Source: an uncultured Acidimicrobiales bacterium (GTDB lineage Bacteria; Actinomycetota; Acidimicrobiia; Acidimicrobiales; SHLQ01). Taken from it: 64,000 bases of DNA. The stretch is from positions 1-64,000 of the forward strand of contig CALJDK010000036.1 of assembly GCA_938023735.1 (NCBI GenBank). Direction: 5' to 3'. A model generated the notes under the pieces. That model was not told where the DNA came from and ran no database searches. It worked only from the letters and a program-made list of their open reading frames with translations. Positions 1 through 64,000 of this stretch are shown in pieces (the stretch's first letter is position 1; each line of letters starts with the position of its first letter). The position numbers and the translations under genes are program-made.

Positions 1-2046
1 CTCGGAGCCCACATAGCGAAGCGTTGCCCGCTTCGGGAGTGCGCGATTGAACCGCAGGATGATGCGGCCCGGCTTAGCGGTCATCCGCACAATCTTGCGG
101 CGCTTCGACGAACTGGCAAACTCCTGCGTGTCGTTCAGTAGCGGCACATCGTTGGGGTCAGAAAGAATGATCTCTACGATTTTGCGGCTCTTGTTGGTGA
201 ACCGGATTGAAATCGGGCGGGGCCCTTCGATGCCGGCGCCGAAGTCGGTGCCAAACTGGTCACGCTGAAATAAGGTGGCCAGATGCGAGCCAAGCGCCGC
301 ATAACCCTTGGCCGAGAAATGACACCCATCGTGGCCGGGGAGGGCGCTGGTGCTCACCAGGGTTACTTCGTCGCGCTGCGCCGCAATCTGACGCTGAGTC
401 TCACGCAACCGAAGATCGCCATCGGCAATGTCGCGCGAGCCACAGCCGTTGCGGATCTGCATCGAGTAGATGTGCTGCAGCTGCGGCATATCCTCGGCCC
501 ACGCATCGAACAGCGGGTTCACGAAATCGACCTGGTTTTTGGGTTGGCGCCAATCGGCCTCACCCTGGTACCAGGCAAACGTCGTCGGCGAGTTATCGAG
601 ACCGGCAGCATCGATACGCCCCAGCAGGCGGCCGTAGTTGGTGGCCGGATCCATTGGATCGTCGTCGTTTCGTTGGAAGAACCGGGCGCCCTCGCCACCT
701 TCAGCTCCGTTGATAACGACAACAGGAACCGACGTCGCAGTAAAGAGATCGTGTCCGAGCTGCAGACCCCATTGGCCGACACTGCCCAAGTCATAGGAAG
801 AGCGCGCGTTGGCCTGGTTCCAGCCATAAGCTTTTGGCGCGTTGACCCGCATCGATGATCCGTAGGACCGAATCCATCGAGACTCGCGTTTGGCCGAATT
901 GTTCCTCTTACCTAGGTTTCGTGCCACCGAGTTGGACTGGCCTTGGATGACAACCAGATCGCCGCCCGCCACATCGGCAGCCGTGAGCAGTCGTTTCGGC
1001 TTGCCACCAACCATCGCCTCGACAACCACCGAGTGACTGCGGGCCCGAGCCGGAACGTCGACATCGATCGAGAACGTGCCGTCGTCGGCAATGGCTGTCT
1101 GGCGGAAACGACGCAGCAGGGCGCCATCTCGAACACTTACCCGAACGCTTGTGGCGTCGGGAGCGCTACCCGATACAACCGTACGACCGCTGGCGGCCAA
1201 TGGTCGGCGCGGAATTATGGCGCCGGTTTGAAGCGCACCGGCGTCGGTGATCGTGCCGGCGCTCGCTTGGGCGAAAACGCGGAGTCGGGGTGCGTCGAGC
1301 GATTTGCTGTTGCGAGCCAAGGTCCAGTCAGGGGCGCCCGTGGACCGAGTGCCGATACCGACATCTTTCGCCCCTCGAATCGCAAAGCGGTTGAAGGCCC
1401 ACACCGTGGCCGACCCTTGCATGTCGGTTTCGGTGAGATGAACCTGCATCGAGCCGTAGGAGCCGGAGCGTCGCGTGTCGTCGACATCGAACGCATCGTC
1501 GGAGGCACCGGGAACTCCGGTCTGCCGATCGGCATCGTACTTGTTGGGCCAGAACTCAATTGCCCCAGCAAGGGAATCGCCGGTGGGGATCCCGTCGACG
1601 TTGGTTCTCACATCGATGGCTCGACGAACCTGCTGAAACGACGAGGTGCGAATCGGCACACCCAACTCGGAGCTGTCGCTGGACGGTGCATCGAAGGTCG
1701 TAAGCACCCACTCGTCGCCGATTTCCATGCAGTACGCAACTCGACCAACACCAGTCTCGGCGTAACGATCGCGTTCGTCGAGGACGTACTTTGGCGGCCG
1801 CTTGGGGGTGTAGGCCGGACCCGAAACGATGTTGAGTCGCAGCACCTCGGTAAAGCCAGCTGTGAGGTTGCCTTCGCAACCCACCTCGAGATTGCGGCGC
1901 TGCGTGACATCGATGTCGGGCGGTGCGCTCGGTTCAGAGTTGGCAGGGGGCGCGACCATCGCGATGCTCACGAACGCAACGAGAGCAATCAGAAACCATT
2001 TGGTTAGGGCACCAGCGGGACGATTTTGGGGGGAATAGGTGGTCAT
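1..2046 (-). CDS. Secreted SASA/SGNH-family carbohydrate esterase-like protein, partial (3' end beyond window)
   Basis: I translated the complement of this stretch by hand and found an open frame of at least 682 codons that runs off the left edge, which is why the ORF track lists only shadows here. It begins MTTYSPQNRP and has a hydrophobic segment at about residues 16-33 (WFLIALVAFVSIAMVAPP), so it is probably exported. The C-terminal half carries SGNH esterase blocks of the sialate O-acetylesterase (SASA, CE6-like) type: VVIQGQSNS holds the nucleophile serine, AWYQGEADW matches the WYQGE block, and GHDGCHFSAKGY holds the His of the catalytic triad. Likely substrate is an acetylated glycan (inference). 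The N-terminal part (about 35-340) is an unassigned beta-rich region. Its ATG overlaps the upstream gene's TGA (ATGA), so the two are probably translated together. It could extend well past the edge into another domain. Confidence 0.8.
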   Translation of the reverse strand, partial: MTTYSPQNRPAGALTKWFLIALVAFVSIAMVAPPANSEPSAPPDIDVTQRRNLEVGCEGNLTAGFTEVLRLNIVSGPAYTPKRPPKYVLDERDRYAETGVGRVAYCMEIGDEWVLTTFDAPSSDSSELGVPIRTSSFQQVRRAIDVRTNVDGIPTGDSLAGAIEFWPNKYDADRQTGVPGASDDAFDVDDTRRSGSYGSMQVHLTETDMQGSATVWAFNRFAIRGAKDVGIGTRSTGAPDWTLARNSKSLDAPRLRVFAQASAGTITDAGALQTGAIIPRRPLAASGRTVVSGSAPDATSVRVSVRDGALLRRFRQTAIADDGTFSIDVDVPARARSHSVVVEAMVGGKPKRLLTAADVAGGDLVVIQGQSNSVARNLGKRNNSAKRESRWIRSYGSSMRVNAPKAYGWNQANARSSYDLGSVGQWGLQLGHDLFTATSVPVVVINGAEGGEGARFFQRNDDDPMDPATNYGRLLGRIDAAGLDNSPTTFAWYQGEADWRQPKNQVDFVNPLFDAWAEDMPQLQHIYSMQIRNGCGSRDIADGDLRLRETQRQIAAQRDEVTLVSTSALPGHDGCHFSAKGYAALGSHLATLFQRDQFGTDFGAGIEGPRPISIRFTNKSRKIVEIILSDPNDVPLLNDTQEFASSSKRRKIVRMTAKPGRIILRFNRALPKRATLRYVGSE

Positions 2047-2978
2047 ACGCCGGGCAACACACACAACATTTCATAGAGAAGGTTTGCGGCAAGGTGCGCG
2101 GTATTGCCGCTGGTGTCATACACCGGCGCAACTTCGACGAGGTCGCAGCCGACGAGGTCGAGGCCCTTGCAGCCACGGATGATTTCCATGCCCTGGATCG
2201 AGGTGAGGCCGCCGATTTCGGGGGTGCCGGTTCCTTGGGCGACCGAAGGGTCGAGGCCATCGATGTCGAAACTCAGGTACACCGGACCACCGGACACCTG
2301 CTCGCGGACTTCTTCCATGAGCGGGGTGAGCGACTTGTGCCAGCAATCCTCGGCCTGCACCACGCGGAAACCCTGATCGCGGGACCACTCGAAATCATCA
2401 TCGGCGTAGCCGGTTGCGCGCACACCGATCTGCACAACCCGTTCGGGGTCGAGAAGGCCCTCTTCGACCGCTCGACGAAACGGCGTGCCGTGAGCGATCT
2501 TCTCGCCAAACATCGTGTCGTTGATATCGGTATGAGCATCAACATGGACCAACCCGACCGGGCCGGTCTTTTTGGTGAGGGCACGAAGAATGGGCAACAC
2601 GATGGTGTGGTCGCCACCCATCGACACCGGAATCAGATCGTTGGTGAGCAGCTGGTCGTAGTGGGCTTCGATGCGGTCGACCGAATCAAGAAGGTTGAAG
2701 GTATTGATGGCCACATCGCCCGTGTCGTCGATGCGAAGTTTGTCGAAGGGGGCTGCCTTGGTGGCCATGTTGTAGGGCCGGGTCATGACCGACTCGCTGC
2801 GAATTCCCCGAGGCCCAAAGCGCGCACCGGGACGCCACGACGTACCAATGTCGAGCGGGACGCCAACGATGGCGACGTCAAGATCGGCGGGTTCGGAGGT
2901 GCCCGGAAGGCGCATGAACGTAGCAATACCGCCGAAGCGCGGCATGGCGTTTCCGCCAAGCGGCTGTGGGTTACTCAT
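2043..2978 (-). CDS. gbuA: Guanidinobutyrase/agmatinase-family ureohydrolase
   Basis: This predicted binuclear manganese hydrolase of the arginase/agmatinase superfamily removes urea from a guanidino substrate in the cytoplasm. The metal-binding blocks are all visible: MGGDHT, VHVDAHTDIND and SFDIDGLDPS. The N-terminus (QPLGGNAMPRFGG) and the GEKIAHGTPFRRAVEEG segment closely resemble pseudomonad guanidinobutyrase GbuA from memory, so 4-guanidinobutyrate is favoured over agmatine; agmatinase or guanidinopropionase remain possible. I chose the ATG of MSNPQPLGG (311 residues) rather than the ORF-track start 7 codons upstream because the MSN start lies just after a GGGGG stretch and a TACTCT hexamer 8 nt upstream. 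The downstream esterase gene overlaps its stop. The divergent neighbour is azlC, and the shared 127-bp gap contains an A/T palindrome. Confidence 0.85.
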   Translation of the reverse strand: MSNPQPLGGNAMPRFGGIATFMRLPGTSEPADLDVAIVGVPLDIGTSWRPGARFGPRGIRSESVMTRPYNMATKAAPFDKLRIDDTGDVAINTFNLLDSVDRIEAHYDQLLTNDLIPVSMGGDHTIVLPILRALTKKTGPVGLVHVDAHTDINDTMFGEKIAHGTPFRRAVEEGLLDPERVVQIGVRATGYADDDFEWSRDQGFRVVQAEDCWHKSLTPLMEEVREQVSGGPVYLSFDIDGLDPSVAQGTGTPEIGGLTSIQGMEIIRGCKGLDLVGCDLVEVAPVYDTSGNTAHLAANLLYEMLCVLPGV

Positions 2979-3010
2979 AACCCCCGAGAGTAGATGCAAT
3001 CGGGCATTCG

Positions 3011-3027
3011 ATAAATAGTGGATTTAT
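3011..3027. promoter_or_regulatory. A/T-rich inverted repeat between gbuA and azlC
   Basis: ATAAAT-N5-ATTTAT is a perfect 6-bp inverted repeat in the divergent intergenic region, conspicuous in GC-rich DNA. It is followed by a TTGACA on the plus strand (3045-3050), which on the complement reads TTGTCA. A shared operator for the amino-acid-related genes on both sides (an Lrp/AsnC- or GntR-type site, for example) is an inference; no regulator gene is adjacent. Confidence 0.35.
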
Positions 3028-3105
3028 TGATTCGTCGCCAGCTATTGACAAGTGAATTTGGCGATTTCTCGCCCCTAGGGCGTTCGGCCTACGGTCCGAA
3101 TCACC

Positions 3106-3822
3106 ATGACCGCGCCCTCGGGTCCTCCTGTCGCAGCACCTCGGCTCAGCCGGGCCGACTTCGCGACGATGGGCATCACGTTTTTCTCCCTTGGCGTAAC
3201 CCTGCAGGTGCTGCTGATCGACAACGGCACCTCGGCCACCCGGGCGTTCATTGCCTCGGCGGTTATCTTCTCGGCCACCTCGCAGTTTGCCTACCTGGCA
3301 GTGCGCGATGGCGGCGGAAGCGACTTGGCCGGAATTGTCGCCGCCTGGGTGGTCGCCACCCGGTTCGGGATCCTGGCCGTGAGCCTGAACCGCCGGCTCC
3401 CGAAGGGGATCGGGCGCCGAGTGCTTGCCGCACTCAACGCCTTCGATCCCAATGTGGCCATCGCGGTACAACAAACCAGCCCGCAGGCGGTCGAGCGAGA
3501 GTTCTGGCGCACCACCGCTGGAATGATGATCGGCTGGTTCCTTGGCATCGGAGTCGGAACCTTCCTTGGCAATGTTGTCGGCGACACCAGTCGCATCGGG
3601 CTCGACGCAGTCTTCCCTGCCGCGCTGTTGGCCATCCTCGGCAACCTGCTCCGCCAACGAGACGGATTCGTTGCCGGTATCTGCGGTGCCCTGATTTGCC
3701 TAGTACTGATCCCGCTTGTTCCCGCCGGGCTCCCCATCATCCTGAGCGTGTTCGGCGCAGCTGTGGCGCTGTTGCTTTCGCGCCAGCCAGTGTCCGATAC
3801 CGAGAACGGGAGCAGCGCATGA
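3106..3822 (+). CDS. azlC: AzlC family branched-chain amino acid exporter, large subunit
   Basis: This 238-residue inner-membrane protein is the large component of an AzlCD-type exporter for branched-chain amino acids or analogues. It shows the family pattern: a soluble start (PRLSRADFATMGITFFSLGVT), an early conserved helix pair ending QFAYLAVRDGG, a charged turn (FGILAVSLNRRLPKG), then several hydrophobic segments to the C-terminus. Length fits the family (about 230-250). Its stop overlaps the azlD start by 4 nt (ATGA), so the two subunits are translationally coupled. An in-frame start far upstream is not supported. The substrate is inferred from family only; nearby trpB2 and the ureohydrolase suggest a general amino-acid context. 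Confidence 0.85.
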   Translation: MTAPSGPPVAAPRLSRADFATMGITFFSLGVTLQVLLIDNGTSATRAFIASAVIFSATSQFAYLAVRDGGGSDLAGIVAAWVVATRFGILAVSLNRRLPKGIGRRVLAALNAFDPNVAIAVQQTSPQAVEREFWRTTAGMMIGWFLGIGVGTFLGNVVGDTSRIGLDAVFPAALLAILGNLLRQRDGFVAGICGALICLVLIPLVPAGLPIILSVFGAAVALLLSRQPVSDTENGSSA

Positions 3823-4124
3823 CCACCGTTGCCATCGTGGCGATAACTATCGGCGTTTGGGGCCAGCGACTCGCTGGAGCCTTCCTTGTCGGACCGCTCC
3901 TCGAGAAACGCCCAGCGCTATCACGCGCCGCAGCGCTGCTACCCGCTGCGGTAGTGATGGCGGTAATCGTGCAGCTCACCGTTACCAAAGCCGGATCGCT
4001 AACCGTCGATGCCCGACTCGCCGGAATGGGCGTCGCGGCGGTGCTGGTGTGGCGAAAAGCACCGTTCCTGGTGGTGGTGCTGTCTGCGGCGGCAACCGCA
4101 GCCCTTCTTCGGGCCTTCGCGTAG
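3819..4124 (+). CDS. azlD: AzlD family transporter small subunit
   Basis: The ORF track hides this gene inside a longer false ORF starting at 3018. Starting at the ATG overlapping the azlC stop gives 101 residues (MTTVAIVAITIGVW...) with three or four hydrophobic segments, the size and topology of AzlD. It is the partner of AzlC in branched-chain amino-acid export. The conserved-looking mid segment (LLPAAVVMAVIVQL) and C-terminal hydrophobic run (FLVVVLSAAATAALL) fit the family. It ends 91 nt before trpB2. Confidence 0.82.
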   Translation: MTTVAIVAITIGVWGQRLAGAFLVGPLLEKRPALSRAAALLPAAVVMAVIVQLTVTKAGSLTVDARLAGMGVAAVLVWRKAPFLVVVLSAAATAALLRAFA

Positions 4125-4215
4125 GTTCAAAAACTTCTCCCCCAAAAACGGGCCGCGATAGGGTCGACGTCCACACGACCCGCAACTATTTCAGTGCGTT
4201 TCATAGGGGGAACAC

Positions 4216-5583
4216 ATGGCAAGCGACGACTATCACAAGATTCTGCTCGACGAATCGGAGATTCCGACCCAGTGGTACAACATCGTGCCCGACCTTCCTG
4301 TACCACCGCCGCCGGCTCTGCACCCGGGTACCCACGAACCGGCCGGACCCGACGACTTCGCCCCGCTGTTCCCGATGGAACTCATCATGCAAGAGGTCAG
4401 CCAGGAACGATTCATCGATATCCCCGGCGAGGTGCTCGATGTCCTCAAGCTCTGGCGACCATCGCCGCTGTTTCGGGCCCGACGGCTCGAGAAGATGCTC
4501 GACACCCCGGCCAAAATTTTCTACAAGTACGAAGGCGTAAGCCCGGCTGGCTCACACAAACCCAACACCTCGGTGCCGCAGGCGTACTACAACGCCAAAG
4601 CCGGCGTGAAGAAGCTCACCACCGAAACCGGCGCCGGCCAATGGGGATCGGCTCTGGCCTTTGCCTGCGCGCAGTTCGGTATCGAATGCGAGGTGTGGCA
4701 GGTAGCGGCGTCGTACCGGCAGAAGCCCTATCGAAAGACAATGATGGAAGTGTGGGGAGCCACGGTTCACCCCAGCCCATCCGACGTCACCGACTTTGGC
4801 CGCTCGCTGCTAGCCCAAGACGCCGACCATCCCGGCTCGCTCGGCATCGCCATCTCCGAAGCCGTGGGCGAAGCGGCCCCGCACGACGATGTTCGCTACG
4901 CACTGGGTAGCGTGCTCAACCACGTGCTGATGCATCAGACCATTATCGGCGAAGAGGCTCTGCTTCAGCTCGCCAAGGTTGGCGAAACGCCCGACGTATT
5001 GGTTGGCTGCACCGGCGGTGGATCGAACTTTGGCGGCCTGGCGTTCCCGTTCATGCGCGAGAAGATGGCCGGGAAAATGGACCCCATCATTCGATGCGTC
5101 GAACCAATGGCATGCCCAACCCTCACCAAGGGCGAGTACCGCTACGACTTCGGCGACACCGCCGGCATGACCCCACTGATGAAGATGCACACACTGGGCC
5201 ACAGCTTCGTACCCGAGCCGATTCACGCCGGCGGACTCCGCTACCACGGCATGGCACCGCTCGTGTCTCATATCTACGAGCAGGGCATGGTCGAGGCGAT
5301 CTCGATTGGTCAGAACGAATGCTTCGCCGGCGCCCTGCAATTTGCCCGAGCCGAAGGAATTGTTCCGGCACCCGAACCAACCCACGCAATCGCTGCGGCG
5401 GTTCGCGAAGCAATGGCGTGCAAGGAATCGGGTGAAGAAAAAGTGATCCTCACCGCCCTTTGCGGCCACGGTCACCTCGACCTTGCAAGCTACGAGCAGT
5501 ACCTGAGCGGCGCGATGGTCGATGTCGACCTCAGCGAAGATGCCATCACCGAGGCCATGGCCGGTGTACCAGTCATTGCCTAA
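4216..5583 (+). CDS. trpB: Tryptophan synthase beta chain, TrpB2 type
   Basis: This PLP enzyme of the fold-II beta family condenses indole and serine to tryptophan. The TrpB2 subgroup is recognised by its long N-terminal extension and the segment YEGVSPAGSHKPNTS, in which K115 is the predicted Schiff-base lysine, followed by ETGAGQWG. The phosphate-binding loop GCTGGGSNFGG lies near residue 260. At 455 residues it is longer than canonical TrpB (about 400), as expected for TrpB2. No trpA or other trp gene is adjacent. In known cases TrpB2 acts without TrpA, as an indole salvage enzyme or alone, and that is the likely role here. The start follows AGGGGG with a 5-nt gap to ATG. A strong terminator follows. 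Confidence 0.9.
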   Translation: MASDDYHKILLDESEIPTQWYNIVPDLPVPPPPALHPGTHEPAGPDDFAPLFPMELIMQEVSQERFIDIPGEVLDVLKLWRPSPLFRARRLEKMLDTPAKIFYKYEGVSPAGSHKPNTSVPQAYYNAKAGVKKLTTETGAGQWGSALAFACAQFGIECEVWQVAASYRQKPYRKTMMEVWGATVHPSPSDVTDFGRSLLAQDADHPGSLGIAISEAVGEAAPHDDVRYALGSVLNHVLMHQTIIGEEALLQLAKVGETPDVLVGCTGGGSNFGGLAFPFMREKMAGKMDPIIRCVEPMACPTLTKGEYRYDFGDTAGMTPLMKMHTLGHSFVPEPIHAGGLRYHGMAPLVSHIYEQGMVEAISIGQNECFAGALQFARAEGIVPAPEPTHAIAAAVREAMACKESGEEKVILTALCGHGHLDLASYEQYLSGAMVDVDLSEDAITEAMAGVPVIA

Positions 5584-5608
5584 GCAATTGCCCTGAACAG
5601 CAAAACCT

Positions 5609-5645
5609 AGAAGGCCCGGCCTGTTGGCCGGGCCTTCTACTTTTT
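5609..5645 (+). terminator. Rho-independent (bidirectional) terminator after trpB2
   Basis: A perfect 13-bp GC-rich stem (AGAAGGCCCGGCC / GGCCGGGCCTTCT) with a TGTT loop is followed by ACTTTTT. On the complement the stem is followed by AGGTTTTG, so it may also stop transcripts arriving from the convergent lipoprotein gene. Confidence 0.9.
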
Positions 5646-5683
5646 GGCCACTCTGGCGGGAAACCATGCCGTGGCTCGTGCTT

Positions 5684-5721
5684 TTTCCCGAGGGGACTGG
5701 AGGGGTTGCCCCCTCGGGAAA
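5684..5721. other. Long hairpin downstream of the lipoprotein gene
   Basis: TTTCCCGAGGGG pairs perfectly with CCCCTCGGGAAA (12 bp) across a 14-nt loop. It lies 60 nt past the stop of the minus-strand operon. There is no T-tract on either strand, so it may be an mRNA 3'-end stabiliser or transcription pause site rather than a classical terminator. The rest of the 5584-5781 gap shows nothing else. Confidence 0.45.
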
Positions 5722-5781
5722 GGACTCAGCAGCTCGCAGGAAACTCAGCCGACAGGCCGGCTTCCAGACTGCTGGTCGGCC

Positions 5782-6876
5782 TTAGCCAAGGACTGCGGTG
5801 CCGGCGATAGCAACGGGTCCTTGGCCGAATTCCTGGACGACATGGTCGTCGATGCCATCAGCGACCTCGCTCACGAGGGGCTTGAGAGCAAACGGTGCCG
5901 GGCTGTCATCGTCGACTGGCTCAACACTGATCACGACGGTTCCGTCACGGAGATCGGTTGGGAAGTTCACACCACCAGGAGCGTTGACGATGAAGTCCTC
6001 GCCGGGGAAGTTCGGGCCCGATGCGTCGGTGCCACTGAAGCCGTTGAAGTCATCGGCTGCACCGGGGTCGGTGAACCGGCCGGTCGAAACCGGAACTCCA
6101 TCGATGACGGCCCAACCTTCATAGACCCAACCCTCGTTGAGTTCGGGGAGGTCGAGACCTTGTACGGCGCCCCCATCGAGGCCGACGAACCAGACACCCG
6201 ACAACTCGTCATCTTCGACGGCGGTGGTTGGTGTGCCAAGGATGTAGACACCCGAGGCATCAGCAAAGTCGGTGCCGACTGCTGCCGGATGAGCAATGCT
6301 GAGTTCGGCCTGTCCGTCGACAACGTCGCCGGCAAGGATCTTGATTGCTGACGGGGCAGGGTCGGTGTCGTTTGCGGGTTCGATGGATACCACTACCGCT
6401 TCGGCGCGGTCGGTATGAGCTGCTGCAAAGGGATCGTCGATACGTTCGCCGTCAAGATCAACGACGTATCCGTTGGCATCGATGTTGAAGTTTCCGGTGC
6501 TTACCGGCTCGCCATCGACAACAATCCAGCCTTCGTAGTGAACACCGTTGGCGAGCGGCTCAAGGCCCTCGAAGGTGAGCTCGAGCGTGCCTACGGCGTC
6601 ATCCTCCATGGCGTCGTCCTCCATGGCCTCTTCATCCTCCATGGCGTCGTCCTCCATGGCCTCTTCATCCTCCATGGCGTCGTCCTCCATGGCCTCTTCA
6701 TCTTCCATGGCCTCTTCGACGACCTCTGTCTCGGTCTCGGGAGCACCCGAGACTGATGTGCCGCTGTCGGCAGCAACATCGGCTCCGCAAGCAGCGGCAA
6801 GTACACCGATCGACATCAGGAGGGTGGCCAATTTCTTGTTGACCTTGGGGGGTTGTGACTCTTGGTCTGGGCTCAT
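5782..6876 (-). CDS. Acidic-repeat lipoprotein with two RskA-C-like domains
   Basis: Starting at MSPDQESQPP (364 residues), the protein has a basic-hydrophobic signal sequence ending VLAAAC, with C30 the predicted lipidated cysteine, so it should be anchored outside the cytoplasmic membrane. Residues about 54-92 are an acidic low-complexity stalk built from 11-residue MEDEEAMEDDA units. Two related domains follow, each with a hallmark YEGW-DG-PVSTG-F segment (about 104-125 and 255-280) that resembles the extracytoplasmic domain of anti-sigma-K factor RskA. The ORF-track start, 51 codons upstream, lacks a signal peptide. It lies 113 nt after the FHA gene on the same strand, so it may be the last gene of the signalling operon. 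It could be an envelope sensor or simply a secreted antigen-like protein; function is unknown. Confidence 0.75.
   Translation of the reverse strand: MSPDQESQPPKVNKKLATLLMSIGVLAAACGADVAADSGTSVSGAPETETEVVEEAMEDEEAMEDDAMEDEEAMEDDAMEDEEAMEDDAMEDDAVGTLELTFEGLEPLANGVHYEGWIVVDGEPVSTGNFNIDANGYVVDLDGERIDDPFAAAHTDRAEAVVVSIEPANDTDPAPSAIKILAGDVVDGQAELSIAHPAAVGTDFADASGVYILGTPTTAVEDDELSGVWFVGLDGGAVQGLDLPELNEGWVYEGWAVIDGVPVSTGRFTDPGAADDFNGFSGTDASGPNFPGEDFIVNAPGGVNFPTDLRDGTVVISVEPVDDDSPAPFALKPLVSEVADGIDDHVVQEFGQGPVAIAGTAVLG
6602..6700 (-). repeat. 33-bp tandem repeat, three copies, encoding the acidic stalk
   Basis: The unit starting TCCTCCATGGCGTCGTCC recurs at exactly 33-nt spacing three times (6602, 6635, 6668), with a degenerate partial copy following. 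It is in frame, so copy-number change would alter stalk length by 11 residues without a frameshift. Confidence 0.9.
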
Positions 6877-6989
6877 GGGTTTCTCTTTCGGAATAGCCCG
6901 GGCTCCGTTGCCTGGGCGTTGCAAACCAAACGGCACGCAACGTTCATCCGGTTCCCTAAATACCCAAAAGAAGAAGGGAATCTTTCGAT

Positions 6990-7619
6990 TCAGTCCAGGG
7001 TTTGCTGCGCCAATTCGACCTTGGTCCATGCCCCGAGATACACCACATCTCCCGAGCTCAACGGTGTCGCGACACCCGCTGGAATCACCGTGTCGGAGTC
7101 GCCCAGGTAGGTCCCGTTGGTCGATGACAGATCGGCGATGACATAGCTACCATCGGCCTGACGCTCGAGCATGGCGTGACGGGTCGAGACTGCCGGATCC
7201 CCGGTGATAGCCAAAACATCGATCTCGGGAAACACGCCGCGGCTTTCGCTTCGACGCCCCATGAGCGCCTTTTGCAGGGAAAGATCTACGGTGACCGCGG
7301 AGGGAACCGGATCGGGAAAATCCAGCTGACCCTCGGCCGACATGCGATCGAAGTAGGCCCGGTCGACACTGATAACCAACTGCCACCCAGAGGCACTGTT
7401 ATCTGGAGCGGCACTGTTATCAGCGGAACCGGAATCAGCACCGTCAGAATGAGCACCGTCAGAATCAGCACTGCGCAGCGCCGCTTCGGGACCCGCGACC
7501 GTAGGGTCCGGGTCGCTCAGCGCACTTGGCATGCTGCCGGCAAGGAAGTCATAGCCGCAGTTCTCGCAGAAGACGGCCGACTCAGCATGAGGGTCGGCGC
7601 AGTTGGGACACGTTGCCAT
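6990..7619 (-). CDS. Zinc-ribbon FHA-domain protein
   Basis: This 209-residue soluble protein should bind phosphothreonine peptides. The N-terminus is a zinc ribbon (CPNC at residues 4-7 paired with CENC at about 18-21). The C-terminal FHA domain (about 115-205) has the expected residues: RRSESRG, S-TRHA and DLSSTNGTYLGD. A spacer of low complexity (DSDGAHSDGADSGSADN) separates them. The start MATCPNC lies one base after the vWA gene's stop. Because a PknG-type kinase is encoded in the same operon, this protein is a good candidate for a GarA-like effector or adaptor recognising the phosphorylated kinase. It lacks an obvious GarA-type N-terminal ETTS phosphosite, so it is not a simple GarA orthologue. 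Confidence 0.85.
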   Translation of the reverse strand: MATCPNCADPHAESAVFCENCGYDFLAGSMPSALSDPDPTVAGPEAALRSADSDGAHSDGADSGSADNSAAPDNSASGWQLVISVDRAYFDRMSAEGQLDFPDPVPSAVTVDLSLQKALMGRRSESRGVFPEIDVLAITGDPAVSTRHAMLERQADGSYVIADLSSTNGTYLGDSDTVIPAGVATPLSSGDVVYLGAWTKVELAQQTLD

Positions 7620-7620
7620 A

Positions 7621-8916
7621 TCAGGACCCTTTGTTGACTCGAACGGTTCGGGTCGATCGCACATCGAGCGCCATCGTGTCGGCGTCGTCGACCTTCTTTT
7701 TCAAACGAACGGTGCCGGATTTCGGGTCGTCGACCTCGACAACCTTCTCCAACAGCTTCACCGTGTCGCCGTTGCCGGCTTCGTGCGCCAATTGCACCGC
7801 CCGGCCAAGTTTCACGGTGGCCGTTGCCCCATCGCCGGAATCTCGGGCTGCCAACCCCTCGGCGATTGCATCAGCCAATTCGGCTTGGCCCGTATAGTGA
7901 GCGACCTCGCGATTTATTCGGGTAGAGAGCGCCTCGTCGTTGGTCCAGATTGCTCGCACCAGCGCGCTCGGCTGTTCGACATCGTCGATGGTGAGCATGA
8001 CTCGGGCACCAAGTCGTTCGTCGCCGACGTTGCCTACCGGGATACGAATGCGCAGGTGGTAATCGCGCGATTCGTCGCCCGCCCAAGCTCCCAATGGGTA
8101 ATCGTTGGTAAGCGCCTTCACCGGCATTGCCTTCGAGGTGAGATCGTCAATGTTGGGAGCTACCTGTTTGATGAACTCCACCTGCGAGCCTTGTGGGGTC
8201 CACAACCGAAGCGAGACCGATCCAACCTCTTTCCCCATGGCCGCTTGCGTGAGTGCTCGGAACTCGGCCTCCATGTCGGCGGGGCTGGGAATGATGTCGA
8301 CCGTACCCAAAAGGGCGTTGGCGATGCGACGAAGCTCGTCGATGTTCCAATCGGTTCCGAGACCCCGAGCATCACACTGAAACAGACCGCTGCATTGGGC
8401 AATGGCGTTGTTAAGCGCCCGGTCGCTTTCGCTTTGGTTCTTGCCGTCGGTAAGCAGGATGCAGTGGTTGATGGAGTTGGGTACCCCATTGAAGATTCCG
8501 GCGGCCGCAGTGAGCCAGGTGCCGATGGCGGTACCGCCCTTGGCCCGAACTCTCGACACGACACCCTTGGCGGCTTCGCGGGTTTGACCGTCGGCCCGAG
8601 CTACGGCGCCGGCTTCCTGCGGGTACAGCGCGTACGCGCCGTCGACGCCGGCCACGATGGCAAACAGCGTGCCGTCGCTGAGCGTGTCGATGGCGGCCAT
8701 GGTGGCCTCACGAGCCGCCCGCATTTTGAGGCCGCCGTCTTCGTTCATCGACCCCGAACAGTCGATCACGATGACCTCGACCCGTTCTTGCCCGGCCGGC
8801 GGCGCTGCCGCACCTCCAGACCCGCCCGAAGCGGTCACCGTGACCACGGCGTCGACAACATCGGCGCCTTCGTGGAGATACTCGTTCTGAAAAACTTCGG
8901 CCTTAAAGTCAGCCAC
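7621..8916 (-). CDS. von Willebrand factor A (TerY-like) protein
   Basis: This 431-residue cytoplasmic vWA protein carries an intact MIDAS metal site: DCSGS (D52, S54, S56), a threonine in KGGTAIGTWL, and the aspartate of LLTDGKN. The C-terminal half (about 240-430) is a beta-rich then helical region without a recognised motif. The track start adds 67 residues rich in N/P/T that are read from the PP2C gene in another frame. I prefer the GTG at 8916, preceded by AGGA eight nt upstream, which overlaps the PP2C stop by 8 nt. No transmembrane segment or signal peptide is seen. Kinase, PP2C and vWA together match the TerY-type phosphorylation triad of Ter stress systems. The vWA probably assembles a metal-dependent complex controlled by phosphorylation (inference). 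Confidence 0.85.
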   Translation of the reverse strand: MADFKAEVFQNEYLHEGADVVDAVVTVTASGGSGGAAAPPAGQERVEVIVIDCSGSMNEDGGLKMRAAREATMAAIDTLSDGTLFAIVAGVDGAYALYPQEAGAVARADGQTREAAKGVVSRVRAKGGTAIGTWLTAAAGIFNGVPNSINHCILLTDGKNQSESDRALNNAIAQCSGLFQCDARGLGTDWNIDELRRIANALLGTVDIIPSPADMEAEFRALTQAAMGKEVGSVSLRLWTPQGSQVEFIKQVAPNIDDLTSKAMPVKALTNDYPLGAWAGDESRDYHLRIRIPVGNVGDERLGARVMLTIDDVEQPSALVRAIWTNDEALSTRINREVAHYTGQAELADAIAEGLAARDSGDGATATVKLGRAVQLAHEAGNGDTVKLLEKVVEVDDPKSGTVRLKKKVDDADTMALDVRSTRTVRVNKGS

Positions 8917-10018
8917 GGGCGCCGTCCTGTTCTCTTTCTGGGTCTTGTTCGGGGTCGGGGTCTTGTTCTGGGTCCGAATCGGGTTCGGATTCTGGGTCGG
9001 GTTGGGTTTCTTCGGATTCTGGGTGAGCAGCAGGGTTACCCGAGTGATCGGCAAGTGCGACGGTGGTGTTGTCGTGGCCACCTGACTCCAACGCAAAGCC
9101 CACCAAGTTTTGCGCAAGCGCCAGCAACGTATCGCCTTGATGTGCTGCCACCTGGGCGGTCATTGCCTCGTCGGTATCGGCATAATTCCACAATCCGTCG
9201 CTGCACAACAGCACAAATCCAGCACCCCCCGTATGGGTGGCGATGCCGGGTTCAAGATCGAGGGCATCGTCGCCCAACCAGCGAGTGATGGTATGGGCTC
9301 GGCGATCGGCGTTGGCCTCCTCGGCGGTCATCAACCCATCGGCAACCTGTTCGCGCGCCCACGAATGATCGATGGTCAGTTGGGTGACCTCGCCCTGCTC
9401 GTCGATCCAGTAGGCACGGCTGTCGCCCAACCATCCAATAGTTACGTCGACGCCCGACTCGCTCACCGAGGTGATCGATGCAACGAACGTGCACGATGGC
9501 GACCCTTTGGAGCTGGCGCCCTTTGCTACCGGTACCTCAAGCGCCGCTGCTTGCCCCGCAGCCACTGCGGCCTGCATGGCCGCGACGTGGTCGGACTCGC
9601 CGTTCTCGAGTGCGGCAACGAGGACACCGGTGGCAGCAGTAGTTGCCTGAAACGATGCCTGTTCTGGATTGTCGGTGGACGACACGCCATCGCACACCAC
9701 CAGCACCGAACTGGTACCTACCTGCGCGACCGCTCCGTGATCTTCGTTGCGATGGTGTCGCTTGCCGCGATCGGTAACCACCACCGTCCAACCCTGGTCG
9801 TCCTCGAGATGATCGCGGGCCTCGGGCTGTTTATGACCGCAGCTGCCGCAGTAGCCGTCGGCGGCGATATCGGTACTGGGTGCTGCGCAGCTGACACATG
9901 GGTCGCTCGACGCCGTCGACAGCGCTGAGTCGGCGGTGCCATCGAGGTCGGCGCCGCACGCTTCGCACCACTCTCCACCGCTCGCCGGCTCGGCGCAGGC
10001 CGGACACACTTGTGCCAT
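8909..10018 (-). CDS. PP2C-family serine/threonine phosphatase with N-terminal zinc ribbons
   Basis: This 369-residue predicted Mg/Mn-dependent phosphatase has the PP2C motifs: RGKRHHRNEDHG, VVCDGVSS, IGWLGDSRAYWI, LLCSDGLWNY and GHDNTTVAL, supplying the metal-binding aspartates. Two zinc-ribbon segments precede it (CPAC/CEAC at about 5-21 and CVSC/CGSC at about 42-61), matching those of the neighbouring kinase and FHA protein. The C-terminus is a strongly acidic proline-rich tail of DPE repeats (about 325-365). The start overlaps the kinase stop (TGATG). It is the likely eraser for phosphorylation made by the adjacent kinase. Confidence 0.9.
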   Translation of the reverse strand: MAQVCPACAEPASGGEWCEACGADLDGTADSALSTASSDPCVSCAAPSTDIAADGYCGSCGHKQPEARDHLEDDQGWTVVVTDRGKRHHRNEDHGAVAQVGTSSVLVVCDGVSSTDNPEQASFQATTAATGVLVAALENGESDHVAAMQAAVAAGQAAALEVPVAKGASSKGSPSCTFVASITSVSESGVDVTIGWLGDSRAYWIDEQGEVTQLTIDHSWAREQVADGLMTAEEANADRRAHTITRWLGDDALDLEPGIATHTGGAGFVLLCSDGLWNYADTDEAMTAQVAAHQGDTLLALAQNLVGFALESGGHDNTTVALADHSGNPAAHPESEETQPDPESEPDSDPEQDPDPEQDPEREQDGARG

Positions 10019-12501
10019 CAGACCAGGCTCCGGGGCCGTACCAGGTTGGCCTTGTCGACGAGTTCGAACCGCTCGGCGTCGGTTGGAGCCATACGTGCCT
10101 GGTCGCGATACACCGCCTCAAGCTTGGCGCGCAGGTCGAGTTCGGTAAGTCCACCACCAAACAACTTCTTTGACGCGTCGGGTGCAAGCGCACCGGTACC
10201 CATGGCCGCCAAGGCCCGTTCGAGTACTTCGGCGGCGAGCCGCGATCGTTCGGCGGCGTCGATCTGCAACTGGTCGATGGTTTGGGCCGCGGCTTCGAGT
10301 TCGGATGACGACGGTGCGTCGCTACTGCGAACCCCGGCCAAGGTGCGGGCTGACTCGACCTGAGCACCAGCAAAGGCCGCCGAGCTAGGAGGTACCCGTC
10401 GATACGCGGCAACGGCGCCGGCGCGGTCGCCCTCTGCGGCCCGGCACCGGGCCAAGCCAAAGGGCGCGGAGACAAAAGTCGAATCCACCGAGGCCGCAAG
10501 CTCATACAGGGAGGCGGCCCGCCCGTACTCGCCCGCCCGTTCGGCGGCGATAGCCACCGCCACCTTGGGGGCAACCTCGCCCGGGATCTCGGTCCAGACG
10601 TTGCTCAGTGCCTCGGCCGCCCCGGTGGGGTCATCGTTCTCAAGCTTGAGAAGTCCTCGGTACCAGTTGATTCGCCAATCCCAGGGGTCGGCTGCTTCGA
10701 TGCTGTCGAGGGTCGAGGTGATATGCCCCGAACCAGCGCCGCCACCTTGCAACAGCGCTTGCACAGTGCGAAGTCGAACCTCACGCGTGTCAGGGAGTGA
10801 TCCGTCTTTCAACCCCGCACTTATCACTTCGAGTGCCCGAGCGGGTTCGACATCTTCGATGCCTAAGAGGAACGAAGCGGCAGGGTCGGCCGGGTCGACC
10901 TTTGGATGCGGAAGAACTCGCCAATCGGGTGTATCGACCAGAGAGTTATCTTCGGCGTCGATAAGTAGCGTTGCCAACTGATCGCCCTCGAAGAGTTCGC
11001 TGGGAACCGGGCGCGGGCTTCGTTGGGTGACCGCCACAATCTCGCGGAGTACGCCAGTGAGTTGCGCTGCGGTTTCGTCGGCGTCTTGAAAACGGTCGTC
11101 GGGGTGGTGGGCGGTGGCCTTGAGGAGGAACCGGTAGAGCGACTCCCACTCGGCGAACAGCGGCACCTCAGCCGGACCGGGAAGTGTGTGCTCGAAGGTG
11201 CCCTTGTGGAACACAAAGTCAAGAATCATCACGGCCAGCGTTCGACCCACCGTGAAGATGTCGGACGACACCGAGGGACCCATGGTGGCGATTTCGGGCG
11301 CCTGAAATCCTCGGGTTCCGAAGATGGCAGCATCGTCGTCGTCGATCTGCATCACGCCGCCCACATCGATGAGCTTCACACCGTCGCCAACACTCATGAC
11401 GTTGGCCGGCTTGAGATCGTTGTAGACCAGCCCCGACTCGTGGAGGTACCCAAGTGCGGGAAGAATGCCCAAGATGTAGGCGATGGCGTCGGTGACAGGT
11501 AGAGGGTTGGGTACTCCGCCGTTTGCCTTGCGTCGGTCTTTCAGCTTCGAGTTGAGCGACTCGCCACCGACGTACTCCATGACGATGTAGCCAGCACCAG
11601 CATGGGTGACGAAGTTGTAGATGTTGACGATGCTTCCGTGTTCGATGCGCGCAAGAAACTGGCGCTCGGCAACCGCCGATGCCGCGGCATCTTCGTCGTC
11701 GGAGTTGAGAAGCCCCTTCAGTACGACCCACCGGTCGGAGACGGCTTTGTCCTTGCCGAGGTAGATCCACCCCATACCGCCGTGAGCGAGCGGGCCAAGA
11801 ATCTCGTACTGCCCGGCCACCAGATCGCCCGCAGCCAACGATGGTGCGTTGGTAGTGAAATCAAACGGGGTCCGGCAGTTTCCACAGAAACCCTGCACTC
11901 GGCCGGAGCGATTGTCAGATGAGCGACCCACCTCGTTCCCACAGGTTGTACACACCCGCTTCTCTTCGGGCACAACACCCAGAACGCTCTGAATCTTCTC
12001 GGCCGACATGAGCGCCGCTGCCGGGTCGCCCTCAGGGGTCGGCGGCACCGTAACCAGGCCGAGACCGAGCCGTTCGCGAGCGATTCCGGTTCGGCGGGTG
12101 CTGGCAGTTCGGCGGGTCGATGTGGGGTTGGTGCGCCGCGACGAGGTGCCCGGCGCGGTCGGCGCAGCAAGCGAAGCGGCACTAGCAGCACTGGCGGCAC
12201 CAGCTGAGCCGCTCGAAGCGGTCGACATTGGACCGTGTCCAGCAAGCCCGCACGTATTGCAGTAGCCGTCGGCCTCGACTGTGCCGCCGCACCCAGCCTG
12301 GGAACAGGCAGTCCCCGCCGCGACGGGTGCAACCGAAGGTGCCGAAACCCTTGCTGCAGGAGCGACAGTCTGAGCATTGGACGGAGCAGCGGCTACGGCC
12401 GGTGCGGCCGCGCTACTGGGTGCTTTGGCGCCGCACGTATCGCAGTAGCCATCGCTTGCGTAGGAGCCGGTACAGCCGGCGGTGAGACTACATGAACTCA
12501 T
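10018..12501 (-). CDS. pknG: PknG-type serine/threonine protein kinase
   Basis: At 827 residues it has the PknG architecture. Two zinc-ribbon repeats (about 4-24 and 66-85) are followed by a basic Thr-rich stretch (RRT units, about 122-140) and the PknG-specific RLGLGLV segment. A rubredoxin-like CxxC pair comes next (CTTC about 184, CGNC about 206). The kinase domain (about 230-485) has glycine loop HGGMGW, K262 in VVLKG, catalytic loop YNDLKPANVM with D362, and DVG (D379) in place of DFG. The C-terminal half is helical and TPR-like and ends KANLVRPRSLV, as in mycobacterial PknG. YND instead of HRD is normal for this family. Mycobacterial PknG controls 2-oxoglutarate metabolism through an FHA protein. 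Here an FHA gene is in the operon, but glnX and glnH are not. Start and stop overlap both neighbours (ATGA, TGATG). Confidence 0.93.
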   Translation of the reverse strand: MSSCSLTAGCTGSYASDGYCDTCGAKAPSSAAAPAVAAAPSNAQTVAPAARVSAPSVAPVAAGTACSQAGCGGTVEADGYCNTCGLAGHGPMSTASSGSAGAASAASAASLAAPTAPGTSSRRTNPTSTRRTASTRRTGIARERLGLGLVTVPPTPEGDPAAALMSAEKIQSVLGVVPEEKRVCTTCGNEVGRSSDNRSGRVQGFCGNCRTPFDFTTNAPSLAAGDLVAGQYEILGPLAHGGMGWIYLGKDKAVSDRWVVLKGLLNSDDEDAAASAVAERQFLARIEHGSIVNIYNFVTHAGAGYIVMEYVGGESLNSKLKDRRKANGGVPNPLPVTDAIAYILGILPALGYLHESGLVYNDLKPANVMSVGDGVKLIDVGGVMQIDDDDAAIFGTRGFQAPEIATMGPSVSSDIFTVGRTLAVMILDFVFHKGTFEHTLPGPAEVPLFAEWESLYRFLLKATAHHPDDRFQDADETAAQLTGVLREIVAVTQRSPRPVPSELFEGDQLATLLIDAEDNSLVDTPDWRVLPHPKVDPADPAASFLLGIEDVEPARALEVISAGLKDGSLPDTREVRLRTVQALLQGGGAGSGHITSTLDSIEAADPWDWRINWYRGLLKLENDDPTGAAEALSNVWTEIPGEVAPKVAVAIAAERAGEYGRAASLYELAASVDSTFVSAPFGLARCRAAEGDRAGAVAAYRRVPPSSAAFAGAQVESARTLAGVRSSDAPSSSELEAAAQTIDQLQIDAAERSRLAAEVLERALAAMGTGALAPDASKKLFGGGLTELDLRAKLEAVYRDQARMAPTDAERFELVDKANLVRPRSLV

Positions 12502-13802
12502 GAAGCTGCTCCTGGGGACTCGATGGGCTTGCCGGGCAAACGCATAGCGTTCCCGAATCCGGCTACCAGCATGTTGGCCCGTTCAAGGTCGGTCGGTGAA
12601 GTAAATAACTCGTTGTGGGCTTCGTCGTGCAGGTCCGAAAGCGCAGGATCCTCGGCCCGGCCGAGCGCCGCTGCCTTGGCCCAATAGGCCGCCAGAAGCC
12701 CGCGTAACTCGTCGCGTTCGCGTAGCGGCGCCGAATTGATGGAGTACGCCCTCGAGAGCTGCTCGCGCAGCGCCACAACCTTGGCCATCCACTCGTCGAG
12801 CAGTTGGCGCTTCTGCTGCCAGTCGCCACTACCCGCCCGTAGTTCGTCGGCCCGAGCTGCGAGACCGTTGTCGCCGTCGATGATGGCAACGTCGGGGGTA
12901 CGAATGAGGCCCTGCACGTCGACGATCTTGGCGGTGGACTGCGTGTGTGCGGTCGCGGCGCGGTTGCGGAGCATTCGAAGCTCGGCCAGGTGGGTCTCGG
13001 ACTCAGCGATATCGCCATCGAGCTGGTCATAACCCCGAGCGATGTCGGCCATCTGATGTGTGGCATCAGCGACCAGCGTGTCGAGATCGCTGGCGAAGTC
13101 CCGACTCAGCGAGATGGGGTCTTGCGCCAGCGCTGACTTCACGTCTCGGAGTCGAGCCTGAAGCACGGTAAGCGTCGGATCGGAGATTCCGAGCCGGCTT
13201 GCATCGGCCTTCAACCGGTCGAGGGTTGTTTCGGCACCCGAGGTTCGCGGTACCACCTCGGTCCACACCTGATCGACCGTCGCCACCGCGTCGCGTATTG
13301 GCTCATAGACCAATCGCATTTCGCTGAGCAGCTCTTCGATGGTGCCGTACACATCGGCGCTGCCAACGTCGAGCAGGTCTCGTTGGATCACGGTTCGCTC
13401 ATCGACCTGCAACACCACGGTGTCGCCAGTGAGCAGTTCGGTGAGTTGTTGGCGACGCTCACTACTCATGCGGCCGTCGTCACGGATACCTCGGGCGTCG
13501 TTAAGGGTGCGTTGCAGCTGCCCAAGCCACCGCCAAAGTTCGGGGCTTTTCTCCATCGCTGGCCCAACCGTGGCGAGGGTGGTACCTCGAAGCCCACCGG
13601 CGCTCAGAATCTTGAACGTTGGATGCTCGTCAAGCTCGAGAAGATTGGCCGCAATCCGCGCTTCGGCAGCGCCGTAGCGAGTGAGAAGTTCGTCGATCTG
13701 TTCGGTTTGCAGCAACCGGGTTTCCCTTTGGGATTCGTGGTTCCGAACAGCGTACAGCCCGCTCAGTAGCGGTGTCTTTTTCTGTCCGCGTCGGGAAGAC
13801 AA
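12498..13802 (-). CDS. Coiled-coil protein of unknown function, first gene of the pknG operon
   Basis: I do not recognise a family. The 434-residue product is almost entirely helical, with heptad-like stretches (for example around IDELLTRYGAAEARIAANLLELDEH and the 200-330 region) and no cysteine pairs, signal peptide or clear membrane segment. The position immediately before the PknG kinase (ATGA overlap) suggests a scaffold or input partner, taking the place that glnX/glnH hold in mycobacteria. The start is uncertain. The track start is a TTG with no ribosome site; a second TTG at 13715 (LLQTEQIDEL) is preceded by AGGGA with six nt spacing and may be the real start, shortening the protein by 29 residues. 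Confidence 0.7.
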   Translation of the reverse strand: MSSRRGQKKTPLLSGLYAVRNHESQRETRLLQTEQIDELLTRYGAAEARIAANLLELDEHPTFKILSAGGLRGTTLATVGPAMEKSPELWRWLGQLQRTLNDARGIRDDGRMSSERRQQLTELLTGDTVVLQVDERTVIQRDLLDVGSADVYGTIEELLSEMRLVYEPIRDAVATVDQVWTEVVPRTSGAETTLDRLKADASRLGISDPTLTVLQARLRDVKSALAQDPISLSRDFASDLDTLVADATHQMADIARGYDQLDGDIAESETHLAELRMLRNRAATAHTQSTAKIVDVQGLIRTPDVAIIDGDNGLAARADELRAGSGDWQQKRQLLDEWMAKVVALREQLSRAYSINSAPLRERDELRGLLAAYWAKAAALGRAEDPALSDLHDEAHNELFTSPTDLERANMLVAGFGNAMRLPGKPIESPGAAS

Positions 13803-13826
13803 ACGAAACGTGGTGATTGGAAGCGG

Positions 13827-13832
13827 ATTTTA
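13827..13832 (-). promoter_or_regulatory. Predicted -10 element for the pknG operon
   Basis: TAAAAT read on the complement lies 24 nt upstream of the first possible start of the operon, in the gap divergent from DUF2277. No convincing -35 hexamer is seen. Confidence 0.4.
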
Positions 13833-13856
13833 TCGGCCACGGCGCAAGCCGACCTC

Positions 13857-13862
13857 TAGATT
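13857..13862 (+). promoter_or_regulatory. -10 element of a leaderless promoter for DUF2277
   Basis: TAGATT is followed by exactly six bases and then ATG, so transcription should start at or beside the start codon. Confidence 0.55.
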
Positions 13863-13868
13863 GGGGTC

Positions 13869-14123
13869 ATGTGTCGAAACATCACCACCCTGCGAGGGCT
13901 CGAACCCACCGCTACCGACGACGAAATCGTTGCTGCTGCTCAGCAGTATTGCCGCAAGGTAAGCGGTGTGCAGAAGACCTCGGCCAACACCGAAGAGGCC
14001 TTCGAGCGCGCTGTTGCTTTGGTAGCCGCTGCCACCACCGATCTGCTCCGAGATCTCCCGCCGCGAAAGCAGCCACCCAAAACCGAACCTCCGCTTCGCC
14101 GACTGGCTCGCGCCAAAAGCTAG
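13869..14123 (+). CDS. DUF2277 family small protein
   Basis: This 84-residue protein opens with the DUF2277 signature MCRNI-TL-G-EP-ATD-E and continues AAQQYCRKVSG, matching that family of short bacterial proteins of unknown function. The C-terminus is basic and proline-rich. It stands alone on the plus strand between two minus-strand units, with a leaderless promoter (TAGATT-N6-ATG). Its stop abuts the convergent amidase stop with no gap. No function can be assigned. Confidence 0.85.
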   Translation: MCRNITTLRGLEPTATDDEIVAAAQQYCRKVSGVQKTSANTEEAFERAVALVAAATTDLLRDLPPRKQPPKTEPPLRRLARAKS

Positions 14124-15590
14124 CTACGCAAACCCGGGAGGCGGACCGATTGGTTCGATGACCTCGGTGAGCATTCGGGCAACGGCCAACGTGGTGGCGT
14201 CGTGGAGATACGGGCCGACGATCTGGATTCCCACCGGGAGCCCATCGGGCGCAACACCAACGGGCACCACGGTTGCGGGCAGATAGCAGCAGCCCGCTGG
14301 CGCCATCCAGTTGGTGAGGTCCATGTACGGAATCTCTCGCCCGGCCACCTCAGCCATTCTTTTGGCCTGAGGAAAGTGGTGATCGTGAGGAAACGCCGTG
14401 CGGGGCATTACCGGCAGAAGCAGCACATCCCAGTCGACGAAGAAGTCTTCAAAGGACTTTCGCATCTGAAGCCGGCGCTCGTGAAGACTCAACCAGTCGC
14501 GGTGTCGCATTGCGGTGGCTCGGCGGTCGCGAGCGTGCGGGGTATCGCCGTCGTCGGCCGCGAACTTCTCGATTCGTTGCCGGTCGAACCCACCCGATAG
14601 GGCAGCCATCAACAACTGGTTGAACGTGTCGACCACTTTCTCGAGCGTGAACCCCGGCCGCACCGCATCATCGACCCGAGCACCGGCTCCGGCCAGCGCT
14701 GCGGCTGCGCCTTCGAGCAGCGTGCGCACATCGGGGTCGACCGGGCAACGCTCGTCATCGAACCACGTCGCAACCCGCAGTTTGGACACATCGTCGGTCC
14801 GAGCCGGTGGAAGATTGAGCGACCAGCCCGGGGCGTCCCAGCGGTCGGGGCCAATCATCAGGTCGAGTTGTAGCTCAAGGTCGTCGACGCTCCGCGCCAT
14901 TGGTCCATACACAGCCAGGTCGGCCATGGTGAACATGCCTGGCGGACTCGGAATGTGGCCGTGGCCGGGTGCCACCGCGTAACTGGGCTTATGGCCCATC
15001 ACGCCGCACATATGCGACGGAAGTCGAATCGAGCCGCCGATATCGCTCCCTAACTCGATGGGCGTGAACCCGGCAGCCAACGCCGCACCCGCTCCACCCG
15101 ACGAACCACCGGGAGTGCGGGTTGTATCCCACGGGTTGTTGGTGGTGCCGAAGACCTCGTTGAAGCTTTGAAGATCGCCAGCCCAGATGGGGAGGTTGGT
15201 TTTCGCATACGGAATCGCTCCGGCATCGCGCATGCTGGCCACCGCCCAAGCATCTTCGGTTGGCACATAGTCGGCCAGCTCAGGCGCACCCGAGGTGGTG
15301 AGCATTCCGGCGGTGCTGTAGCTGTCCTTCACCGTCATGGGTACGCCATGCAGCGGCCCGAGCGGTGCGCCACCAGACTTGGCCGCCATCACCGCTTCAT
15401 CGGCCTTCACGGCGGCAGCTCGAGCCTGTTCGGCGTCGACCGTCACCACCGCGTTGATGTCGCCATCGAGCCGTTCGACGCGCTCCAAGAAGTGATCGAG
15501 CACTTCCACGCTCGATAACTCCGACGCAGCAATCAGCTCGGCGAGCCGGGTAGCAGAAGCGAAACTTGGGTTGGTTGGTTCGGGCGCCAT
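14124..15590 (-). CDS. Amidase signature family hydrolase
   Basis: This 488-residue serine hydrolase uses a Ser-cisSer-Lys triad. The lysine is in GVPMTVKDS (about residue 80), and the glycine/serine-rich signature PGGSSGGAGAALAAG followed by GSDIGGSIR supplies the cis-serine and nucleophile. No GatB or GatA context is nearby and the C-terminal part lacks the features of GatA, so it is more likely a catabolic or detoxifying amidase than the tRNA amidotransferase subunit; the substrate is unknown. A TAAGGT hexamer seven nt upstream of the ATG gives a leaderless promoter of its own. Confidence 0.88.
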   Translation of the reverse strand: MAPEPTNPSFASATRLAELIAASELSSVEVLDHFLERVERLDGDINAVVTVDAEQARAAAVKADEAVMAAKSGGAPLGPLHGVPMTVKDSYSTAGMLTTSGAPELADYVPTEDAWAVASMRDAGAIPYAKTNLPIWAGDLQSFNEVFGTTNNPWDTTRTPGGSSGGAGAALAAGFTPIELGSDIGGSIRLPSHMCGVMGHKPSYAVAPGHGHIPSPPGMFTMADLAVYGPMARSVDDLELQLDLMIGPDRWDAPGWSLNLPPARTDDVSKLRVATWFDDERCPVDPDVRTLLEGAAAALAGAGARVDDAVRPGFTLEKVVDTFNQLLMAALSGGFDRQRIEKFAADDGDTPHARDRRATAMRHRDWLSLHERRLQMRKSFEDFFVDWDVLLLPVMPRTAFPHDHHFPQAKRMAEVAGREIPYMDLTNWMAPAGCCYLPATVVPVGVAPDGLPVGIQIVGPYLHDATTLAVARMLTEVIEPIGPPPGFA

Positions 15591-15597
15591 AGCGCCG

Positions 15598-15603
15598 ACC
15601 TTA
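15598..15603 (-). promoter_or_regulatory. -10 element of a leaderless promoter for the amidase gene
   Basis: On the complement, TAAGGT is followed by seven bases and then the ATG of MAPEPTN. Confidence 0.5.
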
Positions 15604-15640
15604 TGCGGGTCGTCGCATCGCGAGCGAGAATCGTTCCTCG

Positions 15641-16570
15641 CTAGCTTTTACCCCAGCGGCCGCCGAAGCCTCGCTTGGGAGTTTCGGCCGGCGGTGGCGG
15701 GAGTTGCGACGGGTCGAAGTTCTCGGGCGGCGGCGGTAGGTGTTCGTATGAGGGATTGGCCGGCGGCAACGCTCCCGAGAATCGCTCGCGGCTTTCGGCG
15801 GTGATGACGTTGCCGGAGTTGGCCGGATTCTGAGAGTCGGGCCCGAACTCGCTGAAACCGGTCTCGCGAAGCGGCGCGCTGCGGAAGAACTCGTCGGCGT
15901 GCTTTGCCAGGTTCCGAACCATCGTGAAGTTGGCGCCGCCGCCAATGACTGCGCCGATACCAAAGGGAAGAAGCCGCCCAACCGTGGCGATGCCGCGGCG
16001 GGTGCCGTACTTCGTAAGTACATGGGTTCCGAGCGAACCATTGACCCGCTCGATCACCTCTAGGGGCATCTTCATGCCTTGGACACCCGTGGGGTTCATG
16101 TTCATCTTGTCGACCAAGGCGGTGAATTCGGTGGCCGCTTCATCGCCGAACGCCAGAATCGAGAGCACCCAGGCTCGCCGCTGCTCAGGGCTGGCATTGG
16201 TGTGACCGTGGATGGCCGCAATGGTCATGATGAGATCGGTGGAACGGAGGGCGAGCCACGCAACATCGGCCGTTAGCCAACTGGCGGCCGCCGCCGTACC
16301 AAGGCCGGGGGTTGCTGCCGCAGCACCGGTTGCGGCGCCAGCGCTGGTGAGTTCTTTCTGGAACGAGTTGTAGAGCTCGGCGAGTCGCTGATCGCGGGTT
16401 CCCTGCGTTTTGGCGGCCCGGTCGAGCGCCCGCTGCCATCGCATCGTCACCGCTTTGTCAACACCCTCGACCATCGCCTTCCCAAGCGCGTCGAGCACGG
16501 GTTGGGGGATCATGTCGGGGCTGAGGGCCTTCTTTGCGGCCTTCTTGGCTATGCGTTTACGAATTGCCAT
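15641..16570 (-). CDS. EcsC family protein
   Basis: The real start is MAIRKRIAKK (309 residues), not the track start 140 codons upstream, which is antisense to non-coding and AIM24 sequence. The basic N-terminus leads into an EcsC-like helical domain (about 25-235). Hydrophobic glycine/alanine-rich stretches (AAATPGLGTAAAASWLTADVAW, LLPFGIGAVIGGGANF) probably associate with the membrane. The C-terminus is proline-rich (LPPPPENFDPSQLPPPP). EcsC is a poorly understood companion of an ABC transporter in Bacillus; none is present here. It sits after AIM24 and the flotillin cassette on the same strand, and has a leaderless promoter (TAGCGT-N7-ATG), so it may be co-regulated rather than co-transcribed. 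Confidence 0.75.
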   Translation of the reverse strand: MAIRKRIAKKAAKKALSPDMIPQPVLDALGKAMVEGVDKAVTMRWQRALDRAAKTQGTRDQRLAELYNSFQKELTSAGAATGAAAATPGLGTAAAASWLTADVAWLALRSTDLIMTIAAIHGHTNASPEQRRAWVLSILAFGDEAATEFTALVDKMNMNPTGVQGMKMPLEVIERVNGSLGTHVLTKYGTRRGIATVGRLLPFGIGAVIGGGANFTMVRNLAKHADEFFRSAPLRETGFSEFGPDSQNPANSGNVITAESRERFSGALPPANPSYEHLPPPPENFDPSQLPPPPAETPKRGFGGRWGKS

Positions 16571-16577
16571 GTCCACT

Positions 16578-16583
16578 ACGCTA
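16578..16583 (-). promoter_or_regulatory. -10 element of a leaderless promoter for the EcsC gene
   Basis: On the complement, TAGCGT is followed by seven bases and then ATG. This site also supports the internal start chosen for the EcsC protein. Confidence 0.5.
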
Positions 16584-16623
16584 ACGGCGTCGCGAGAGGG
16601 CTTATTCCTCGCGACGGTTGCGG

Positions 16624-17346
16624 TTAGCCGGAGAGTGCTCCGAGAAGCCCACCGGAGCCACCGCCACCAGCTGGAGTGGGGCGACCCTCGGACGGCTGCA
16701 CAAGAATGAACCCCTGTCCTTGGAAATCCATCTGGAACGTTTCGCCAGAACCACCGCGCGCCATCGACTTGATGCCGCCGGTGGTATCGGTCTTGAGGTT
16801 CATCTGTACGCCCGAGCTCCACATGACTACGGCCTGCGGATCGCCGAAGGTGTTGCCGCCAGCTACGTCGAGCATGACCGGGGGCCCGTCGGTGGTGATA
16901 GCCACGTAGCCGCTTCCGCTGAGGGTGACGTTGAAGAGTCCGCCAGCCATGGCACCGGCCATGCCGCCGCCCAAGCTTTTGATGTCCCACTCGATACTGC
17001 TGGAGAAGGCGAGCACGTTGTCGCCGTTCACCGAGATCTGATCGTTTTCGAGGTACAGGACCTGGATATCATGGGCTTCGTTGGCGAAGAACACCTCGCC
17101 CTGGCCATCGACATGCATCATGTTGACGCCTTCGCCGGTGGTTACCTTCTTGAGCAGTTTGCCCATGCCGCCTGAACCCTTGTTTTCGAAGGTCACTGCG
17201 CCTTGGTAGGCCACCATCGACCCGGTTGCGGCTTCGACCGGACCGTGGGCCAGAGAAACACGCAGCAGCTTCTTGTTCTGCAATTGAAACTGCTGTTCAC
17301 CTGCAGGAATCTCTCCGTATTGAGCAAGTTCGCTGTGGATTGGCAT
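16624..17346 (-). CDS. AIM24 family protein
   Basis: The 240-residue product matches the AIM24 (DUF124/TIGR00266) family, a beta-sandwich protein whose mitochondrial relative is needed for cristae organisation; the bacterial function is not established. Characteristic parts are the N-terminal LLRVSLAHGPVEAATGSMVAYQG, the glycine-rich turn preceding LFNVTLSGSGYVAI, and the VMWSSGVQMNLKT strand region. A glycine-rich tail ends it. No signal or membrane segment is evident. A GGAG-type ribosome site precedes the ATG. It lies 83 nt downstream of the giant ATPase gene on the same strand, consistent with a shared membrane-stress role (inference). Confidence 0.85.
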   Translation of the reverse strand: MPIHSELAQYGEIPAGEQQFQLQNKKLLRVSLAHGPVEAATGSMVAYQGAVTFENKGSGGMGKLLKKVTTGEGVNMMHVDGQGEVFFANEAHDIQVLYLENDQISVNGDNVLAFSSSIEWDIKSLGGGMAGAMAGGLFNVTLSGSGYVAITTDGPPVMLDVAGGNTFGDPQAVVMWSSGVQMNLKTDTTGGIKSMARGGSGETFQMDFQGQGFILVQPSEGRPTPAGGGGSGGLLGALSG

Positions 17347-17429
17347 GTTCGTCTCCGCTCTCCGCCACCCGGCGTGGCGACTATCCGTACCTTAATCGGC
17401 ACGTGCCGCCCGGCGCTCGAAGCCGCTCG

Positions 17430-20400
17430 TTAATCGGCAGGAGATTGGGGTGGAGGAGATGAGGGTGGAGGAGGAGGTGGTGGAGGCGGTGAGTCGTTCG
17501 ATCCCTTGGCTGGGCGCCGATTGCTCGTTCGTTCGCGGTAGATCGCCTGGCGGGCGGCCCGGCTTACCTCGTCGGCTTTGATGAGCTGACGAAGAGTTTC
17601 GTCGAACAGCGCCATTGCTTCGGCCGCATCGGGGCCGCGGTTCTCACTCAGCACACGGAGTTGCTCGCTGATACCGCTCACCGCTCCGGCCACCCGAACC
17701 ATCGGATCATCGTCGGAGCCACCCATCAGCTTCACCCGACGGAACGAGTTCTTGATTTCGTCCCAGCGTTCGGTGTCGTCGTCGCTGAGTACGCCACGAA
17801 GTTCGCGCAGCTTGAGCAGGTTGGCTTCGGCGCCGGTGGTGAGGGTTTGGGCTTCGCCGACGTAGTGATCGTCGAGCAGCGCCTCGAGCTCGTCGTCGTT
17901 CATAACCGGCAGCACTTTTTCCGCCAACCGGTTCATGTTTCGATACGAACCCTGCAGCTGGAAGCGTGGTTCGGTGCGGAACTCGTCCTCCTGCGATGCC
18001 GAGCTGATGTAGGTCTGATTAACCGCCAGCAACACTTGCTGCACCTGGATAAGTCGTCGGAACGTGGCGACGAGCTCGTCGATCTCGACGGCCGAGTAGG
18101 GGTGGGTGAGGTCGTCAGGCGACACCGCATCGCCCTGCGCCATAGCGATGAGCTTGAGGGTGTCGGCGGGGTCACGGGTAGTGAGTGCCGCAAGAACGGG
18201 GTTCGAGGTGAGCGAGTTCTCGAGGTAGCTCAACGCGAATTGCTGATCATTTCCGGTGAGCACATCGCCAAGGTTGTAGGTATCGGCACGGTTGGCGAGC
18301 ATGTCGGGAATCTGGAACCGCTCGCCCGACTCGGTGTAGGGGTTACCGGCCATCACCACGGCGAAGCGCTTGCCGCGAAGGTCATAGGTTCGGGTGCGTC
18401 CGTTCCACACACCCTCCATGCGGCGCTGTGCATCGGACATCGAGATGAACTTCTGTAAAAGCTCGGGGTTCGTGTGCTGAATATCGTCGAGGTAGAGCAG
18501 CACGTTGCTGCCCATCTCCAACGCGAAGTTGATCTTGTCGACCTCTTGCGCCGCCGTGGCGTTGGGAGCCTCGGACGGGTCGAGCGAGTCAACACCGTGG
18601 CCGAGCGCCGGGCCGTTGACTTTCACAAACACCATGCCCAACCGGTTGGCCACGTATTCCATGAGCGTGGTCTTGCCGTAGCCAGGCGGCGAGATGAGCA
18701 GCAGCAGACCCATCTGGTCGGTGCGGCCGCCTTCGATGGTGCCGAGCTGCTTGGCCAGGTTGTCGCCGATGAAGGGCAGGTAGACCTGATCGATCAGCTG
18801 GTTGCGCACGAACGCGCTCATCACCTTGGGAGTGAACTCGTCGAGGCGAAGCCGGTGTCGGGTATTGGCGAGGAGCTCGTGGCGGGCCGCTTGGTAGGCC
18901 CGGAAACCGGGCACCACAGTGCGGCGGAAGACGTCGCCTTCGGCCAGCAGTTGGTCGTACCGGAATGACAGCGTCTGGTTGACGATGCGACCGTGCTGGC
19001 TCAGCAGGCCGTCTACCTCGCAGCGAAGATCGACGGCGCCGGCTTGATGAGGAAGGTCGCCGGCGACGAGCAGCGCTACCGCCTCGGGAACGTAGGGAAG
19101 AGCCTCGGGTTGCTGGGCCTCGGCAAAGGCGGTGAACCAGGCGGCGAGCAGCCGAGCCCTGTCGCTCAGGCTCTCGAGTTCGGCGAGCGAGCTACCGACC
19201 GTGTCGTGATGCAGCGCCAGTGCGTCGCGAAGGTTTGACGCAGCGCTGCTCACTACGAAGGCCAGCGGCTCTTCGGCAAGTTCTTCGAACAGATATGCGG
19301 CAACCGCAACCAGGTCGCCGTCGACACCGAGCGCGTCGACCACTGCGGGATTCTGTTCAGCAAACACGGTGATGCGCTCGGTAAGGGCGCTGATGAAGTC
19401 GGCGATGGCTGGTGATTTTGCAAAGGTCGAACGAAGTCGACCCAGGCTCTTGCCACTGGCCAACAACTTTCGTTGATCATCGTCGTCGACGCCGTGGGCC
19501 CAGAACACCTGCGCCATGGCCCGGGTGTGAGGCTCAAAGCGAAGCAGCGCTACTTCGTCCCATCGGTTCACCAGCACTCCGAGGATGAGCGCGGCGTCGT
19601 GGTCGTGCACACCACGGTCGTAGCCCTCGTCGACCCGACCCTCGGCCGCTGATCGAACAAGTGCTTCGAGACCAGTTGGCGAACCAGCGGCCGCACGCAG
19701 CTCGGCCATGGAGATCTCGCCTTCGCCATCTGCTGCGTTAGCAAGCAGCGCGGTGGCAAGAAACTCGATGCGACTGAAATCGCTTCGCTCGGAAACCAGG
19801 CTTTGGTCCCAGAATGGTCGAAGCGCATCGAGGTTGTAGTCGTCGACCCCGGCACCGGCGAGCGCTTCGGCCGAAACAACTTCCCGGAAGTCGGTTCCCG
19901 TGATCACCACATGGAGTTGGCCATCGATAACGGCAGTGGTCAGCTCGAGTCGCTGCGAATCGACACTGAACCGGTGGCGGCCCAGACGAATGACCTGACC
20001 GCCATCTTCGAAGATGTCGGTGCGGTCGCGAAGTGATCGGGCGGCTTCTTCTTTGGCGGTTTCAAGGGTTCGCAGTACTTCGTCGGCGCGTACCTGCTCG
20101 TCGAGACCGCGCAGGTCCTCGGCAATCGAACGCACCTTGGCGACCAGCGGATCGCTCACAAAGAAGGCATTGATTTCGTCCGGTGATTCGAAGCCCTCGA
20201 TCCGCCGGTTCAGGCTGACGAGAATTCGGTCGGACGCATCGACTAGTCGACGGGCGGCGCGCTGACGGTCGTCGATAAGCGACTGCTTGCGCGACGAGAA
20301 CGCCTCGTAGATATCTTCCCGTTTGGTGGCGATCTGTTCGAGATAGTCGTCGGATTCACCGAACCGGCTCTCGAGATTCTCCAGCTGCACGAGCAGAGTT

Positions 20401-22661
20401 CCAAGAGCTGCGTCGGCCCGTTCGGGAGTGGTGGATCGAGAAAGTTCGGCGGTAACCGATTGCGAGAAGAGCCCAAACTCAACGCCAAACGCTGCGCTGC
20501 TTTCCGCATCGTTGAGCGTGCGGCGCTGGTTCTCGGCGACCGCTCGGGTGCGGTTGAGTGAGCCCATCACATCGGACACTCGTTCGAAGATGCTGGTTCG
20601 GACGGTGGCGTCGTCGATATCGAGACCGCCGACCACCTCGGTGAGCAGATCGAGACCGCCGCCGATGTCGTCAAGCGACTCGAGGTGCGGTTGCAGGTCG
20701 GTGACCTTCTCAGTCGACTCGATCGTGGTGGTTAGTGCGGCAACATCGGTGTGGAACCCTTCGAACGCTGCATCGTCGGCGAGGAACTCGACCGCCTGAC
20801 CCGACTGGCTGTCGAACGCCTCGGTCAGCGTGCTGTCGAGCTCGTCGAGCGCAGCATTGTCTACATAGCGAACATCGCGCAGCGTGAGTACATGACCCTG
20901 CTGGCGACGAAGTTGCTGGAGGGCGTCGACAAACTCTCGCGTGCTGCTGGGACGCTTGGCACGAAGTCCGTCGACCAACGTGTTGATCTCGGCACGCGAC
21001 TCGTCGACCACATCGATGGCGGTTGCCTTGAGCGACTCGGCCTTATCGAACTCGTCGATGATGAGCTCGGAGGTGGCACGGATCTCGCCGAGTGGTTCGG
21101 CGAGGTCGCCGGCCTTGTCGTCGGCGAGCCAGGGGTGCGCATCGAGCACCCGGACGGTGGTGGTGGACAGGGCTTCAAACACCGCTGCCGACGGCTCGAC
21201 GTCGGCGACGAGGCGTTTGATGTTGAGCGACTCACTTACGCCGCGCACAGCTTCGGCGTTGCCGATGCGCTCGAGAAATCCGTCGCCCAACGGCTGCCGG
21301 GCGTGAAAGTCGTCGCTGACAAACGGCGTGGCCCAGATCTGCATGGGGTGCACCCGCGTGGGTTCGCCGTCGTCGCGGAACACCACCAGCGTTCCGTCCT
21401 CGAAGATGCTGTAGCCGTGGCAGTTGAGAGGCGGGGCGACCTCGCGACGGATGAGGTTGTAGCTCAACAGGATGGTGCGGCCCTCGGAGCGTTGATGAAA
21501 CGCGTACAGCACATCCTCGCCGTTCGGCGACCTGCGCTCGGCCTTGAACTCCATCGACGAGGTATCGAGGTCGAACACCTTCGTGTCGCCTTCGCGCAAG
21601 TAGTAGCCGCCGGGAAAGATCAACCCGTGGTCTTCGGGCAGGATCTGGCAGGACTGCCCGATCGCGTCCACTCGAAGAGCGGTGCGGTTGAACAGATTGA
21701 CGACGAAGTACCGGTCGTGGTCTTCCAGATACGGCCGCACCTTCAACAGGACGAGGTCGCCGACCACGGCGTAGTCGATAGATGTGTCGTCGACCGATTG
21801 GTCGGCATTGTCCACCGACTCGGTGAGAACCACGGCACCGGTTTCGGTGTTGTCTTCGAGGCGAAGTTCGAGTTTCCCGTTCTCGGGATACACAAACACG
21901 CTGTCGGCGATGTTTACGTGCGGCTCGGGACCACCCGAGTGGTTTGCCCTGGTGCTGGCAACCCATTCAAACCCGAACTGCGGCGGGTAGCCGTGGTCGC
22001 GTTCGCCACGGTTGTCGAGGTAGCGAGCAGCGCCGTCGGGCGAGACCTCCCAGCGAAACACCCGGATATCGCTAATCGAGTTACCGATCTGAAACGCGGC
22101 GAGCAACCGACCTTCGGTGCGTCGGAGCTGGAGGAGCTTGTTGTCTTTGTAGTAGCGGGTGAGCTCGGCGAAATCACTGAGGAACGATGGGTCGTGCAAC
22201 CAGGCGCTGGATGCACCGTCGACGTCCTCGGAGACTGGCGACAGCGAGAAGGCAGTCTCGGCGCCGGCCTCTCCCTGGGCTCCCCTGGCTAGGCGGTGCA
22301 GGCTGAATACATCGTCGATGGTGGTCTCGGACTTCAGCCCCATGAACACGTTGTAGCCAAAGAGCAGCTGGTCGCCGACCGACACGATGTCGCGCGCAAC
22401 ACAGTTGTTTTCGGTACGAATCCGTTCGCTGCCGACCAGCTCGAACCGGCTGGTGCCGAACGTTTCGAGGCGTTCGTCGTTGAGGCGCGATGCTCGACGG
22501 CCCAGCTCGTCTGCGTGTTCGAGCAGGCGTGACCGCAGAAGTTCGTAGGTTCCGGCGCCGGCCGTATCGGCAACGGCGGAGGCCGACTCTGCTGAGCCAG
22601 CAGCAGCAGCAGTGTCGGCGGGCTCAGCGCCGGAGGGAAACTCGGGTTCGGTGGTCGTCAC
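17430..22661 (-). CDS. Giant DUF3686/AAA+ ATPase ('DNA repair ATPase' family)
   Basis: This is a 1743-residue protein starting at a GTG. The first about 600 residues are beta-rich with no recognised motif, followed by long coiled-coil stretches (about 560-920) and a helical region. A C-terminal AAA+ module has Walker A SPPGYGKTT near residue 1325 and Walker B LLYLDDIQ near 1389, then a MoxR-like NRAD-type sensor segment. The end is a run of prolines (about 1715-1735). The layout and size match the family annotated as 'DNA repair ATPase' (DUF3686); the repair role is not demonstrated as far as I know. In this window it follows flotillin by 36 nt and YqiJ before that, so a membrane-remodelling chaperone role is at least as plausible. 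The reading frame is intact throughout. Confidence 0.85.
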   Translation of the reverse strand: MTTTEPEFPSGAEPADTAAAAGSAESASAVADTAGAGTYELLRSRLLEHADELGRRASRLNDERLETFGTSRFELVGSERIRTENNCVARDIVSVGDQLLFGYNVFMGLKSETTIDDVFSLHRLARGAQGEAGAETAFSLSPVSEDVDGASSAWLHDPSFLSDFAELTRYYKDNKLLQLRRTEGRLLAAFQIGNSISDIRVFRWEVSPDGAARYLDNRGERDHGYPPQFGFEWVASTRANHSGGPEPHVNIADSVFVYPENGKLELRLEDNTETGAVVLTESVDNADQSVDDTSIDYAVVGDLVLLKVRPYLEDHDRYFVVNLFNRTALRVDAIGQSCQILPEDHGLIFPGGYYLREGDTKVFDLDTSSMEFKAERRSPNGEDVLYAFHQRSEGRTILLSYNLIRREVAPPLNCHGYSIFEDGTLVVFRDDGEPTRVHPMQIWATPFVSDDFHARQPLGDGFLERIGNAEAVRGVSESLNIKRLVADVEPSAAVFEALSTTTVRVLDAHPWLADDKAGDLAEPLGEIRATSELIIDEFDKAESLKATAIDVVDESRAEINTLVDGLRAKRPSSTREFVDALQQLRRQQGHVLTLRDVRYVDNAALDELDSTLTEAFDSQSGQAVEFLADDAAFEGFHTDVAALTTTIESTEKVTDLQPHLESLDDIGGGLDLLTEVVGGLDIDDATVRTSIFERVSDVMGSLNRTRAVAENQRRTLNDAESSAAFGVEFGLFSQSVTAELSRSTTPERADAALGTLLVQLENLESRFGESDDYLEQIATKREDIYEAFSSRKQSLIDDRQRAARRLVDASDRILVSLNRRIEGFESPDEINAFFVSDPLVAKVRSIAEDLRGLDEQVRADEVLRTLETAKEEAARSLRDRTDIFEDGGQVIRLGRHRFSVDSQRLELTTAVIDGQLHVVITGTDFREVVSAEALAGAGVDDYNLDALRPFWDQSLVSERSDFSRIEFLATALLANAADGEGEISMAELRAAAGSPTGLEALVRSAAEGRVDEGYDRGVHDHDAALILGVLVNRWDEVALLRFEPHTRAMAQVFWAHGVDDDDQRKLLASGKSLGRLRSTFAKSPAIADFISALTERITVFAEQNPAVVDALGVDGDLVAVAAYLFEELAEEPLAFVVSSAASNLRDALALHHDTVGSSLAELESLSDRARLLAAWFTAFAEAQQPEALPYVPEAVALLVAGDLPHQAGAVDLRCEVDGLLSQHGRIVNQTLSFRYDQLLAEGDVFRRTVVPGFRAYQAARHELLANTRHRLRLDEFTPKVMSAFVRNQLIDQVYLPFIGDNLAKQLGTIEGGRTDQMGLLLLISPPGYGKTTLMEYVANRLGMVFVKVNGPALGHGVDSLDPSEAPNATAAQEVDKINFALEMGSNVLLYLDDIQHTNPELLQKFISMSDAQRRMEGVWNGRTRTYDLRGKRFAVVMAGNPYTESGERFQIPDMLANRADTYNLGDVLTGNDQQFALSYLENSLTSNPVLAALTTRDPADTLKLIAMAQGDAVSPDDLTHPYSAVEIDELVATFRRLIQVQQVLLAVNQTYISSASQEDEFRTEPRFQLQGSYRNMNRLAEKVLPVMNDDELEALLDDHYVGEAQTLTTGAEANLLKLRELRGVLSDDDTERWDEIKNSFRRVKLMGGSDDDPMVRVAGAVSGISEQLRVLSENRGPDAAEAMALFDETLRQLIKADEVSRAARQAIYRERTSNRRPAKGSNDSPPPPPPPPPSSPPPQSPAD

Positions 22662-22697
22662 GGGAGCGACTTGTCAGGAGTGCTTGCGGCGGCCCGA

Positions 22698-24734
22698 CTA
22701 GAGGTCTCCGATCGGCAGATCGCCGATTCCTTCTTTGGCGACCGCGTCGATGATGTTGCTCAGCTTGCTCTTCATCTCACCGTCGGAGTTCTTCATAGCC
22801 TGGGCGAGGAACGCCGAGATCGTGAGATCGCGGAGACCCGACCCGCCGAGCCCTGCAGTGAGTTCGGTGAGGTCGGCCACAATGTCTCCGTCGCCATCGA
22901 GGTACTTGCCGAACAGCTTGCTGGTGGTGCCTGAGTTCTCCACAAACGCGTCGACGGACTTGCCGCCGGCAACCGCGCCAACGAGACGATCGACGAAGAT
23001 ATCGGATCCGCCGACAATGTCGATGTCGGCGCTTTCGAGACCAGCTTTGAGTGCGTCGGCCTGGGCGTTGGCGATACCAACCTGGGCTTCGACCTTGGCC
23101 AGGTCGACCTCTTTCTGTGCATCGAGGCGTCGGGTGAACTCTTCGAATTCCTGACCCACACCTTCGAGCTCGCGCATGGCGGCAGCCTTGTCGGTGAGAC
23201 CAGCGGCCTCGCCACGCAGAATCGCTTCGGCGGCGTGCGCTTCGGCCGTACCCATGTCGCGGACCACAGCGGCCTCGGCGGCGCCTTCTTTTTGGGTTGC
23301 GCCAGCGTCAGCTTCACGAACCCGAACCTCGGCCAGACCAACCTTCTCGATGGCGATTGCGTCGGCTTCCTTCACGGTGACCTCGGCGAGTCCCTTGGCG
23401 GCCGCCTCGGCCTGTGCACCTTCGGCTAGGCGAACCATGGCTTTGGCATCGAGGTCGCTGGCTTCAAGATCGGCGCGCGAGATGGTGACTCGCTCGGTGG
23501 CCTTGTGCTGCGCTGCCTTCTCGGCAGCCTCGGCGGCCTTGATGTCTTTGACGAACGCGCCCTCGGCTTCGGCTTCAGCCTCGATGACGGTTGCGTCCCG
23601 GTGACGGTTGGCGTCTTCGACAACACGGAGGGTCTTAATTGCCTCTTCTTCTTCGGCGACCGACTTCTCGACCGATGTCCGCTTGGCCACGATCTCGGCG
23701 ATCTCGGTCTTTTCGAGCTCGAGCCCTTTGGTGGCGCCGACGGTTTCGAGTTCGCGGGCGATGATCTCAAGCTCGCGAGCCTTGGTGATGCGTTCTTCTT
23801 CGACGGCGACAACCCGCAGGCGGTTGCGCTCGGCGACCTCGACTTCGCGCATGAGGTTTTCCTGCTGCACCCCAACGTCTTGTTCGGTAGCGAGGCGTGC
23901 GGTTTCTGCCCGAAGATGTTCTTCGGCTGCAATCTTTGCGGTCTCTGCTTCTTCGCGGGCGCGCACCGTCTGGATCTCACGAGACTGCCGAGCCTCGGCG
24001 TCGGCCTGCTGTCGTTGCAGCTCGAGCACTGCTTCGCGTGTCTCGACGTCCTTCTGCGTGATCTGCTTCTCTTCTTCTCGGGTCGCAACGTTGGTTGCCA
24101 CATGCTCGAGCGCCGTGAGCTCGGTGATCTTACGAATACCCTGGGCGTCGAGGATGTTGGTGTCGTCGAGGCTCGAAAGCGGCGTCTGCTCGAGGTAATC
24201 GATGGCGGCGTCTTCGAGCACATACCCGTTGAGGTCGGTACCAATCACCTCGATGATCTCGTCACGGAACCGGCGACGCTCGGTGTAGAGGTCGATGAAG
24301 TCGAGGCGCTTACCCACAGTTTTGAGCGCCTCAGAGAACTTGGCGGTAAACAACTCTTCGAGCGTTTCCTGCTGGCTGGCCCGGTCGACACCGATGGCCT
24401 GTGCCACCTTGATCACGTCTTCCTCGGCGTTGTTGACCCGCACGAAAAAGTTCACCTTGATGTCGGCCCGAATGTTGTCGCGACAGATCAAACCTTCGGT
24501 GGCGCGACGATCGATCTCGATGGTCTTGACCGAGGTATCCATGATCTCGGCCTTGTGAATCACCGGCAGCACAACGCGGCCAGTAAACGACACCACGACG
24601 TCGTTCATGGTGCTCACCACCAGCGCCTTGCCCTGAGGAACCTTGCGGAACAGGGTGCTGAAGAACGCCGCAATGAGCAGCGCAAGGATCACGAGGACGG
24701 CAATGACGGCACCGATGCCAATGAGAACAGACAT
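22698..24734 (-). CDS. Flotillin/SPFH-domain protein (YqiK-like)
   Basis: The 678-residue protein begins with one N-terminal membrane anchor (about 3-27, VLIGIGAVIAVLVILALLIAAFF). An SPFH/band-7 domain follows (about 35-215), including KALVVSTMNDVVVSFTGRVVLPVIHKAEIMD. A long charged coiled coil (about 215-520) contains the EA-rich repeats typical of flotillins (VAKRTSVEKSVAEEEEAIK, repeated AEA). Flotillins oligomerise into membrane microdomains and bind partner enzymes. The gene follows a YqiJ-like gene, reproducing the yqiJ-yqiK pair of enterobacteria, and precedes the giant ATPase. The 104-nt gap upstream is G-rich on the plus strand. Confidence 0.92.
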   Translation of the reverse strand: MSVLIGIGAVIAVLVILALLIAAFFSTLFRKVPQGKALVVSTMNDVVVSFTGRVVLPVIHKAEIMDTSVKTIEIDRRATEGLICRDNIRADIKVNFFVRVNNAEEDVIKVAQAIGVDRASQQETLEELFTAKFSEALKTVGKRLDFIDLYTERRRFRDEIIEVIGTDLNGYVLEDAAIDYLEQTPLSSLDDTNILDAQGIRKITELTALEHVATNVATREEEKQITQKDVETREAVLELQRQQADAEARQSREIQTVRAREEAETAKIAAEEHLRAETARLATEQDVGVQQENLMREVEVAERNRLRVVAVEEERITKARELEIIARELETVGATKGLELEKTEIAEIVAKRTSVEKSVAEEEEAIKTLRVVEDANRHRDATVIEAEAEAEGAFVKDIKAAEAAEKAAQHKATERVTISRADLEASDLDAKAMVRLAEGAQAEAAAKGLAEVTVKEADAIAIEKVGLAEVRVREADAGATQKEGAAEAAVVRDMGTAEAHAAEAILRGEAAGLTDKAAAMRELEGVGQEFEEFTRRLDAQKEVDLAKVEAQVGIANAQADALKAGLESADIDIVGGSDIFVDRLVGAVAGGKSVDAFVENSGTTSKLFGKYLDGDGDIVADLTELTAGLGGSGLRDLTISAFLAQAMKNSDGEMKSKLSNIIDAVAKEGIGDLPIGDL

Positions 24735-24808
24735 GGGAACTACTCGCTTTCTGTGGGCAATTGCCCGGTGTGGCTCGAAGAGCCTGGTGTGGGGGTTGGG
24801 AAGAGTGT

Positions 24809-24836
24809 GGGGGTTAGGAAGGGGGTAGGGGTTGGG
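24809..24836 (+). other. Potential G-quadruplex between YqiJ-like and flotillin genes
   Basis: On the plus strand, which is the template strand for these genes, four G-tracts (GGGGG, GGGGG, GGGG, GGG) are separated by loops of 7, 2 and 2 nt, and further G-runs lie just upstream (24791-24800). The spacing meets the usual G3+N1-7 rule. A G4 on the template strand could impede polymerase between the two genes and tune flotillin output; no ribosome site is found inside. Confidence 0.5.
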
Positions 24837-24838
24837 AT

Positions 24839-25456
24839 CTAGCCGAGGTCGTCGGTATCGGGGGACACGAGGTAGGTGTCGGCCGAGCTGTCACGGCCGA
24901 AAATGAGGGCCTGATCGCCGGCGGTGAGGTCGTTCTCGACGTTGCAACGAACCTGCACGAGCAGCGTGCCGCCCGCCGGATCGGCCACTTCGGCCTGACC
25001 GAACACGTCGGTGACTTTGAGGGTGGTGATGACACAGAGTTGGCCAGCCAGGTCGCCTCGGCTGCGACCGGCACCGGCGGCGAAGACTTTGCCGACCGGG
25101 CGAGAAACGACACTGGCGGCGAGGACGCCCACCACCAGGGAAACGACGATAACCACCACGCCAACGATGATGAGCAGCGTGTCGTTGCGGTCGCCGATGA
25201 TGCTCATCAGCAGGAAACTGGCGAACCAAGAGAAAAGCGAAACCAGGGTGGCAGTGAGCGCAATCGGTAGCCCGGCAAGCCCAAGGTTGGAGAACAGGTT
25301 GCCACCCATGTCGGCGTCGATCTCGAAGCCGGCCTCGGCGCCAAAGCCAAGAAGCGTCGTGAGCGCAAAGAACAGTAGCGATACTGCCAGAGCCACGGTA
25401 AAGATGACCGTCGGGAATGCAATCGCCACATCGACGAAATCTTCCACGTTCCTCAC
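24839..25456 (-). CDS. YqiJ-like membrane protein with OB-fold
   Basis: This 205-residue protein starts at a GTG preceded by AAGGGAG. It has hydrophobic segments near residues 12-35, 55-80 and 90-115 (LLIIVGVVVIVVSLVVGVLAASVVS), followed by a C-terminal beta-rich domain (about 130-200) resembling the NfeD/YqiJ OB-fold: GDLAGQLCVITTLKVTDVFGQAEV... DQALIFG. YqiJ/NfeD proteins pair with SPFH proteins and sit in the membrane; the flotillin gene directly downstream supports the call. It is the first gene of the block and diverges from the GHMP kinase gene. Confidence 0.82.
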   Translation of the reverse strand: MRNVEDFVDVAIAFPTVIFTVALAVSLLFFALTTLLGFGAEAGFEIDADMGGNLFSNLGLAGLPIALTATLVSLFSWFASFLLMSIIGDRNDTLLIIVGVVVIVVSLVVGVLAASVVSRPVGKVFAAGAGRSRGDLAGQLCVITTLKVTDVFGQAEVADPAGGTLLVQVRCNVENDLTAGDQALIFGRDSSADTYLVSPDTDDLG

Positions 25457-25624
25457 CGCTCCCTTCTCAATCCATTCTTGCGCACCGGCTCACCTTCCTT
25501 CCAACGAATTTCGGGAGGTCAGCGAGTTGGTCCGATCGTGAGAAACTCATGGCAAGCCATGCGCATCGTCCCGCCAACGGGACCAGACCGGTCTGTTCCT
25601 CATCGGCAAGAAAGCCTCAAACTC

Positions 25625-26617
25625 ATGCCATTCGACCCTCTTTCCGCCGACGCGGTATCTCATCACGCCCCTGCTCGGGCTGCGCTGGCCGGAAACCCCT
25701 CGGACGGATACGACGGCCGAGTGGTAGCAACCGTGATCACCCAGATGTCGGCGACGGTCACGGTTGCGCCGAGCGACACGTTTCGGGTGGGTGACACAAC
25801 ATTCGCGACAACCGACAACCTCCCTCCTTATGACCAAACAGGCGATGCGGCGCTATTCGTTGCATCGATCGCCATCGCCGCCCGCCGATGGCAGGTAACG
25901 CCCTGCACGATTCAGTGGACCACCACGATTCCCCGCTCGGTGGGTCTTTCTGGTTCAAGCGCGCTCGTCATAGCCACGCTCAAGGCGCTCGCCGAACATG
26001 ACCAGCAGCAACTCGACCCCCAACAGTTGCCGTCTATGGCCCTCGCCGCCGAGAAGCTGCTGGGAATCACCGCCGGACTCCAAGACCGAGTCGTGCAAAC
26101 CTTCGGCGGTCTTCAGGACATGACTTTTCCTCGTCGGCCGGCCCGAGGCGAAGCCGCATTCACCCAACGTCTTCTTTCGCCTCGACGCGAACTGGAACTC
26201 GCCGTCCTTTACGACACGTCGGCAGCTGAGCCGAGTCAGGTCTTTCACGGCGAACTCCGGCAACGTTACGACGACGGCGACCAGTCGGTTCGAACCGCCA
26301 TGCGCTCGCTCGCTCGGGCCGCCGAAACGGCCTCTCGGGCTGTCGAGGCAGGGGATCTCAGGGCGCTTGGCGTCGCAATGAATGAAAGCTATGACCTACG
26401 GGCGGGAATGAGCGACCTCTCGCCCAGCCATGTCCGACTCATCGAACTGGTTCGGTCATGCGGGCTTGCTGCGAACTACGCAGGCTCGGGCGGATCCGTC
26501 GTGGCGTTGATCACCTCCACCGCCGGCCGCGACCGACTCGCTGCACTCGCCGACCAACAGAAACTCGGTCTTCACCGGTGGACCGTTCCGCCCTCTCGGC
26601 CGGCCTCCTTCGGGTAG
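25625..26617 (+). CDS. GHMP family sugar kinase-like protein
   Basis: The GHMP fold is indicated by three motifs: HAPARAALAGNPSDGYDGRVV near the N-terminus, the phosphate loop VGLSGSSALVIATLK in the middle, and NYAGSGGSVVAL near the C-terminus. The GNPSD-Y-G segment recalls glucuronokinase-type GHMP kinases, so a sugar or uronic acid is a reasonable substrate guess, but mevalonate- or galactose-type activity cannot be excluded. The ATG of MPFDPLSADAV (330 residues) places the first motif about 14 residues in, as usual; an ATG at 25559 would add 22 residues. No sugar-nucleotide genes are adjacent; the next gene is a glycoside hydrolase-like protein. Confidence 0.78.
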   Translation: MPFDPLSADAVSHHAPARAALAGNPSDGYDGRVVATVITQMSATVTVAPSDTFRVGDTTFATTDNLPPYDQTGDAALFVASIAIAARRWQVTPCTIQWTTTIPRSVGLSGSSALVIATLKALAEHDQQQLDPQQLPSMALAAEKLLGITAGLQDRVVQTFGGLQDMTFPRRPARGEAAFTQRLLSPRRELELAVLYDTSAAEPSQVFHGELRQRYDDGDQSVRTAMRSLARAAETASRAVEAGDLRALGVAMNESYDLRAGMSDLSPSHVRLIELVRSCGLAANYAGSGGSVVALITSTAGRDRLAALADQQKLGLHRWTVPPSRPASFG

Positions 26618-26776
26618 CCGTCGGCGAGCTGTACGAGCGATTTCCAACCTGAACCCCAATCACTTTCGGTACGTACAAAGTATTTTCGACCCGCGCGGCC
26701 AGTCGTTGCAACGAATGGGGCCCATGTGGAAATTGTTCACCGTGGAAACCGGCCCAATCTGGATAGAAATAGTGCC

Positions 26777-28783
26777 ATGATTGCTTCCTCCCGCGGACTT
26801 CGTCTGCTTGCTGTTCTCGCCGTAATCGCCTCGATCTTGGCCATCGTTTCGGTGACATCCGATCAACGGTCGGCAGAGTCAGCCCCAGCGTTACCGATCT
26901 ACGACACTGCGTGGGATCTCCCCTTCTGGGCCAACGAGGGTGAAGCAGCTACCTACCTCGACCATCTCCAGAACGCTGGCTACACCGGTGTCTGGTTGTC
27001 GCTGTTCAACCACACCGGCGGCGGCATGACTGCCACCAGCCCCGGCGCGGGCCACCCAACCGCCAGCCTGAACGAAGGCCAGTTCCAACTCAACGACGGC
27101 TACGCCGCCCACATGACCAAGATCCTCGACATGGCCCACGCACGCGGCCTCAAGGTCGGTCTGGTTCCAATCTGGGGTGTGTTCTACCTCAACGATCTCC
27201 GCCAAGGTTGCAGCAACGGCGGGGGCGGCGGCAGCGGCGCCGGACCCCTCAAGAGCTGGAACTCGTACTGGCTCGGACAGCAGATCGCCCGCAAATTCGC
27301 CAGCCATCCGGCCATCCAAAGCTGGGTTCTAGGCGGCGACAACTTCTGTGGTTGGGAAGACGTGAACATCTGGCGCAACCTTGCTGCCGGTCTCGAAGCC
27401 GAAGGCGCATGGCAGCCAATGACCTACCACACTGCCGGTCTGCAATCCCGCCAACTCCAGTTCGCCAACGAAGGCTGGGTCGACTTCCTCTCGCCCCAAA
27501 CCGGGCACTGCATCACCGCCGGTGAAGCCGAAGCCGCCCTTCGACGGGTAAAAAATGCCACCAACAAACCGGTCTGGGCCGCCGAGATGCGCTACGAAGC
27601 CGCCGAACCCGACTGGCCAATCTGTCCCGCTCACGGACCAGGGAACCCACCGGACGCCGCCGACATCACCGCCGACGTGCAAGCAGCTCGACGAGTCGGA
27701 GTTGCAGCCATCATGTTCGGCAACAACGAACGCTGGCAGTGGGCCAGCGGCGGTGCGCTCGGCAGCCGCGGCGGCGGCACCGCCAAGGTCTTCTCCACCT
27801 TCTGGTCACCCGGCGAACGGGCGTTCCTGGCCGCAACCGGCGGTGGGACGCCACAAACAACCGTGCCGCCCACCACTCCTCCCCCAGCACCAACGGCGCC
27901 GCCATCGACCCAACCACCACAGGGTGACGCCACCACCGTCGTCATCTACGCCGCTGGCCAAACCGGATCCGAACGGCTTCGGCTTCACATTGGTGAGCGA
28001 GTGATCTCGGACTTCGACGTTCGGGTCACCATTGCGTCGAACAACCTTCAGCGGTTCGAATACATCGTGGCTGGCAACGTCACCCCCGGACAGGTGCGGG
28101 TGAACTTCATCAACGACTTCCGCAATGCCGACGGATCGTTCGACCGCAACCTCAAGATCCCGGGCATCGAGCTCAACGGCAACTACTACGCCACCACCAA
28201 CCCGGCCGTGTACTCCGAGGGCGGCTACACCATCGACAGCGGATGTCAGCCGGGCAACAAACGAACCGACCATCTCGCCTGCACCGGCTTCTTCCAGTTC
28301 GCCGATGTTGCGCCCGATATAAACCCGAACGACACAACCCCGACGTCACCTCCAGCTACACAACCTCCCGCCACACAACCTCCAGCCACCCAGCCTCCGG
28401 CTTCGCAGACCGACTCGATCGTTCACATCTACGCCGCTGGCCAAACCGGCGACGAGATCATGGACCTTCGTATCGACGGTAGGACCGTTGCCACCTGGAA
28501 TGTGGGCGGCGACATCTTTGCCCCCCGGTATCAGGAGTTCACCTACCGCCACGACGGGCAGCTATCGCCGTCGCAGATCCGAGTGCGCTTCCTCAACGAT
28601 CTCTGGGCACCGCCCATTGACCGCAACCTTCGCGTCGACCGCATCATGGTCGACGGTGTGACCTACCAGACCGAAGATCCGGGCGTTCGGTCAAAGGGCA
28701 GCTGGAATCCTCGCAACGGTTGCAACACCGGTGAGAAGCAAAGCGAAACCCTTCACTGCGAGGGCTGGTTTCAGTTCAACTAA
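26777..28783 (+). CDS. Secreted DUF4038-like glycoside hydrolase with two CBM60-like modules
   Basis: The 668-residue protein has a signal peptide (MIASSRGLRLLAVLAVIASILAIV, cleavage near SAESA). A TIM-barrel-like catalytic region (about 40-350) follows, with DUF4038/GH140-type blocks: YDTAWDLPFW at the start, LKVGLVPIWG, and SWVLGGDNF for the acidic strand. A Pro/Thr linker leads to two copies of a module of about 120 residues (about 385-505 and 545-668). Each begins VxIYAAGQTG and contains RVxFxND, which fit calcium-dependent CBM60-type xylan binders; the second linker has tandem ATQPP units. The track's GTG start would bury the signal sequence. It probably degrades a plant or algal polysaccharide; the exact substrate is unknown. 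Confidence 0.8.
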   Translation: MIASSRGLRLLAVLAVIASILAIVSVTSDQRSAESAPALPIYDTAWDLPFWANEGEAATYLDHLQNAGYTGVWLSLFNHTGGGMTATSPGAGHPTASLNEGQFQLNDGYAAHMTKILDMAHARGLKVGLVPIWGVFYLNDLRQGCSNGGGGGSGAGPLKSWNSYWLGQQIARKFASHPAIQSWVLGGDNFCGWEDVNIWRNLAAGLEAEGAWQPMTYHTAGLQSRQLQFANEGWVDFLSPQTGHCITAGEAEAALRRVKNATNKPVWAAEMRYEAAEPDWPICPAHGPGNPPDAADITADVQAARRVGVAAIMFGNNERWQWASGGALGSRGGGTAKVFSTFWSPGERAFLAATGGGTPQTTVPPTTPPPAPTAPPSTQPPQGDATTVVIYAAGQTGSERLRLHIGERVISDFDVRVTIASNNLQRFEYIVAGNVTPGQVRVNFINDFRNADGSFDRNLKIPGIELNGNYYATTNPAVYSEGGYTIDSGCQPGNKRTDHLACTGFFQFADVAPDINPNDTTPTSPPATQPPATQPPATQPPASQTDSIVHIYAAGQTGDEIMDLRIDGRTVATWNVGGDIFAPRYQEFTYRHDGQLSPSQIRVRFLNDLWAPPIDRNLRVDRIMVDGVTYQTEDPGVRSKGSWNPRNGCNTGEKQSETLHCEGWFQFN

Positions 28784-28812
28784 CGGCGATCTGAAGAGCG
28801 GCTTTTAGCCCC

Positions 28813-29142
28813 TTAGCAAGACTCAGCGTCGGCTGGCCGATGTAGCACCGCTCCACTGATGGCAATGGTAAGCCCATCATCGGTGGCCGTGGCCTGACCG
28901 TCGGCAATGAGGCTGTAGGTCTGCGTTTCGGTGGGCGGCCACAGCAGCACCACGCTTGGCCGTTCGGCCACGGCGGCTCGGGTTCCCTTCCCTGCCGGAC
29001 ACGTCGCCACCCCGTCGGCAATCGCTACCAATTGATGGGTGACGTGCGACGTGCCGTCGGACTTGGTGGTTATCACGAAGGCAGCGGGCCCGTACTCGGC
29101 GGCTTTGTCGGCAAGTTCTTCGGGGCTTACGCGAACACTCAT
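28813..29142 (-). CDS. Flavin split-barrel (PNPOx-like) small protein
   Basis: This 109-residue protein resembles the pyridoxamine 5'-phosphate oxidase-like FMN-binding split barrel: AFVITTKSDGTSHVTHQL then VATCPAGKGTRAAVAERPSVVLLWPP. It lacks the C-terminal substrate-binding part of true PdxH and is too short for that enzyme, so a general flavin- or F420-dependent reductase or a non-catalytic flavin binder is likely. It overlaps the aminotransferase stop (ATGA), suggesting coupled expression with ilvE. The 29-nt gap to the convergent hydrolase gene holds no obvious terminator. Confidence 0.72.
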   Translation of the reverse strand: MSVRVSPEELADKAAEYGPAAFVITTKSDGTSHVTHQLVAIADGVATCPAGKGTRAAVAERPSVVLLWPPTETQTYSLIADGQATATDDGLTIAISGAVLHRPADAESC

Positions 29143-30152
29143 ACTGGCAACATCCAGCCGTGGGTGTCGTCGGAGGTTCCAGCATGAATCGACGTCAGCG
29201 CTTCGCGCAGCTTCAACGTGTTGGGGCCTGGCTGGCCATCGCCTACCTGGACCTTGTGTCCATCGGCAATCAGCGAGCCGACCGGGGCAACCACCGCCGC
29301 TGTACCCGACAAGAACACCTCACCGCTTTCGCTCCAGGCCAACAACTCTTCGACCGAGATCGAGCGTTCCTCGATGGCATAACCAAGCTCGTTGGCCAGG
29401 GTCAGGAGCGACGCTCGGGTCACACCGTGCAGAAACGACTCGTCGAGGTTACGAGTGATCAGCGTCTTGTCGTCGACAAGGAAGAAGTTGGATGCGCCGG
29501 TCTCGGTGATATCGCCATCTGTGGCAAAGAGCACCTGGTCGGCCACGTGGTCACGTTTCGCATCGAGGGTTACGCCCAGCGCCATCACATAGTTGGCGCC
29601 CGACTTCACCATGCCGAACTGGGGCGTGGTGCGAGGAGTACTGCTTTCGATCAGCAGGGTGAGGGGCCGAATGCCACCGGCAAAGTAATCGCCGACCGGG
29701 CTGTTGAGAATGTAGAGAAGTGTGGACTTGCTGGGGGTGGCTGCGGCACCGATGTTGGGTTCGGTACCGATGAGCGTGGGCCGGATATAGAGCGAGCCGG
29801 GGGCATCGGGGCAGTCCGCCACGTTCGAGGCGACCGCATCGATCACCATCTGGCGGATCAGCTCGGCGTCGGGAACACCCAGATAGAGCTTGGCGATACT
29901 TTGACGGAACCGGGCAACGTGGTCGTCGAGGCGAAATATTGCAACACCTCCGTCGGGCTGACGGTGAGCTTTGAGCCCTTCGAAACAGGTCGACCCGTAG
30001 TGCAGCGCGTGAGTCGCTGGCGAAAGGACGAGGTCACGCAAGGGTTCGACCGACCCGCCGTAGCTGTAGTCATCTCCATCGCCAACCGCAATGGTGAAGT
30101 TCTCGCTAAAGAGCGTGCCAAACGGTTCGGAGAAAGGATCGCGTGAAGCCAT
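29139..30152 (-). CDS. ilvE: Branched-chain amino acid aminotransferase
   Basis: This fold-IV PLP aminotransferase catalyses the last step of Val/Leu/Ile synthesis and the first step of breakdown, using 2-oxoglutarate. Starting at MASRDPFSEP (337 residues) it shows the family blocks ALHYGSTCFEGLKAHR, YIRPTLIGTEP, MVKSGANYVMAL with the catalytic lysine in KSGANY, and ETGASNFFLV. The track's 53 extra N-terminal codons are excluded because TAAAGT lies eight nt before this ATG and homologues start here. azlCD elsewhere in the window would export the same amino acids, but there is no linkage. Confidence 0.93.
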   Translation of the reverse strand: MASRDPFSEPFGTLFSENFTIAVGDGDDYSYGGSVEPLRDLVLSPATHALHYGSTCFEGLKAHRQPDGGVAIFRLDDHVARFRQSIAKLYLGVPDAELIRQMVIDAVASNVADCPDAPGSLYIRPTLIGTEPNIGAAATPSKSTLLYILNSPVGDYFAGGIRPLTLLIESSTPRTTPQFGMVKSGANYVMALGVTLDAKRDHVADQVLFATDGDITETGASNFFLVDDKTLITRNLDESFLHGVTRASLLTLANELGYAIEERSISVEELLAWSESGEVFLSGTAAVVAPVGSLIADGHKVQVGDGQPGPNTLKLREALTSIHAGTSDDTHGWMLPV

Positions 30153-30228
30153 AACCGCAGACTTTACCCATGTCGCCGCCACGGGATCCCTATTTAGCCC
30201 CGCAGAAGGCCCGCAGGGCGAGATTCGC

Positions 30229-30870
30229 TCAGACGATCTTGCGTTTTGCGGCCCACGTGGTGAGCTGATGCCGATTGGAAAGTTGCAGCTTTCGGAGCAC
30301 CGCCGACGCATGGGTTTCGACGGTCTTTACCGAAATGTCGAGCTTGGCCGCCACCTCTTTGTAGGCGTAACCGCGAGCGAGCAGTCGCATGACCTCGCGC
30401 TCGCGATTGGTGAGCTGATCGAGCTCGGGGTCGACCGGCGTCGGCTCGGAGGTGGCAAACGCGTCAAGAACAAAGCCGGCGAGTCGAGGCGAGAACACCG
30501 CATCGCCTTCGGCAACCCGCACGATGGCCGAAGCCAACTCGTCGCCGTTAATGGTCTTGGTGACATAGCCACGGGCACCGGCCCGCACCACGCCGATGAC
30601 ATCTTCGGCGGCATCGCTCACCGATAGGGCCAGAAACTTTGCCTCGTTACCTTCGGCCGCCACCTGGGTGATGACCGAACCGCCCGTGCCGCTGGGAAGG
30701 TGCACGTCGAGAAGCACCACATCGGGGTTCGTATCGAGAATCACGTCGACGGCCTCGGCAATATCGCCGGCCTCGCCAACAACATGCACTGCATCGCCAA
30801 GCGACGTGCGCACGCCCGAACGTACCAACTCGTGATCGTCGACAATCACGACTCTTGGTTGCCAACTCAT
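30229..30870 (-). CDS. LuxR/NarL-family response regulator of the PspC locus
   Basis: The protein of 213 residues has a receiver domain (about 6-120) with acidic pair DD (10-11), phospho-acceptor in VVLLDVHLPSG, and a conserved lysine (VTKTING), followed by a LuxR helix-turn-helix (about 145-210: LTNREREVMRLLARGYAYKEVA... VKTVETHASAVLRKL). It overlaps the kinase stop by 4 nt (ATGA), so it is the cognate regulator. The palindrome upstream of the kinase gene is its likely target. The start at MSWQPRVVIVDD is preferred over the long track start. Confidence 0.92.
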   Translation of the reverse strand: MSWQPRVVIVDDHELVRSGVRTSLGDAVHVVGEAGDIAEAVDVILDTNPDVVLLDVHLPSGTGGSVITQVAAEGNEAKFLALSVSDAAEDVIGVVRAGARGYVTKTINGDELASAIVRVAEGDAVFSPRLAGFVLDAFATSEPTPVDPELDQLTNREREVMRLLARGYAYKEVAAKLDISVKTVETHASAVLRKLQLSNRHQLTTWAAKRKIV

Positions 30871-32090
30871 GATGCGGCCTTTCGTTGTGCCGGAAGAATT
30901 AGGTAGACCTCGGCGCCTTCGCCCGGCGCTGAGGTGATGGTGGACTCGCCACCGATACGTTTCATCCGACGAACGATGGAGTCGCGGATACCTCGCCGAT
31001 CCTTCCCGATCAGCCCGGGATCGAACCCAGCGCCGCGATCGCGTACCCAAACCTCGACTTGGCCTTCATCGCCTTCGACAAACACCGAGATCTGGGACGA
31101 GCCGGAGAACTTCGACGCGTTCACCATGGCTTCTCGTGCCGCTTTGGCCAGGGTGACTACCGAATCGTCGACTGGAACGTCGCCGACCACCACCAGCTCG
31201 ATGGGCACCCGGTGGCGCTCTTCGACATCGGATACTGCCGACTCGAACAACGTGACCAGATCAACATCGGTATGCACAAAGGACTCGGGCCGGGCATACA
31301 GCCATGACCGCAGCTCTCGCTCCTGCCGGCGAGCCAGACTTGCCGCCTCGAACGGATCGTCGGTGCGCTGAATAAGCGCCAAGGTCTGAAGCACGGAGTC
31401 GTGAAGGTGCGCAGCAAGATCGGCGCGCTCATCAGCTCGAACCCGTTTTCGACGCTCGTCGGCAAGATCGGTCAGCAACACATAGATCCAGGGCCCAAAC
31501 ACCAACGCCAAACCGCCCACGACGAACAGCACAACAAAAAGGCTTCCACCCAAGGTCGAGAGCGACATTTCGGTGAGCAATGCCGACCCGATACCACCGG
31601 CAACAATGAGTCCGCCGGCAATAATGCGCAGCGTTCCATACCGGCTGTCGCCCTGCATCGCAGAGGAGAACTGCCCCCGACGGCCATCGCCGAGCTGCCA
31701 CGACACCACTCCGAAACCAGCCGACACCAGAAGCACCGGCCAGATGTACTCATCGACAATGAGCGAGCTGTCGGTTCGGCCCAGAAGTACAACAAGGCCC
31801 CAAACCAACAGCGCAAGGCCAAGGACCTTCGAATTTTCGGTCGGCCAATCGTCGGCCATCTCAACCGGTTCGGTGGACCGCATGAGGAGAAAAGCGCCAA
31901 CATAGAAAATGACACCAACACCGGTGAGCGCCAGCGTCACAAATGCCAGTCGCACCAGGGTGGTCTCGAGGAAGAACCGGCGGGCTAATCCGGCAGACAC
32001 TCCAGTGAGTAGACCATCGGCAGCACGAGCGGGCCGACCGAAACGGTGCGGACTCGCAGAGAACTGAAGTGACGGGTTGGTGTCGGTCAT
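30867..32090 (-). CDS. PspC-domain sensor histidine kinase
   Basis: Starting at MTDTNPSLQF (407 residues), the N-terminus (about 20-85) is a PspC domain (ADGLLTGVSAGLARRF, then a membrane helix). Further membrane segments run to about residue 200 (for example VLGLALLVWGLVVLL and SLFVVLFVVGGLALVF). A HisKA_3 dimerisation domain carries the phospho-acceptor in HLHDSVLQTL (about 225), and the HATPase domain (about 300-405) has N-box-like REAMVNASKFS and DRGAGFDP. It resembles LiaS/PspC-type kinases that sense membrane stress. It pairs with the LuxR regulator downstream and faces a PspC/LiaF-like gene across a common promoter region. Confidence 0.9.
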   Translation of the reverse strand: MTDTNPSLQFSASPHRFGRPARAADGLLTGVSAGLARRFFLETTLVRLAFVTLALTGVGVIFYVGAFLLMRSTEPVEMADDWPTENSKVLGLALLVWGLVVLLGRTDSSLIVDEYIWPVLLVSAGFGVVSWQLGDGRRGQFSSAMQGDSRYGTLRIIAGGLIVAGGIGSALLTEMSLSTLGGSLFVVLFVVGGLALVFGPWIYVLLTDLADERRKRVRADERADLAAHLHDSVLQTLALIQRTDDPFEAASLARRQERELRSWLYARPESFVHTDVDLVTLFESAVSDVEERHRVPIELVVVGDVPVDDSVVTLAKAAREAMVNASKFSGSSQISVFVEGDEGQVEVWVRDRGAGFDPGLIGKDRRGIRDSIVRRMKRIGGESTITSAPGEGAEVYLILPAQRKAAS

Positions 32091-32148
32091 ACTTCTTTCA
32101 TGATCGCATGTCGCGACCCCCAAACACTACGGGGTGTTTCCCTGAGGA

Positions 32149-32167
32149 CCCTGAGACCATCTCAGGG
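32149..32167. promoter_or_regulatory. Palindromic operator candidate in the PspC divergent region
   Basis: CCCTGAGA-CCA-TCTCAGGG is a perfect 8-bp inverted repeat in the 148-bp gap between the PspC-kinase and PspC/LiaF-like genes. Additional half-sites flank it (CCCTGAGG at 32140-32147 and TTCAGGG at 32172-32178). Clustered half-sites in a shared divergent region are what an autoregulating LuxR-type regulator of this locus would need. Binding is inferred, not shown. Confidence 0.6.
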
Positions 32168-32238
32168 ATGATTCAGGGTTGTCCCCGATACCGGCACCGC
32201 CCGCATTCCTCGATGCTTAAGTCATGCAGGAAGCAACC

Positions 32239-33540
32239 ATGAACCCACCAAACTCCAATCCACCGCCGCCCCCGGCACCGGCGCCGAAGATCCTTCGGCG
32301 CCCAACCCACGGGCGCAAGCTCGCCGGCGTGGCGCAATCGATTGCCGACTACCTGGTGATCGACGCCACCATCGTTCGAATCCTCTTTGTGATCTGTGGA
32401 TTCCTCGGCGGCAGTGGAGTCATCCTCTACCTGGCCGGAGCAATCCTCATTCCGTCCGAGGATGGCGCGGGCGCAAACTTCACCACGATCGACAGCATCA
32501 AGCGTGATCGAAGCACCGCCACCATCATTGGCCTCATCGTCGCAGCCGTTGGCAGCATCGTGTTGTTGGGCGAGCTGAGCGACAGCGATCTGATCGCTCC
32601 TCTCCTTCTGGTAGCGGTAGGTTGCGGCCTCCTTCTCTGGAAGTCCGACGGCACAACGGGAGTCTCCGGCGGAACGGGCAACGCAACCGTGGCCGCACCG
32701 CCGTCGCCCGGGGTTCCCGGCGACACCGCAGCCAAACAGCAGGTCAGCGGCTACGAACCGCCGCCGGTTCCCACCTCGATGAACGCATTCGGCGCCGCGC
32801 AGGAGCAGCCCTACGGCGCCGACGCAACCGAACCAATCCCGCCGGCCCCTCGGGTTGGCTCCGATGGCGACGTGCCGTGGGTACCACCACAGGCAACCCA
32901 ACCAACACCGCCGCCATCGCAACCCAAGCCCAAACGACCCAAGTCGCGTCTGCCATGGCTCGCACTTGCCGGACTCATGATGTTCTTCGGCATCGCCATC
33001 GTGCTCAACGAGTCGGGCGCACTCAATGTTGATGCCGACCGCACCATCGCCTGGGGTCTCGCCGGCGTCGGCGGCGTCCTTGCCTACAGCGCCTTCTTCG
33101 GCCGGGCCCGTTCGCTCATCTTTGTCGGACTCCTCATGCTGCCCATCATGTTCGCGGCCGGTGAAACTGTCGATGGGTTCAACATCAACTTTGAGACCAC
33201 TCGGGTTCAGGTTGATGGCCTCAATATCTCCGAGGTTCGTGGACGAACGAATGAGACCGGAGTCGGATCGGTCGAATACGACCTTCGAGAGCTCGACCTC
33301 GACGGCGGGACCGAAACCATCGACATCGAACATGGGGTCGGCGAAGTACTCGTGCGAGTACCAGACGACGTCGAACTCGACATCGACGCAAGCGCCGGAG
33401 TCGGCGACGTCGACATCCTCGGGCGGCAGGCCGGCGGACCGGGTGCTGAAATGAGCTACGGCAGCGGTTCAGGGAACTCAAACGGAAAGCTGATCCTCGA
33501 CATCGAGATCGGCATAGGAGAAATCAAGGTAACGAAATGA
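32239..33540 (+). CDS. PspC-domain membrane protein with LiaF-like C-terminus
   Basis: The protein is 433 residues long. After a proline-rich start, a PspC domain (about 24-75: LRRPTHGRKLAGVAQSIADYL, then a membrane helix) is followed by more hydrophobic segments (about 95-140), a proline/glutamine linker (about 145-235) and further membrane segments (about 240-315). The C-terminal domain (about 320-433: ETGVGSVEYDLRELDLDGGTETIDIEHGVGEVLVRVP) resembles the LiaF C-terminal beta-helix. LiaF-type proteins restrain cognate kinases. I use the ATG at 32239 because AGGAAG precedes it by five nt. It sits opposite the PspC kinase and overlaps the small membrane gene downstream. Confidence 0.85.
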   Translation: MNPPNSNPPPPPAPAPKILRRPTHGRKLAGVAQSIADYLVIDATIVRILFVICGFLGGSGVILYLAGAILIPSEDGAGANFTTIDSIKRDRSTATIIGLIVAAVGSIVLLGELSDSDLIAPLLLVAVGCGLLLWKSDGTTGVSGGTGNATVAAPPSPGVPGDTAAKQQVSGYEPPPVPTSMNAFGAAQEQPYGADATEPIPPAPRVGSDGDVPWVPPQATQPTPPPSQPKPKRPKSRLPWLALAGLMMFFGIAIVLNESGALNVDADRTIAWGLAGVGGVLAYSAFFGRARSLIFVGLLMLPIMFAAGETVDGFNINFETTRVQVDGLNISEVRGRTNETGVGSVEYDLRELDLDGGTETIDIEHGVGEVLVRVPDDVELDIDASAGVGDVDILGRQAGGPGAEMSYGSGSGNSNGKLILDIEIGIGEIKVTK

Positions 33541-33914
33541 ACTCACTCAACATCACCAAGCACCCCATTGACCGAACTGCACTGATTGCGGGAATCATGT
33601 TTACCTTTGCCGGACTTGCCTACCTTGTTGACGACCACGGAATTATCAATGTCACCGAAGGGGCCGTGGCGGGCACCGTGGTCATCGTGATCGGCCTGGT
33701 GCTACTGCTCGCAGCGGTCATCGACAGCCCTGACGTTCCACAGCTCGCCACCGAGGCGCCAGCCGATATAACCGATGGTCTGTTCGGTTCCTCGACCGAA
33801 ACCGACATCACCGACAACGCCGACTTCAGCTGGGCAACCAACGCCCCCGCAGCACCGGCAGCACCGGCCCTGTTCAACGAAAGCGCCGAGTTCACCCCCG
33901 ACGAAGCCGAATAA
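33537..33914 (+). CDS. Small membrane protein of the PspC locus
   Basis: The product is 125 residues with two predicted membrane helices (about 14-33 and 42-63: AGTVVIVIGLVLLLAAVI), then an acidic alanine/proline-rich cytoplasmic or external tail. It is not recognised as a named family. The 4-nt overlap (ATGA) with the PspC/LiaF-like gene shows it is co-expressed and probably functions with it at the membrane. A hairpin follows the stop. Confidence 0.75.
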   Translation: MNSLNITKHPIDRTALIAGIMFTFAGLAYLVDDHGIINVTEGAVAGTVVIVIGLVLLLAAVIDSPDVPQLATEAPADITDGLFGSSTETDITDNADFSWATNAPAAPAAPALFNESAEFTPDEAE

Positions 33915-33918
33915 CCAG

Positions 33919-33953
33919 CGCGACACAGGTGTCAGACACGAGTGTCGCGGTTT
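33919..33953 (+). terminator. Hairpin terminator after the PspC/LiaF unit
   Basis: CGCGACAC pairs perfectly with GTGTCGCG; the inner loop contains a smaller GTGTC-A-GACAC palindrome. It is followed by GTTTGG, a short T-run, so it is probably but not certainly an intrinsic terminator. Confidence 0.5.
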
Positions 33954-34026
33954 GGTCGACATCCGTGTGGGCATTGAACCGCACTTCCGAGGCTGCCGGA
34001 ATCGTGAACTCGCGTTCACGGACCGG

Positions 34027-34032
34027 TAGCCT
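34027..34032 (+). promoter_or_regulatory. -10 element of a leaderless promoter for mshC
   Basis: TAGCCT is followed by six bases and then the GTG start of mshC. Confidence 0.5.
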
Positions 34033-34038
34033 CGGCGC

Positions 34039-35241
34039 GTGCAGCTGTACGACACCACCGCTCAAGCCATCGTCGCATTCGAACCAGGACCGATCGCCCG
34101 AATCTACGTGTGTGGCATTACGCCGTATGACTCGACCCATCTCGGGCATGCGATGACCTACCTAACGATCGATCTCATCGTCCGCCGACTCGAAGATCTC
34201 GGCCACGAGGTTCAGATGGTCCGCAACGTCACCGATGTCGACGATTCGATTCTTCCGAAGGCTCGAGAGCTGGGTATCGACTTTCTCGAACTGGCCGACC
34301 GCGAGATGAAACGGTTCCACGGCGACCTCGAGGCCCTCGAAGCCCGACCTGCGTTCGCCGAACCTCGCGCCACCGAATCCATCGACGCCATGATCGAGCT
34401 GATCTCGGCGCTCGACGCGAACGGCCAGATCTACACGGTTGAGGGCATCACCTACTTCGACGTGTCCACGTTCCCCGACTTCGGGAAGTTGTCGCATTAC
34501 TCCCCCGAGCAGATGGTGGAGTTTGCGCGCGAACGTGGTGGCACTCCCGACGATCCCCGCCAGAAAAACCCGCTCGACTTTATCTTGTGGCAACCATCGG
34601 CCGACGACGAACCATCGTGGGATTCGCCCTGGGGCGCCGGCCGACCCGGCTGGCACATCGAGTGTTCGGCCATGTCGTGGGCACAGTTCGGCCAACCACT
34701 CGACCTGCATGCCGGCGGCGACGACCTCATCTTCCCGCACCACGAGTGCGAGATCGCCCAGAGCGAAAGCGCCTATGGGGCACCATTCGCTCGCCACTGG
34801 CTTCACGGCGGCATGGTTGCCTACGAGGGAACCAAGATGTCGAAATCGCTCGGCAACCTCGTTTTCGTGAGCGAACTTCGCGAGAACCACGACCCTCGGG
34901 CCATTCGGTTGGCGCTTCTAGCCCACCACTACCGGGCCGGTTTCGAGTGGTTCGACAACTTCATCGACGATGGTGACGAACGGCTAGCCCGACTCCTTGG
35001 TGCCGTCGATTCAACCGGTGGGCCCGATCCAGCACCGTTCCTCGAACGGGTTCGGGCTGCAATCGATAACGATCTCGACACTGCCACCGCTCGCGACGTG
35101 CTCGACGAGTTGGCCATGGCCATCCTCGCCGACGACTCATCCGACGACAGCGCTTCCAACGACGAGGCATCAGACGACGCCGCTCCGGCTGCTGGTCTTG
35201 TGAAAGCGGCAGGCATTCTCGGCATCAATCTGGCGAAGTAA
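34039..35241 (+). CDS. mshC: Mycothiol cysteine ligase MshC
   Basis: MshC joins L-cysteine to GlcN-Ins in mycothiol synthesis using ATP, and evolved from cysteinyl-tRNA synthetase. The 400-residue GTG-initiated product has the class I adenylation motifs (YVCGITPYDSTHLGHA with a HIGH-like [12 protein letters not shown] at about 266-273) and zinc ligand residues (C of YVCGIT, HIECS, HHECE). The GITPYD and TYLTIDL versions are those of MshC rather than CysS, and the anticodon-binding C-terminus is missing, which explains the shorter length. The acidic low-complexity stretch near the end (DDSSDDSASNDEASDD) is odd. cysS follows 58 nt downstream. Confidence 0.92.
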   Translation: MQLYDTTAQAIVAFEPGPIARIYVCGITPYDSTHLGHAMTYLTIDLIVRRLEDLGHEVQMVRNVTDVDDSILPKARELGIDFLELADREMKRFHGDLEALEARPAFAEPRATESIDAMIELISALDANGQIYTVEGITYFDVSTFPDFGKLSHYSPEQMVEFARERGGTPDDPRQKNPLDFILWQPSADDEPSWDSPWGAGRPGWHIECSAMSWAQFGQPLDLHAGGDDLIFPHHECEIAQSESAYGAPFARHWLHGGMVAYEGTKMSKSLGNLVFVSELRENHDPRAIRLALLAHHYRAGFEWFDNFIDDGDERLARLLGAVDSTGGPDPAPFLERVRAAIDNDLDTATARDVLDELAMAILADDSSDDSASNDEASDDAAPAAGLVKAAGILGINLAK

Positions 35242-35287
35242 CCCCCAACGCTCGCGTAAAGCTGGGCCGGGTTGCCCGCTCCGGCTC

Positions 35288-35293
35288 TATCCT
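35288..35293 (+). promoter_or_regulatory. -10 element of a leaderless promoter for cysS
   Basis: TATCCT is followed by six bases and then the GTG start of cysS, mirroring the arrangement at mshC. Confidence 0.55.
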
Positions 35294-35299
35294 GATCGG

Positions 35300-36691
35300 G
35301 TGATCAGGTTCTACGACACCCTCTCCGCCCAAAAACGCGACTTCGAGCCGCGCATCGATGGTGAGGTGTCGATCTACGCATGCGGTCCAACGGTGTATGA
35401 CCACCCTCATCTCGGCCACGCCCGAACCGCGCTCACGTACGACATCGTGGTCCGCTATCTGCGGTGGCGGGGCCTGAAGGTCACGTACGTGGCCAACATC
35501 ACCGATATCGATGACAACATCATTGCCCGAGCCCAACGCGAGGGATCCACCGAACCCGAGATCGCCGCCACCTACGAGGCGTCCTACATCGAACAGCTCG
35601 ACCGGTTGTCCATCATTCACCCCGACCAGCGGACCCACGCCACCGAGTTCGTCGCCGAGATGATCAGCACCATCGAGACGCTGCTCGAACGGAACATGGC
35701 GTACGTGCTCGACAGCGGCGTGTACTTCGATGTCAGCGAACTCGACGACTATGGCGCCCTGGTTCATCGCACGGTCGACGACCTTCGCGAAGGCGCCGGC
35801 GCTCGGGTCGAGGTCGATGAAGACAAAGACGACCCCCTCGACTTCGCTCTGTGGAAAGCCGCGAAGCCGGGCGAACCGACCTGGGAGTCTCCTTGGGGTC
35901 CTGGTCGCCCCGGCTGGCACATCGAGTGTGTTGCGATGTCGCTTGGCATTCTTGGGCCAGACTTCGATATTCACGGAGGCGGTTCGGACCTGGCGTTTCC
36001 TCACCACGAGAACGAACGGGCCGAGGCCGTGGGCACCGGCGTGCCTTTTGCCCGCAACTGGCTTCACAGCGCCATGGTTAATGTTGGTGGCGAAAAGATG
36101 TCGAAGTCGTTGGGCAACTTCACCACCCTCGCTGACTTTCTCGACGCGTATGACCCTCGGGTTCTACGTCTGCTGATGCTCCAAACGCACTATCGCAAAA
36201 CGATGGAGATCAACGCCGAAGCGCTCGACTCCACCGCACAAGCCTTGGCCCGCTTCGATGCGCTCGATCGCAATGCCGAGTCGGCTGGCGTGGCGAGCGC
36301 CGATCCCGACCAGACCATTCTCGATGAGTTCATCGCTTCGATGAACGATGACCTGGGCACACCAAAGGCTCTCGCCACCATCTTCGAAACACTTCGGGCT
36401 TCCAACGCGGCCATCTCGGCTGGCGATCTCCCGCTCGCGGCGACACTGAAAGCGACGGTTGATGAGCTTCGTTCGGTGCTAGGTATCGACGCCGCCTCCA
36501 CCGTTGCCGCCGATGCCGACGACGACGCTGACGCCGCCATCGATGCCTTGGTGGCCGAGCGCGACCAAGCCCGAGCAGCAAAGGACTTCGCTACCAGCGA
36601 CCGGATCCGCGACCAACTCGCCGCCGACGGCATCGTCATCGAAGACAAACCAACCGGAAGCACCTGGCATCGCAGCAAAACGCTCAAATGA
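35300..36691 (+). CDS. cysS: Cysteinyl-tRNA synthetase
   Basis: This 463-residue class I aminoacyl-tRNA synthetase charges tRNA-Cys. It has HLGH in [17 protein letters not shown] at about 266-273, zinc ligands C28 (YACGPT), the Cys of HIECVA and the His/Glu of HHENE, and a full C-terminal anticodon-recognition region ending with [30 protein letters not shown] short alanine/aspartate-rich insert ([10 protein letters not shown]) lies near residue 405. It is GTG-initiated with its own leaderless promoter. Immediately after the stop the repeat cluster begins. Confidence 0.95.
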
Positions 36692-36815
36692 ACTTTTGTA
36701 CCTGGCACCAAAACCCCCCAAAGGTGCCAGGTACCTAATAGCCCAGTGGTGCCAGGTACCTTTCGCCTGCCAGGTTCCAGGTACCCTGCGCCAAAAAGGT
36801 TCCAGGCACTGGGCT
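36692..36815 (+). repeat. GGTGCCAGGTACC-type repeat cluster, copy 1
   Basis: At least three close copies of GTACCTGGCACC or its complement GGTGCCAGGTACC (36698, 36723, 36748) plus two degenerate forms (near 36771 and 36797) fill the cysS-hydroxylase gap. The first two face each other, giving a strong hairpin (CTTTTGTACCTGGCACC against GGTGCCAGGTACC). A nearly identical unit recurs inverted at about 51.6 kb. It may end transcription of cysS. Confidence 0.85.
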
Positions 36816-36844
36816 CTCCACTGGGTCCTTCAGGCTGGTCGCGG

Positions 36845-36850
36845 TAGGGT
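36845..36850 (+). promoter_or_regulatory. -10 element of a leaderless promoter for the molybdenum hydroxylase gene
   Basis: TAGGGT is followed by six bases and then ATG. Confidence 0.5.
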
Positions 36851-36856
36851 CCTGAG

Positions 36857-39127
36857 ATGTCTGCCACTGCATCTGCGTCCACATCAATTCTTGGAAACCC
36901 GGTTGTTCGGCGAGAGGACCCGGCGTTGCTGCGAGGCGAAGGCGTGTACGTCGCCAACCGTCCGCTCGAAAACCCTGCCCACCTGTTCTTTGTGCGGTCC
37001 ACGGTCGCTCACGCCAAGATCGTCGGTCTCGACGTGTCCGAGGCCAAGACGATGCCCGGCGTCATCGACGTTCTCACCAACGCCGACCTGGGGCTCGCGC
37101 CGCTGCCACCCAACCCACCCTTCTACCCGGCCGAAACCGCCCGTCCGGTGCTTGCAGACGGTGTGGTTCGATTCGTTGGCGAACCAATCGCCATCGTGCT
37201 CGCCGACTCGGTGTACCAAGCCGCAGACGCAGCCGAGATGGTGTTTGTCGACTACGACTTCGACGACGCAATCGTTGCACCATCCAGTTCCACTGGCTCA
37301 CCGGCCCTCTTCCCGGGAACCGAATCGAATGCGGTGTTCGGGCTGCCCCCGATGGAGGCCGACTTCTCCGGTTGCGACGTGGTGGTCGAAGCAGAGATCG
37401 TGAATCAAAAGGTGGCACCCGCGCCCATTGAAAATCGAGCGGCTGCCGCAGAGATCGTCGATGGACGTTTGACGTTCTACACCTCGGCTCAAGGCTCACA
37501 CCCCGCCAAGGAAGCCATCGGAAAGGTGCTCGGCCTCGACGCCGACGACATTCGAGTGGTGGTGGGCGATGTCGGCGGCGGCTTCGGAGCAAAGGGCGGC
37601 GCCTCGCCCGAAGAGCTCCTCACGGCTGCGGTGGCCCATCGCCTGCAGCGGCCAGCAATCTGGGAAGAGACCCGTACCGAAAACATGACCAACATGGGCC
37701 ACAGCCGGGCCCAGCACCAGACCATCACCATCGGCGGCGATCGCGACGGAAACATCACCGCCTACAAGCTCGGCATCCTCGCCGATGCCGGCGCCTACCC
37801 CGCCCTCGGCGGCGTTCTGCAGGTGTTTACCCAAATGATGGTGAGCGGCACCTATACCGCCACGAACATCGGATTCGAATCGAGCGCCGTACTCACGAAC
37901 ACCACGCCAACAGGTGCCTACCGCGGTGCCGGACGACCCGAAGCCACCGCGGCCATCGAGCGTGCGGTCGACATGTTTGCGGCCGAAATCGGCATGGATC
38001 CGGTAGACGTGCGACGCAAAAACCTCATCGCCCCCGAAGCGTTCCCGTACACCACACCAACCGGCAAGGTGTACGACAGCGGCGCGTACGCCGACGCTCT
38101 CGACAAGCTGGTTGAGGTATCTGACTATGCGGCTCTGCGAGCCGAGCAGCAACGACGCCGCGACGCCGGCGACTCCATGCTCTTGGGCCTCGGCGTTTCC
38201 AGCTACGTCGAAATTACCGCCCCGATGGGCGGCAAGGATTATGGCGAAGTTCGACTCCTCGACGACGGCAGCATCCTGGCTATCACCGGCTCAACGCCCT
38301 ACGGCCAAGGCCACCTCACCGCCTGGGCGCAGATCATCTCCGAACGAACCGGCGTTCCGATGGACCGGATTGAGGTGCAGTTCGGCGATACCGACATCGT
38401 GCCCGAAGGCGGAATCACCGGCGGTTCACGTTCGGCACAACTTGCCGGATCGGCCATGAGTAACGCCTCGAACCAGTTGGTGACTGCGGCGATGCAACTG
38501 GCTGCGGACCGACTCGAAGCCAACGTGGACGACATTGTGCTCGACCGAGAGAACGCCGTATTTCATGTGGCAGGAACGCCAGCCGTGTCGGTTGATTGGA
38601 CCACGATCGCCGAGTCGGCATCCACCGCCGACCAGGTGCTGACCTTTGTCTCCGACCTGGCCGAGCAAGAGCCAACGTTTCCCTTCGGCGCCCATCTGGC
38701 CGTGGTCGAGGTGGACTCCGAGACTGGCCATGTGGTGCTCGACCGGCTTATCGCTGTCGACGACGCAGGCACGCTCATCAACCCGATGCTCGCCGCCGGA
38801 CAGGTGCACGGCGGCTTGGCCCAGGGCGCCTCGCAAGCCCTGTACGAAGAGGTGCTGTACGACGACGATGGCAACCCTCTCACCACGAACTTCATGGACT
38901 ACGCCATCCCGAGCGCCGCCGAGTTTCCAAGCTTTGAGCGTCATGTGATGGAGACGCCCACCCCGTTCAACGAGTTGGGTGCCAAGGGCATCGGCGAGTC
39001 CGGAACCATCGGAGCGACGCCAGCGGTGCAGAACGCGGTCGTCGACGCGCTCGGACACCTCGGCGTGCGCCATATTGACATGCCGTGCACGCCGCTGCGG
39101 GTGTGGGACGCCATCCAAAACGCCTAG
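36857..39127 (+). CDS. Molybdenum hydroxylase large subunit (xanthine/CO dehydrogenase-like, orphan)
   Basis: The 756-residue protein is a complete molybdopterin-binding large subunit of the xanthine oxidase family. Landmarks are VRREDPALLRGEGVYVAN near the N-terminus, GDVGGGFGAKGG, NTTPTGAYRGAGRPEA (the active-site loop) and GIGESGTIGATPAVQNAV with the catalytic glutamate. The loop AYRGAGRPE lacks the AYXCSFR motif of form I CO dehydrogenase, so this is a form II or other hydroxylase of unknown substrate (purine, aldehyde or N-heterocycle). Neither the iron-sulphur nor the FAD subunit is next to it, which is unusual; they may be encoded elsewhere. A leaderless promoter precedes it. Confidence 0.88.
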   Translation: MSATASASTSILGNPVVRREDPALLRGEGVYVANRPLENPAHLFFVRSTVAHAKIVGLDVSEAKTMPGVIDVLTNADLGLAPLPPNPPFYPAETARPVLADGVVRFVGEPIAIVLADSVYQAADAAEMVFVDYDFDDAIVAPSSSTGSPALFPGTESNAVFGLPPMEADFSGCDVVVEAEIVNQKVAPAPIENRAAAAEIVDGRLTFYTSAQGSHPAKEAIGKVLGLDADDIRVVVGDVGGGFGAKGGASPEELLTAAVAHRLQRPAIWEETRTENMTNMGHSRAQHQTITIGGDRDGNITAYKLGILADAGAYPALGGVLQVFTQMMVSGTYTATNIGFESSAVLTNTTPTGAYRGAGRPEATAAIERAVDMFAAEIGMDPVDVRRKNLIAPEAFPYTTPTGKVYDSGAYADALDKLVEVSDYAALRAEQQRRRDAGDSMLLGLGVSSYVEITAPMGGKDYGEVRLLDDGSILAITGSTPYGQGHLTAWAQIISERTGVPMDRIEVQFGDTDIVPEGGITGGSRSAQLAGSAMSNASNQLVTAAMQLAADRLEANVDDIVLDRENAVFHVAGTPAVSVDWTTIAESASTADQVLTFVSDLAEQEPTFPFGAHLAVVEVDSETGHVVLDRLIAVDDAGTLINPMLAAGQVHGGLAQGASQALYEEVLYDDDGNPLTTNFMDYAIPSAAEFPSFERHVMETPTPFNELGAKGIGESGTIGATPAVQNAVVDALGHLGVRHIDMPCTPLRVWDAIQNA

Positions 39128-39178
39128 GGCTTCCGCGACCCGACCACGGCAACCCAGCCAGAGCTACCCGTTCGGCCG

Positions 39179-40714
39179 CTATTCGGTGACGGCGTAGAAG
39201 TGCCCCTCGCGCGTGCCAACGTAGATCCAGTTGTCCCAGACCGCAGGAGTCGACTCGATACATCCGCCGCCGCCGAGCCGAATCTGCCAAAGCTCGGGCG
39301 GCTTCACTGCCGTATCGGTTACGTCGAACGCATGGAGTTGGCCGATGCAGTCGCCGATGATGAGCGTGTCGTCGACCACCACGGGTGATTGCCAGGTAGG
39401 GCCTTGGAGTTTTATGAACCAGCGCTCGTCGCCGGTCATACGGTCGAGACCGATGATCTTGCCTTCGTCGGTCGACACGATAAGCAGGTCCTCGTAGAGC
39501 GCCGGGGTACCCCACACTCCCGAATTGAGATACGGACGTTCGCTGACCCCCCACACCAGCGGGTCGTCGGGGTTCGACGGGTCGAGCTTCAGGATCTGAC
39601 CAATCTCTTGGGACCGGCCGGTGCCTCGTTCGTATTCGACGCCCACGTACAGCATTCCCTGTTCGTCGATAACGATCGAGGCGTCGATATCGTCGCCGGC
39701 CCAGTAGCGGAACACGCGCTCCACCGGACCACCGCTCTTCAGCTGCGACAAATCCCAGCCCTGCACAAGGCCGCCCGAGTTCGCGAAGTACATCGTGTCG
39801 CCCGAAATCGCGACCGAGTTCTCGATCGATACATTTCCGCCGACCCGGTTGATGAGATCTTCGTCCCAGCCCGGGGCGTTAAAAACAAGCTCGGGATCGA
39901 CCGTGACAAAACCGTCGGCGTCGTACCCACGGTTGAGTTTCACCACATGGATCTGTGAGTTTTCGCCGCCTTCAAAGAGGTAGTCGTCGATGACCAGGGC
40001 GGCGCCATCCCAATCGTTGTTCCAGCGGGTTGGCGATACGGCGTCGGCCGAAAGCTTCCATAGCTCAACCGGCTCGTCACGATCGATGGCGATGGCTCGG
40101 AAGAAGTTGTCGCGGGAGCCGGTGTACACGATCGGAAATCCATCGGGGTCGACGGTGACCGAACCTTTGATGATGTCGCCCACCGGGAAGTCGGGCAGGA
40201 TCCGCTCGCCCGTGTAGGCGTCGAGAAAGTGAACTTTCGCGGCATAGGAACCGAACACGACCCATCGTCGGCCTTCGCGTTCGAACACCGACGGCTGCCC
40301 GGTCCAACCGCTGCCACACCACTCTATCGACTTGCCGCCTACCGTTGATTGGGAGCAGAGTCGGCCACTTTCGGGGAACCGCCAGCCAAGGTCGGGCGAC
40401 TCAGGTACCGGCCCCTTTCCGTAGTAGCTCCGGGTGGGCGAGCCGCGGAAGGTAAGCAGCCCCTCGACGGTGTTGCCCCACGGTTCACCGGTAGAAAGCG
40501 GGTCGACCCAGCCATCGAACGGCGGGCGGGTAGTCGTGGTCGGAACCACGGTGGTCGTGGTGGTGGGCGGCGGAGCGACCGTGGTGGTTGTAGTGGTTAG
40601 CGCGACCTCGGTGCCGAAGCCGCCTGCCGGTGGAAACAACAGGCTCAGCACGGCGGCCACCGCAAGGACAACGAATGCCCCTATCCCCAGACCGGCTAGC
40701 CGCCCACTGCTCAT
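39179..40714 (-). CDS. Membrane-anchored PQQ-type beta-propeller protein
   Basis: One N-terminal transmembrane anchor (about 9-29) leads to a Thr/Pro linker (TTTTTTVAPPPTTTTT) and a domain of about 430 residues built from repeated propeller blades, recognised by recurring D-tg-r segments (AYTGERILPDF, DRMTGDERWFIK) and W/G strands (GTPALYEDLLIVSTDEGKIIGLD). It resembles PQQ-enzyme-like or BamB-like repeats but has no evident PQQ ligands, so binding or scaffolding outside the membrane is more likely than catalysis. A GTG one codon upstream is an alternative start. Length is 511 residues. No partner gene is apparent. Confidence 0.75.
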   Translation of the reverse strand: MSSGRLAGLGIGAFVVLAVAAVLSLLFPPAGGFGTEVALTTTTTTVAPPPTTTTTVVPTTTTRPPFDGWVDPLSTGEPWGNTVEGLLTFRGSPTRSYYGKGPVPESPDLGWRFPESGRLCSQSTVGGKSIEWCGSGWTGQPSVFEREGRRWVVFGSYAAKVHFLDAYTGERILPDFPVGDIIKGSVTVDPDGFPIVYTGSRDNFFRAIAIDRDEPVELWKLSADAVSPTRWNNDWDGAALVIDDYLFEGGENSQIHVVKLNRGYDADGFVTVDPELVFNAPGWDEDLINRVGGNVSIENSVAISGDTMYFANSGGLVQGWDLSQLKSGGPVERVFRYWAGDDIDASIVIDEQGMLYVGVEYERGTGRSQEIGQILKLDPSNPDDPLVWGVSERPYLNSGVWGTPALYEDLLIVSTDEGKIIGLDRMTGDERWFIKLQGPTWQSPVVVDDTLIIGDCIGQLHAFDVTDTAVKPPELWQIRLGGGGCIESTPAVWDNWIYVGTREGHFYAVTE

Positions 40715-40756
40715 CACGACATGTTTACATGGTTCGGCGCAACAACTGGTGGTCGA

Positions 40757-41299
40757 CTACCGGGGTGGGAGGAAACCACGGGCGTGGCCGCGAAGAAACC
40801 CGTCAAAAGGCGCAGCGAGAATTGCTGGGGTCACCGAAGCCGATGCCGCCCCGCCAGCCGATCCGGTTCGAGGCGCCGACGAGTCAGCGTCGGTGCCAGC
40901 AGCTTCAGACGGGGGCGTCGGTTGCTCTTCGTCACTTCGCTCAAGCCACGACTGACGCCGCTTGGGACGAGAGTCAGACTCGGGGCCTTGGAACGCCCGG
41001 TTGAGTAGTCCGCCTTCGGGGGCAGACGGGCGGCGCGGCACCGTCGCCTCGTCGGAGGTATCGACCCGCTCGCCACGGGGTGTGGGAAGCGCTGACTTTT
41101 CGGCAGGTGCATGAGATCGCTCGTCGGCCAGCGTCCATCCCATTGGGACGGTGAGGCGGCCAACATGGGTCTCGCACAGCCCGATGGTGAACGCCGAATC
41201 AGAATCGACATTGCGGAGTCGAACAACCAGGTTCTCTCGGTCGAAGGACGCCAACGCTGCGGTTTCTCGCCCACAGCCAGCTCGAACGCAGACAGTCAC
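40757..41299 (-). CDS. DUF3499 family actinobacterial protein
   Basis: The 180-residue protein begins with the DUF3499 pattern: CVRAGCGRETAALASFD, then GLCETHVGRLTVPMGW, in which two cysteines of the first block and C/H of the second probably bind metal. The remainder is a disordered, charged, proline/arginine-rich tail. DUF3499 is confined to actinobacteria and has no known function. It is GTG-initiated with TACCGT seven nt upstream, and shares a divergent gap with the OmpA-domain gene. Confidence 0.8.
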   Translation of the reverse strand: MTVCVRAGCGRETAALASFDRENLVVRLRNVDSDSAFTIGLCETHVGRLTVPMGWTLADERSHAPAEKSALPTPRGERVDTSDEATVPRRPSAPEGGLLNRAFQGPESDSRPKRRQSWLERSDEEQPTPPSEAAGTDADSSAPRTGSAGGAASASVTPAILAAPFDGFLRGHARGFLPPR

Positions 41300-41306
41300 A
41301 AACTAA

Positions 41307-41312
41307 ACGGTA
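41307..41312 (-). promoter_or_regulatory. -10 element of a leaderless promoter for DUF3499
   Basis: On the complement, TACCGT is followed by seven bases and then the GTG start. Confidence 0.45.
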
Positions 41313-41406
41313 CTTCCCAGACCTCTGAACAGGGAGGATACCCTACCAAACAACGGTGTGATGCACACTCAAATATACTGAAATACGTTTCTGGGGTTTC
41401 CTGATC

Positions 41407-41412
41407 TACACT
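41407..41412 (+). promoter_or_regulatory. -10 element of a leaderless promoter for the OmpA-domain gene
   Basis: TACACT is followed by six bases and then ATG. A second TATACT hexamer lies upstream (41374-41379), so two start points are possible. Confidence 0.5.
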
Positions 41413-41418
41413 GTTTTC

Positions 41419-42387
41419 ATGCCCGAGGCCCCCGATCTCAAACCCAGTGGCTTCCGACAAGTACCCGGCTCATTCGAGCCGCTCCCCACCCAAGTCGAAC
41501 CACTCTCTGCGACTTCCTCGCGCACCGAAATCCCCAGCGCCGCTCCCGATGTCGGATTCCGGACAACGCCGAACTCGGGTCGTCGGCCACTGGTACTGGC
41601 CATCGGCGTAGGGCTGTTTCTGCTACTCGCGGCGATCACCTCGATCGTGGCGATTCCTGCAATCGAAGATCATCTGCAGACCGAGGCGCTCGAACGCCTC
41701 GAGGAGGCCGGGATCCAAGGCGCCATGGTCGAGCTCGATGGTCGCACCGCTACTATCAGCGGACTTTCCGGAGCCGACGCCGAAGAAGCCGAACGAATCC
41801 TTGATGGCGAATGGGGAATCCGCGACGCGAAACTCGCCGACGACGGCGACCCTCAGCCAGTGGTGGTTCCCGACGACACCGTCGCACCTCCCGGCACTTC
41901 GGCGCCACCGGGTACTGAGCCGGAAGACCAGGTCGACCCAGCCGACGAATCCGAGCCGGAAGTTGAAGCCGAAGAACCCGCCCCCGACGAACCTGCAACC
42001 GTGGTGCCCGAGGGCGGACCAAACCTCGACGACGAACTCGCCGATATCGAGCAGCGCTTCAACGCCAACGGAGCGTTCGCTCCGGGCTCGGCCGAACTCA
42101 CCGCTGATGCGACCACGATTCTCGACGACGCATTGGAAGTTCTCGATGAGTTTCCCGAAGCCACCGTTCAGATCGAAGGACACACCGACGACGAAGGCGA
42201 GCTGCTCGATAATCTGCTCCTTAGTCAGGCCCGCGCCGACGCCGTCGCCGACTACCTCGTCACCGAAGGGGTTGCCCCCGAGCGACTTGTCGCAGTCGGA
42301 CTTGGCGAGAACAACCCCATAGCCGACAACGCTACGGCGGCCGGCCGGGCCATGAACCGCCGCACCGAGTTCGCGGCGCTGCGTTAA
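41419..42387 (+). CDS. Membrane-anchored OmpA-domain protein
   Basis: The 322-residue protein has a cytoplasmic head of about 55 residues, one membrane helix (about 57-80: PLVLAIGVGLFLLLAAITSIVAIP), and a BON-like segment (about 85-130: LERLEEAGIQGAMVELDGRTATISG). An acidic Pro/Glu linker follows, then a C-terminal OmpA peptidoglycan-binding domain (about 225-322) with VQIEGHTDDEGELLDNLLLSQARADAVADYL and GENNPIADNATAAGRAMNRRTEF. It would tether the membrane to peptidoglycan. The BON-plus-OmpA arrangement resembles mycobacterial ArfA/OmpATb (inference from layout). Confidence 0.85.
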   Translation: MPEAPDLKPSGFRQVPGSFEPLPTQVEPLSATSSRTEIPSAAPDVGFRTTPNSGRRPLVLAIGVGLFLLLAAITSIVAIPAIEDHLQTEALERLEEAGIQGAMVELDGRTATISGLSGADAEEAERILDGEWGIRDAKLADDGDPQPVVVPDDTVAPPGTSAPPGTEPEDQVDPADESEPEVEAEEPAPDEPATVVPEGGPNLDDELADIEQRFNANGAFAPGSAELTADATTILDDALEVLDEFPEATVQIEGHTDDEGELLDNLLLSQARADAVADYLVTEGVAPERLVAVGLGENNPIADNATAAGRAMNRRTEFAALR

Positions 42388-42417
42388 GCCGAAGGGCCGC
42401 CAACCCAAGGACTTCGG

Positions 42418-42423
42418 TAATGT
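42418..42423 (+). promoter_or_regulatory. -10 element of a leaderless promoter for the HAD hydrolase gene
   Basis: TAATGT is followed by seven bases and then ATG. Confidence 0.45.
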
Positions 42424-42430
42424 CGCGCTG

Positions 42431-43189
42431 ATGAACGCACGCTCTGATCAACTTGTGGTGGCGCTTGATGCTGACGACACCCTTTGGGCAAACGAAGACA
42501 ACTTTCAGCAAGCCGAGGTCGAGTACGTCGACCTCATACATCCCTACTGCCGCGAACGGTCGCGCGAGGATGTTTCGGCGGTGCTGTTCGAGATCCAGCG
42601 AAACCATCTCGATATTTATGGCGTTGGCGTGAAGTGCTTCACCTTGTCGATGGTGGAAGCGGCCACGGTGCTGAGCGACGGCGCGGTGAGCACTGCCGAC
42701 ATCAACAACATTCTCGAGATCGGCAAAGGGCTGCTACGAGAACCGGTCCACCTGCTGGCCGGCGTCGAGGATTCGGTGACCGAACTGGCCGCCAATTACC
42801 GGTTGCTGTTGGTCACCAAGGGCGAACTCTCGCACCAGAATGCCAAGATCGATCAGTGTGGCCTTAAGCACCATTTCGAATCGACCCATGTGTTGGTGCG
42901 AAAGTCGGTCGACGACTACCAAGACCTGCTCGCCCTAAAGGGCATCGACCCAACCCGGTTTGTGATGGTGGGCAACTCGCTGAAATCTGACGTTCTGCCG
43001 GTGATCAAACTCGGCGGCATCGGGATTCATATCCCGTACCAGCTGCTGTGGAAGGCTGAAGAGATCACCCCGCCGAAGAATCTTGACGTGCCCACACTCG
43101 CCAATCTGGCCGAGGTTCTCCCCTTTCTCCAGAGCAACCCGAGCACAGCATCAACACAACTCACTCCCGAAGCCGGTACCCCATCATGA
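42431..43189 (+). CDS. HAD superfamily hydrolase
   Basis: The 252-residue protein has HAD motif I VALDADDTLWANE (nucleophile Asp followed by acid Asp two residues on), motif II in LLLVTKG, and motif III/IV MVGNSLKSDVLPVIKLG. A helical cap lies between motifs I and II. A phosphatase acting on a small metabolite is expected; the substrate is unknown. It overlaps the next gene by 4 nt (ATGA), so they form a two-gene unit. Confidence 0.88.
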   Translation: MNARSDQLVVALDADDTLWANEDNFQQAEVEYVDLIHPYCRERSREDVSAVLFEIQRNHLDIYGVGVKCFTLSMVEAATVLSDGAVSTADINNILEIGKGLLREPVHLLAGVEDSVTELAANYRLLLVTKGELSHQNAKIDQCGLKHHFESTHVLVRKSVDDYQDLLALKGIDPTRFVMVGNSLKSDVLPVIKLGGIGIHIPYQLLWKAEEITPPKNLDVPTLANLAEVLPFLQSNPSTASTQLTPEAGTPS

Positions 43190-43563
43190 GACTCGCCCGC
43201 CAGCTTGAAGGCCCCGAACTCAACGCCTACGACCACATCTCACAGATGCTCACAAATCGAGTGCGCCTCGTGAAGGTACCGTGGCTCCCCAATGGAGCCG
43301 ATGGACTCACCATCGCCAACGTGGTTCTGGTGAAGAAGTTTGTTGACCCCGAGGACTTTCGCGAGCTCATCGCCCACGAACTGGTCCACGTGCGGCAGTG
43401 GAAAGAGTACGGCATTGTCGGGTTCCTCAGCCGCTACGTCATCGGCTACCTCAAAGGGCTCAAGAAGCACCGCAACCACTACCAGGCGTACCTCGACATC
43501 CCTTTTGAGATTGAGGCCCGGGCCGAAGCAAAGAACTGGAGCCAGGCTCGGTCGCAGCTCTAA
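43186..43563 (+). CDS. Small putative zinc-binding protein with HELVHVRQW motif
   Basis: This 125-residue protein contains RELIAHELVHVRQWKEYG, a zincin-like HExxH helix, but no clear third ligand or larger peptidase scaffold apart from a glutamate-containing helix near the end (PFEIEARAEAKNW). Such short HEL-HVRQW proteins resemble DUF4157/SprT-like minimal metal sites. It may be a peptidase or may have lost activity. Coupled translation with the HAD hydrolase suggests a joint role that cannot be specified. Confidence 0.65.
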   Translation: MRLARQLEGPELNAYDHISQMLTNRVRLVKVPWLPNGADGLTIANVVLVKKFVDPEDFRELIAHELVHVRQWKEYGIVGFLSRYVIGYLKGLKKHRNHYQAYLDIPFEIEARAEAKNWSQARSQL

Positions 43564-43700
43564 CGAGCCAATCTGCCAAATCTGGCGCTTCGGGCGATGA
43601 GTCGGTGTCGATGCGACGCGCGTGCATTCCTCACTGACCGGGCGTTAATGGCAAGCTGACCTTGCCGGGAAACCCGGCTGCGAGGCACAGGGGGAAAATG

Positions 43701-46271
43701 ATGAGTGAGCTCGACACCGATGTTGTGGTGGTTGGCGCCGGATTCGCGGGACTGTATTTGCTGCACCGGCTGCGAGGAATGGGCGTCTCGGCAACGGTGC
43801 TCGAAGCGGCCGACGACGTGGGCGGAACCTGGTATTGGAATCGGTATCCGGGCGCCCGGTGCGATATTCGAAGCCTCGACTACTCCTACAGCTTCGACCC
43901 CGAGCTTGAGCAGGAATGGGAGTGGTCCGAGAAGTTCGCCACCCAACCCGAAATCCTGCGATATCTCCAACACGTCGCCGATCGCCACGACCTCCGGAAG
44001 GACATCGAGTTCTCAAACAAGGTGACCTCTGCCGTTTGGGACGAGGAGTCCTCAACTTGGAAGGTCAGCAGGAGCGGCGGCGACCCCATCACCTGCCGGT
44101 GGTTCGTCATGGCAACCGGGTGCCTCTCCGAGCCCAAAGCGGTCGACATTCCGGGCGTCGAAACGTTCACCGGCCCTACCTACTTCAACAGCAGGTGGCC
44201 CCACGAGGGCGTGGATTTCAGCGGCATGAAGGTGGCGGTCATCGGCACCGGTTCGTCAGCCATCCAGTCGATACCGCTCATCGCCGAGCAGGCGAGCCAG
44301 CTCACGGTGTTTCAGCGCACGGCCAACTTCTCGGTGCCCGCCCACAACGGCGCTATCCCGGCCGACGAAGTGGCCGAGGTGCGGGCGCGGTATCCGGAGT
44401 ATCGCGAGGAGGCCCGCTACTCACGTGGTGGCGTAACGCTCCCCCAAAATCTCGAAGGCGCACAGATGGTTTCGGCCGACGAACGCAACGCCCGACTGGA
44501 GCGAGCCTGGGCCAAAGGCGACCTCCAGGGGTTCCTCAACACGTTCCCCGACACGATGCTCGACGAGGACTCCAACCGACTCGTGGCCGAGTTCATCCAC
44601 GACAAGATCCGCGCCGTGGTAGAGGATCCCGAAACCGCCGAGTCGTTGTGCGCGAAGGATCACCCCGTTGGGTCCAAACGTCTGTGCCTCGACACCAACT
44701 ACTTCGCCACGTACAACCTTCCGCACGTGCGCTTAGTCGACCTGAAGAACGACCCCATCACCGAGATCACGCCGTTGGGCATCACCACCGCTTCTGAAGC
44801 TCACGAGTTCGACGCCATCGTGTACGCCACCGGGTTCGACGCAATGACCGGCGCAATCGTGGCTGTCGACATGACCGGCCGAAACGGGCTGCGCCTCGAG
44901 GACAAATGGGCCGATGGACCGGCCACCTACCTGGGTCTCACCGTGCGCGACTTCCCCAACTTCTTCGCCATCACCGGCCCGCAGAGCCCATCGGTTTTGT
45001 CGAACATGGCTGTGTCGATCGAACAGCACGTCGAGTGGGTCAGCGACACCATCGAGACCATGCGCGACCGGGGGTTCACCTCGATGAACCCCACCGAAAC
45101 CGCCGAAGCCGGCTGGCAACAACACTGCCAGGACTGCGCCGACCTCACCATCTTTACCCGCGCCGACTCGTGGTACATGGGAGCAAACGTCCCGGGCAAA
45201 CCTCGCACGGTGCTGCCGTATCTTGGCGGCGTCGACACCTATCGCAAGACCTGCGACAAGGTGGCCGAGAATGACTTCTTTGGCTTTGAGCTGCGGGGTC
45301 CTGACCAGTCCCTTTGCAACGATGGCGTCGTCAACCGTCTCATGCCCGACGTGGCCATGGTGCTCGACATCATGGCGCAGATGGGCCTGCCACCCCTCGA
45401 ATCGATGTCGCCCGAAGAAGCCCGCGGATTCATGACAGCATCCGCCGAGCAAAGTCCACCGGGACCCGACGTCGGCGAGGTGCTCGATGGCACGTACCCC
45501 GGCGCCGATGGTCAGGACATGGCCTACCGCCTGTACCGGCCGGCCACCCCCGGGCCGCACCCAGTGGTTGCGTACTTCCATGGTGGCGGCTGGGTGCTCG
45601 GCGGCGCGGATTCCGACGATGCCCTTTGTCGTGACCTTTGCAACCAGTCCAACAGCATCATCGTCTCGGCCGATTATCGTCACGCCCCCGAGCATCCATT
45701 TCCCGCTGCGGTCGACGACGGGTATGCGGCCGTCACGTGGATATCGGACAACGCGGAATCCTTGGGCGGACTGGCCGGATCGATCGTCGTTGCCGGCTGG
45801 AGCGCCGGTGCCAACGTGGCCACGGTGGCCGCCCAGACCGCTCGGGACAACAACTCCCCCGCCATCGCGGGACAGGTTCTGCTGCACCCCGTCACCGACA
45901 GCGACATGTCGCGGGCCTCCTATGTCGAGAACGCTGAAGGGTACGTGCTTACTACCGCGCTGATGACCTGGTTCTGGGACCACTACTGTGATGCCGCCGA
46001 CCGTACCGACCCTCGAGCCGCGCCGATCCGTGGTGACCTGGCTGGGCTTCCCCCAACGCTAGTGGTGACGGCCGAATTCGATCCGCTGCGCGACGAAGGC
46101 GCGGCCTACGTCGAAGCGCTTCAGGCCGCAGGTGTCGATGCCCGCGGACTGCCGCTTCGCGGCCAAACCCATACCTCCATCGGTGGCGTCGGACTGTTCA
46201 TCTCCCCCCGATCGGCCCGAGCCGAAGTCGCCGAAACATTGGCGTCGTTCGCTTCGGCAACCGTGGGATAA
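43701..46271 (+). CDS. Baeyer-Villiger monooxygenase fused to an alpha/beta-hydrolase
   Basis: The 856-residue fusion starts at [10 protein letters not shown], after AGGGGG. Residues 1 to about 530 form a class B flavoprotein monooxygenase: FAD site GAGFAG (11-16), [15 protein letters not shown] (about 41-55) and the NADPH site GTGSSAIQS (about 181). The fingerprint near 156, [12 protein letters not shown], has Phe where FxGxxxHxxxW has His. After a linker, residues about 590-856 are an HSL-type esterase with oxyanion motif HGGGW (about 627), GWSAG nucleophile (about 701), Asp in EFDPLRDEG and His in GQTHTS. It could turn a ketone into an ester and then hydrolyse it in one polypeptide. The substrate is unknown. 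The frame is continuous across the junction, so this is not an assembly error that I can detect. Confidence 0.9.
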
Positions 46272-46342
46272 ACATCTCGACATCACCGCGAGTAACACTC
46301 CGTAGGCCGAACGACTTAGTCGGAAGCATCCGCCGCCGATAG

Positions 46343-47251
46343 GTGGAGGTGGAAAAGGCCGATCGTGAAAACACCGATTCTGAGGGCTCGGCCGATACCG
46401 AGGCTCCTACCTCGCGCTCAGAACCGGGCCTGGTCAATCGAGCTTTCACGGCAACCACACTGATCGTGGGTTTCGGCATCATCGTGATCATGTTGTTCGC
46501 GACGTTCGCTCCCGGACCACGACCGTTTCTTCGCGGCCGGGTTGAGGTGCTTGGTTCGACCGAATCCACGGTCGCGCCCGTCTCCGCCAGTTCTTCGGCT
46601 TCCGAGACCAGTGCGCCGAGTAGTTCCCTCCCCGACGAGTCGACGATCGACCCCAACGACGACTGGAGTGGCGCAGTCTTCGGCGTCAGAGATACCACTT
46701 TCGGCGACGAACCGGTTCTCGACGCGCTTCACACTCGATGCAGCGATGAAGATCACCTCGCCTGCGACGACCTGGTTGCGCTGACCAGTGAGACCCGATC
46801 GCCCTATGAGCTATGGGGTCTCACCTGTGGAGACCGCTCAGATCTCATCACCGGCACCTGCGTGGAGCGCTTCGGAGACCAAGCCGACACCCCGAGCGTC
46901 GACCTGTCTATCGGCGATTGCCTTGCTTTGCCTCGTTCCGCAGACGGCACCACTCGAATACTCGACTGTCAACAACCACACGATGCGCAACTCTTCGCCC
47001 ACTTCGCGAGCAACGACCCGCTGCAAGCACTCGACGGCTCGTTCTATGTGGGCCCCGAGGTCCTGGAGTCGATGAATGCCGTCTGCACCGCCGCCGCCAC
47101 TCGTTTGCTATCGGACGACTCCTGGGCGTTTCCAACCGATCTTCGGGCCGGAGTAATCGCTCCTACCGCTGCTTCGGCTGATCGGCTGTTTGGGTGTTTC
47201 CTCTGGGCACCCGGCTGGCCGCTTGAAGAATCGCTTTTTGCTAGAGGCTGA
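46343..47251 (+). CDS. Membrane protein with septum-formation-type domain
   Basis: The GTG-initiated 302-residue protein has an acidic cytoplasmic N-terminus, one membrane helix (about 33-55: AFTATTLIVGFGIIVIMLFATF), a Ser/Thr linker, and an external domain with SIGDCLALPRSADG... ILDCQQPHDAQLFAHF. That segment is typical of the actinobacterial Septum_form family (paired cysteines and a PHD-Q motif). Six or more cysteines suggest disulphides. A role in the cell envelope or division is inferred from family only. It lies 28 nt before ppx. Confidence 0.72.
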   Translation: MEVEKADRENTDSEGSADTEAPTSRSEPGLVNRAFTATTLIVGFGIIVIMLFATFAPGPRPFLRGRVEVLGSTESTVAPVSASSSASETSAPSSSLPDESTIDPNDDWSGAVFGVRDTTFGDEPVLDALHTRCSDEDHLACDDLVALTSETRSPYELWGLTCGDRSDLITGTCVERFGDQADTPSVDLSIGDCLALPRSADGTTRILDCQQPHDAQLFAHFASNDPLQALDGSFYVGPEVLESMNAVCTAAATRLLSDDSWAFPTDLRAGVIAPTAASADRLFGCFLWAPGWPLEESLFARG

Positions 47252-47279
47252 TTCGATAGTCACGTCGTTCTGACAGGCT

Positions 47280-48875
47280 ATGGACCGGACCAAGCCGATA
47301 CCGTTGATGTCCTTGGCTCTCACTGAATCCCCAACCGAAGTCCACGCGGCAATCGACCTCGGCACGAACTCGTTTCACCTGCTTGTGGCCGAGGTGAACG
47401 CCGAGGGGCGCCTCGAAATTCTCACCCGCGAGAAGGAGCCGGTTCGCTTGGGTTCAGGGTCGGGCGACATGTCCGAACTGCACCCCGACGCCATCGACCG
47501 CGGCATTGAATGTCTCAAACGCTTCAAGAAGATTGCCGACACCTTCGATGCCGACATCACGGCGGTCGCCACCAGCGCCACCCGCGAAGCGGCCAACCGA
47601 AGCGTGTTCGTCAAACGGGCCCGCAAGGAAGCGAAAATTGACGTGTCGGTGATCTCGGGCGTCGAAGAGGCCCGACTCATCCACCTCGGGGTCCTTCAGG
47701 CGGTCCCGGTGTTCAAAGACCAGGTGCTGGTCATCGACATCGGCGGCGGAAGCACCGAATCGATCATTGGCAAACGAGGCAAGGTCATCGACGCCCGCTC
47801 GCAGAAGCTGGGACACATCCGGTTAACCGATCGGTTCTTTGCTGGCGGACGGATCCGCAAAGGTTCGGTCGAAGAATGCCGGACCTACATCCGCAGCTTT
47901 CTGGCGCCGGTCGCCCGCGACCTCTCGAAGATCGGCTTCGACACTGCGGTTGGTAGCTCGGGCACGATCGGTGCGATTGCCAAAATTATTGAACATCGCA
48001 AGGGCCGCGAGCCGAACCGGTGGGTCAACAACGTCACATTCAGCCGGAAGGATCTGGCCCAAACCGTTGACGCCCTGATCAGCGCAAAGACCGTCAAACA
48101 ACGACTGCTGATTGCAGGGCTCGACGAAGGGCGCGCCGACGTCATCGTTGGCGGCGCGCTGCTTCTCGAAGGGCTCTTCGAATCGCTGGGCATCAAAGAG
48201 ATGACGGTGTCGTCCTATGCCCTCCGAGAAGGCGTGCTTCTCGACCAAGTACGACGAGGCGACGACGAGGCCTTTCACCACCTGTCCGATCTACGTCGCG
48301 AGCGGGTGCTTCGTCTTGCCGATGCCTTTCACGAAGACCTCGATCACGTACTTCATGCCACCGACCTTTCGCTCGAGATCTTCGATGCCACCGTCGATCT
48401 TCATCAGCTAGGCATGGCCGAGCGCGACCTTCTTGAGGCCGCTGGAATGCTGCACAACGTCGGCCTCTTCGTCAGTCACGCCGCCCATCACAAGCACTCG
48501 TACTACGTGATCCGCAACAGCGATCAGCTGGTTGGTTTCACCGAACACGAGATCGAACTCATCGCACAGATTGCCCGGTATCACCGGAAGAGCTTTCCCA
48601 AACCGAAGCACTCGGAATACATGGACCTTCGGCCTAGCGAACGCAAGACGGTGTCGATTCTTGCCGGAATGCTCCGCATTGGCATCGCTCTCGATCGGAC
48701 TCGTTCGGCAGCGGTGGCTGACGTCGAGGCCCACATCGCGCCCCGCACCAAGAAGGTCACCATTACGCCCACGATTCGCAAGAAGGCCGATGCGTCGCTC
48801 GAGCTCTACACCGCTCGGGAACGGTGCGGTCTGCTGGCCGAGGCGCTGGGTAAGCCGGTCGAGGTGGTTGCCTAA
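47280..48875 (+). CDS. ppx: Exopolyphosphatase/pppGpp phosphatase (Ppx/GppA)
   Basis: The 531-residue protein has the ASKHA nucleotide-binding fold of Ppx/GppA: AAIDLGTNSFHLLVAEV (phosphate-1 loop), ATSATREAANR, VIDIGGGSTESIIG (phosphate-2), AVGSSGTIGAIAKI. It also has a C-terminal HD-like helical domain (about 320-500, including AGMLHNVGLFVSHAAHHKHSYYVI). The long form, with the second domain, is more like bifunctional Ppx/GppA than the short mycobacterial exopolyphosphatases. It removes phosphate from polyphosphate or pppGpp and so links to the stringent response. Its TAA overlaps the RND transporter's ATG by one base (TAATG), indicating co-translation. Confidence 0.9.
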   Translation: MDRTKPIPLMSLALTESPTEVHAAIDLGTNSFHLLVAEVNAEGRLEILTREKEPVRLGSGSGDMSELHPDAIDRGIECLKRFKKIADTFDADITAVATSATREAANRSVFVKRARKEAKIDVSVISGVEEARLIHLGVLQAVPVFKDQVLVIDIGGGSTESIIGKRGKVIDARSQKLGHIRLTDRFFAGGRIRKGSVEECRTYIRSFLAPVARDLSKIGFDTAVGSSGTIGAIAKIIEHRKGREPNRWVNNVTFSRKDLAQTVDALISAKTVKQRLLIAGLDEGRADVIVGGALLLEGLFESLGIKEMTVSSYALREGVLLDQVRRGDDEAFHHLSDLRRERVLRLADAFHEDLDHVLHATDLSLEIFDATVDLHQLGMAERDLLEAAGMLHNVGLFVSHAAHHKHSYYVIRNSDQLVGFTEHEIELIAQIARYHRKSFPKPKHSEYMDLRPSERKTVSILAGMLRIGIALDRTRSAAVADVEAHIAPRTKKVTITPTIRKKADASLELYTARERCGLLAEALGKPVEVVA

Positions 48876-51514
48876 TGCTGAGCAACTTTGTTCTGTTCTT
48901 TGCCAAACGGCCAAAGGTGACGATCACGTCCTGGGCTGCGCTGGTGGTTGTCGGCGCGCTCATGTTTGCGTTCGTTTTGCCGCGCAACGGCTTTCCCGCA
49001 GTCGATGTTCCGATCGCTATCGCGCAGGGAAGTTATCTGGTCGATGACAAAGACGCGGTCGACGCCGACATTCTTCAACCGATGACCGCGGCGGTGGAAG
49101 ATCTCGAAGACGTCAAGGGCATCAATACCTTTGCGTCCGACAACGGCTTCACGTTCGTCGCCGACCTTGACACCTCGCGTACTTCGGCCGAAGGAGCTGC
49201 TCTGCTTCTCGACCGGTTTGCCGATATCGGACTCCCGCCCGAGGCCGAGTTCTCGGTGCTCGAAGTCGACGCTGGTCTGTTGTTCAACGAATTCGAGCTG
49301 CTCGCGGCAGTGCAGGGCCCAAGCGGAACGTCGCCCGAAGAGTTGGAGGCGATAGCCGAACCGGTCGTGGCGCTGCTCGAGGCGCATCCCGATGTCGAAC
49401 GGGCCGAGGTTCTCGAACTCCTGACGTCGGGCACCGATCCCGGCACCGGCGAACCCGTCACCCGGCAGGTGAACTTCAACGAGCTCTCGCTTGGAGGTGG
49501 CGATCCGCTTCCGGCCGTGTCGATTGGCGTTGCCGCCGCAGATGGGGTCGACGCAATCGGCATCGACGCAGCAGCCACCGAGGCGCTCAAGCGCGCCGAG
49601 GTTCCCGAGGGCTTCACCGCAGTGGTGTCGTTCAATCAGGCAACGCAGATCCGTGAACAAATCTCGTCGCTGCAGCGCAACGTTCTCACCGGCATTCTGG
49701 CCGTCGCAGTGGTGAGCTTCCTGCTTATCTCTTGGCGGTCGTCGCTCATCACGTCATTGTTCATTCTCACGGTGATGGCGGTTGCGATGATCGTGCTGTG
49801 GGTCGTGGGGATCTCGCTCAACACCGTCTCTCTGTTCGGGTTGATTCTTGCCTTAGGTCTCTTTGTCGACGACGCGATCGTTATCGCCGAAGCGATCGAC
49901 GCGTTTCGCGACGAAGGCGGCTCGCCGACCGACGTCATCCGGCGAGCCATCAAACGAGTAGGCGCTGCCAGCGTTTCCGGCACGCTCACGACGGTTCTGG
50001 TGTTTGCACCAATGCTCTTTGTCTCGGGCATTCTTGGCGAATTCATCCGCGAACTACCGATCACGGTCATCATCGGCTTGTTGTTGTCACTGCTGCTTTC
50101 GTTGGTGTTCATTCCAACGGCGACTCGCGTTGTGGTCCTCAACAGCGACCCGAAACCCGGACTCTTCAGCGGTGTCGAAGCCCGACTTGCCCGAGCCGTG
50201 GCGTCCTTGCCTGGGCAACTTCGTTCAAGCCCAATCCGGGGCCGCATCATCGCGATTTCGATGTTTCTGCTGAGCCTGGCCCTCACCTTCGCCGGTATTC
50301 AGATTGCCGGGCAGGTTGGTTTCGATATTTTCCCGGCACAGTCCGACTCCAACGAAATTGGCATCGACTACGAGTTCGAACCTGGCACCTCCATCGAAGG
50401 CGCTTCGGCGAAGGTCAACGAGATCAACCAACTCATCGAGTCCGAGTTCGGCGACCTCATCGAACGAAACTACGTGTACTTCGGAACCGAGCGGAGTGCC
50501 GGAGGCCAGATCACACTCATCGACCTGGGTTCGCGAGATCTCACCTCGCCGCAGATCGTCGACCTCATCGAACCGGTTGTCGATCAGGTCGATGGCGTGC
50601 GGGTGGCGGTCGGAATTCTGTCGAATGGCCCTCCCGAATCCGAGTTTCCCTTCAGCGTTCAGCTCTTCGGCGAGGATCTGGCCACCGTGTCGGCTCTTGC
50701 GGGCGAGATCCAAACGGCGCTCGAAGCCAACGAGTTCGAGCGTGGCAACGGCAGCACCTTTGAAGTTATTGAAACCCGCGTTGATCTTGCCGACATCGTT
50801 GCTCGCACCGACGGCCGCAGGGTCATTGAGGTTCTTGCTCGCTATGAAGACGAGGACACCACCACCCTCCTCGACGTGACCGAGAGCTTCCTGCAAGAGC
50901 GGTTCGACGAAGATGCGCTAGCCGAGCGTGGTCTACCTGCCGACACGTTGGGCTTCGATTTTGGCCAAGAAAGCGAAAACGAGGAGTCTTTCGGGTCGAC
51001 CATCTCGGCGTTTATTACGGCTCTGGCAATGATGTTCGTGTTGCTGATGGTCCAGTTCCGGTCCCTGCTTCAGCCACTGCTCGTGTTCCTAGCGATTCCG
51101 TTTGGATTCTTTGGCGTCTTCGGCGGGCTCTGGCTTACCGGCAACCCGGTGAGCTTCTTCGTGATGCTTGGGCTGATCGGCCTCATCGGTATCGCAGTGA
51201 ACAACACGATTCTGCTCACCGATTTCGCCAATCAGGAACGCCGCGCTGGCGCCGACCGCGTCAGCGCGATCGAGACGGCGATCCGTCGTCGGTTCCGTCC
51301 CCTCATTGCGACATCGCTCACCACGGTTGCGGGCCTTTTGCCGCTGGCGCTCACCGACCCGTTCTGGGAGCCGCTGGCATTCACCATCATCTTCGGTCTC
51401 CTCAGCAGCACCCTGCTCGTGATCCTGAGTTTCCCCTACTACTACGTCTTCATAGAGTGGATCAGAGACTCCTTGAAGGCCCTAAGAAAGAGGCTCCGAG
51501 GCGCTCCAGCCTAA
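48875..51514 (+). CDS. RND-family transporter (HAE1/AcrB-like)
   Basis: The 879-residue protein has two copies of the RND pattern: an N-terminal helix, a large extracytoplasmic loop and a helix bundle with proton-relay aspartates in FGLILALGLFVDDAIVIAEA (about 325-345). A second bundle near the C-terminus has MLGLIGLIGIAVNNTILLTDFAN. It is shorter than classical AcrB (about 1040) because the periplasmic loops are reduced, and no membrane-fusion or outer-membrane partner is adjacent, as expected for an organism without a conventional outer-membrane TolC system. It is coupled to ppx. The substrate is unknown: drug, lipid or metal. Confidence 0.85.
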   Translation: MLSNFVLFFAKRPKVTITSWAALVVVGALMFAFVLPRNGFPAVDVPIAIAQGSYLVDDKDAVDADILQPMTAAVEDLEDVKGINTFASDNGFTFVADLDTSRTSAEGAALLLDRFADIGLPPEAEFSVLEVDAGLLFNEFELLAAVQGPSGTSPEELEAIAEPVVALLEAHPDVERAEVLELLTSGTDPGTGEPVTRQVNFNELSLGGGDPLPAVSIGVAAADGVDAIGIDAAATEALKRAEVPEGFTAVVSFNQATQIREQISSLQRNVLTGILAVAVVSFLLISWRSSLITSLFILTVMAVAMIVLWVVGISLNTVSLFGLILALGLFVDDAIVIAEAIDAFRDEGGSPTDVIRRAIKRVGAASVSGTLTTVLVFAPMLFVSGILGEFIRELPITVIIGLLLSLLLSLVFIPTATRVVVLNSDPKPGLFSGVEARLARAVASLPGQLRSSPIRGRIIAISMFLLSLALTFAGIQIAGQVGFDIFPAQSDSNEIGIDYEFEPGTSIEGASAKVNEINQLIESEFGDLIERNYVYFGTERSAGGQITLIDLGSRDLTSPQIVDLIEPVVDQVDGVRVAVGILSNGPPESEFPFSVQLFGEDLATVSALAGEIQTALEANEFERGNGSTFEVIETRVDLADIVARTDGRRVIEVLARYEDEDTTTLLDVTESFLQERFDEDALAERGLPADTLGFDFGQESENEESFGSTISAFITALAMMFVLLMVQFRSLLQPLLVFLAIPFGFFGVFGGLWLTGNPVSFFVMLGLIGLIGIAVNNTILLTDFANQERRAGADRVSAIETAIRRRFRPLIATSLTTVAGLLPLALTDPFWEPLAFTIIFGLLSSTLLVILSFPYYYVFIEWIRDSLKALRKRLRGAPA

Positions 51515-51570
51515 GCCGCCCAGACAGGCCCACCTTCGCCACAGCCAAACCCGACCGACCGACTAAGACC

Positions 51571-51705
51571 GACGGTGCCTGTCGACGGTGCCTGGAACCT
51601 TCGGAGCAAATAGTTCCTGGCACCTAGAGCGCTAATGGTTCCTGGCACCTTTTGGGGTGTCTGGTACCTGGCACCTTTTGGGGTGTTTGGTGCCAGGTAC
51701 AAAAG
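51571..51705 (-). repeat. GGTGCCAGGTACC-type repeat cluster, copy 2 (inverted relative to copy 1)
   Basis: Read on the complement it contains CTTTTGTACCTGGCACCAAA, then ACCCC and AAAGGTGCCAGGTACC, matching cluster 1 at 36.69 kb base for base over about 45 nt with a few differences, and further degenerate copies (GGTGCCAGGAAC) follow. It lies in the convergent gap between the RND gene and hbd. The remaining non-coding sequence (51515-51570 and 51706-51834) shows nothing else I can assign. Confidence 0.85.
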
Positions 51706-51834
51706 TCCAAATGAGCAAATGCCACGACCGAAGGACTGGAGTCGTGCCGGAGCGCCAGCGGAGGCCGATAGAGAAACCGGAGCCTGATAGCGAAACGCAG
51801 AGAGAGCGAACTTGTGAGCGAACGACCAAAGCTC

Positions 51835-52689
51835 CTAGTAGTCGTAGAAGCCTTTGCCGGTCTTTCGGCCGAGGAGGCCGCCCTCTACCATGCGACTGAG
51901 GAGCGGTGGTGGGGCGTAGAGCTGCTCTTTGTATTCGTCGAACATGGCCACGGCGACGTGATGAATGGTGTCGAGGCCGATCATGTCGCTCAGGGTGAGC
52001 GGGCCCATCGGGTGACCACAGCCGAGCTTCATGCCGTTGTCGATGTCTTCGACCGTTGCGTGGCCGTCGCCGAGCATGCGGATTGCGGCGACGAGGTACG
52101 GCACCAGCAGGAAGTTGACGATGAATCCCGAACGGTCGGGAGCCATTACCGGCTCTTTGTCGAGACGGTCGGCGGCGAAGGTTCGCACCCGGTCGACAAC
52201 ATCGTCGCTTGTGAGGATCGACGGAATGACCTCCACCAGCTTCATAACCGGAGCGGGGTTGAAGAAATGCAGACCCACCACGTTCTCTGGCCGCTTCGTG
52301 CTCACGGCGATCGATGCGATCGGAATCGACGACGTGTTCGAGGCGAAGATGGCCTCGGGCTTGGTGCAGACCTCGTCAAGCGCCTGGAAGATCTCGTGCT
52401 TGACCTGCGGTGACTCGACAACGGCCTCGACGACCAGGTCACAGTCGGCGAGGTCGGCGAGGTCGGTGGTGTAGCTCAGGTTGGCAATGGCCGCATCGTG
52501 GGCGTCCTGTTCGATCTTGCCGCGGTCGAGTGCCTTCCCGAAGGAACCGGAGAGACGCTTCTCGGCTCCTTCGACGGCTTCGGCGTTGATCTCGCGAATG
52601 ATGACCTTACATCCGGCCTTTGCGGCGAGTTCGGCGATTCCGGCGCCCATCTGGCCGCCGCCTACCAATCCGACTGTGTCGATCGACAT
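51835..52689 (-). CDS. 3-hydroxybutyryl-CoA dehydrogenase
   Basis: This 284-residue NAD(P)-dependent enzyme interconverts acetoacetyl-CoA and 3-hydroxybutyryl-CoA. The Rossmann motif GLVGGGQMGAGIAE lies at the N-terminus, catalytic segments SNTSSIPI and GLHFFNPAPVMKLVE in the middle, and a helical C-terminal domain includes GCGHPMGPLTLSDMIGLD. It is the short PaaH/FadB2 type, not the fused FadB. AGGAG precedes the ATG of MSIDTVGLVGG; the track start is 13 codons too early. No other beta-oxidation gene is nearby. Confidence 0.92.
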   Translation of the reverse strand: MSIDTVGLVGGGQMGAGIAELAAKAGCKVIIREINAEAVEGAEKRLSGSFGKALDRGKIEQDAHDAAIANLSYTTDLADLADCDLVVEAVVESPQVKHEIFQALDEVCTKPEAIFASNTSSIPIASIAVSTKRPENVVGLHFFNPAPVMKLVEVIPSILTSDDVVDRVRTFAADRLDKEPVMAPDRSGFIVNFLLVPYLVAAIRMLGDGHATVEDIDNGMKLGCGHPMGPLTLSDMIGLDTIHHVAVAMFDEYKEQLYAPPPLLSRMVEGGLLGRKTGKGFYDY

Positions 52690-52803
52690 GTGATTTCTCC
52701 TGTTTGGTTCGTGGCTGAAAATAGCCAACGCCGCCGGGTTCGAAGGAATCCGCAGATTCCAAACTCGATCCCGGCGGCGGTTGGTACGTGTTCGTACGTG
52801 TGG

Positions 52804-53364
52804 TTAGTCGTCGTGCTCGGTGATGGTTACCGACTGAATGACGACATCGGTGAGCGGCTTATCACCGGGAGCGGTGTCGACGTTCTGGAGCGCATCGACA
52901 ACATCGAGGCCGGCGACAACCTTGCCGAACAGTGAGTACTGCGGCGGCAGGCCGACACCCGAGGGGCCGCTGACGATGAAGAATTGGCTGCCGTTGGTGT
53001 TTGGACCAGCGTTGGCCATGGCCAACGAGCCGATTTCGTAGCGTCCGGGTGAGGGAAGCTCATCTTCAAAGCGATAGCCGGGGCCGCCTCGGCCGGTTCC
53101 GGTGGGGTCGCCGCCCTGGCACATGAATCCCTGGATGATGCGGTGGAAAATGATGCCTTCGTAGTATTTGTAGCGGGCCAGAACAACGAAGTTGTTGACG
53201 GTCTTGGGGGCAGCCGCGGCATCGAGAGCGATGGTCATGGTGCCCATCGAGGTAACCATCTCGGCGGTGTAGCGCTTCGAGGGGTCGATGCACATTGGTG
53301 GTGCGGAGTCGAACTCAACTTTGCGTTCGCTCGAACCATCTGCGGGCGGGCATTCGGTGGCCAT
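52804..53364 (-). CDS. Cyclophilin-type peptidyl-prolyl isomerase
   Basis: The 186-residue protein speeds proline isomerisation during folding. The cyclophilin core is evident: VNNFVVLARYKYYEGIIFHRIIQGFMCQGGDPTGTG with the catalytic Arg in FHRI, MANAGPNTNGSQFFIV, and SLFGKVVAGLDVVDAL. The first about 30 residues are a non-conserved extension with two cysteines; no signal peptide is visible, so it is likely cytoplasmic. A GTG three codons upstream (53373) is an equally possible start given the upstream AAGGAA. Confidence 0.92.
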   Translation of the reverse strand: MATECPPADGSSERKVEFDSAPPMCIDPSKRYTAEMVTSMGTMTIALDAAAAPKTVNNFVVLARYKYYEGIIFHRIIQGFMCQGGDPTGTGRGGPGYRFEDELPSPGRYEIGSLAMANAGPNTNGSQFFIVSGPSGVGLPPQYSLFGKVVAGLDVVDALQNVDTAPGDKPLTDVVIQSVTITEHDD

Positions 53365-53443
53365 ACTTTCCACTTTTCCTTACTTGTTTTGAAACTTGTC
53401 TTGGGTACGCGAATTGACCGACCAACTCTTTCACGGATTGGTT

Positions 53444-54268
53444 CTAGGTACGCGCTTGGGCGAGCGCGTAGAACGCAACCGCTGCCGCCGTGCCCACATT
53501 GATGGAGTCGACGTCGGCCTGCATAGGTATGCGGAGTTTGCGGTCGCTGGCTTCGATGGTCTCGGCGGTAAGGCCGGGGCCTTCCGCTCCGACCAGCAAC
53601 GCCACGTTCTGGTTAGGGTTAACGCGGAGTTGGCTGATGTCTTCGGCGGCTTTATCAGGGGTGAGGGCAAAGGTCGTGTAGCCGGCGTCGGCCAACGCCG
53701 AAAGGCTCTGAGGCATCTGCCCGATGCGGGCGTGCGGGATGGCAAACACCTCGCCCATCGATACCCGAACGGCCCGCCGATACAGCGGGTCACATGAGGT
53801 TGGGTCAAAGAGCACGCTTTCGATTCCCAGACCAGCAGCACAACGCATGATGACACCCATGTTGGTCGGGTTGTTCACCCCTTCGGTGACCAGTACGGTT
53901 CGCGAACCCTGAAGAAGATCAGCGACGTGATGCTCGGGTGGTCGCACAAAACAGGCGATGGGGTCGCGTAGTTCGGTGCGGCCCGCCACCTTTTGCAGCA
54001 CCTCGGGTCCTGCGAGAAGAACGTCGGCGCCGGAAGGAAGTGTGGGCAGTGGACGAGTGCGGGCCTGATCGACCAGCACACATTCGAGCTGGTGGCCGGC
54101 TCGCAGTGCACGATCGATGACCACGTCGCCCTCGCCGATGAATGAACCGGCCATGTCGCCGCCCGGCCGCTCACGAAGTTGACGAAGCTTGTGATCGCGT
54201 AGCCCGAGAAAGACCGCGAGTCGCGGGTCGTCGGGATCACTGACGACCGAAGAGTTGGCGTCAGTCAA
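53444..54268 (-). CDS. TrmH/SpoU-family RNA methyltransferase
   Basis: The SPOUT-fold enzyme methylates ribose in tRNA or rRNA. The knot motifs are present: VTEGVNNPTNMGVIMRCAAG, VGAEGPGLT and IPMQADVDSINVGTAAAVAFYAL. The domain before it (about 25-110) matches the substrate-binding region of this class. I place the start at a TTG (274 residues), because the upstream extension in the track is another frame of the small zinc-ribbon gene, whose stop overlaps this TTG by 8 nt; MAGSFIG further in is too late. The target nucleotide cannot be told. Confidence 0.85.
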   Translation of the reverse strand: MTDANSSVVSDPDDPRLAVFLGLRDHKLRQLRERPGGDMAGSFIGEGDVVIDRALRAGHQLECVLVDQARTRPLPTLPSGADVLLAGPEVLQKVAGRTELRDPIACFVRPPEHHVADLLQGSRTVLVTEGVNNPTNMGVIMRCAAGLGIESVLFDPTSCDPLYRRAVRVSMGEVFAIPHARIGQMPQSLSALADAGYTTFALTPDKAAEDISQLRVNPNQNVALLVGAEGPGLTAETIEASDRKLRIPMQADVDSINVGTAAAVAFYALAQART

Positions 54269-54434
54269 CGATGGTGATTGTTGAGGCGGTTTGCACGCCC
54301 TCACCGTCGCACGCCCAGCACGGCGTCTCCGGTCGACCCCTCCAGGTGACTTCACAGGTGGGGCAGAGCAACGAGATCCAGGTCCGTCGTCGTTCGGGGC
54401 TCAGTCCGATGGCGCGACCAGCTTGGGGCAACAT
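54261..54434 (-). CDS. Small zinc-ribbon protein upstream of trmH
   Basis: This 57-residue gene is too short for the ORF track. It encodes MLPQAGRAIGLSPERRRTWISL followed by CPTC and CWAC, four cysteines spaced like a zinc ribbon (C24/C27 and C39/C42). Support for its reality: a TACATT hexamer lies exactly six nt upstream of ATG, as at other leaderless genes here, and its TGA overlaps the TTG start of the methyltransferase gene. Zinc ribbons of this size often bind RNA or proteins, so a partner of the methyltransferase is a reasonable guess. Confidence 0.6.
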   Translation of the reverse strand: MLPQAGRAIGLSPERRRTWISLLCPTCEVTWRGRPETPCWACDGEGVQTASTITIVD

Positions 54435-54440
54435 TCCGAT

Positions 54441-54446
54441 TAATGT
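54441..54446 (-). promoter_or_regulatory. -10 element of a leaderless promoter for the zinc-ribbon/trmH unit
   Basis: TACATT on the complement is followed by six bases and then ATG. The divergent remainder of the gap (54447-54668) shows only a weak CCCAC-GTGGG hairpin. Confidence 0.5.
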
Positions 54447-54668
54447 ATGCGCAAAATTCGCGCATGCGGCGGTCGCATTCCCACAAGGAGTGGGTTTTCA
54501 TGTCATTTCTGGGGCTCTGATGTAACCATGATCACGAAGTGACGCAAGTTTGTAATGTTGCACATGGGCTTCACCACGTGAGATAGCAGGGGATGAACCG
54601 GGAAATACCCCCAATCGATACCTCTGCAGTACTTTCGAGCCACGAAGAGAGGGACGAGGGAGACAACA

Positions 54669-55193
54669 ATGAGCGGCAGCGTGCCACGAATAGAGGGACT
54701 TGAGCACACCATCATTCATCCGGACGGCGACAACGACGTTCCCTGGATTGCGGTGCGAAGTCAGCGCAACGCCGATGGCTCGGAGTCGAGCGTGTGGGAG
54801 CGATGGGTGGCCTTTTCGGTCGAACCGCTGTACCTGGCCCTCTTTGCCAAGTGGGATCCCGGCATGATCGTGCGGCGGCACGGCCACCACAGCCCACATA
54901 CCCTCACCGTCCTCAAGGGCGAGTTCAGTTGCGGCGACGAACTGTGCGGGGTGGGCTCGCACATCGAACTTCCCTATGGCGCAGCGTTTGGGCCGTTTGT
55001 GGCGGGACCCGAGGGGGTCGAGTTGTACGAAGTGATGATGGGCGATCCGCGCTCGTGGAGCGACGAACCCGAGGTCATGCAACAGATCCTCGCCGCCCGC
55101 GGCGTCGAGCAACTCCCCGACCCACCCATCGAGCTACCCGGCGGCCTCGAAGACCTTCGAGCCGTCTTCAGCGCCGGCGAAGGCGCAGACTGA
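54669..55193 (+). CDS. Cupin-domain protein
   Basis: The 174-residue protein has a single beta-barrel cupin: WDPGMIVRRHGHHSPHTLTVLKGEFSCG carries three histidines and a glutamate in the position of the metal-binding first motif, and ELPYGAAFGPFVAGPEGVELYEV the second. It could be a small-molecule dioxygenase, isomerase or a sensor; no substrate is indicated. A GAGGGA ribosome site lies upstream of the ATG, and the gene stands alone on the plus strand, convergent with the SGNH hydrolase. A 14-nt direct repeat (CTGAATACGGTGTC twice) lies at its stop. Confidence 0.8.
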   Translation: MSGSVPRIEGLEHTIIHPDGDNDVPWIAVRSQRNADGSESSVWERWVAFSVEPLYLALFAKWDPGMIVRRHGHHSPHTLTVLKGEFSCGDELCGVGSHIELPYGAAFGPFVAGPEGVELYEVMMGDPRSWSDEPEVMQQILAARGVEQLPDPPIELPGGLEDLRAVFSAGEGAD

Positions 55194-55225
55194 ATACGGT
55201 GTCGCTGAATACGGTGTCTGGAACC

Positions 55226-56497
55226 CTATTTCGCTTTGCGCATGCCTTCGACGGTTGCGGCTACCGCTGTACCGATTCGGCGATGACCGGTGCCGTTGGG
55301 GTGGACACAGTCGACCCGTGACACCCACGTGTCGTCGAGCGTCTTGCCCCGAGCGCAGTAGGGGTGCGTACCCTCGACCAGGCGACCGAAGATGTCACGG
55401 ATTACCGGCACGCCCTCTTCACGGGCGCCGTCGGGACCGAACCCGTTGGCCGCTCCGTGGCCCACGAACTGTGCCCGGATATCGGCGACGGCCAACCGGG
55501 GCGAATCGACGGCATCGACCACATCGAAGATCGTGTCGTTCAGTCGATCGAGAGCATCGTGGGATATCGCCAGGAAACAGTCGCGGCGGCAGCCCTTGAT
55601 GCCTTGGGGCGACTGCGCAGCCGGGTTGTAATAGGTCGTGAGCACGATGTCGGCGTCGGTACGCTCGACCAAGCGGCGCACAACGATGTCGAGCCTCCGG
55701 GCATAGGTGGCGAGGAGCGGCTCGAGGTAGTCGATGTTGAGCTCATCTTCGGGGGTAACGAAGTTCCACGGCTCATCGAAACGGATGTCGTTGGCACCGA
55801 CGGTGAGGGTGATGACGCCGGGGTTGAGATCGATGGCTCGCTGAAGCTGACTCACTCCATCGCGGCGTTTACTCATGACATCGAGGGCAGTCGAACCGCT
55901 GCAAGCAACCATCTCGAACCGGGCGTCGGAGCCGAGAAGCCGCTTCTTCGACAACGTGTTGAAGGCTCGACGCCCGTATGCCTGCGACTCCGAGCGCCAG
56001 CAATCGTCGCGACCGAGGTAATCGAGTACATCACGGCCGTGGCCACTACCGAGCGAATCGCCCATCGCCAACAGCGTCGCCGACTCGTGCGGATTCCGAG
56101 CAACAAAAGCAACGTCCTGGGAAACCGAGGCGCCGCGCTCGTCGAGTGCAGTAAGGGTCATGGTCCAGGTTCCGGGAACACGCGGCCGAAACCGGAACCC
56201 GGTGATTTGCCCGCCTGACCTGATGGTCCGTACCCCGGGGATCGATCGATTCGGTCGAAGTCGCACTGCGTCGCCGTCGGGATCTGAAACCTCAACCAGC
56301 ACGGTGACGTCGCTGGTGTCGGCATCGCCAAGAACGGCCCGAACCTCGGATGCGATGGTGAGCCGTGGCGCACGGTTTGAGGACTGCCCGGCCGCAGGGA
56401 CTGCTTCGCCGATGAGAAGCGCTACAAGGAACGCCGAAAGCAGAGCAAACCCGAGCCGACGGTGGCGCGAACGAATGGGGTGAGCCGACGCAAGCAT
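55226..56497 (-). CDS. Secreted SGNH/GDSL hydrolase
   Basis: The 423-residue protein has a signal peptide (basic RSRHRR, then FALLSAFLVALLIGEAVPAAG). A cadherin/Ig-like beta region (about 45-140) is followed by an SGNH hydrolase: block I LLAMGDSLGSGHG with the nucleophile serine, glycine in MVACSGST, block III GANDIRFDEP with the Asn, and block V DCVHPNGTGH with Asp and His. Cys pairs near CRRDC and YCARG suggest disulphides. It is a secreted esterase or lipase of unknown substrate. TACGTT six nt upstream of ATG gives a leaderless promoter. Confidence 0.87.
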   Translation of the reverse strand: MLASAHPIRSRHRRLGFALLSAFLVALLIGEAVPAAGQSSNRAPRLTIASEVRAVLGDADTSDVTVLVEVSDPDGDAVRLRPNRSIPGVRTIRSGGQITGFRFRPRVPGTWTMTLTALDERGASVSQDVAFVARNPHESATLLAMGDSLGSGHGRDVLDYLGRDDCWRSESQAYGRRAFNTLSKKRLLGSDARFEMVACSGSTALDVMSKRRDGVSQLQRAIDLNPGVITLTVGANDIRFDEPWNFVTPEDELNIDYLEPLLATYARRLDIVVRRLVERTDADIVLTTYYNPAAQSPQGIKGCRRDCFLAISHDALDRLNDTIFDVVDAVDSPRLAVADIRAQFVGHGAANGFGPDGAREEGVPVIRDIFGRLVEGTHPYCARGKTLDDTWVSRVDCVHPNGTGHRRIGTAVAATVEGMRKAK

Positions 56498-56503
56498 CCT
56501 GCC

Positions 56504-56509
56504 AACGTA
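56504..56509 (-). promoter_or_regulatory. -10 element of a leaderless promoter for the SGNH hydrolase
   Basis: On the complement, TACGTT is followed by six bases and then ATG. Confidence 0.5.
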
Positions 56510-56568
56510 GTGCTCACCCCACGCTGCACACGTTCAGGGCCGATTGGCTGATTCGCCAACCCCAACCG

Positions 56569-57201
56569 TTAGTCGGCTGGAGCGTCGACGTAGCGGAGGT
56601 AGGGCTTGGGTGCGTCGAAGGAGCCGAACCGCTCGTTTGCCTCGTCGTCGGATACCGCTGGCGAAACGATGACCTTGTCGCCCGGCGTCCAGTTGACCGG
56701 CGTTGCCAACTGCTTTTCGGCGGTGAGCTGAAGCGAATCGATAACCCGCAGGATCTCGTCAAAGTTGCGGCCGGTGCTGGCCGGGTAGGTAAGGGTGAGC
56801 TTGACCTTGTTGTCGGGACCGATCACAAACACCGACCGAACCGTGAGGGTGTTGTCGGCATTGGGGTGAATCATGTCGTATAGGTCGGCGACCGTCCGGT
56901 CGGGATCGCCGATGATCGGGAAGTTGACCGCGGTGCCCTGCGTTTCTTCGATATCGGCCACCCAGCCGTTGTGGCTCTCGACCGAGTCGACCGAAACTGC
57001 GATGGCCTTCACGTTGCGGGCATCGAACTCGCCTTTCAGTTTGGCGGTGTAGCCCAACTCGGTGGTGCACACCGGGGTGTAGTCCTTCGGGTGGGAGAAC
57101 AGGACCGCCCACGATCCGTCTTTCCAGTCGTGGAAGTTAATCTCACCATCGGTGGTATCGATGGTGAAGTTTGGGGCTTCGTCGCCCAATCGAATTGCCA
57201 T
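56569..57201 (-). CDS. 1-Cys peroxiredoxin (Prx6/AhpC-TSA family)
   Basis: The 210-residue peroxiredoxin reduces peroxides. The peroxidatic Cys45 is in HPKDYTPVCTTELG; no resolving cysteine is seen elsewhere, and the C-terminal domain (VNWTPGDKVIVSPAVSDDEA) is the Prx6 dimerisation extension, so it is a 1-Cys enzyme. Its reductant is likely a small thiol; mycothiol is plausible as this genome has mshC (inference). The ATG start is three codons inside the track ORF. Two hairpins lie upstream. Confidence 0.92.
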   Translation of the reverse strand: MAIRLGDEAPNFTIDTTDGEINFHDWKDGSWAVLFSHPKDYTPVCTTELGYTAKLKGEFDARNVKAIAVSVDSVESHNGWVADIEETQGTAVNFPIIGDPDRTVADLYDMIHPNADNTLTVRSVFVIGPDNKVKLTLTYPASTGRNFDEILRVIDSLQLTAEKQLATPVNWTPGDKVIVSPAVSDDEANERFGSFDAPKPYLRYVDAPAD

Positions 57202-57243
57202 AATCTGCAACCATTCTCTCCCGACGGGAGCTTGAGTTCTGAC

Positions 57244-57285
57244 GGGCGAACCCTCGCCCGCCTAATCCCGACAAACTAAGTCGGG
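57244..57285 (-). other. Two tandem hairpins between the cyclase and peroxiredoxin genes
   Basis: GGGCGA-ACCC-TCGCCC (57244-57259) and CCCGAC-N7-GTCGGG (57267-57285) are both perfect. They could terminate the cyclase transcript or act in the peroxiredoxin leader; neither has a T-tract on the minus strand. Confidence 0.4.
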
Positions 57286-57320
57286 TTTAACGAACCCGTC
57301 AACCAATGTGACATCAAACT

Positions 57321-57391
57321 CACAGGCAGCACAGGCAGCACAGGCAGCACAGGCAGCACAGGCAGCACAGCCAGTACAGCCAGTACAGCCA
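57321..57391. repeat. 9-bp minisatellite
   Basis: About five to six tandem copies of CACAGGCAG are followed by about three copies of the variant TACAGCCAG, immediately downstream of the cyclase stop. It is non-coding here, since the real gene ends at 57401, and such arrays are prone to length change. Confidence 0.85.
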
Positions 57392-57400
57392 GAGAGCGCT

Positions 57401-60400
57401 TTAGGACTCGACGTTGCCCAGGATGGTGTCGAACGCCAGGCGCCACCCTTCGGCCTCGATGCCGAGTTCGGCGAGCCGCTCCTCGGTTTCAAGCCGGAGA
57501 ATGTTGGCGTTGGGAAGGTCCAACCGTTTCGAGCTCTGAGCATGCGCCAGAGTGGTGAGCGCATACCCGAGTCGGTCGCCAGTCGTCGAGAGAAGCGCCT
57601 TGGCATCGGCGAACGCCTCGGACGTTTGGTGGGCATCTCCCGCCACCGCACTGGCCAACCCAAGAGAAATCTGAACTCGAAGCTTGTCGATGTAGGTGGC
57701 ACGAGCCGACGACTCGACCGTGGCAACCAACTGTGCAGCCGTTTCGATATTGCCATCGGCGGCCACGCAGTACGACAGCGCCGCAACCTCGGACGGACTA
57801 GCACCCATGTCGTTGGGCGTGGTGTTGCGCTCGAGCATTTCTCGGGCCTCGGCAAGTCGCCCCGATTGCAAGAGAGCAAGACCGTAGGCAACTACTCGTT
57901 CGGACTGTCCAACAAGCGACGGGTCGATATCGGCCGACAAGATGTTGCCGAGTTGTTCGAGCGCTGGTGCAGGGCGACCGACGTTGACGTTGCCGGTAGA
58001 CAGCGTGGTCTTTGCCAACTCGCCAATGCCATCGTTGGTTTCGGGCAGAACACCAAAGGTTCCTCGGATAACACGGAAGCCTTCATCGACCCGGCCGAGG
58101 CGGATCAGCGAACGGCCCAGGATGGAACCCGATTGCACAAGCCCAAACGGATCGCTGATTGATTTGAACAGCGCCACCGCAGTCTCGGCACTGTCGACCG
58201 CTTGCGCCGTGCGGCCACCCCAGAGGTTCACCGAAGCCAGCAACACATGCATCATGCCTTCGGCCCAGGCATCGTTTCGGGCCGAGGCGTCGGCCAGCAC
58301 TACCTCGGCGAGTTCTGATGACTCGGTGAAACGACCCTGATGCATACGAACGTACGCCAGCAGGCCGGTGGACCATGACACACCGATCTGGTCGCCCAAC
58401 TCTCGGAACAACTCGAGTGATTTCTTGATGCGCTCGTCGGCTTTGCCGGTGCGGCCCTGCACAAAGCCAAGCCACGCAAGATTCTGTCGAGCCCACGCCT
58501 CGTTGCGCCGATCGCCCAACGCAAGGCTGGCAGCCAACGCATCTTTCATCGCTACTTCGGCCTGCTCGCTGGCGCCAGCCATGAGGAAGGCCATTCCGGC
58601 TGAGCGTTGCACTTCGGCCACGCTCGCCAGATCGTCCTGGGCTCGGAATCCGTCGAGGGCGGCATCGAAGAACTTCAGCGCACCATCGAGGTTGGCTCGA
58701 CGTTGTTCGATCTCGCCGCGACGGAACGCAACATGGGGAGCGAACCGGGGCTCGTCGATCGTCAGCGCATCGATCTCGGCCAGGTCCACCCCGGCCCGGT
58801 CGAGTTGTCGAGCTCCGGTGAGCGCCTCGACCCGCCCAAGCAGCATTTCGATACGACGATCGAGGCTGGCCATGTCGTCGGCGCTGAGCAGGCTCAGTGC
58901 CTGTCCGTACAAATCGATAGCCGGTTCCCACCGCTCGGTTTCGAGGTTGGACTTGGCCGCGCGGTCGATCCACACCAACGCCCGCTCGTCGATGTCGGCC
59001 GGGATACCAACGATGCGGGCCATTTCGTTGGTGAGTTCGGCGGCCCGAAGGTAGTGGTGGGCGATGGTGGTGGGAGGAACCGAACCGCGCATCGCGGTCT
59101 CGATGTACTGCGCAACTCCGAAGTGACGGGTGGCCCGATCGGATTTGGTGAGCCGGTTGTACACGACATCGCGAACCAGATCGCTGTGAAACTCCCACCA
59201 CGTGGAGTCGTCGTCAACCTCGAGCAGGTCGGCCTCGACGAGAGACAGAACCAGCGGCTCGACCGGTTCGGTTTCGCCTCGCGCCTCGGCCATTTTGCCC
59301 AACGCCATCGTGAGCCCTCGCCGGCCGAGCACCGCGGCATCTTCGATTACGCCAGCTTCGGCCGGGGTTAAGCGGTCGAGACGAGCGGCAACAAGTCCGC
59401 GGATGGTTGCGGGCAATTCGTCACCGTCGACCATCCCACCGCTTTCGACAAGCGACGCCAGTTCTTCGAGAAAGAACGGGTTGCCGCCGGAGCGAGCCAC
59501 AAGGTCGGCACGCATCTCGGCGGTGGCGTTGGGAAGAAGCGTGGCCGCCAGGTCCGACGCTGCCTCGGATTCGAGCGGATCGAGCGTGAGGGTGAGATTG
59601 TTGTGCCGGCCGCTCTGCGGAGACCACTTCTCGGTGAGAGAGAACCGCGAGGTTGCCAGCACCACAAAGGGCTGGTGCACAAGGCGCTGCACTAAATCGT
59701 TCACCAGCGACAGCACCACGGTGTCGGCCCAATGAAGGTCGACCAGACGCAGGAAGACCGGCCGTTTTTCGGCGATGGCTTCAAACACCAGCCGGGCGGA
59801 GCGTGCCACTTCATCGCGGGCATGGGTTGGCTCGATCGCATCGAGCGGGCTGGGCAGATCGAACAGGTGAAGAAGGCCATTGACCAACCGCTGTTGCTCG
59901 TCGGGGTTCGCACCGAACCCGGCAACCGCGTCGGCCAAGTGCACCTCTGGGTCCTGTTCGCCGAAGTTCTTGGCAAGATCGAGCGCAGCTTTTACCGCCT
60001 CTGCAATGGGAAACCAGGCGTTCGCTTCGCCATAGGGCACACATCGACCGGTGAGAACGGCCGCTCCAGATTCGGCAGCGTGCGATGCAACTTCGAGCGC
60101 TAGGCGAGACTTGCCCACGCCAGCCTCGCCCATCACCAGGAGTAAAAGAGACCGACGAAGGCGGAACGCCGAGTCGACCGACTGTTGAGCGATGGAGAAC
60201 TCGATATCGCGCCCGACCATCTTGTTGCGAGCGCCGTGGCGTTGGCCGGGGAGTCCTACTGCGGCCTTGGCGACCCAGATCTCAACCGGCTCGGCCCGGC
60301 CGGACAGGTGTAGTTCGTTGCCCGGCTCATAGGTAATGGCATCGCGGGTGGATTCGCGGGTATCGACACCGACCAAGACCTGGCCAGGCTGCGCGTTATC

Positions 60401-60883
60401 CGAGAGCCGACTGGCGATGTTCACGACATCGCCCATCGCGGTGTAGTCACCGGCTGCCCGGATCTCGCCCATCAGAACTTCGCCGGTATTGACGCCAATG
60501 CGCACCTGAAGTGTGGTGCCGAACTCGCTGTTGAACGACCCGACGGTGGACAGAATGGAAAGCGATGCCCGGACCGCCCGCTCGGCATCGTCCTCGTGCG
60601 CAACCGGTGCACCAAAGATGGCCAGAAGACCGTCGCCCAGCACCTTGTCGACTCGGCCGCCAAAATCGGTCACATCGTTGGCCACGCGCTCAAAGACCGC
60701 GTCGACCAGGTTCTTTACCTGTTCAGGGTCGGCGGTTTCGGACAGCCCAGTGAAGCCAACGATGTCGGCAAAAACCACGGTGACAACTCGCCGCTCATCG
60801 TGACGATGCTCCACCCGATGCCCGCAAGAGGGGCAGAAGCGGGCGGCTTCGGGAAGCGCCGACCCACAACTAACGCAATGCAC
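57401..60883 (-). CDS. Zinc-ribbon class III adenylate cyclase with AAA and TPR domains
   Basis: This 1160-residue regulator begins with a zinc ribbon (CVSC/CPSC at 3-20). The class III cyclase domain (about 30-200) keeps the catalytic residues: metal Asp40 (FADIVGF) and Asp84, ATP-specifying K80 (KVLGD) and D152, and transition-state N155/R159 (GDVVNIASR). It should therefore make cAMP. An AAA_16-type NTPase follows (Walker A GEAGVGKS at 252-259), then a long helical TPR-like region to the end. This domain order is common in large actinobacterial cyclase/LuxR-like ATPases. It is GTG-initiated with TACCAT six nt upstream. It diverges from the NarL-type kinase gene. Confidence 0.9.
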   Translation of the reverse strand: MHCVSCGSALPEAARFCPSCGHRVEHRHDERRVVTVVFADIVGFTGLSETADPEQVKNLVDAVFERVANDVTDFGGRVDKVLGDGLLAIFGAPVAHEDDAERAVRASLSILSTVGSFNSEFGTTLQVRIGVNTGEVLMGEIRAAGDYTAMGDVVNIASRLSDNAQPGQVLVGVDTRESTRDAITYEPGNELHLSGRAEPVEIWVAKAAVGLPGQRHGARNKMVGRDIEFSIAQQSVDSAFRLRRSLLLLVMGEAGVGKSRLALEVASHAAESGAAVLTGRCVPYGEANAWFPIAEAVKAALDLAKNFGEQDPEVHLADAVAGFGANPDEQQRLVNGLLHLFDLPSPLDAIEPTHARDEVARSARLVFEAIAEKRPVFLRLVDLHWADTVVLSLVNDLVQRLVHQPFVVLATSRFSLTEKWSPQSGRHNNLTLTLDPLESEAASDLAATLLPNATAEMRADLVARSGGNPFFLEELASLVESGGMVDGDELPATIRGLVAARLDRLTPAEAGVIEDAAVLGRRGLTMALGKMAEARGETEPVEPLVLSLVEADLLEVDDDSTWWEFHSDLVRDVVYNRLTKSDRATRHFGVAQYIETAMRGSVPPTTIAHHYLRAAELTNEMARIVGIPADIDERALVWIDRAAKSNLETERWEPAIDLYGQALSLLSADDMASLDRRIEMLLGRVEALTGARQLDRAGVDLAEIDALTIDEPRFAPHVAFRRGEIEQRRANLDGALKFFDAALDGFRAQDDLASVAEVQRSAGMAFLMAGASEQAEVAMKDALAASLALGDRRNEAWARQNLAWLGFVQGRTGKADERIKKSLELFRELGDQIGVSWSTGLLAYVRMHQGRFTESSELAEVVLADASARNDAWAEGMMHVLLASVNLWGGRTAQAVDSAETAVALFKSISDPFGLVQSGSILGRSLIRLGRVDEGFRVIRGTFGVLPETNDGIGELAKTTLSTGNVNVGRPAPALEQLGNILSADIDPSLVGQSERVVAYGLALLQSGRLAEAREMLERNTTPNDMGASPSEVAALSYCVAADGNIETAAQLVATVESSARATYIDKLRVQISLGLASAVAGDAHQTSEAFADAKALLSTTGDRLGYALTTLAHAQSSKRLDLPNANILRLETEERLAELGIEAEGWRLAFDTILGNVES

Positions 60884-60889
60884 CTCTCA

Positions 60890-60895
60890 ATGGTA
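60890..60895 (-). promoter_or_regulatory. -10 element of a leaderless promoter for the cyclase gene
   Basis: On the complement, TACCAT is followed by six bases and then the GTG start. Confidence 0.5.
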
Positions 60896-61016
60896 CTGCC
60901 CGCAACGCATCCGAGGGGTCAGCATTATTGGGGTGCGTACATCCTCCGGACGGGTACCTCGACATCATCCTTTCGTTGGATGCACGAACGGGCGGTCTGC
61001 CGTACCGTTGGTGGCA

Positions 61017-62234
61017 ATGGCATACCTGTGGCGCCGCGTGAGTGCGTGGATGAAAACCCATCCGGTCATAACCGATGTCATCATCACCGCGCTCTTGTTT
61101 GCTTTGGTGGTGTCGTCGTTCATCTTTCCCTCGAACCCCAATGACGACGTTCGAGCCGTCGATTGGTTTGCGTGGGTGTTGGCGGTGGTCGGAACCTTGC
61201 CGGTCGTGGTGCGCCGCCGCTACCCGGGACGGGCCCTACTCATCTGCACCTTCAGCACCGCCGTTTACTGGGTCCTCGACTACGCAGATACCGCTGTTGG
61301 CGTGCCGTTGCTGGTGCTCGCCTACTCGGCAGCTGCCTACGTTGGGTCAAACAAGGATGCCCGTCGGGTCGGAATCATGTTCGCCGCCGTCGTTTTCCTC
61401 GTCATCACCGCGGGGGTCTTGTACGACGGCGAGGACATAACTGCCATCGAGGCCATTGCAAACTTTGTTCTCTACGGCGCCGCGTGGATCATCGGCGACA
61501 ACGTGCGCACGCACCGAAACCATATGAACGAAATGAAAGAGCGGGCGCTGGTGGCCGAGGCGCAACGCGAGACCGAGGCGGCACGAGCCATCGAGCAAGA
61601 ACGCACAGCTATTGCCCGCGAACTTCACGATGTGGTTGCCCATGGGCTCAGCGTGATGGTGGTGCAGGCGTCGGCGGCACGCCGCGTATTGCAAACCGGC
61701 AACGGAAGCGCCAAGGAACTGGCGGCAGCCGAAAAAGCGCTGGGCGCCGTCGAAGATACCGGCCGATCATCGCTCGACGAGATGCGTCGACTTCTTGGCG
61801 TTCTGCGCCCCGAAGACTCCGACGGTACGGCGTTGGCTCCGCTTCCCGGCCTTGACGATCTCGAACAACTCGTCGATCAGGTCAAGAGTGCCGGGCTGCC
61901 GGTTCGGCTCAGAATCGAAGGAACATCGCGGGCGCTTCCCGCTGGCATCGAACTTTCGGCGTACCGGATCGTGCAGGAATCGCTCACCAATGCCATCAAG
62001 CATGCCGGGCCAGCCATTGCCGATGTAACGCTCGACTATCAAAGCGATGCCCTTGGCGTGAAGATCGCCGACGATGGACGCGGCAACGCCACCCGATCGT
62101 TCAACCACGACAGCGGACAGGGTCTTCGAGGCATGCGCGAGCGGGTGGAGTCGATTGGCGGAACCTTCTCGGCCGGCCCAAAGACCGGCGGCGGATACTG
62201 CGTGTCGGCAATGCTCCCCGTGCGGTCATCGTGA
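61017..62234 (+). CDS. NarL-type sensor histidine kinase
   Basis: The protein of 405 residues has four to five membrane segments in its first 165 residues (for example VITDVIITALLFALVVSSFIF and VGIMFAAVVFLVITAGVLY), a short coiled linker, a HisKA_3 domain with the phospho-acceptor in ARELHDVVAHGLSVMV (about 210), and a HATPase domain (about 310-405: RIVQESLTNAIKHAG, DDGRGN, GQGLRGMRERV). The internal start MAYLWRR is preferred because TACCGT lies just upstream. It overlaps the regulator's start (GTGA). Confidence 0.92.
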   Translation: MAYLWRRVSAWMKTHPVITDVIITALLFALVVSSFIFPSNPNDDVRAVDWFAWVLAVVGTLPVVVRRRYPGRALLICTFSTAVYWVLDYADTAVGVPLLVLAYSAAAYVGSNKDARRVGIMFAAVVFLVITAGVLYDGEDITAIEAIANFVLYGAAWIIGDNVRTHRNHMNEMKERALVAEAQRETEAARAIEQERTAIARELHDVVAHGLSVMVVQASAARRVLQTGNGSAKELAAAEKALGAVEDTGRSSLDEMRRLLGVLRPEDSDGTALAPLPGLDDLEQLVDQVKSAGLPVRLRIEGTSRALPAGIELSAYRIVQESLTNAIKHAGPAIADVTLDYQSDALGVKIADDGRGNATRSFNHDSGQGLRGMRERVESIGGTFSAGPKTGGGYCVSAMLPVRSS

Positions 62235-62893
62235 TCCGCATCGTGGTGGTCGACGATCAGGAACTGGTTCGATCAGGCTTCGGCATGATCCTTGCCTCCG
62301 AACCCGACTTCGAGGTGGTCGGCGAGGCAGCCGACGGCATCGAAGCGCTCGAGGTTATTCGCCTTGAAGCACCCGACGTGGTGCTGATGGACGTTCGCAT
62401 GCCCAACCTCGACGGGGTCGCCGCCACCGAGAAGCTGCTGGAACGCCGTCGCGACACCGACCCAAAGGTCATCATCCTCACCACCTTTGATCTTGACGAG
62501 TATGTGTACAGCGCTCTCAAGGCCGGCGCATCGGGCTTTCTCCTCAAAGACACTCCGCCTGATGCTCTGGTCAATGCCGTGCGGGTCGTCGCAACGGGCG
62601 ACGCACTGCTGGCGCCATCCATCACCCGCCGCCTTATTGCCGACTTTGCCGCCGGTGGGAGCCCGCAGGTCGAACCAAACCCTGCGTTCGACACGCTGAC
62701 CGATCGCGAAACCGAAGTCCTTCGGCTTCTGGCCCGTGGTTTCAGTAACGCCGAGATCGCCACCGAGTTGATCGTGGGCGAAACCACCGTGAAGACCCAT
62801 GTGGGTCGGGTGCTGATGAAACTCGGCGTGCGCGATCGCGTACAAGCCGTAGTGGCTGCCTACGAGAGCGGCCTCGTCACCCCGGGCGAGTAA
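62231..62893 (+). CDS. NarL-type response regulator
   Basis: The 220-residue GTG-initiated protein has a receiver (DD at 8-9, phospho-acceptor in VVLMDVRMPN, Lys in FLLKDTPPD) and a LuxR HTH (about 150-210: LTDRETEVLRLLARGFSNAEIATEL). It is the partner of the kinase immediately upstream. The ABC transporter that follows may be a target, as such pairs often control MacB-type exporters. Confidence 0.93.
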   Translation: MIRIVVVDDQELVRSGFGMILASEPDFEVVGEAADGIEALEVIRLEAPDVVLMDVRMPNLDGVAATEKLLERRRDTDPKVIILTTFDLDEYVYSALKAGASGFLLKDTPPDALVNAVRVVATGDALLAPSITRRLIADFAAGGSPQVEPNPAFDTLTDRETEVLRLLARGFSNAEIATELIVGETTVKTHVGRVLMKLGVRDRVQAVVAAYESGLVTPGE

Positions 62894-63274
62894 TCGGGGC
62901 AGGTCCGAATCGAAAACACGCAACGGGGTTCGGACTCTCCCCTCCAGATGAGACCGAACCCCGTGATGCGCTATCGCGAAACGTACTGAAGTTTCGACGC
63001 AATGTGCGTTCAGCGTCATCAAACCGCAACAATTCGGAAGTTTCATCCACGTAGGCACATTCGGCGCACATTCAATGCGGTGTTGCTACGAGCTGCGGTT
63101 GGTCCCCACGAAAGCTGTCCCCGGTTCTTGCGAAGTCGGACGATGCGGTCACGAAACTGGAACGTTCATCCTCGGGGACGACCGGCAAATCGTCCGAGAG
63201 GACGACGACGAACCGGCCGGGTTCCAATAGCCTGAGGGCAACGCAAGATCGCAACTCCCGAAAGAACGACTCTG
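62894..63274 (+). other. 381-bp intergenic region with one hairpin
   Basis: A strong stem (CGGGGTTCGG at 62924 pairing with CCGAACCCCG ending 62963, extended by CTC/GAG after a mismatch) lies 30 nt past the response-regulator stop. No T-run follows, so termination is uncertain. Beyond it I find no convincing ORF, RNA gene or repeat; the short ORFs listed there lack ribosome sites and coding-like composition. Confidence 0.5.
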
Positions 63275-64000
63275 ATGAACACGATGACGACCATGGCGGC
63301 TCGAACCGAAGGCGCCAGCAAGATCTACGGAAGTGGCGACACCGAAGTTCGCGCCCTCGACAACGTGTCGATCGGGTTCAACCCTAGCGAGTTCACCGCC
63401 ATCATGGGCCCCTCCGGCTCAGGCAAATCAACCCTGATGCACACGCTCGCCGGACTCGATCCACTGACCAGCGGCTCGACCTATATCGGCGATGTTGAGC
63501 TGGGTTCGCTGAGCGAGAAAGAGCTCACGCTGCTTCGTCGACAGAAAGTGGGCTTCATCTTCCAGGCGTTCAACCTGATCCCCACGCTCACCGCCATCGA
63601 GAACATCACCCTCCCAGTCGACCTCGCCAAGGGTCAGGTCGATATGACCTGGGTCGATAACGTTGTGAGCACCGTTGGTCTGGCCGACCGAAAGACCCAC
63701 CGCCCCGATGAGCTTTCGGGTGGTCAGCAGCAGCGGGTTGCCGTGGCTCGAGCACTGGCCAGCAAACCCGAAATCATCTTTGCCGATGAGCCCACCGGAA
63801 ATCTCGACTCCAAAACCGGGGGCGAAATTCTGGACTTTATGCGCTCGGCAGTCCGTGAGCTTGGACAGACCATCGTGATGGTCACCCACGATGCCGTGGC
63901 CGCAAGCTACAGCGACCGGGTGGTGTTCCTGGCCGACGGCAAGATCGTCGACGAAATGGCCAACCCCACCGCCGATGCCGTGTTCGACCGCATCAAGAAC
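63275..64000 (+). CDS. MacB-type ABC transporter ATP-binding protein, partial (3' end beyond window)
   Basis: The frame is open to the window edge (242 codons) and so missing from the ORF track. It is a LolD/MacB-family ATPase: A-loop in ASKIYGSGDTEVRAL, Walker A GPSGSGKST, Q-loop FIFQAFNLIP, signature LSGGQQQRVAVARAL, Walker B IIFADEPTGNLD, and H-loop VTHD. The NLIPTLTAIENI segment fits MacB-like exporters that work with a FtsX-like permease, expected next. ATGs at 63284 and 63293 are alternative starts. Confidence 0.9.
   Translation, partial: MNTMTTMAARTEGASKIYGSGDTEVRALDNVSIGFNPSEFTAIMGPSGSGKSTLMHTLAGLDPLTSGSTYIGDVELGSLSEKELTLLRRQKVGFIFQAFNLIPTLTAIENITLPVDLAKGQVDMTWVDNVVSTVGLADRKTHRPDELSGGQQQRVAVARALASKPEIIFADEPTGNLDSKTGGEILDFMRSAVRELGQTIVMVTHDAVAASYSDRVVFLADGKIVDEMANPTADAVFDRIKN

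Follow-up and report, generated by a model that had tools for sequence, protein, structure and literature searches.

The window (the whole stretch of 64,000 nucleotides analysed here) carries on its minus strand a small open reading frame with two cysteine pairs, which we call the ribbon, together with the genes of an RNA methyltransferase, a cyclophilin and a dehydrogenase (Table 1). The preliminary description of this DNA had placed a 57-residue zinc-ribbon gene here and given no strand. On the plus strand this interval is interrupted by a stop; the 57-codon ORF is the minus-strand reading, MLPQAGRAIGLSPERRRTWISLLCPTCEVTWRGRPETPCWACDGEGVQTASTITIVD. A cupin-like ORF, recognised by eye at 54669-55193, is divergent from the ribbon; the relative G003 has it with 97% identity, and in the congener G002 it is missing from this locus.

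Table 1. Features around the ribbon gene (positions in the window).
Feature	Position	Strand	Remarks
3-hydroxyacyl-CoA dehydrogenase	51835..52728	minus	orthologue match; adjoins cyclophilin in many relatives
Cyclophilin-type peptidyl-prolyl isomerase	52804..53373	minus	PF00160; long-term ribbon neighbour
SpoU/TrmH-superfamily RNA 2'-O-methyltransferase	53444..54268	minus	PF00588, E=1e-31; TTG start
57-aa zinc-ribbon protein gene	54261..54434	minus	ATG 54434-54432, TGA 54263-54261
-10 box TACATT	54442..54447	minus	7 nt before ATG, leaderless-type promoter; TANNNT in 33/33 orthologues
GCGACC, probable degenerate copy of the TCCACC element	54471..54476	minus	about 23 nt from the -10 box; weak in the window

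The existence of the gene is borne out by its orthologues and by coding selection. We compared 59 genomes of the same order and found orthologues throughout the family, with 96, 82 (81-82) and 64% identity in three congeners and 45-54% in other genera; their length is about 43-66 aa. Between the window genome and its closest relative (G003), 24 synonymous changes were counted against 3 non-synonymous ones, corresponding to a dS of 0.98 and a dN of 0.024. Conservation and dN/dS together rule out a chance ORF. Judged by this substitution pattern, the 57-codon ORF is a genuine gene under coding selection. Our reading is that it has passed by vertical descent through several families of an order in the Acidimicrobiia (Actinomycetota).

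The CPTC and CWAC pairs noticed earlier are both present in the window protein, with 11 residues between them. They belong to a core, C-x2-C-E-V-T-W-R-G-x5-C-W-x-C, which is followed by a conserved C-terminal strand (TITIVD). In 27 sequences, the second paralogue described below among them, C24, C27, V29, W31, C39, W40 and C42 are invariant. It had been proposed to look in relatives for the cysteines and an intact frame; both are kept there, as the start codon and all four cysteines are preserved across the family. AlphaFold predicts for the window protein a beta-hairpin (pLDDT 86-91 over residues 21-50) preceded by a disordered N-terminus. Considering the invariant cysteines and the predicted hairpin, the four cysteines would hold one zinc ion. 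Most members, the window protein among them, have a neutral to acidic net charge; some members of two families (f27 and f141) are basic, with a pI of 9-10.

No Pfam or NCBIfam model reached its cut-off in a profile search with the window protein, and the other 26 members gave weak matches to these libraries (best E about 0.002). We rejected DUF7836 (18.1 bits for a gathering cut-off of 26.7), Anti-TRAP (RtpA; 11.9 for a cut-off of 32 and 12.3 for 65) and DnaJ CXXCXGXG (a sub-threshold match), as their likeness to the window protein consists of short cysteine patterns and their curated cut-offs are left unreached. A fold search returned nothing at E<=0.001, with a weak resemblance to eS27 and rubredoxin-type ribbons, and the PDB sequence matches were retroviral zinc knuckles of about 18 residues that we judged to be a resemblance of pattern only. 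A phage origin was also set aside (best phage match at an unconvincing E of 0.8), as was a structured RNA at the locus, where Rfam gave no match.

Among described proteins, the ribbon fits the published pattern of the CPxCG-related small zinc fingers, which have fewer than 100 residues, two Cys/His pairs 7-40 residues apart and at least one CPxCG, CPxCx or CxxCG (Tarasov et al. 2008, PMC2253796). With 57 aa, and with CPTCE and CWAC separated by 11 residues, the window protein falls within these limits. Such proteins are often unannotated, and one of them, Brz, adjoins the gene it controls (PMC2253796). Unlike the ribbon, Brz is haloarchaeal and has a His in its motif; the likeness seen here is one of cysteine pattern.

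The same genomes also carry a second paralogue (CDVAWSG...CWVCGEPG...LDFDY), whose copy in the window genome lies at G000:C158:13277-13375; the other copies include L024-L029, L031 and L032, and L031 holds two of them on opposite strands. It shares with the ribbon the core C-x2-C-[DE]-V-x-W...C-W-x-C and differs by another conserved C-terminus and by other neighbours (by eye, thiamine pyrophosphokinase-like and DUF72-like). In ten copies examined we found no TANNNT-N5-8-ATG/GTG start, and one case of TTG.

The start region of the ribbon itself differs slightly from what had been described. The TACATT hexamer is present, but the spacer that separates it from the ATG (AATCGGA) has 7 nt and not six. 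Every one of the 33 orthologues has a TANNNT box followed after 5-8 nt (exactly 7 nt in 25 of them) by an in-frame ATG or GTG that precedes the ribbon core; these orthologues are related and therefore not 33 independent events. By comparison, 3.3% (5-8 nt) and 1.5% (exactly 7 nt) of random anchors, taken in the same loci with 20 open codons upstream, pass the same test. The coding stretch between the box and the ribbon core varies in length and letters among orthologues. In high-GC bacteria, leaderless genes are marked by a TANNNT some 12 bp ahead of the start codon (Zheng et al., PMC3160421), and all 33 orthologues have it. Because the box is found in every orthologue at a distance that is rare among random anchors, the mRNA from which the ribbon is translated is very probably leaderless. 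Actinobacterial leaderless small proteins (PMC4633059, PMC3898074, PMC3160421) share with the ribbon the TANNNT about 12 bp before ATG/GTG and a short, often unannotated ORF; the difference is that here we deal with one defined zinc-ribbon family, mostly without a co-directional operon downstream.

Further upstream, the orthologues (for example L013, L015, L016, L021 and L076) carry another element, in most cases TCCACC or TCACCC, which ends 20-21 nt before the TANNNT box, a spacing that is not that of a standard -35. In this TCCACC-N20/21-TANNNT arrangement a C is found at -22 in 32 of 33 orthologues. A genome-wide search for the pattern gave no excess over a reversed control, which argues against a broad promoter regulon, and 5 of the 9 matches with a leaderless arrangement in the genomes searched were the ribbon gene itself. 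The element is apparently private to the ribbon gene.

This private element, together with the precedent of Brz in Halobacterium (PMC2253796), keeps a local regulator among the candidates. By analogy, the ribbon might control the transcription of a neighbour or of itself, with TCCACC-N20/21-TANNNT as operator, and the strong conservation of the element before the gene, as well as its moving with the ribbon in the inversions described below, would suit such a role. We nonetheless consider it possible rather than likely, since the protein is of no known DNA-binding family and is neutral or acidic in most members, the window and G003 have degenerate copies of the element, and an unrelated factor could bind it.

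Downstream, the ribbon meets the methyltransferase. This had been labelled TrmH, a name that is right at the level of the superfamily but goes too far beyond it, as the protein fails to reach the cut-off of any named RlmB/TrmH equivalog. The 8-nt overlap reported between the two genes is present in the window, where the TTG at 54268 precedes the end of the ribbon stop (54268-54261: TTGACTGA). The conservation of this overlap, which had been offered as a check, did not hold. Among the relatives compared, the overlap is limited to the window genome; the corresponding TTG starts 14 nt past the ribbon stop in G003, and in G002 the start is an ATG about 47 nt past it. The methyltransferase adjoins the ribbon only in these three genomes, all of one genus. 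In the fourth congener (G001) the ribbon is followed by the cyclophilin after a 160-nt gap with nothing between, and the methyltransferase homologues lie on other contigs (C35 and C38), away from the ribbon. Homologues are likewise on other contigs in genus g5 and in G006, and were not found at E<=1e-30 in the incomplete assemblies G004, G005 and G008. By sequence comparison, the methyltransferase is a late arrival, inserted between ribbon and cyclophilin within the window's genus, and in the window it is probably co-transcribed with the ribbon, riding on the ribbon's promoter.

These results bear directly on the function proposed in the preliminary description, namely that the ribbon is an accessory factor of the RNA methyltransferase. 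In such a role it would bind RNA and guide or stabilise the enzyme made from the same mRNA. The two genes are indeed adjacent and co-directional in three congeners, overlap in the window, and the enzyme's family acts on RNA. Across relatives, the linkage does not extend beyond this part of one genus: all other ribbon loci are without the enzyme nearby, and homologues are present where no ribbon lies beside the cyclophilin (e.g., G027 and G033). Moreover, the window ribbon is neutral or acidic, and in the same genome pairs the ribbon is 96% and 81-82% identical and the adjoining methyltransferase 77% and 66%, a greater conservation of the ribbon that does not suggest a co-evolving subunit. We therefore regard this role as very improbable.

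The neighbour that persists is the cyclophilin. With neighbours identified by tblastn, it stands beside the ribbon wherever the locus is not truncated by the end of a contig; G008, the one exception, is truncated. Across the order we looked at 50 cyclophilin (PF00160) loci, part of which had been picked for carrying the ribbon, so that the fraction is not an unbiased rate: the ribbon was directly adjacent in 27, separated by one gene in 5 (the methyltransferase in 3, the dehydrogenase in 2), and not found within the searched range in 18. The dehydrogenase sits between ribbon and cyclophilin in family f141. In G034 (family f17) the cyclophilin and a ribbon-like match are about 1.3 kb apart, with the dehydrogenase between them. 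In further cyclophilin loci of the order the ribbon was absent. As the cyclophilin is widespread without the ribbon, it does not need it. Genomes without a ribbon near the cyclophilin often carry a tandem pair of cyclophilin genes (many families, e.g., L110, L112 and L121).

The ribbon is divergent from the cyclophilin in 25 of the 32 linked loci. It is co-directional with it in G012, G014 and G018 of genus g5 as well as in the window's genus, where the other neighbours are unchanged; the ribbon and its promoter were therefore inverted in place. The cyclophilin tree, a quick one with many weakly supported forks, requires at least three orientation changes, suggesting three or more in-place inversions of the ribbon together with its promoter, with the adjacency to the cyclophilin retained. 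In genus g5, L068, L071 and L074 have the ribbon and its promoter inverted between the cyclophilin and the kinase or lipase genes relative to L067, L069, L070 and L072, and no flanking inverted repeats were found at this inversion. We rejected a phase-variable invertible element, since neither the window nor relatives have long inverted repeats flanking the locus.

Orientation also weighs on a reading in which the product does not matter. The ribbon is leaderless, carries cysteines and is the first ORF of the likely transcript in the window, and it could be imagined as a cysteine-responsive leaderless uORF, where translation of the cysteine codons regulates the downstream genes, as proposed for mycobacterial uORFs (PMC4633059). 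This is contradicted by most relatives, where the cyclophilin is divergent and not downstream, and a co-directional operon directly downstream is not found across them. In addition, purifying selection over the whole protein and the zinc-ribbon spacing point to a working product, leaving the uORF with hardly any credit.

The meaning of the linkage is less clear-cut, as conserved gene order by itself could explain it: the dehydrogenase is linked as well. In that case the ribbon would be a plain small zinc-binding protein (a zinc store, a redox switch or a ribosome-associated ribbon) whose place beside the cyclophilin was inherited without functional meaning. The resemblance to eS27 and rubredoxin-type ribbons, none of it significant, and the synteny kept by other neighbours agree with this; that the adjacency outlasted at least three inversions and the turnover of the other flank speaks against it, and we find it rather unlikely.

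The reading that we prefer, with a probability of roughly 45%, is that the ribbon acts as a small adaptor or regulatory subunit with ties to the cyclophilin locus. Expressed from a leaderless promoter of its own, the protein would hold one zinc ion by its four cysteines. Its rigid hairpin (VTWR) and conserved C-terminal strand may offer a surface on which a partner protein docks, which would give the product its part as adaptor or regulatory subunit. As partner process, the first candidate would be the folding of proteins or the cyclophilin locus, rather than the RNA methyltransferase. Contact with protein is favoured over contact with nucleic acid because most members are neutral to acidic, and this charge together with the conserved C-terminal strand favours a protein-binding adaptor; the basic members of f27 and f141 would, as a caveat, suit nucleic-acid binding. 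A bolder and doubtful version would see here a zinc-ribbon cassette, undescribed so far and driven by its own promoter, which docks onto or regulates the cyclophilin-type isomerase; in it, promoter and gene invert as a unit and stay beside the isomerase, and the private two-box element may provide gene-specific control, perhaps by the gene's own product.

In conclusion, adjacency in one genome can mislead: the overlapping methyltransferase came late, and the relatives point to the cyclophilin. The conserved core combined with TANNNT-N7-start offers a recipe for finding similar small genes. The ribbon adds a small-protein family that is named by neither of the profile libraries searched (Pfam and NCBIfam) and has strong sequence evidence of translation, an ordinary but well-supported new family.
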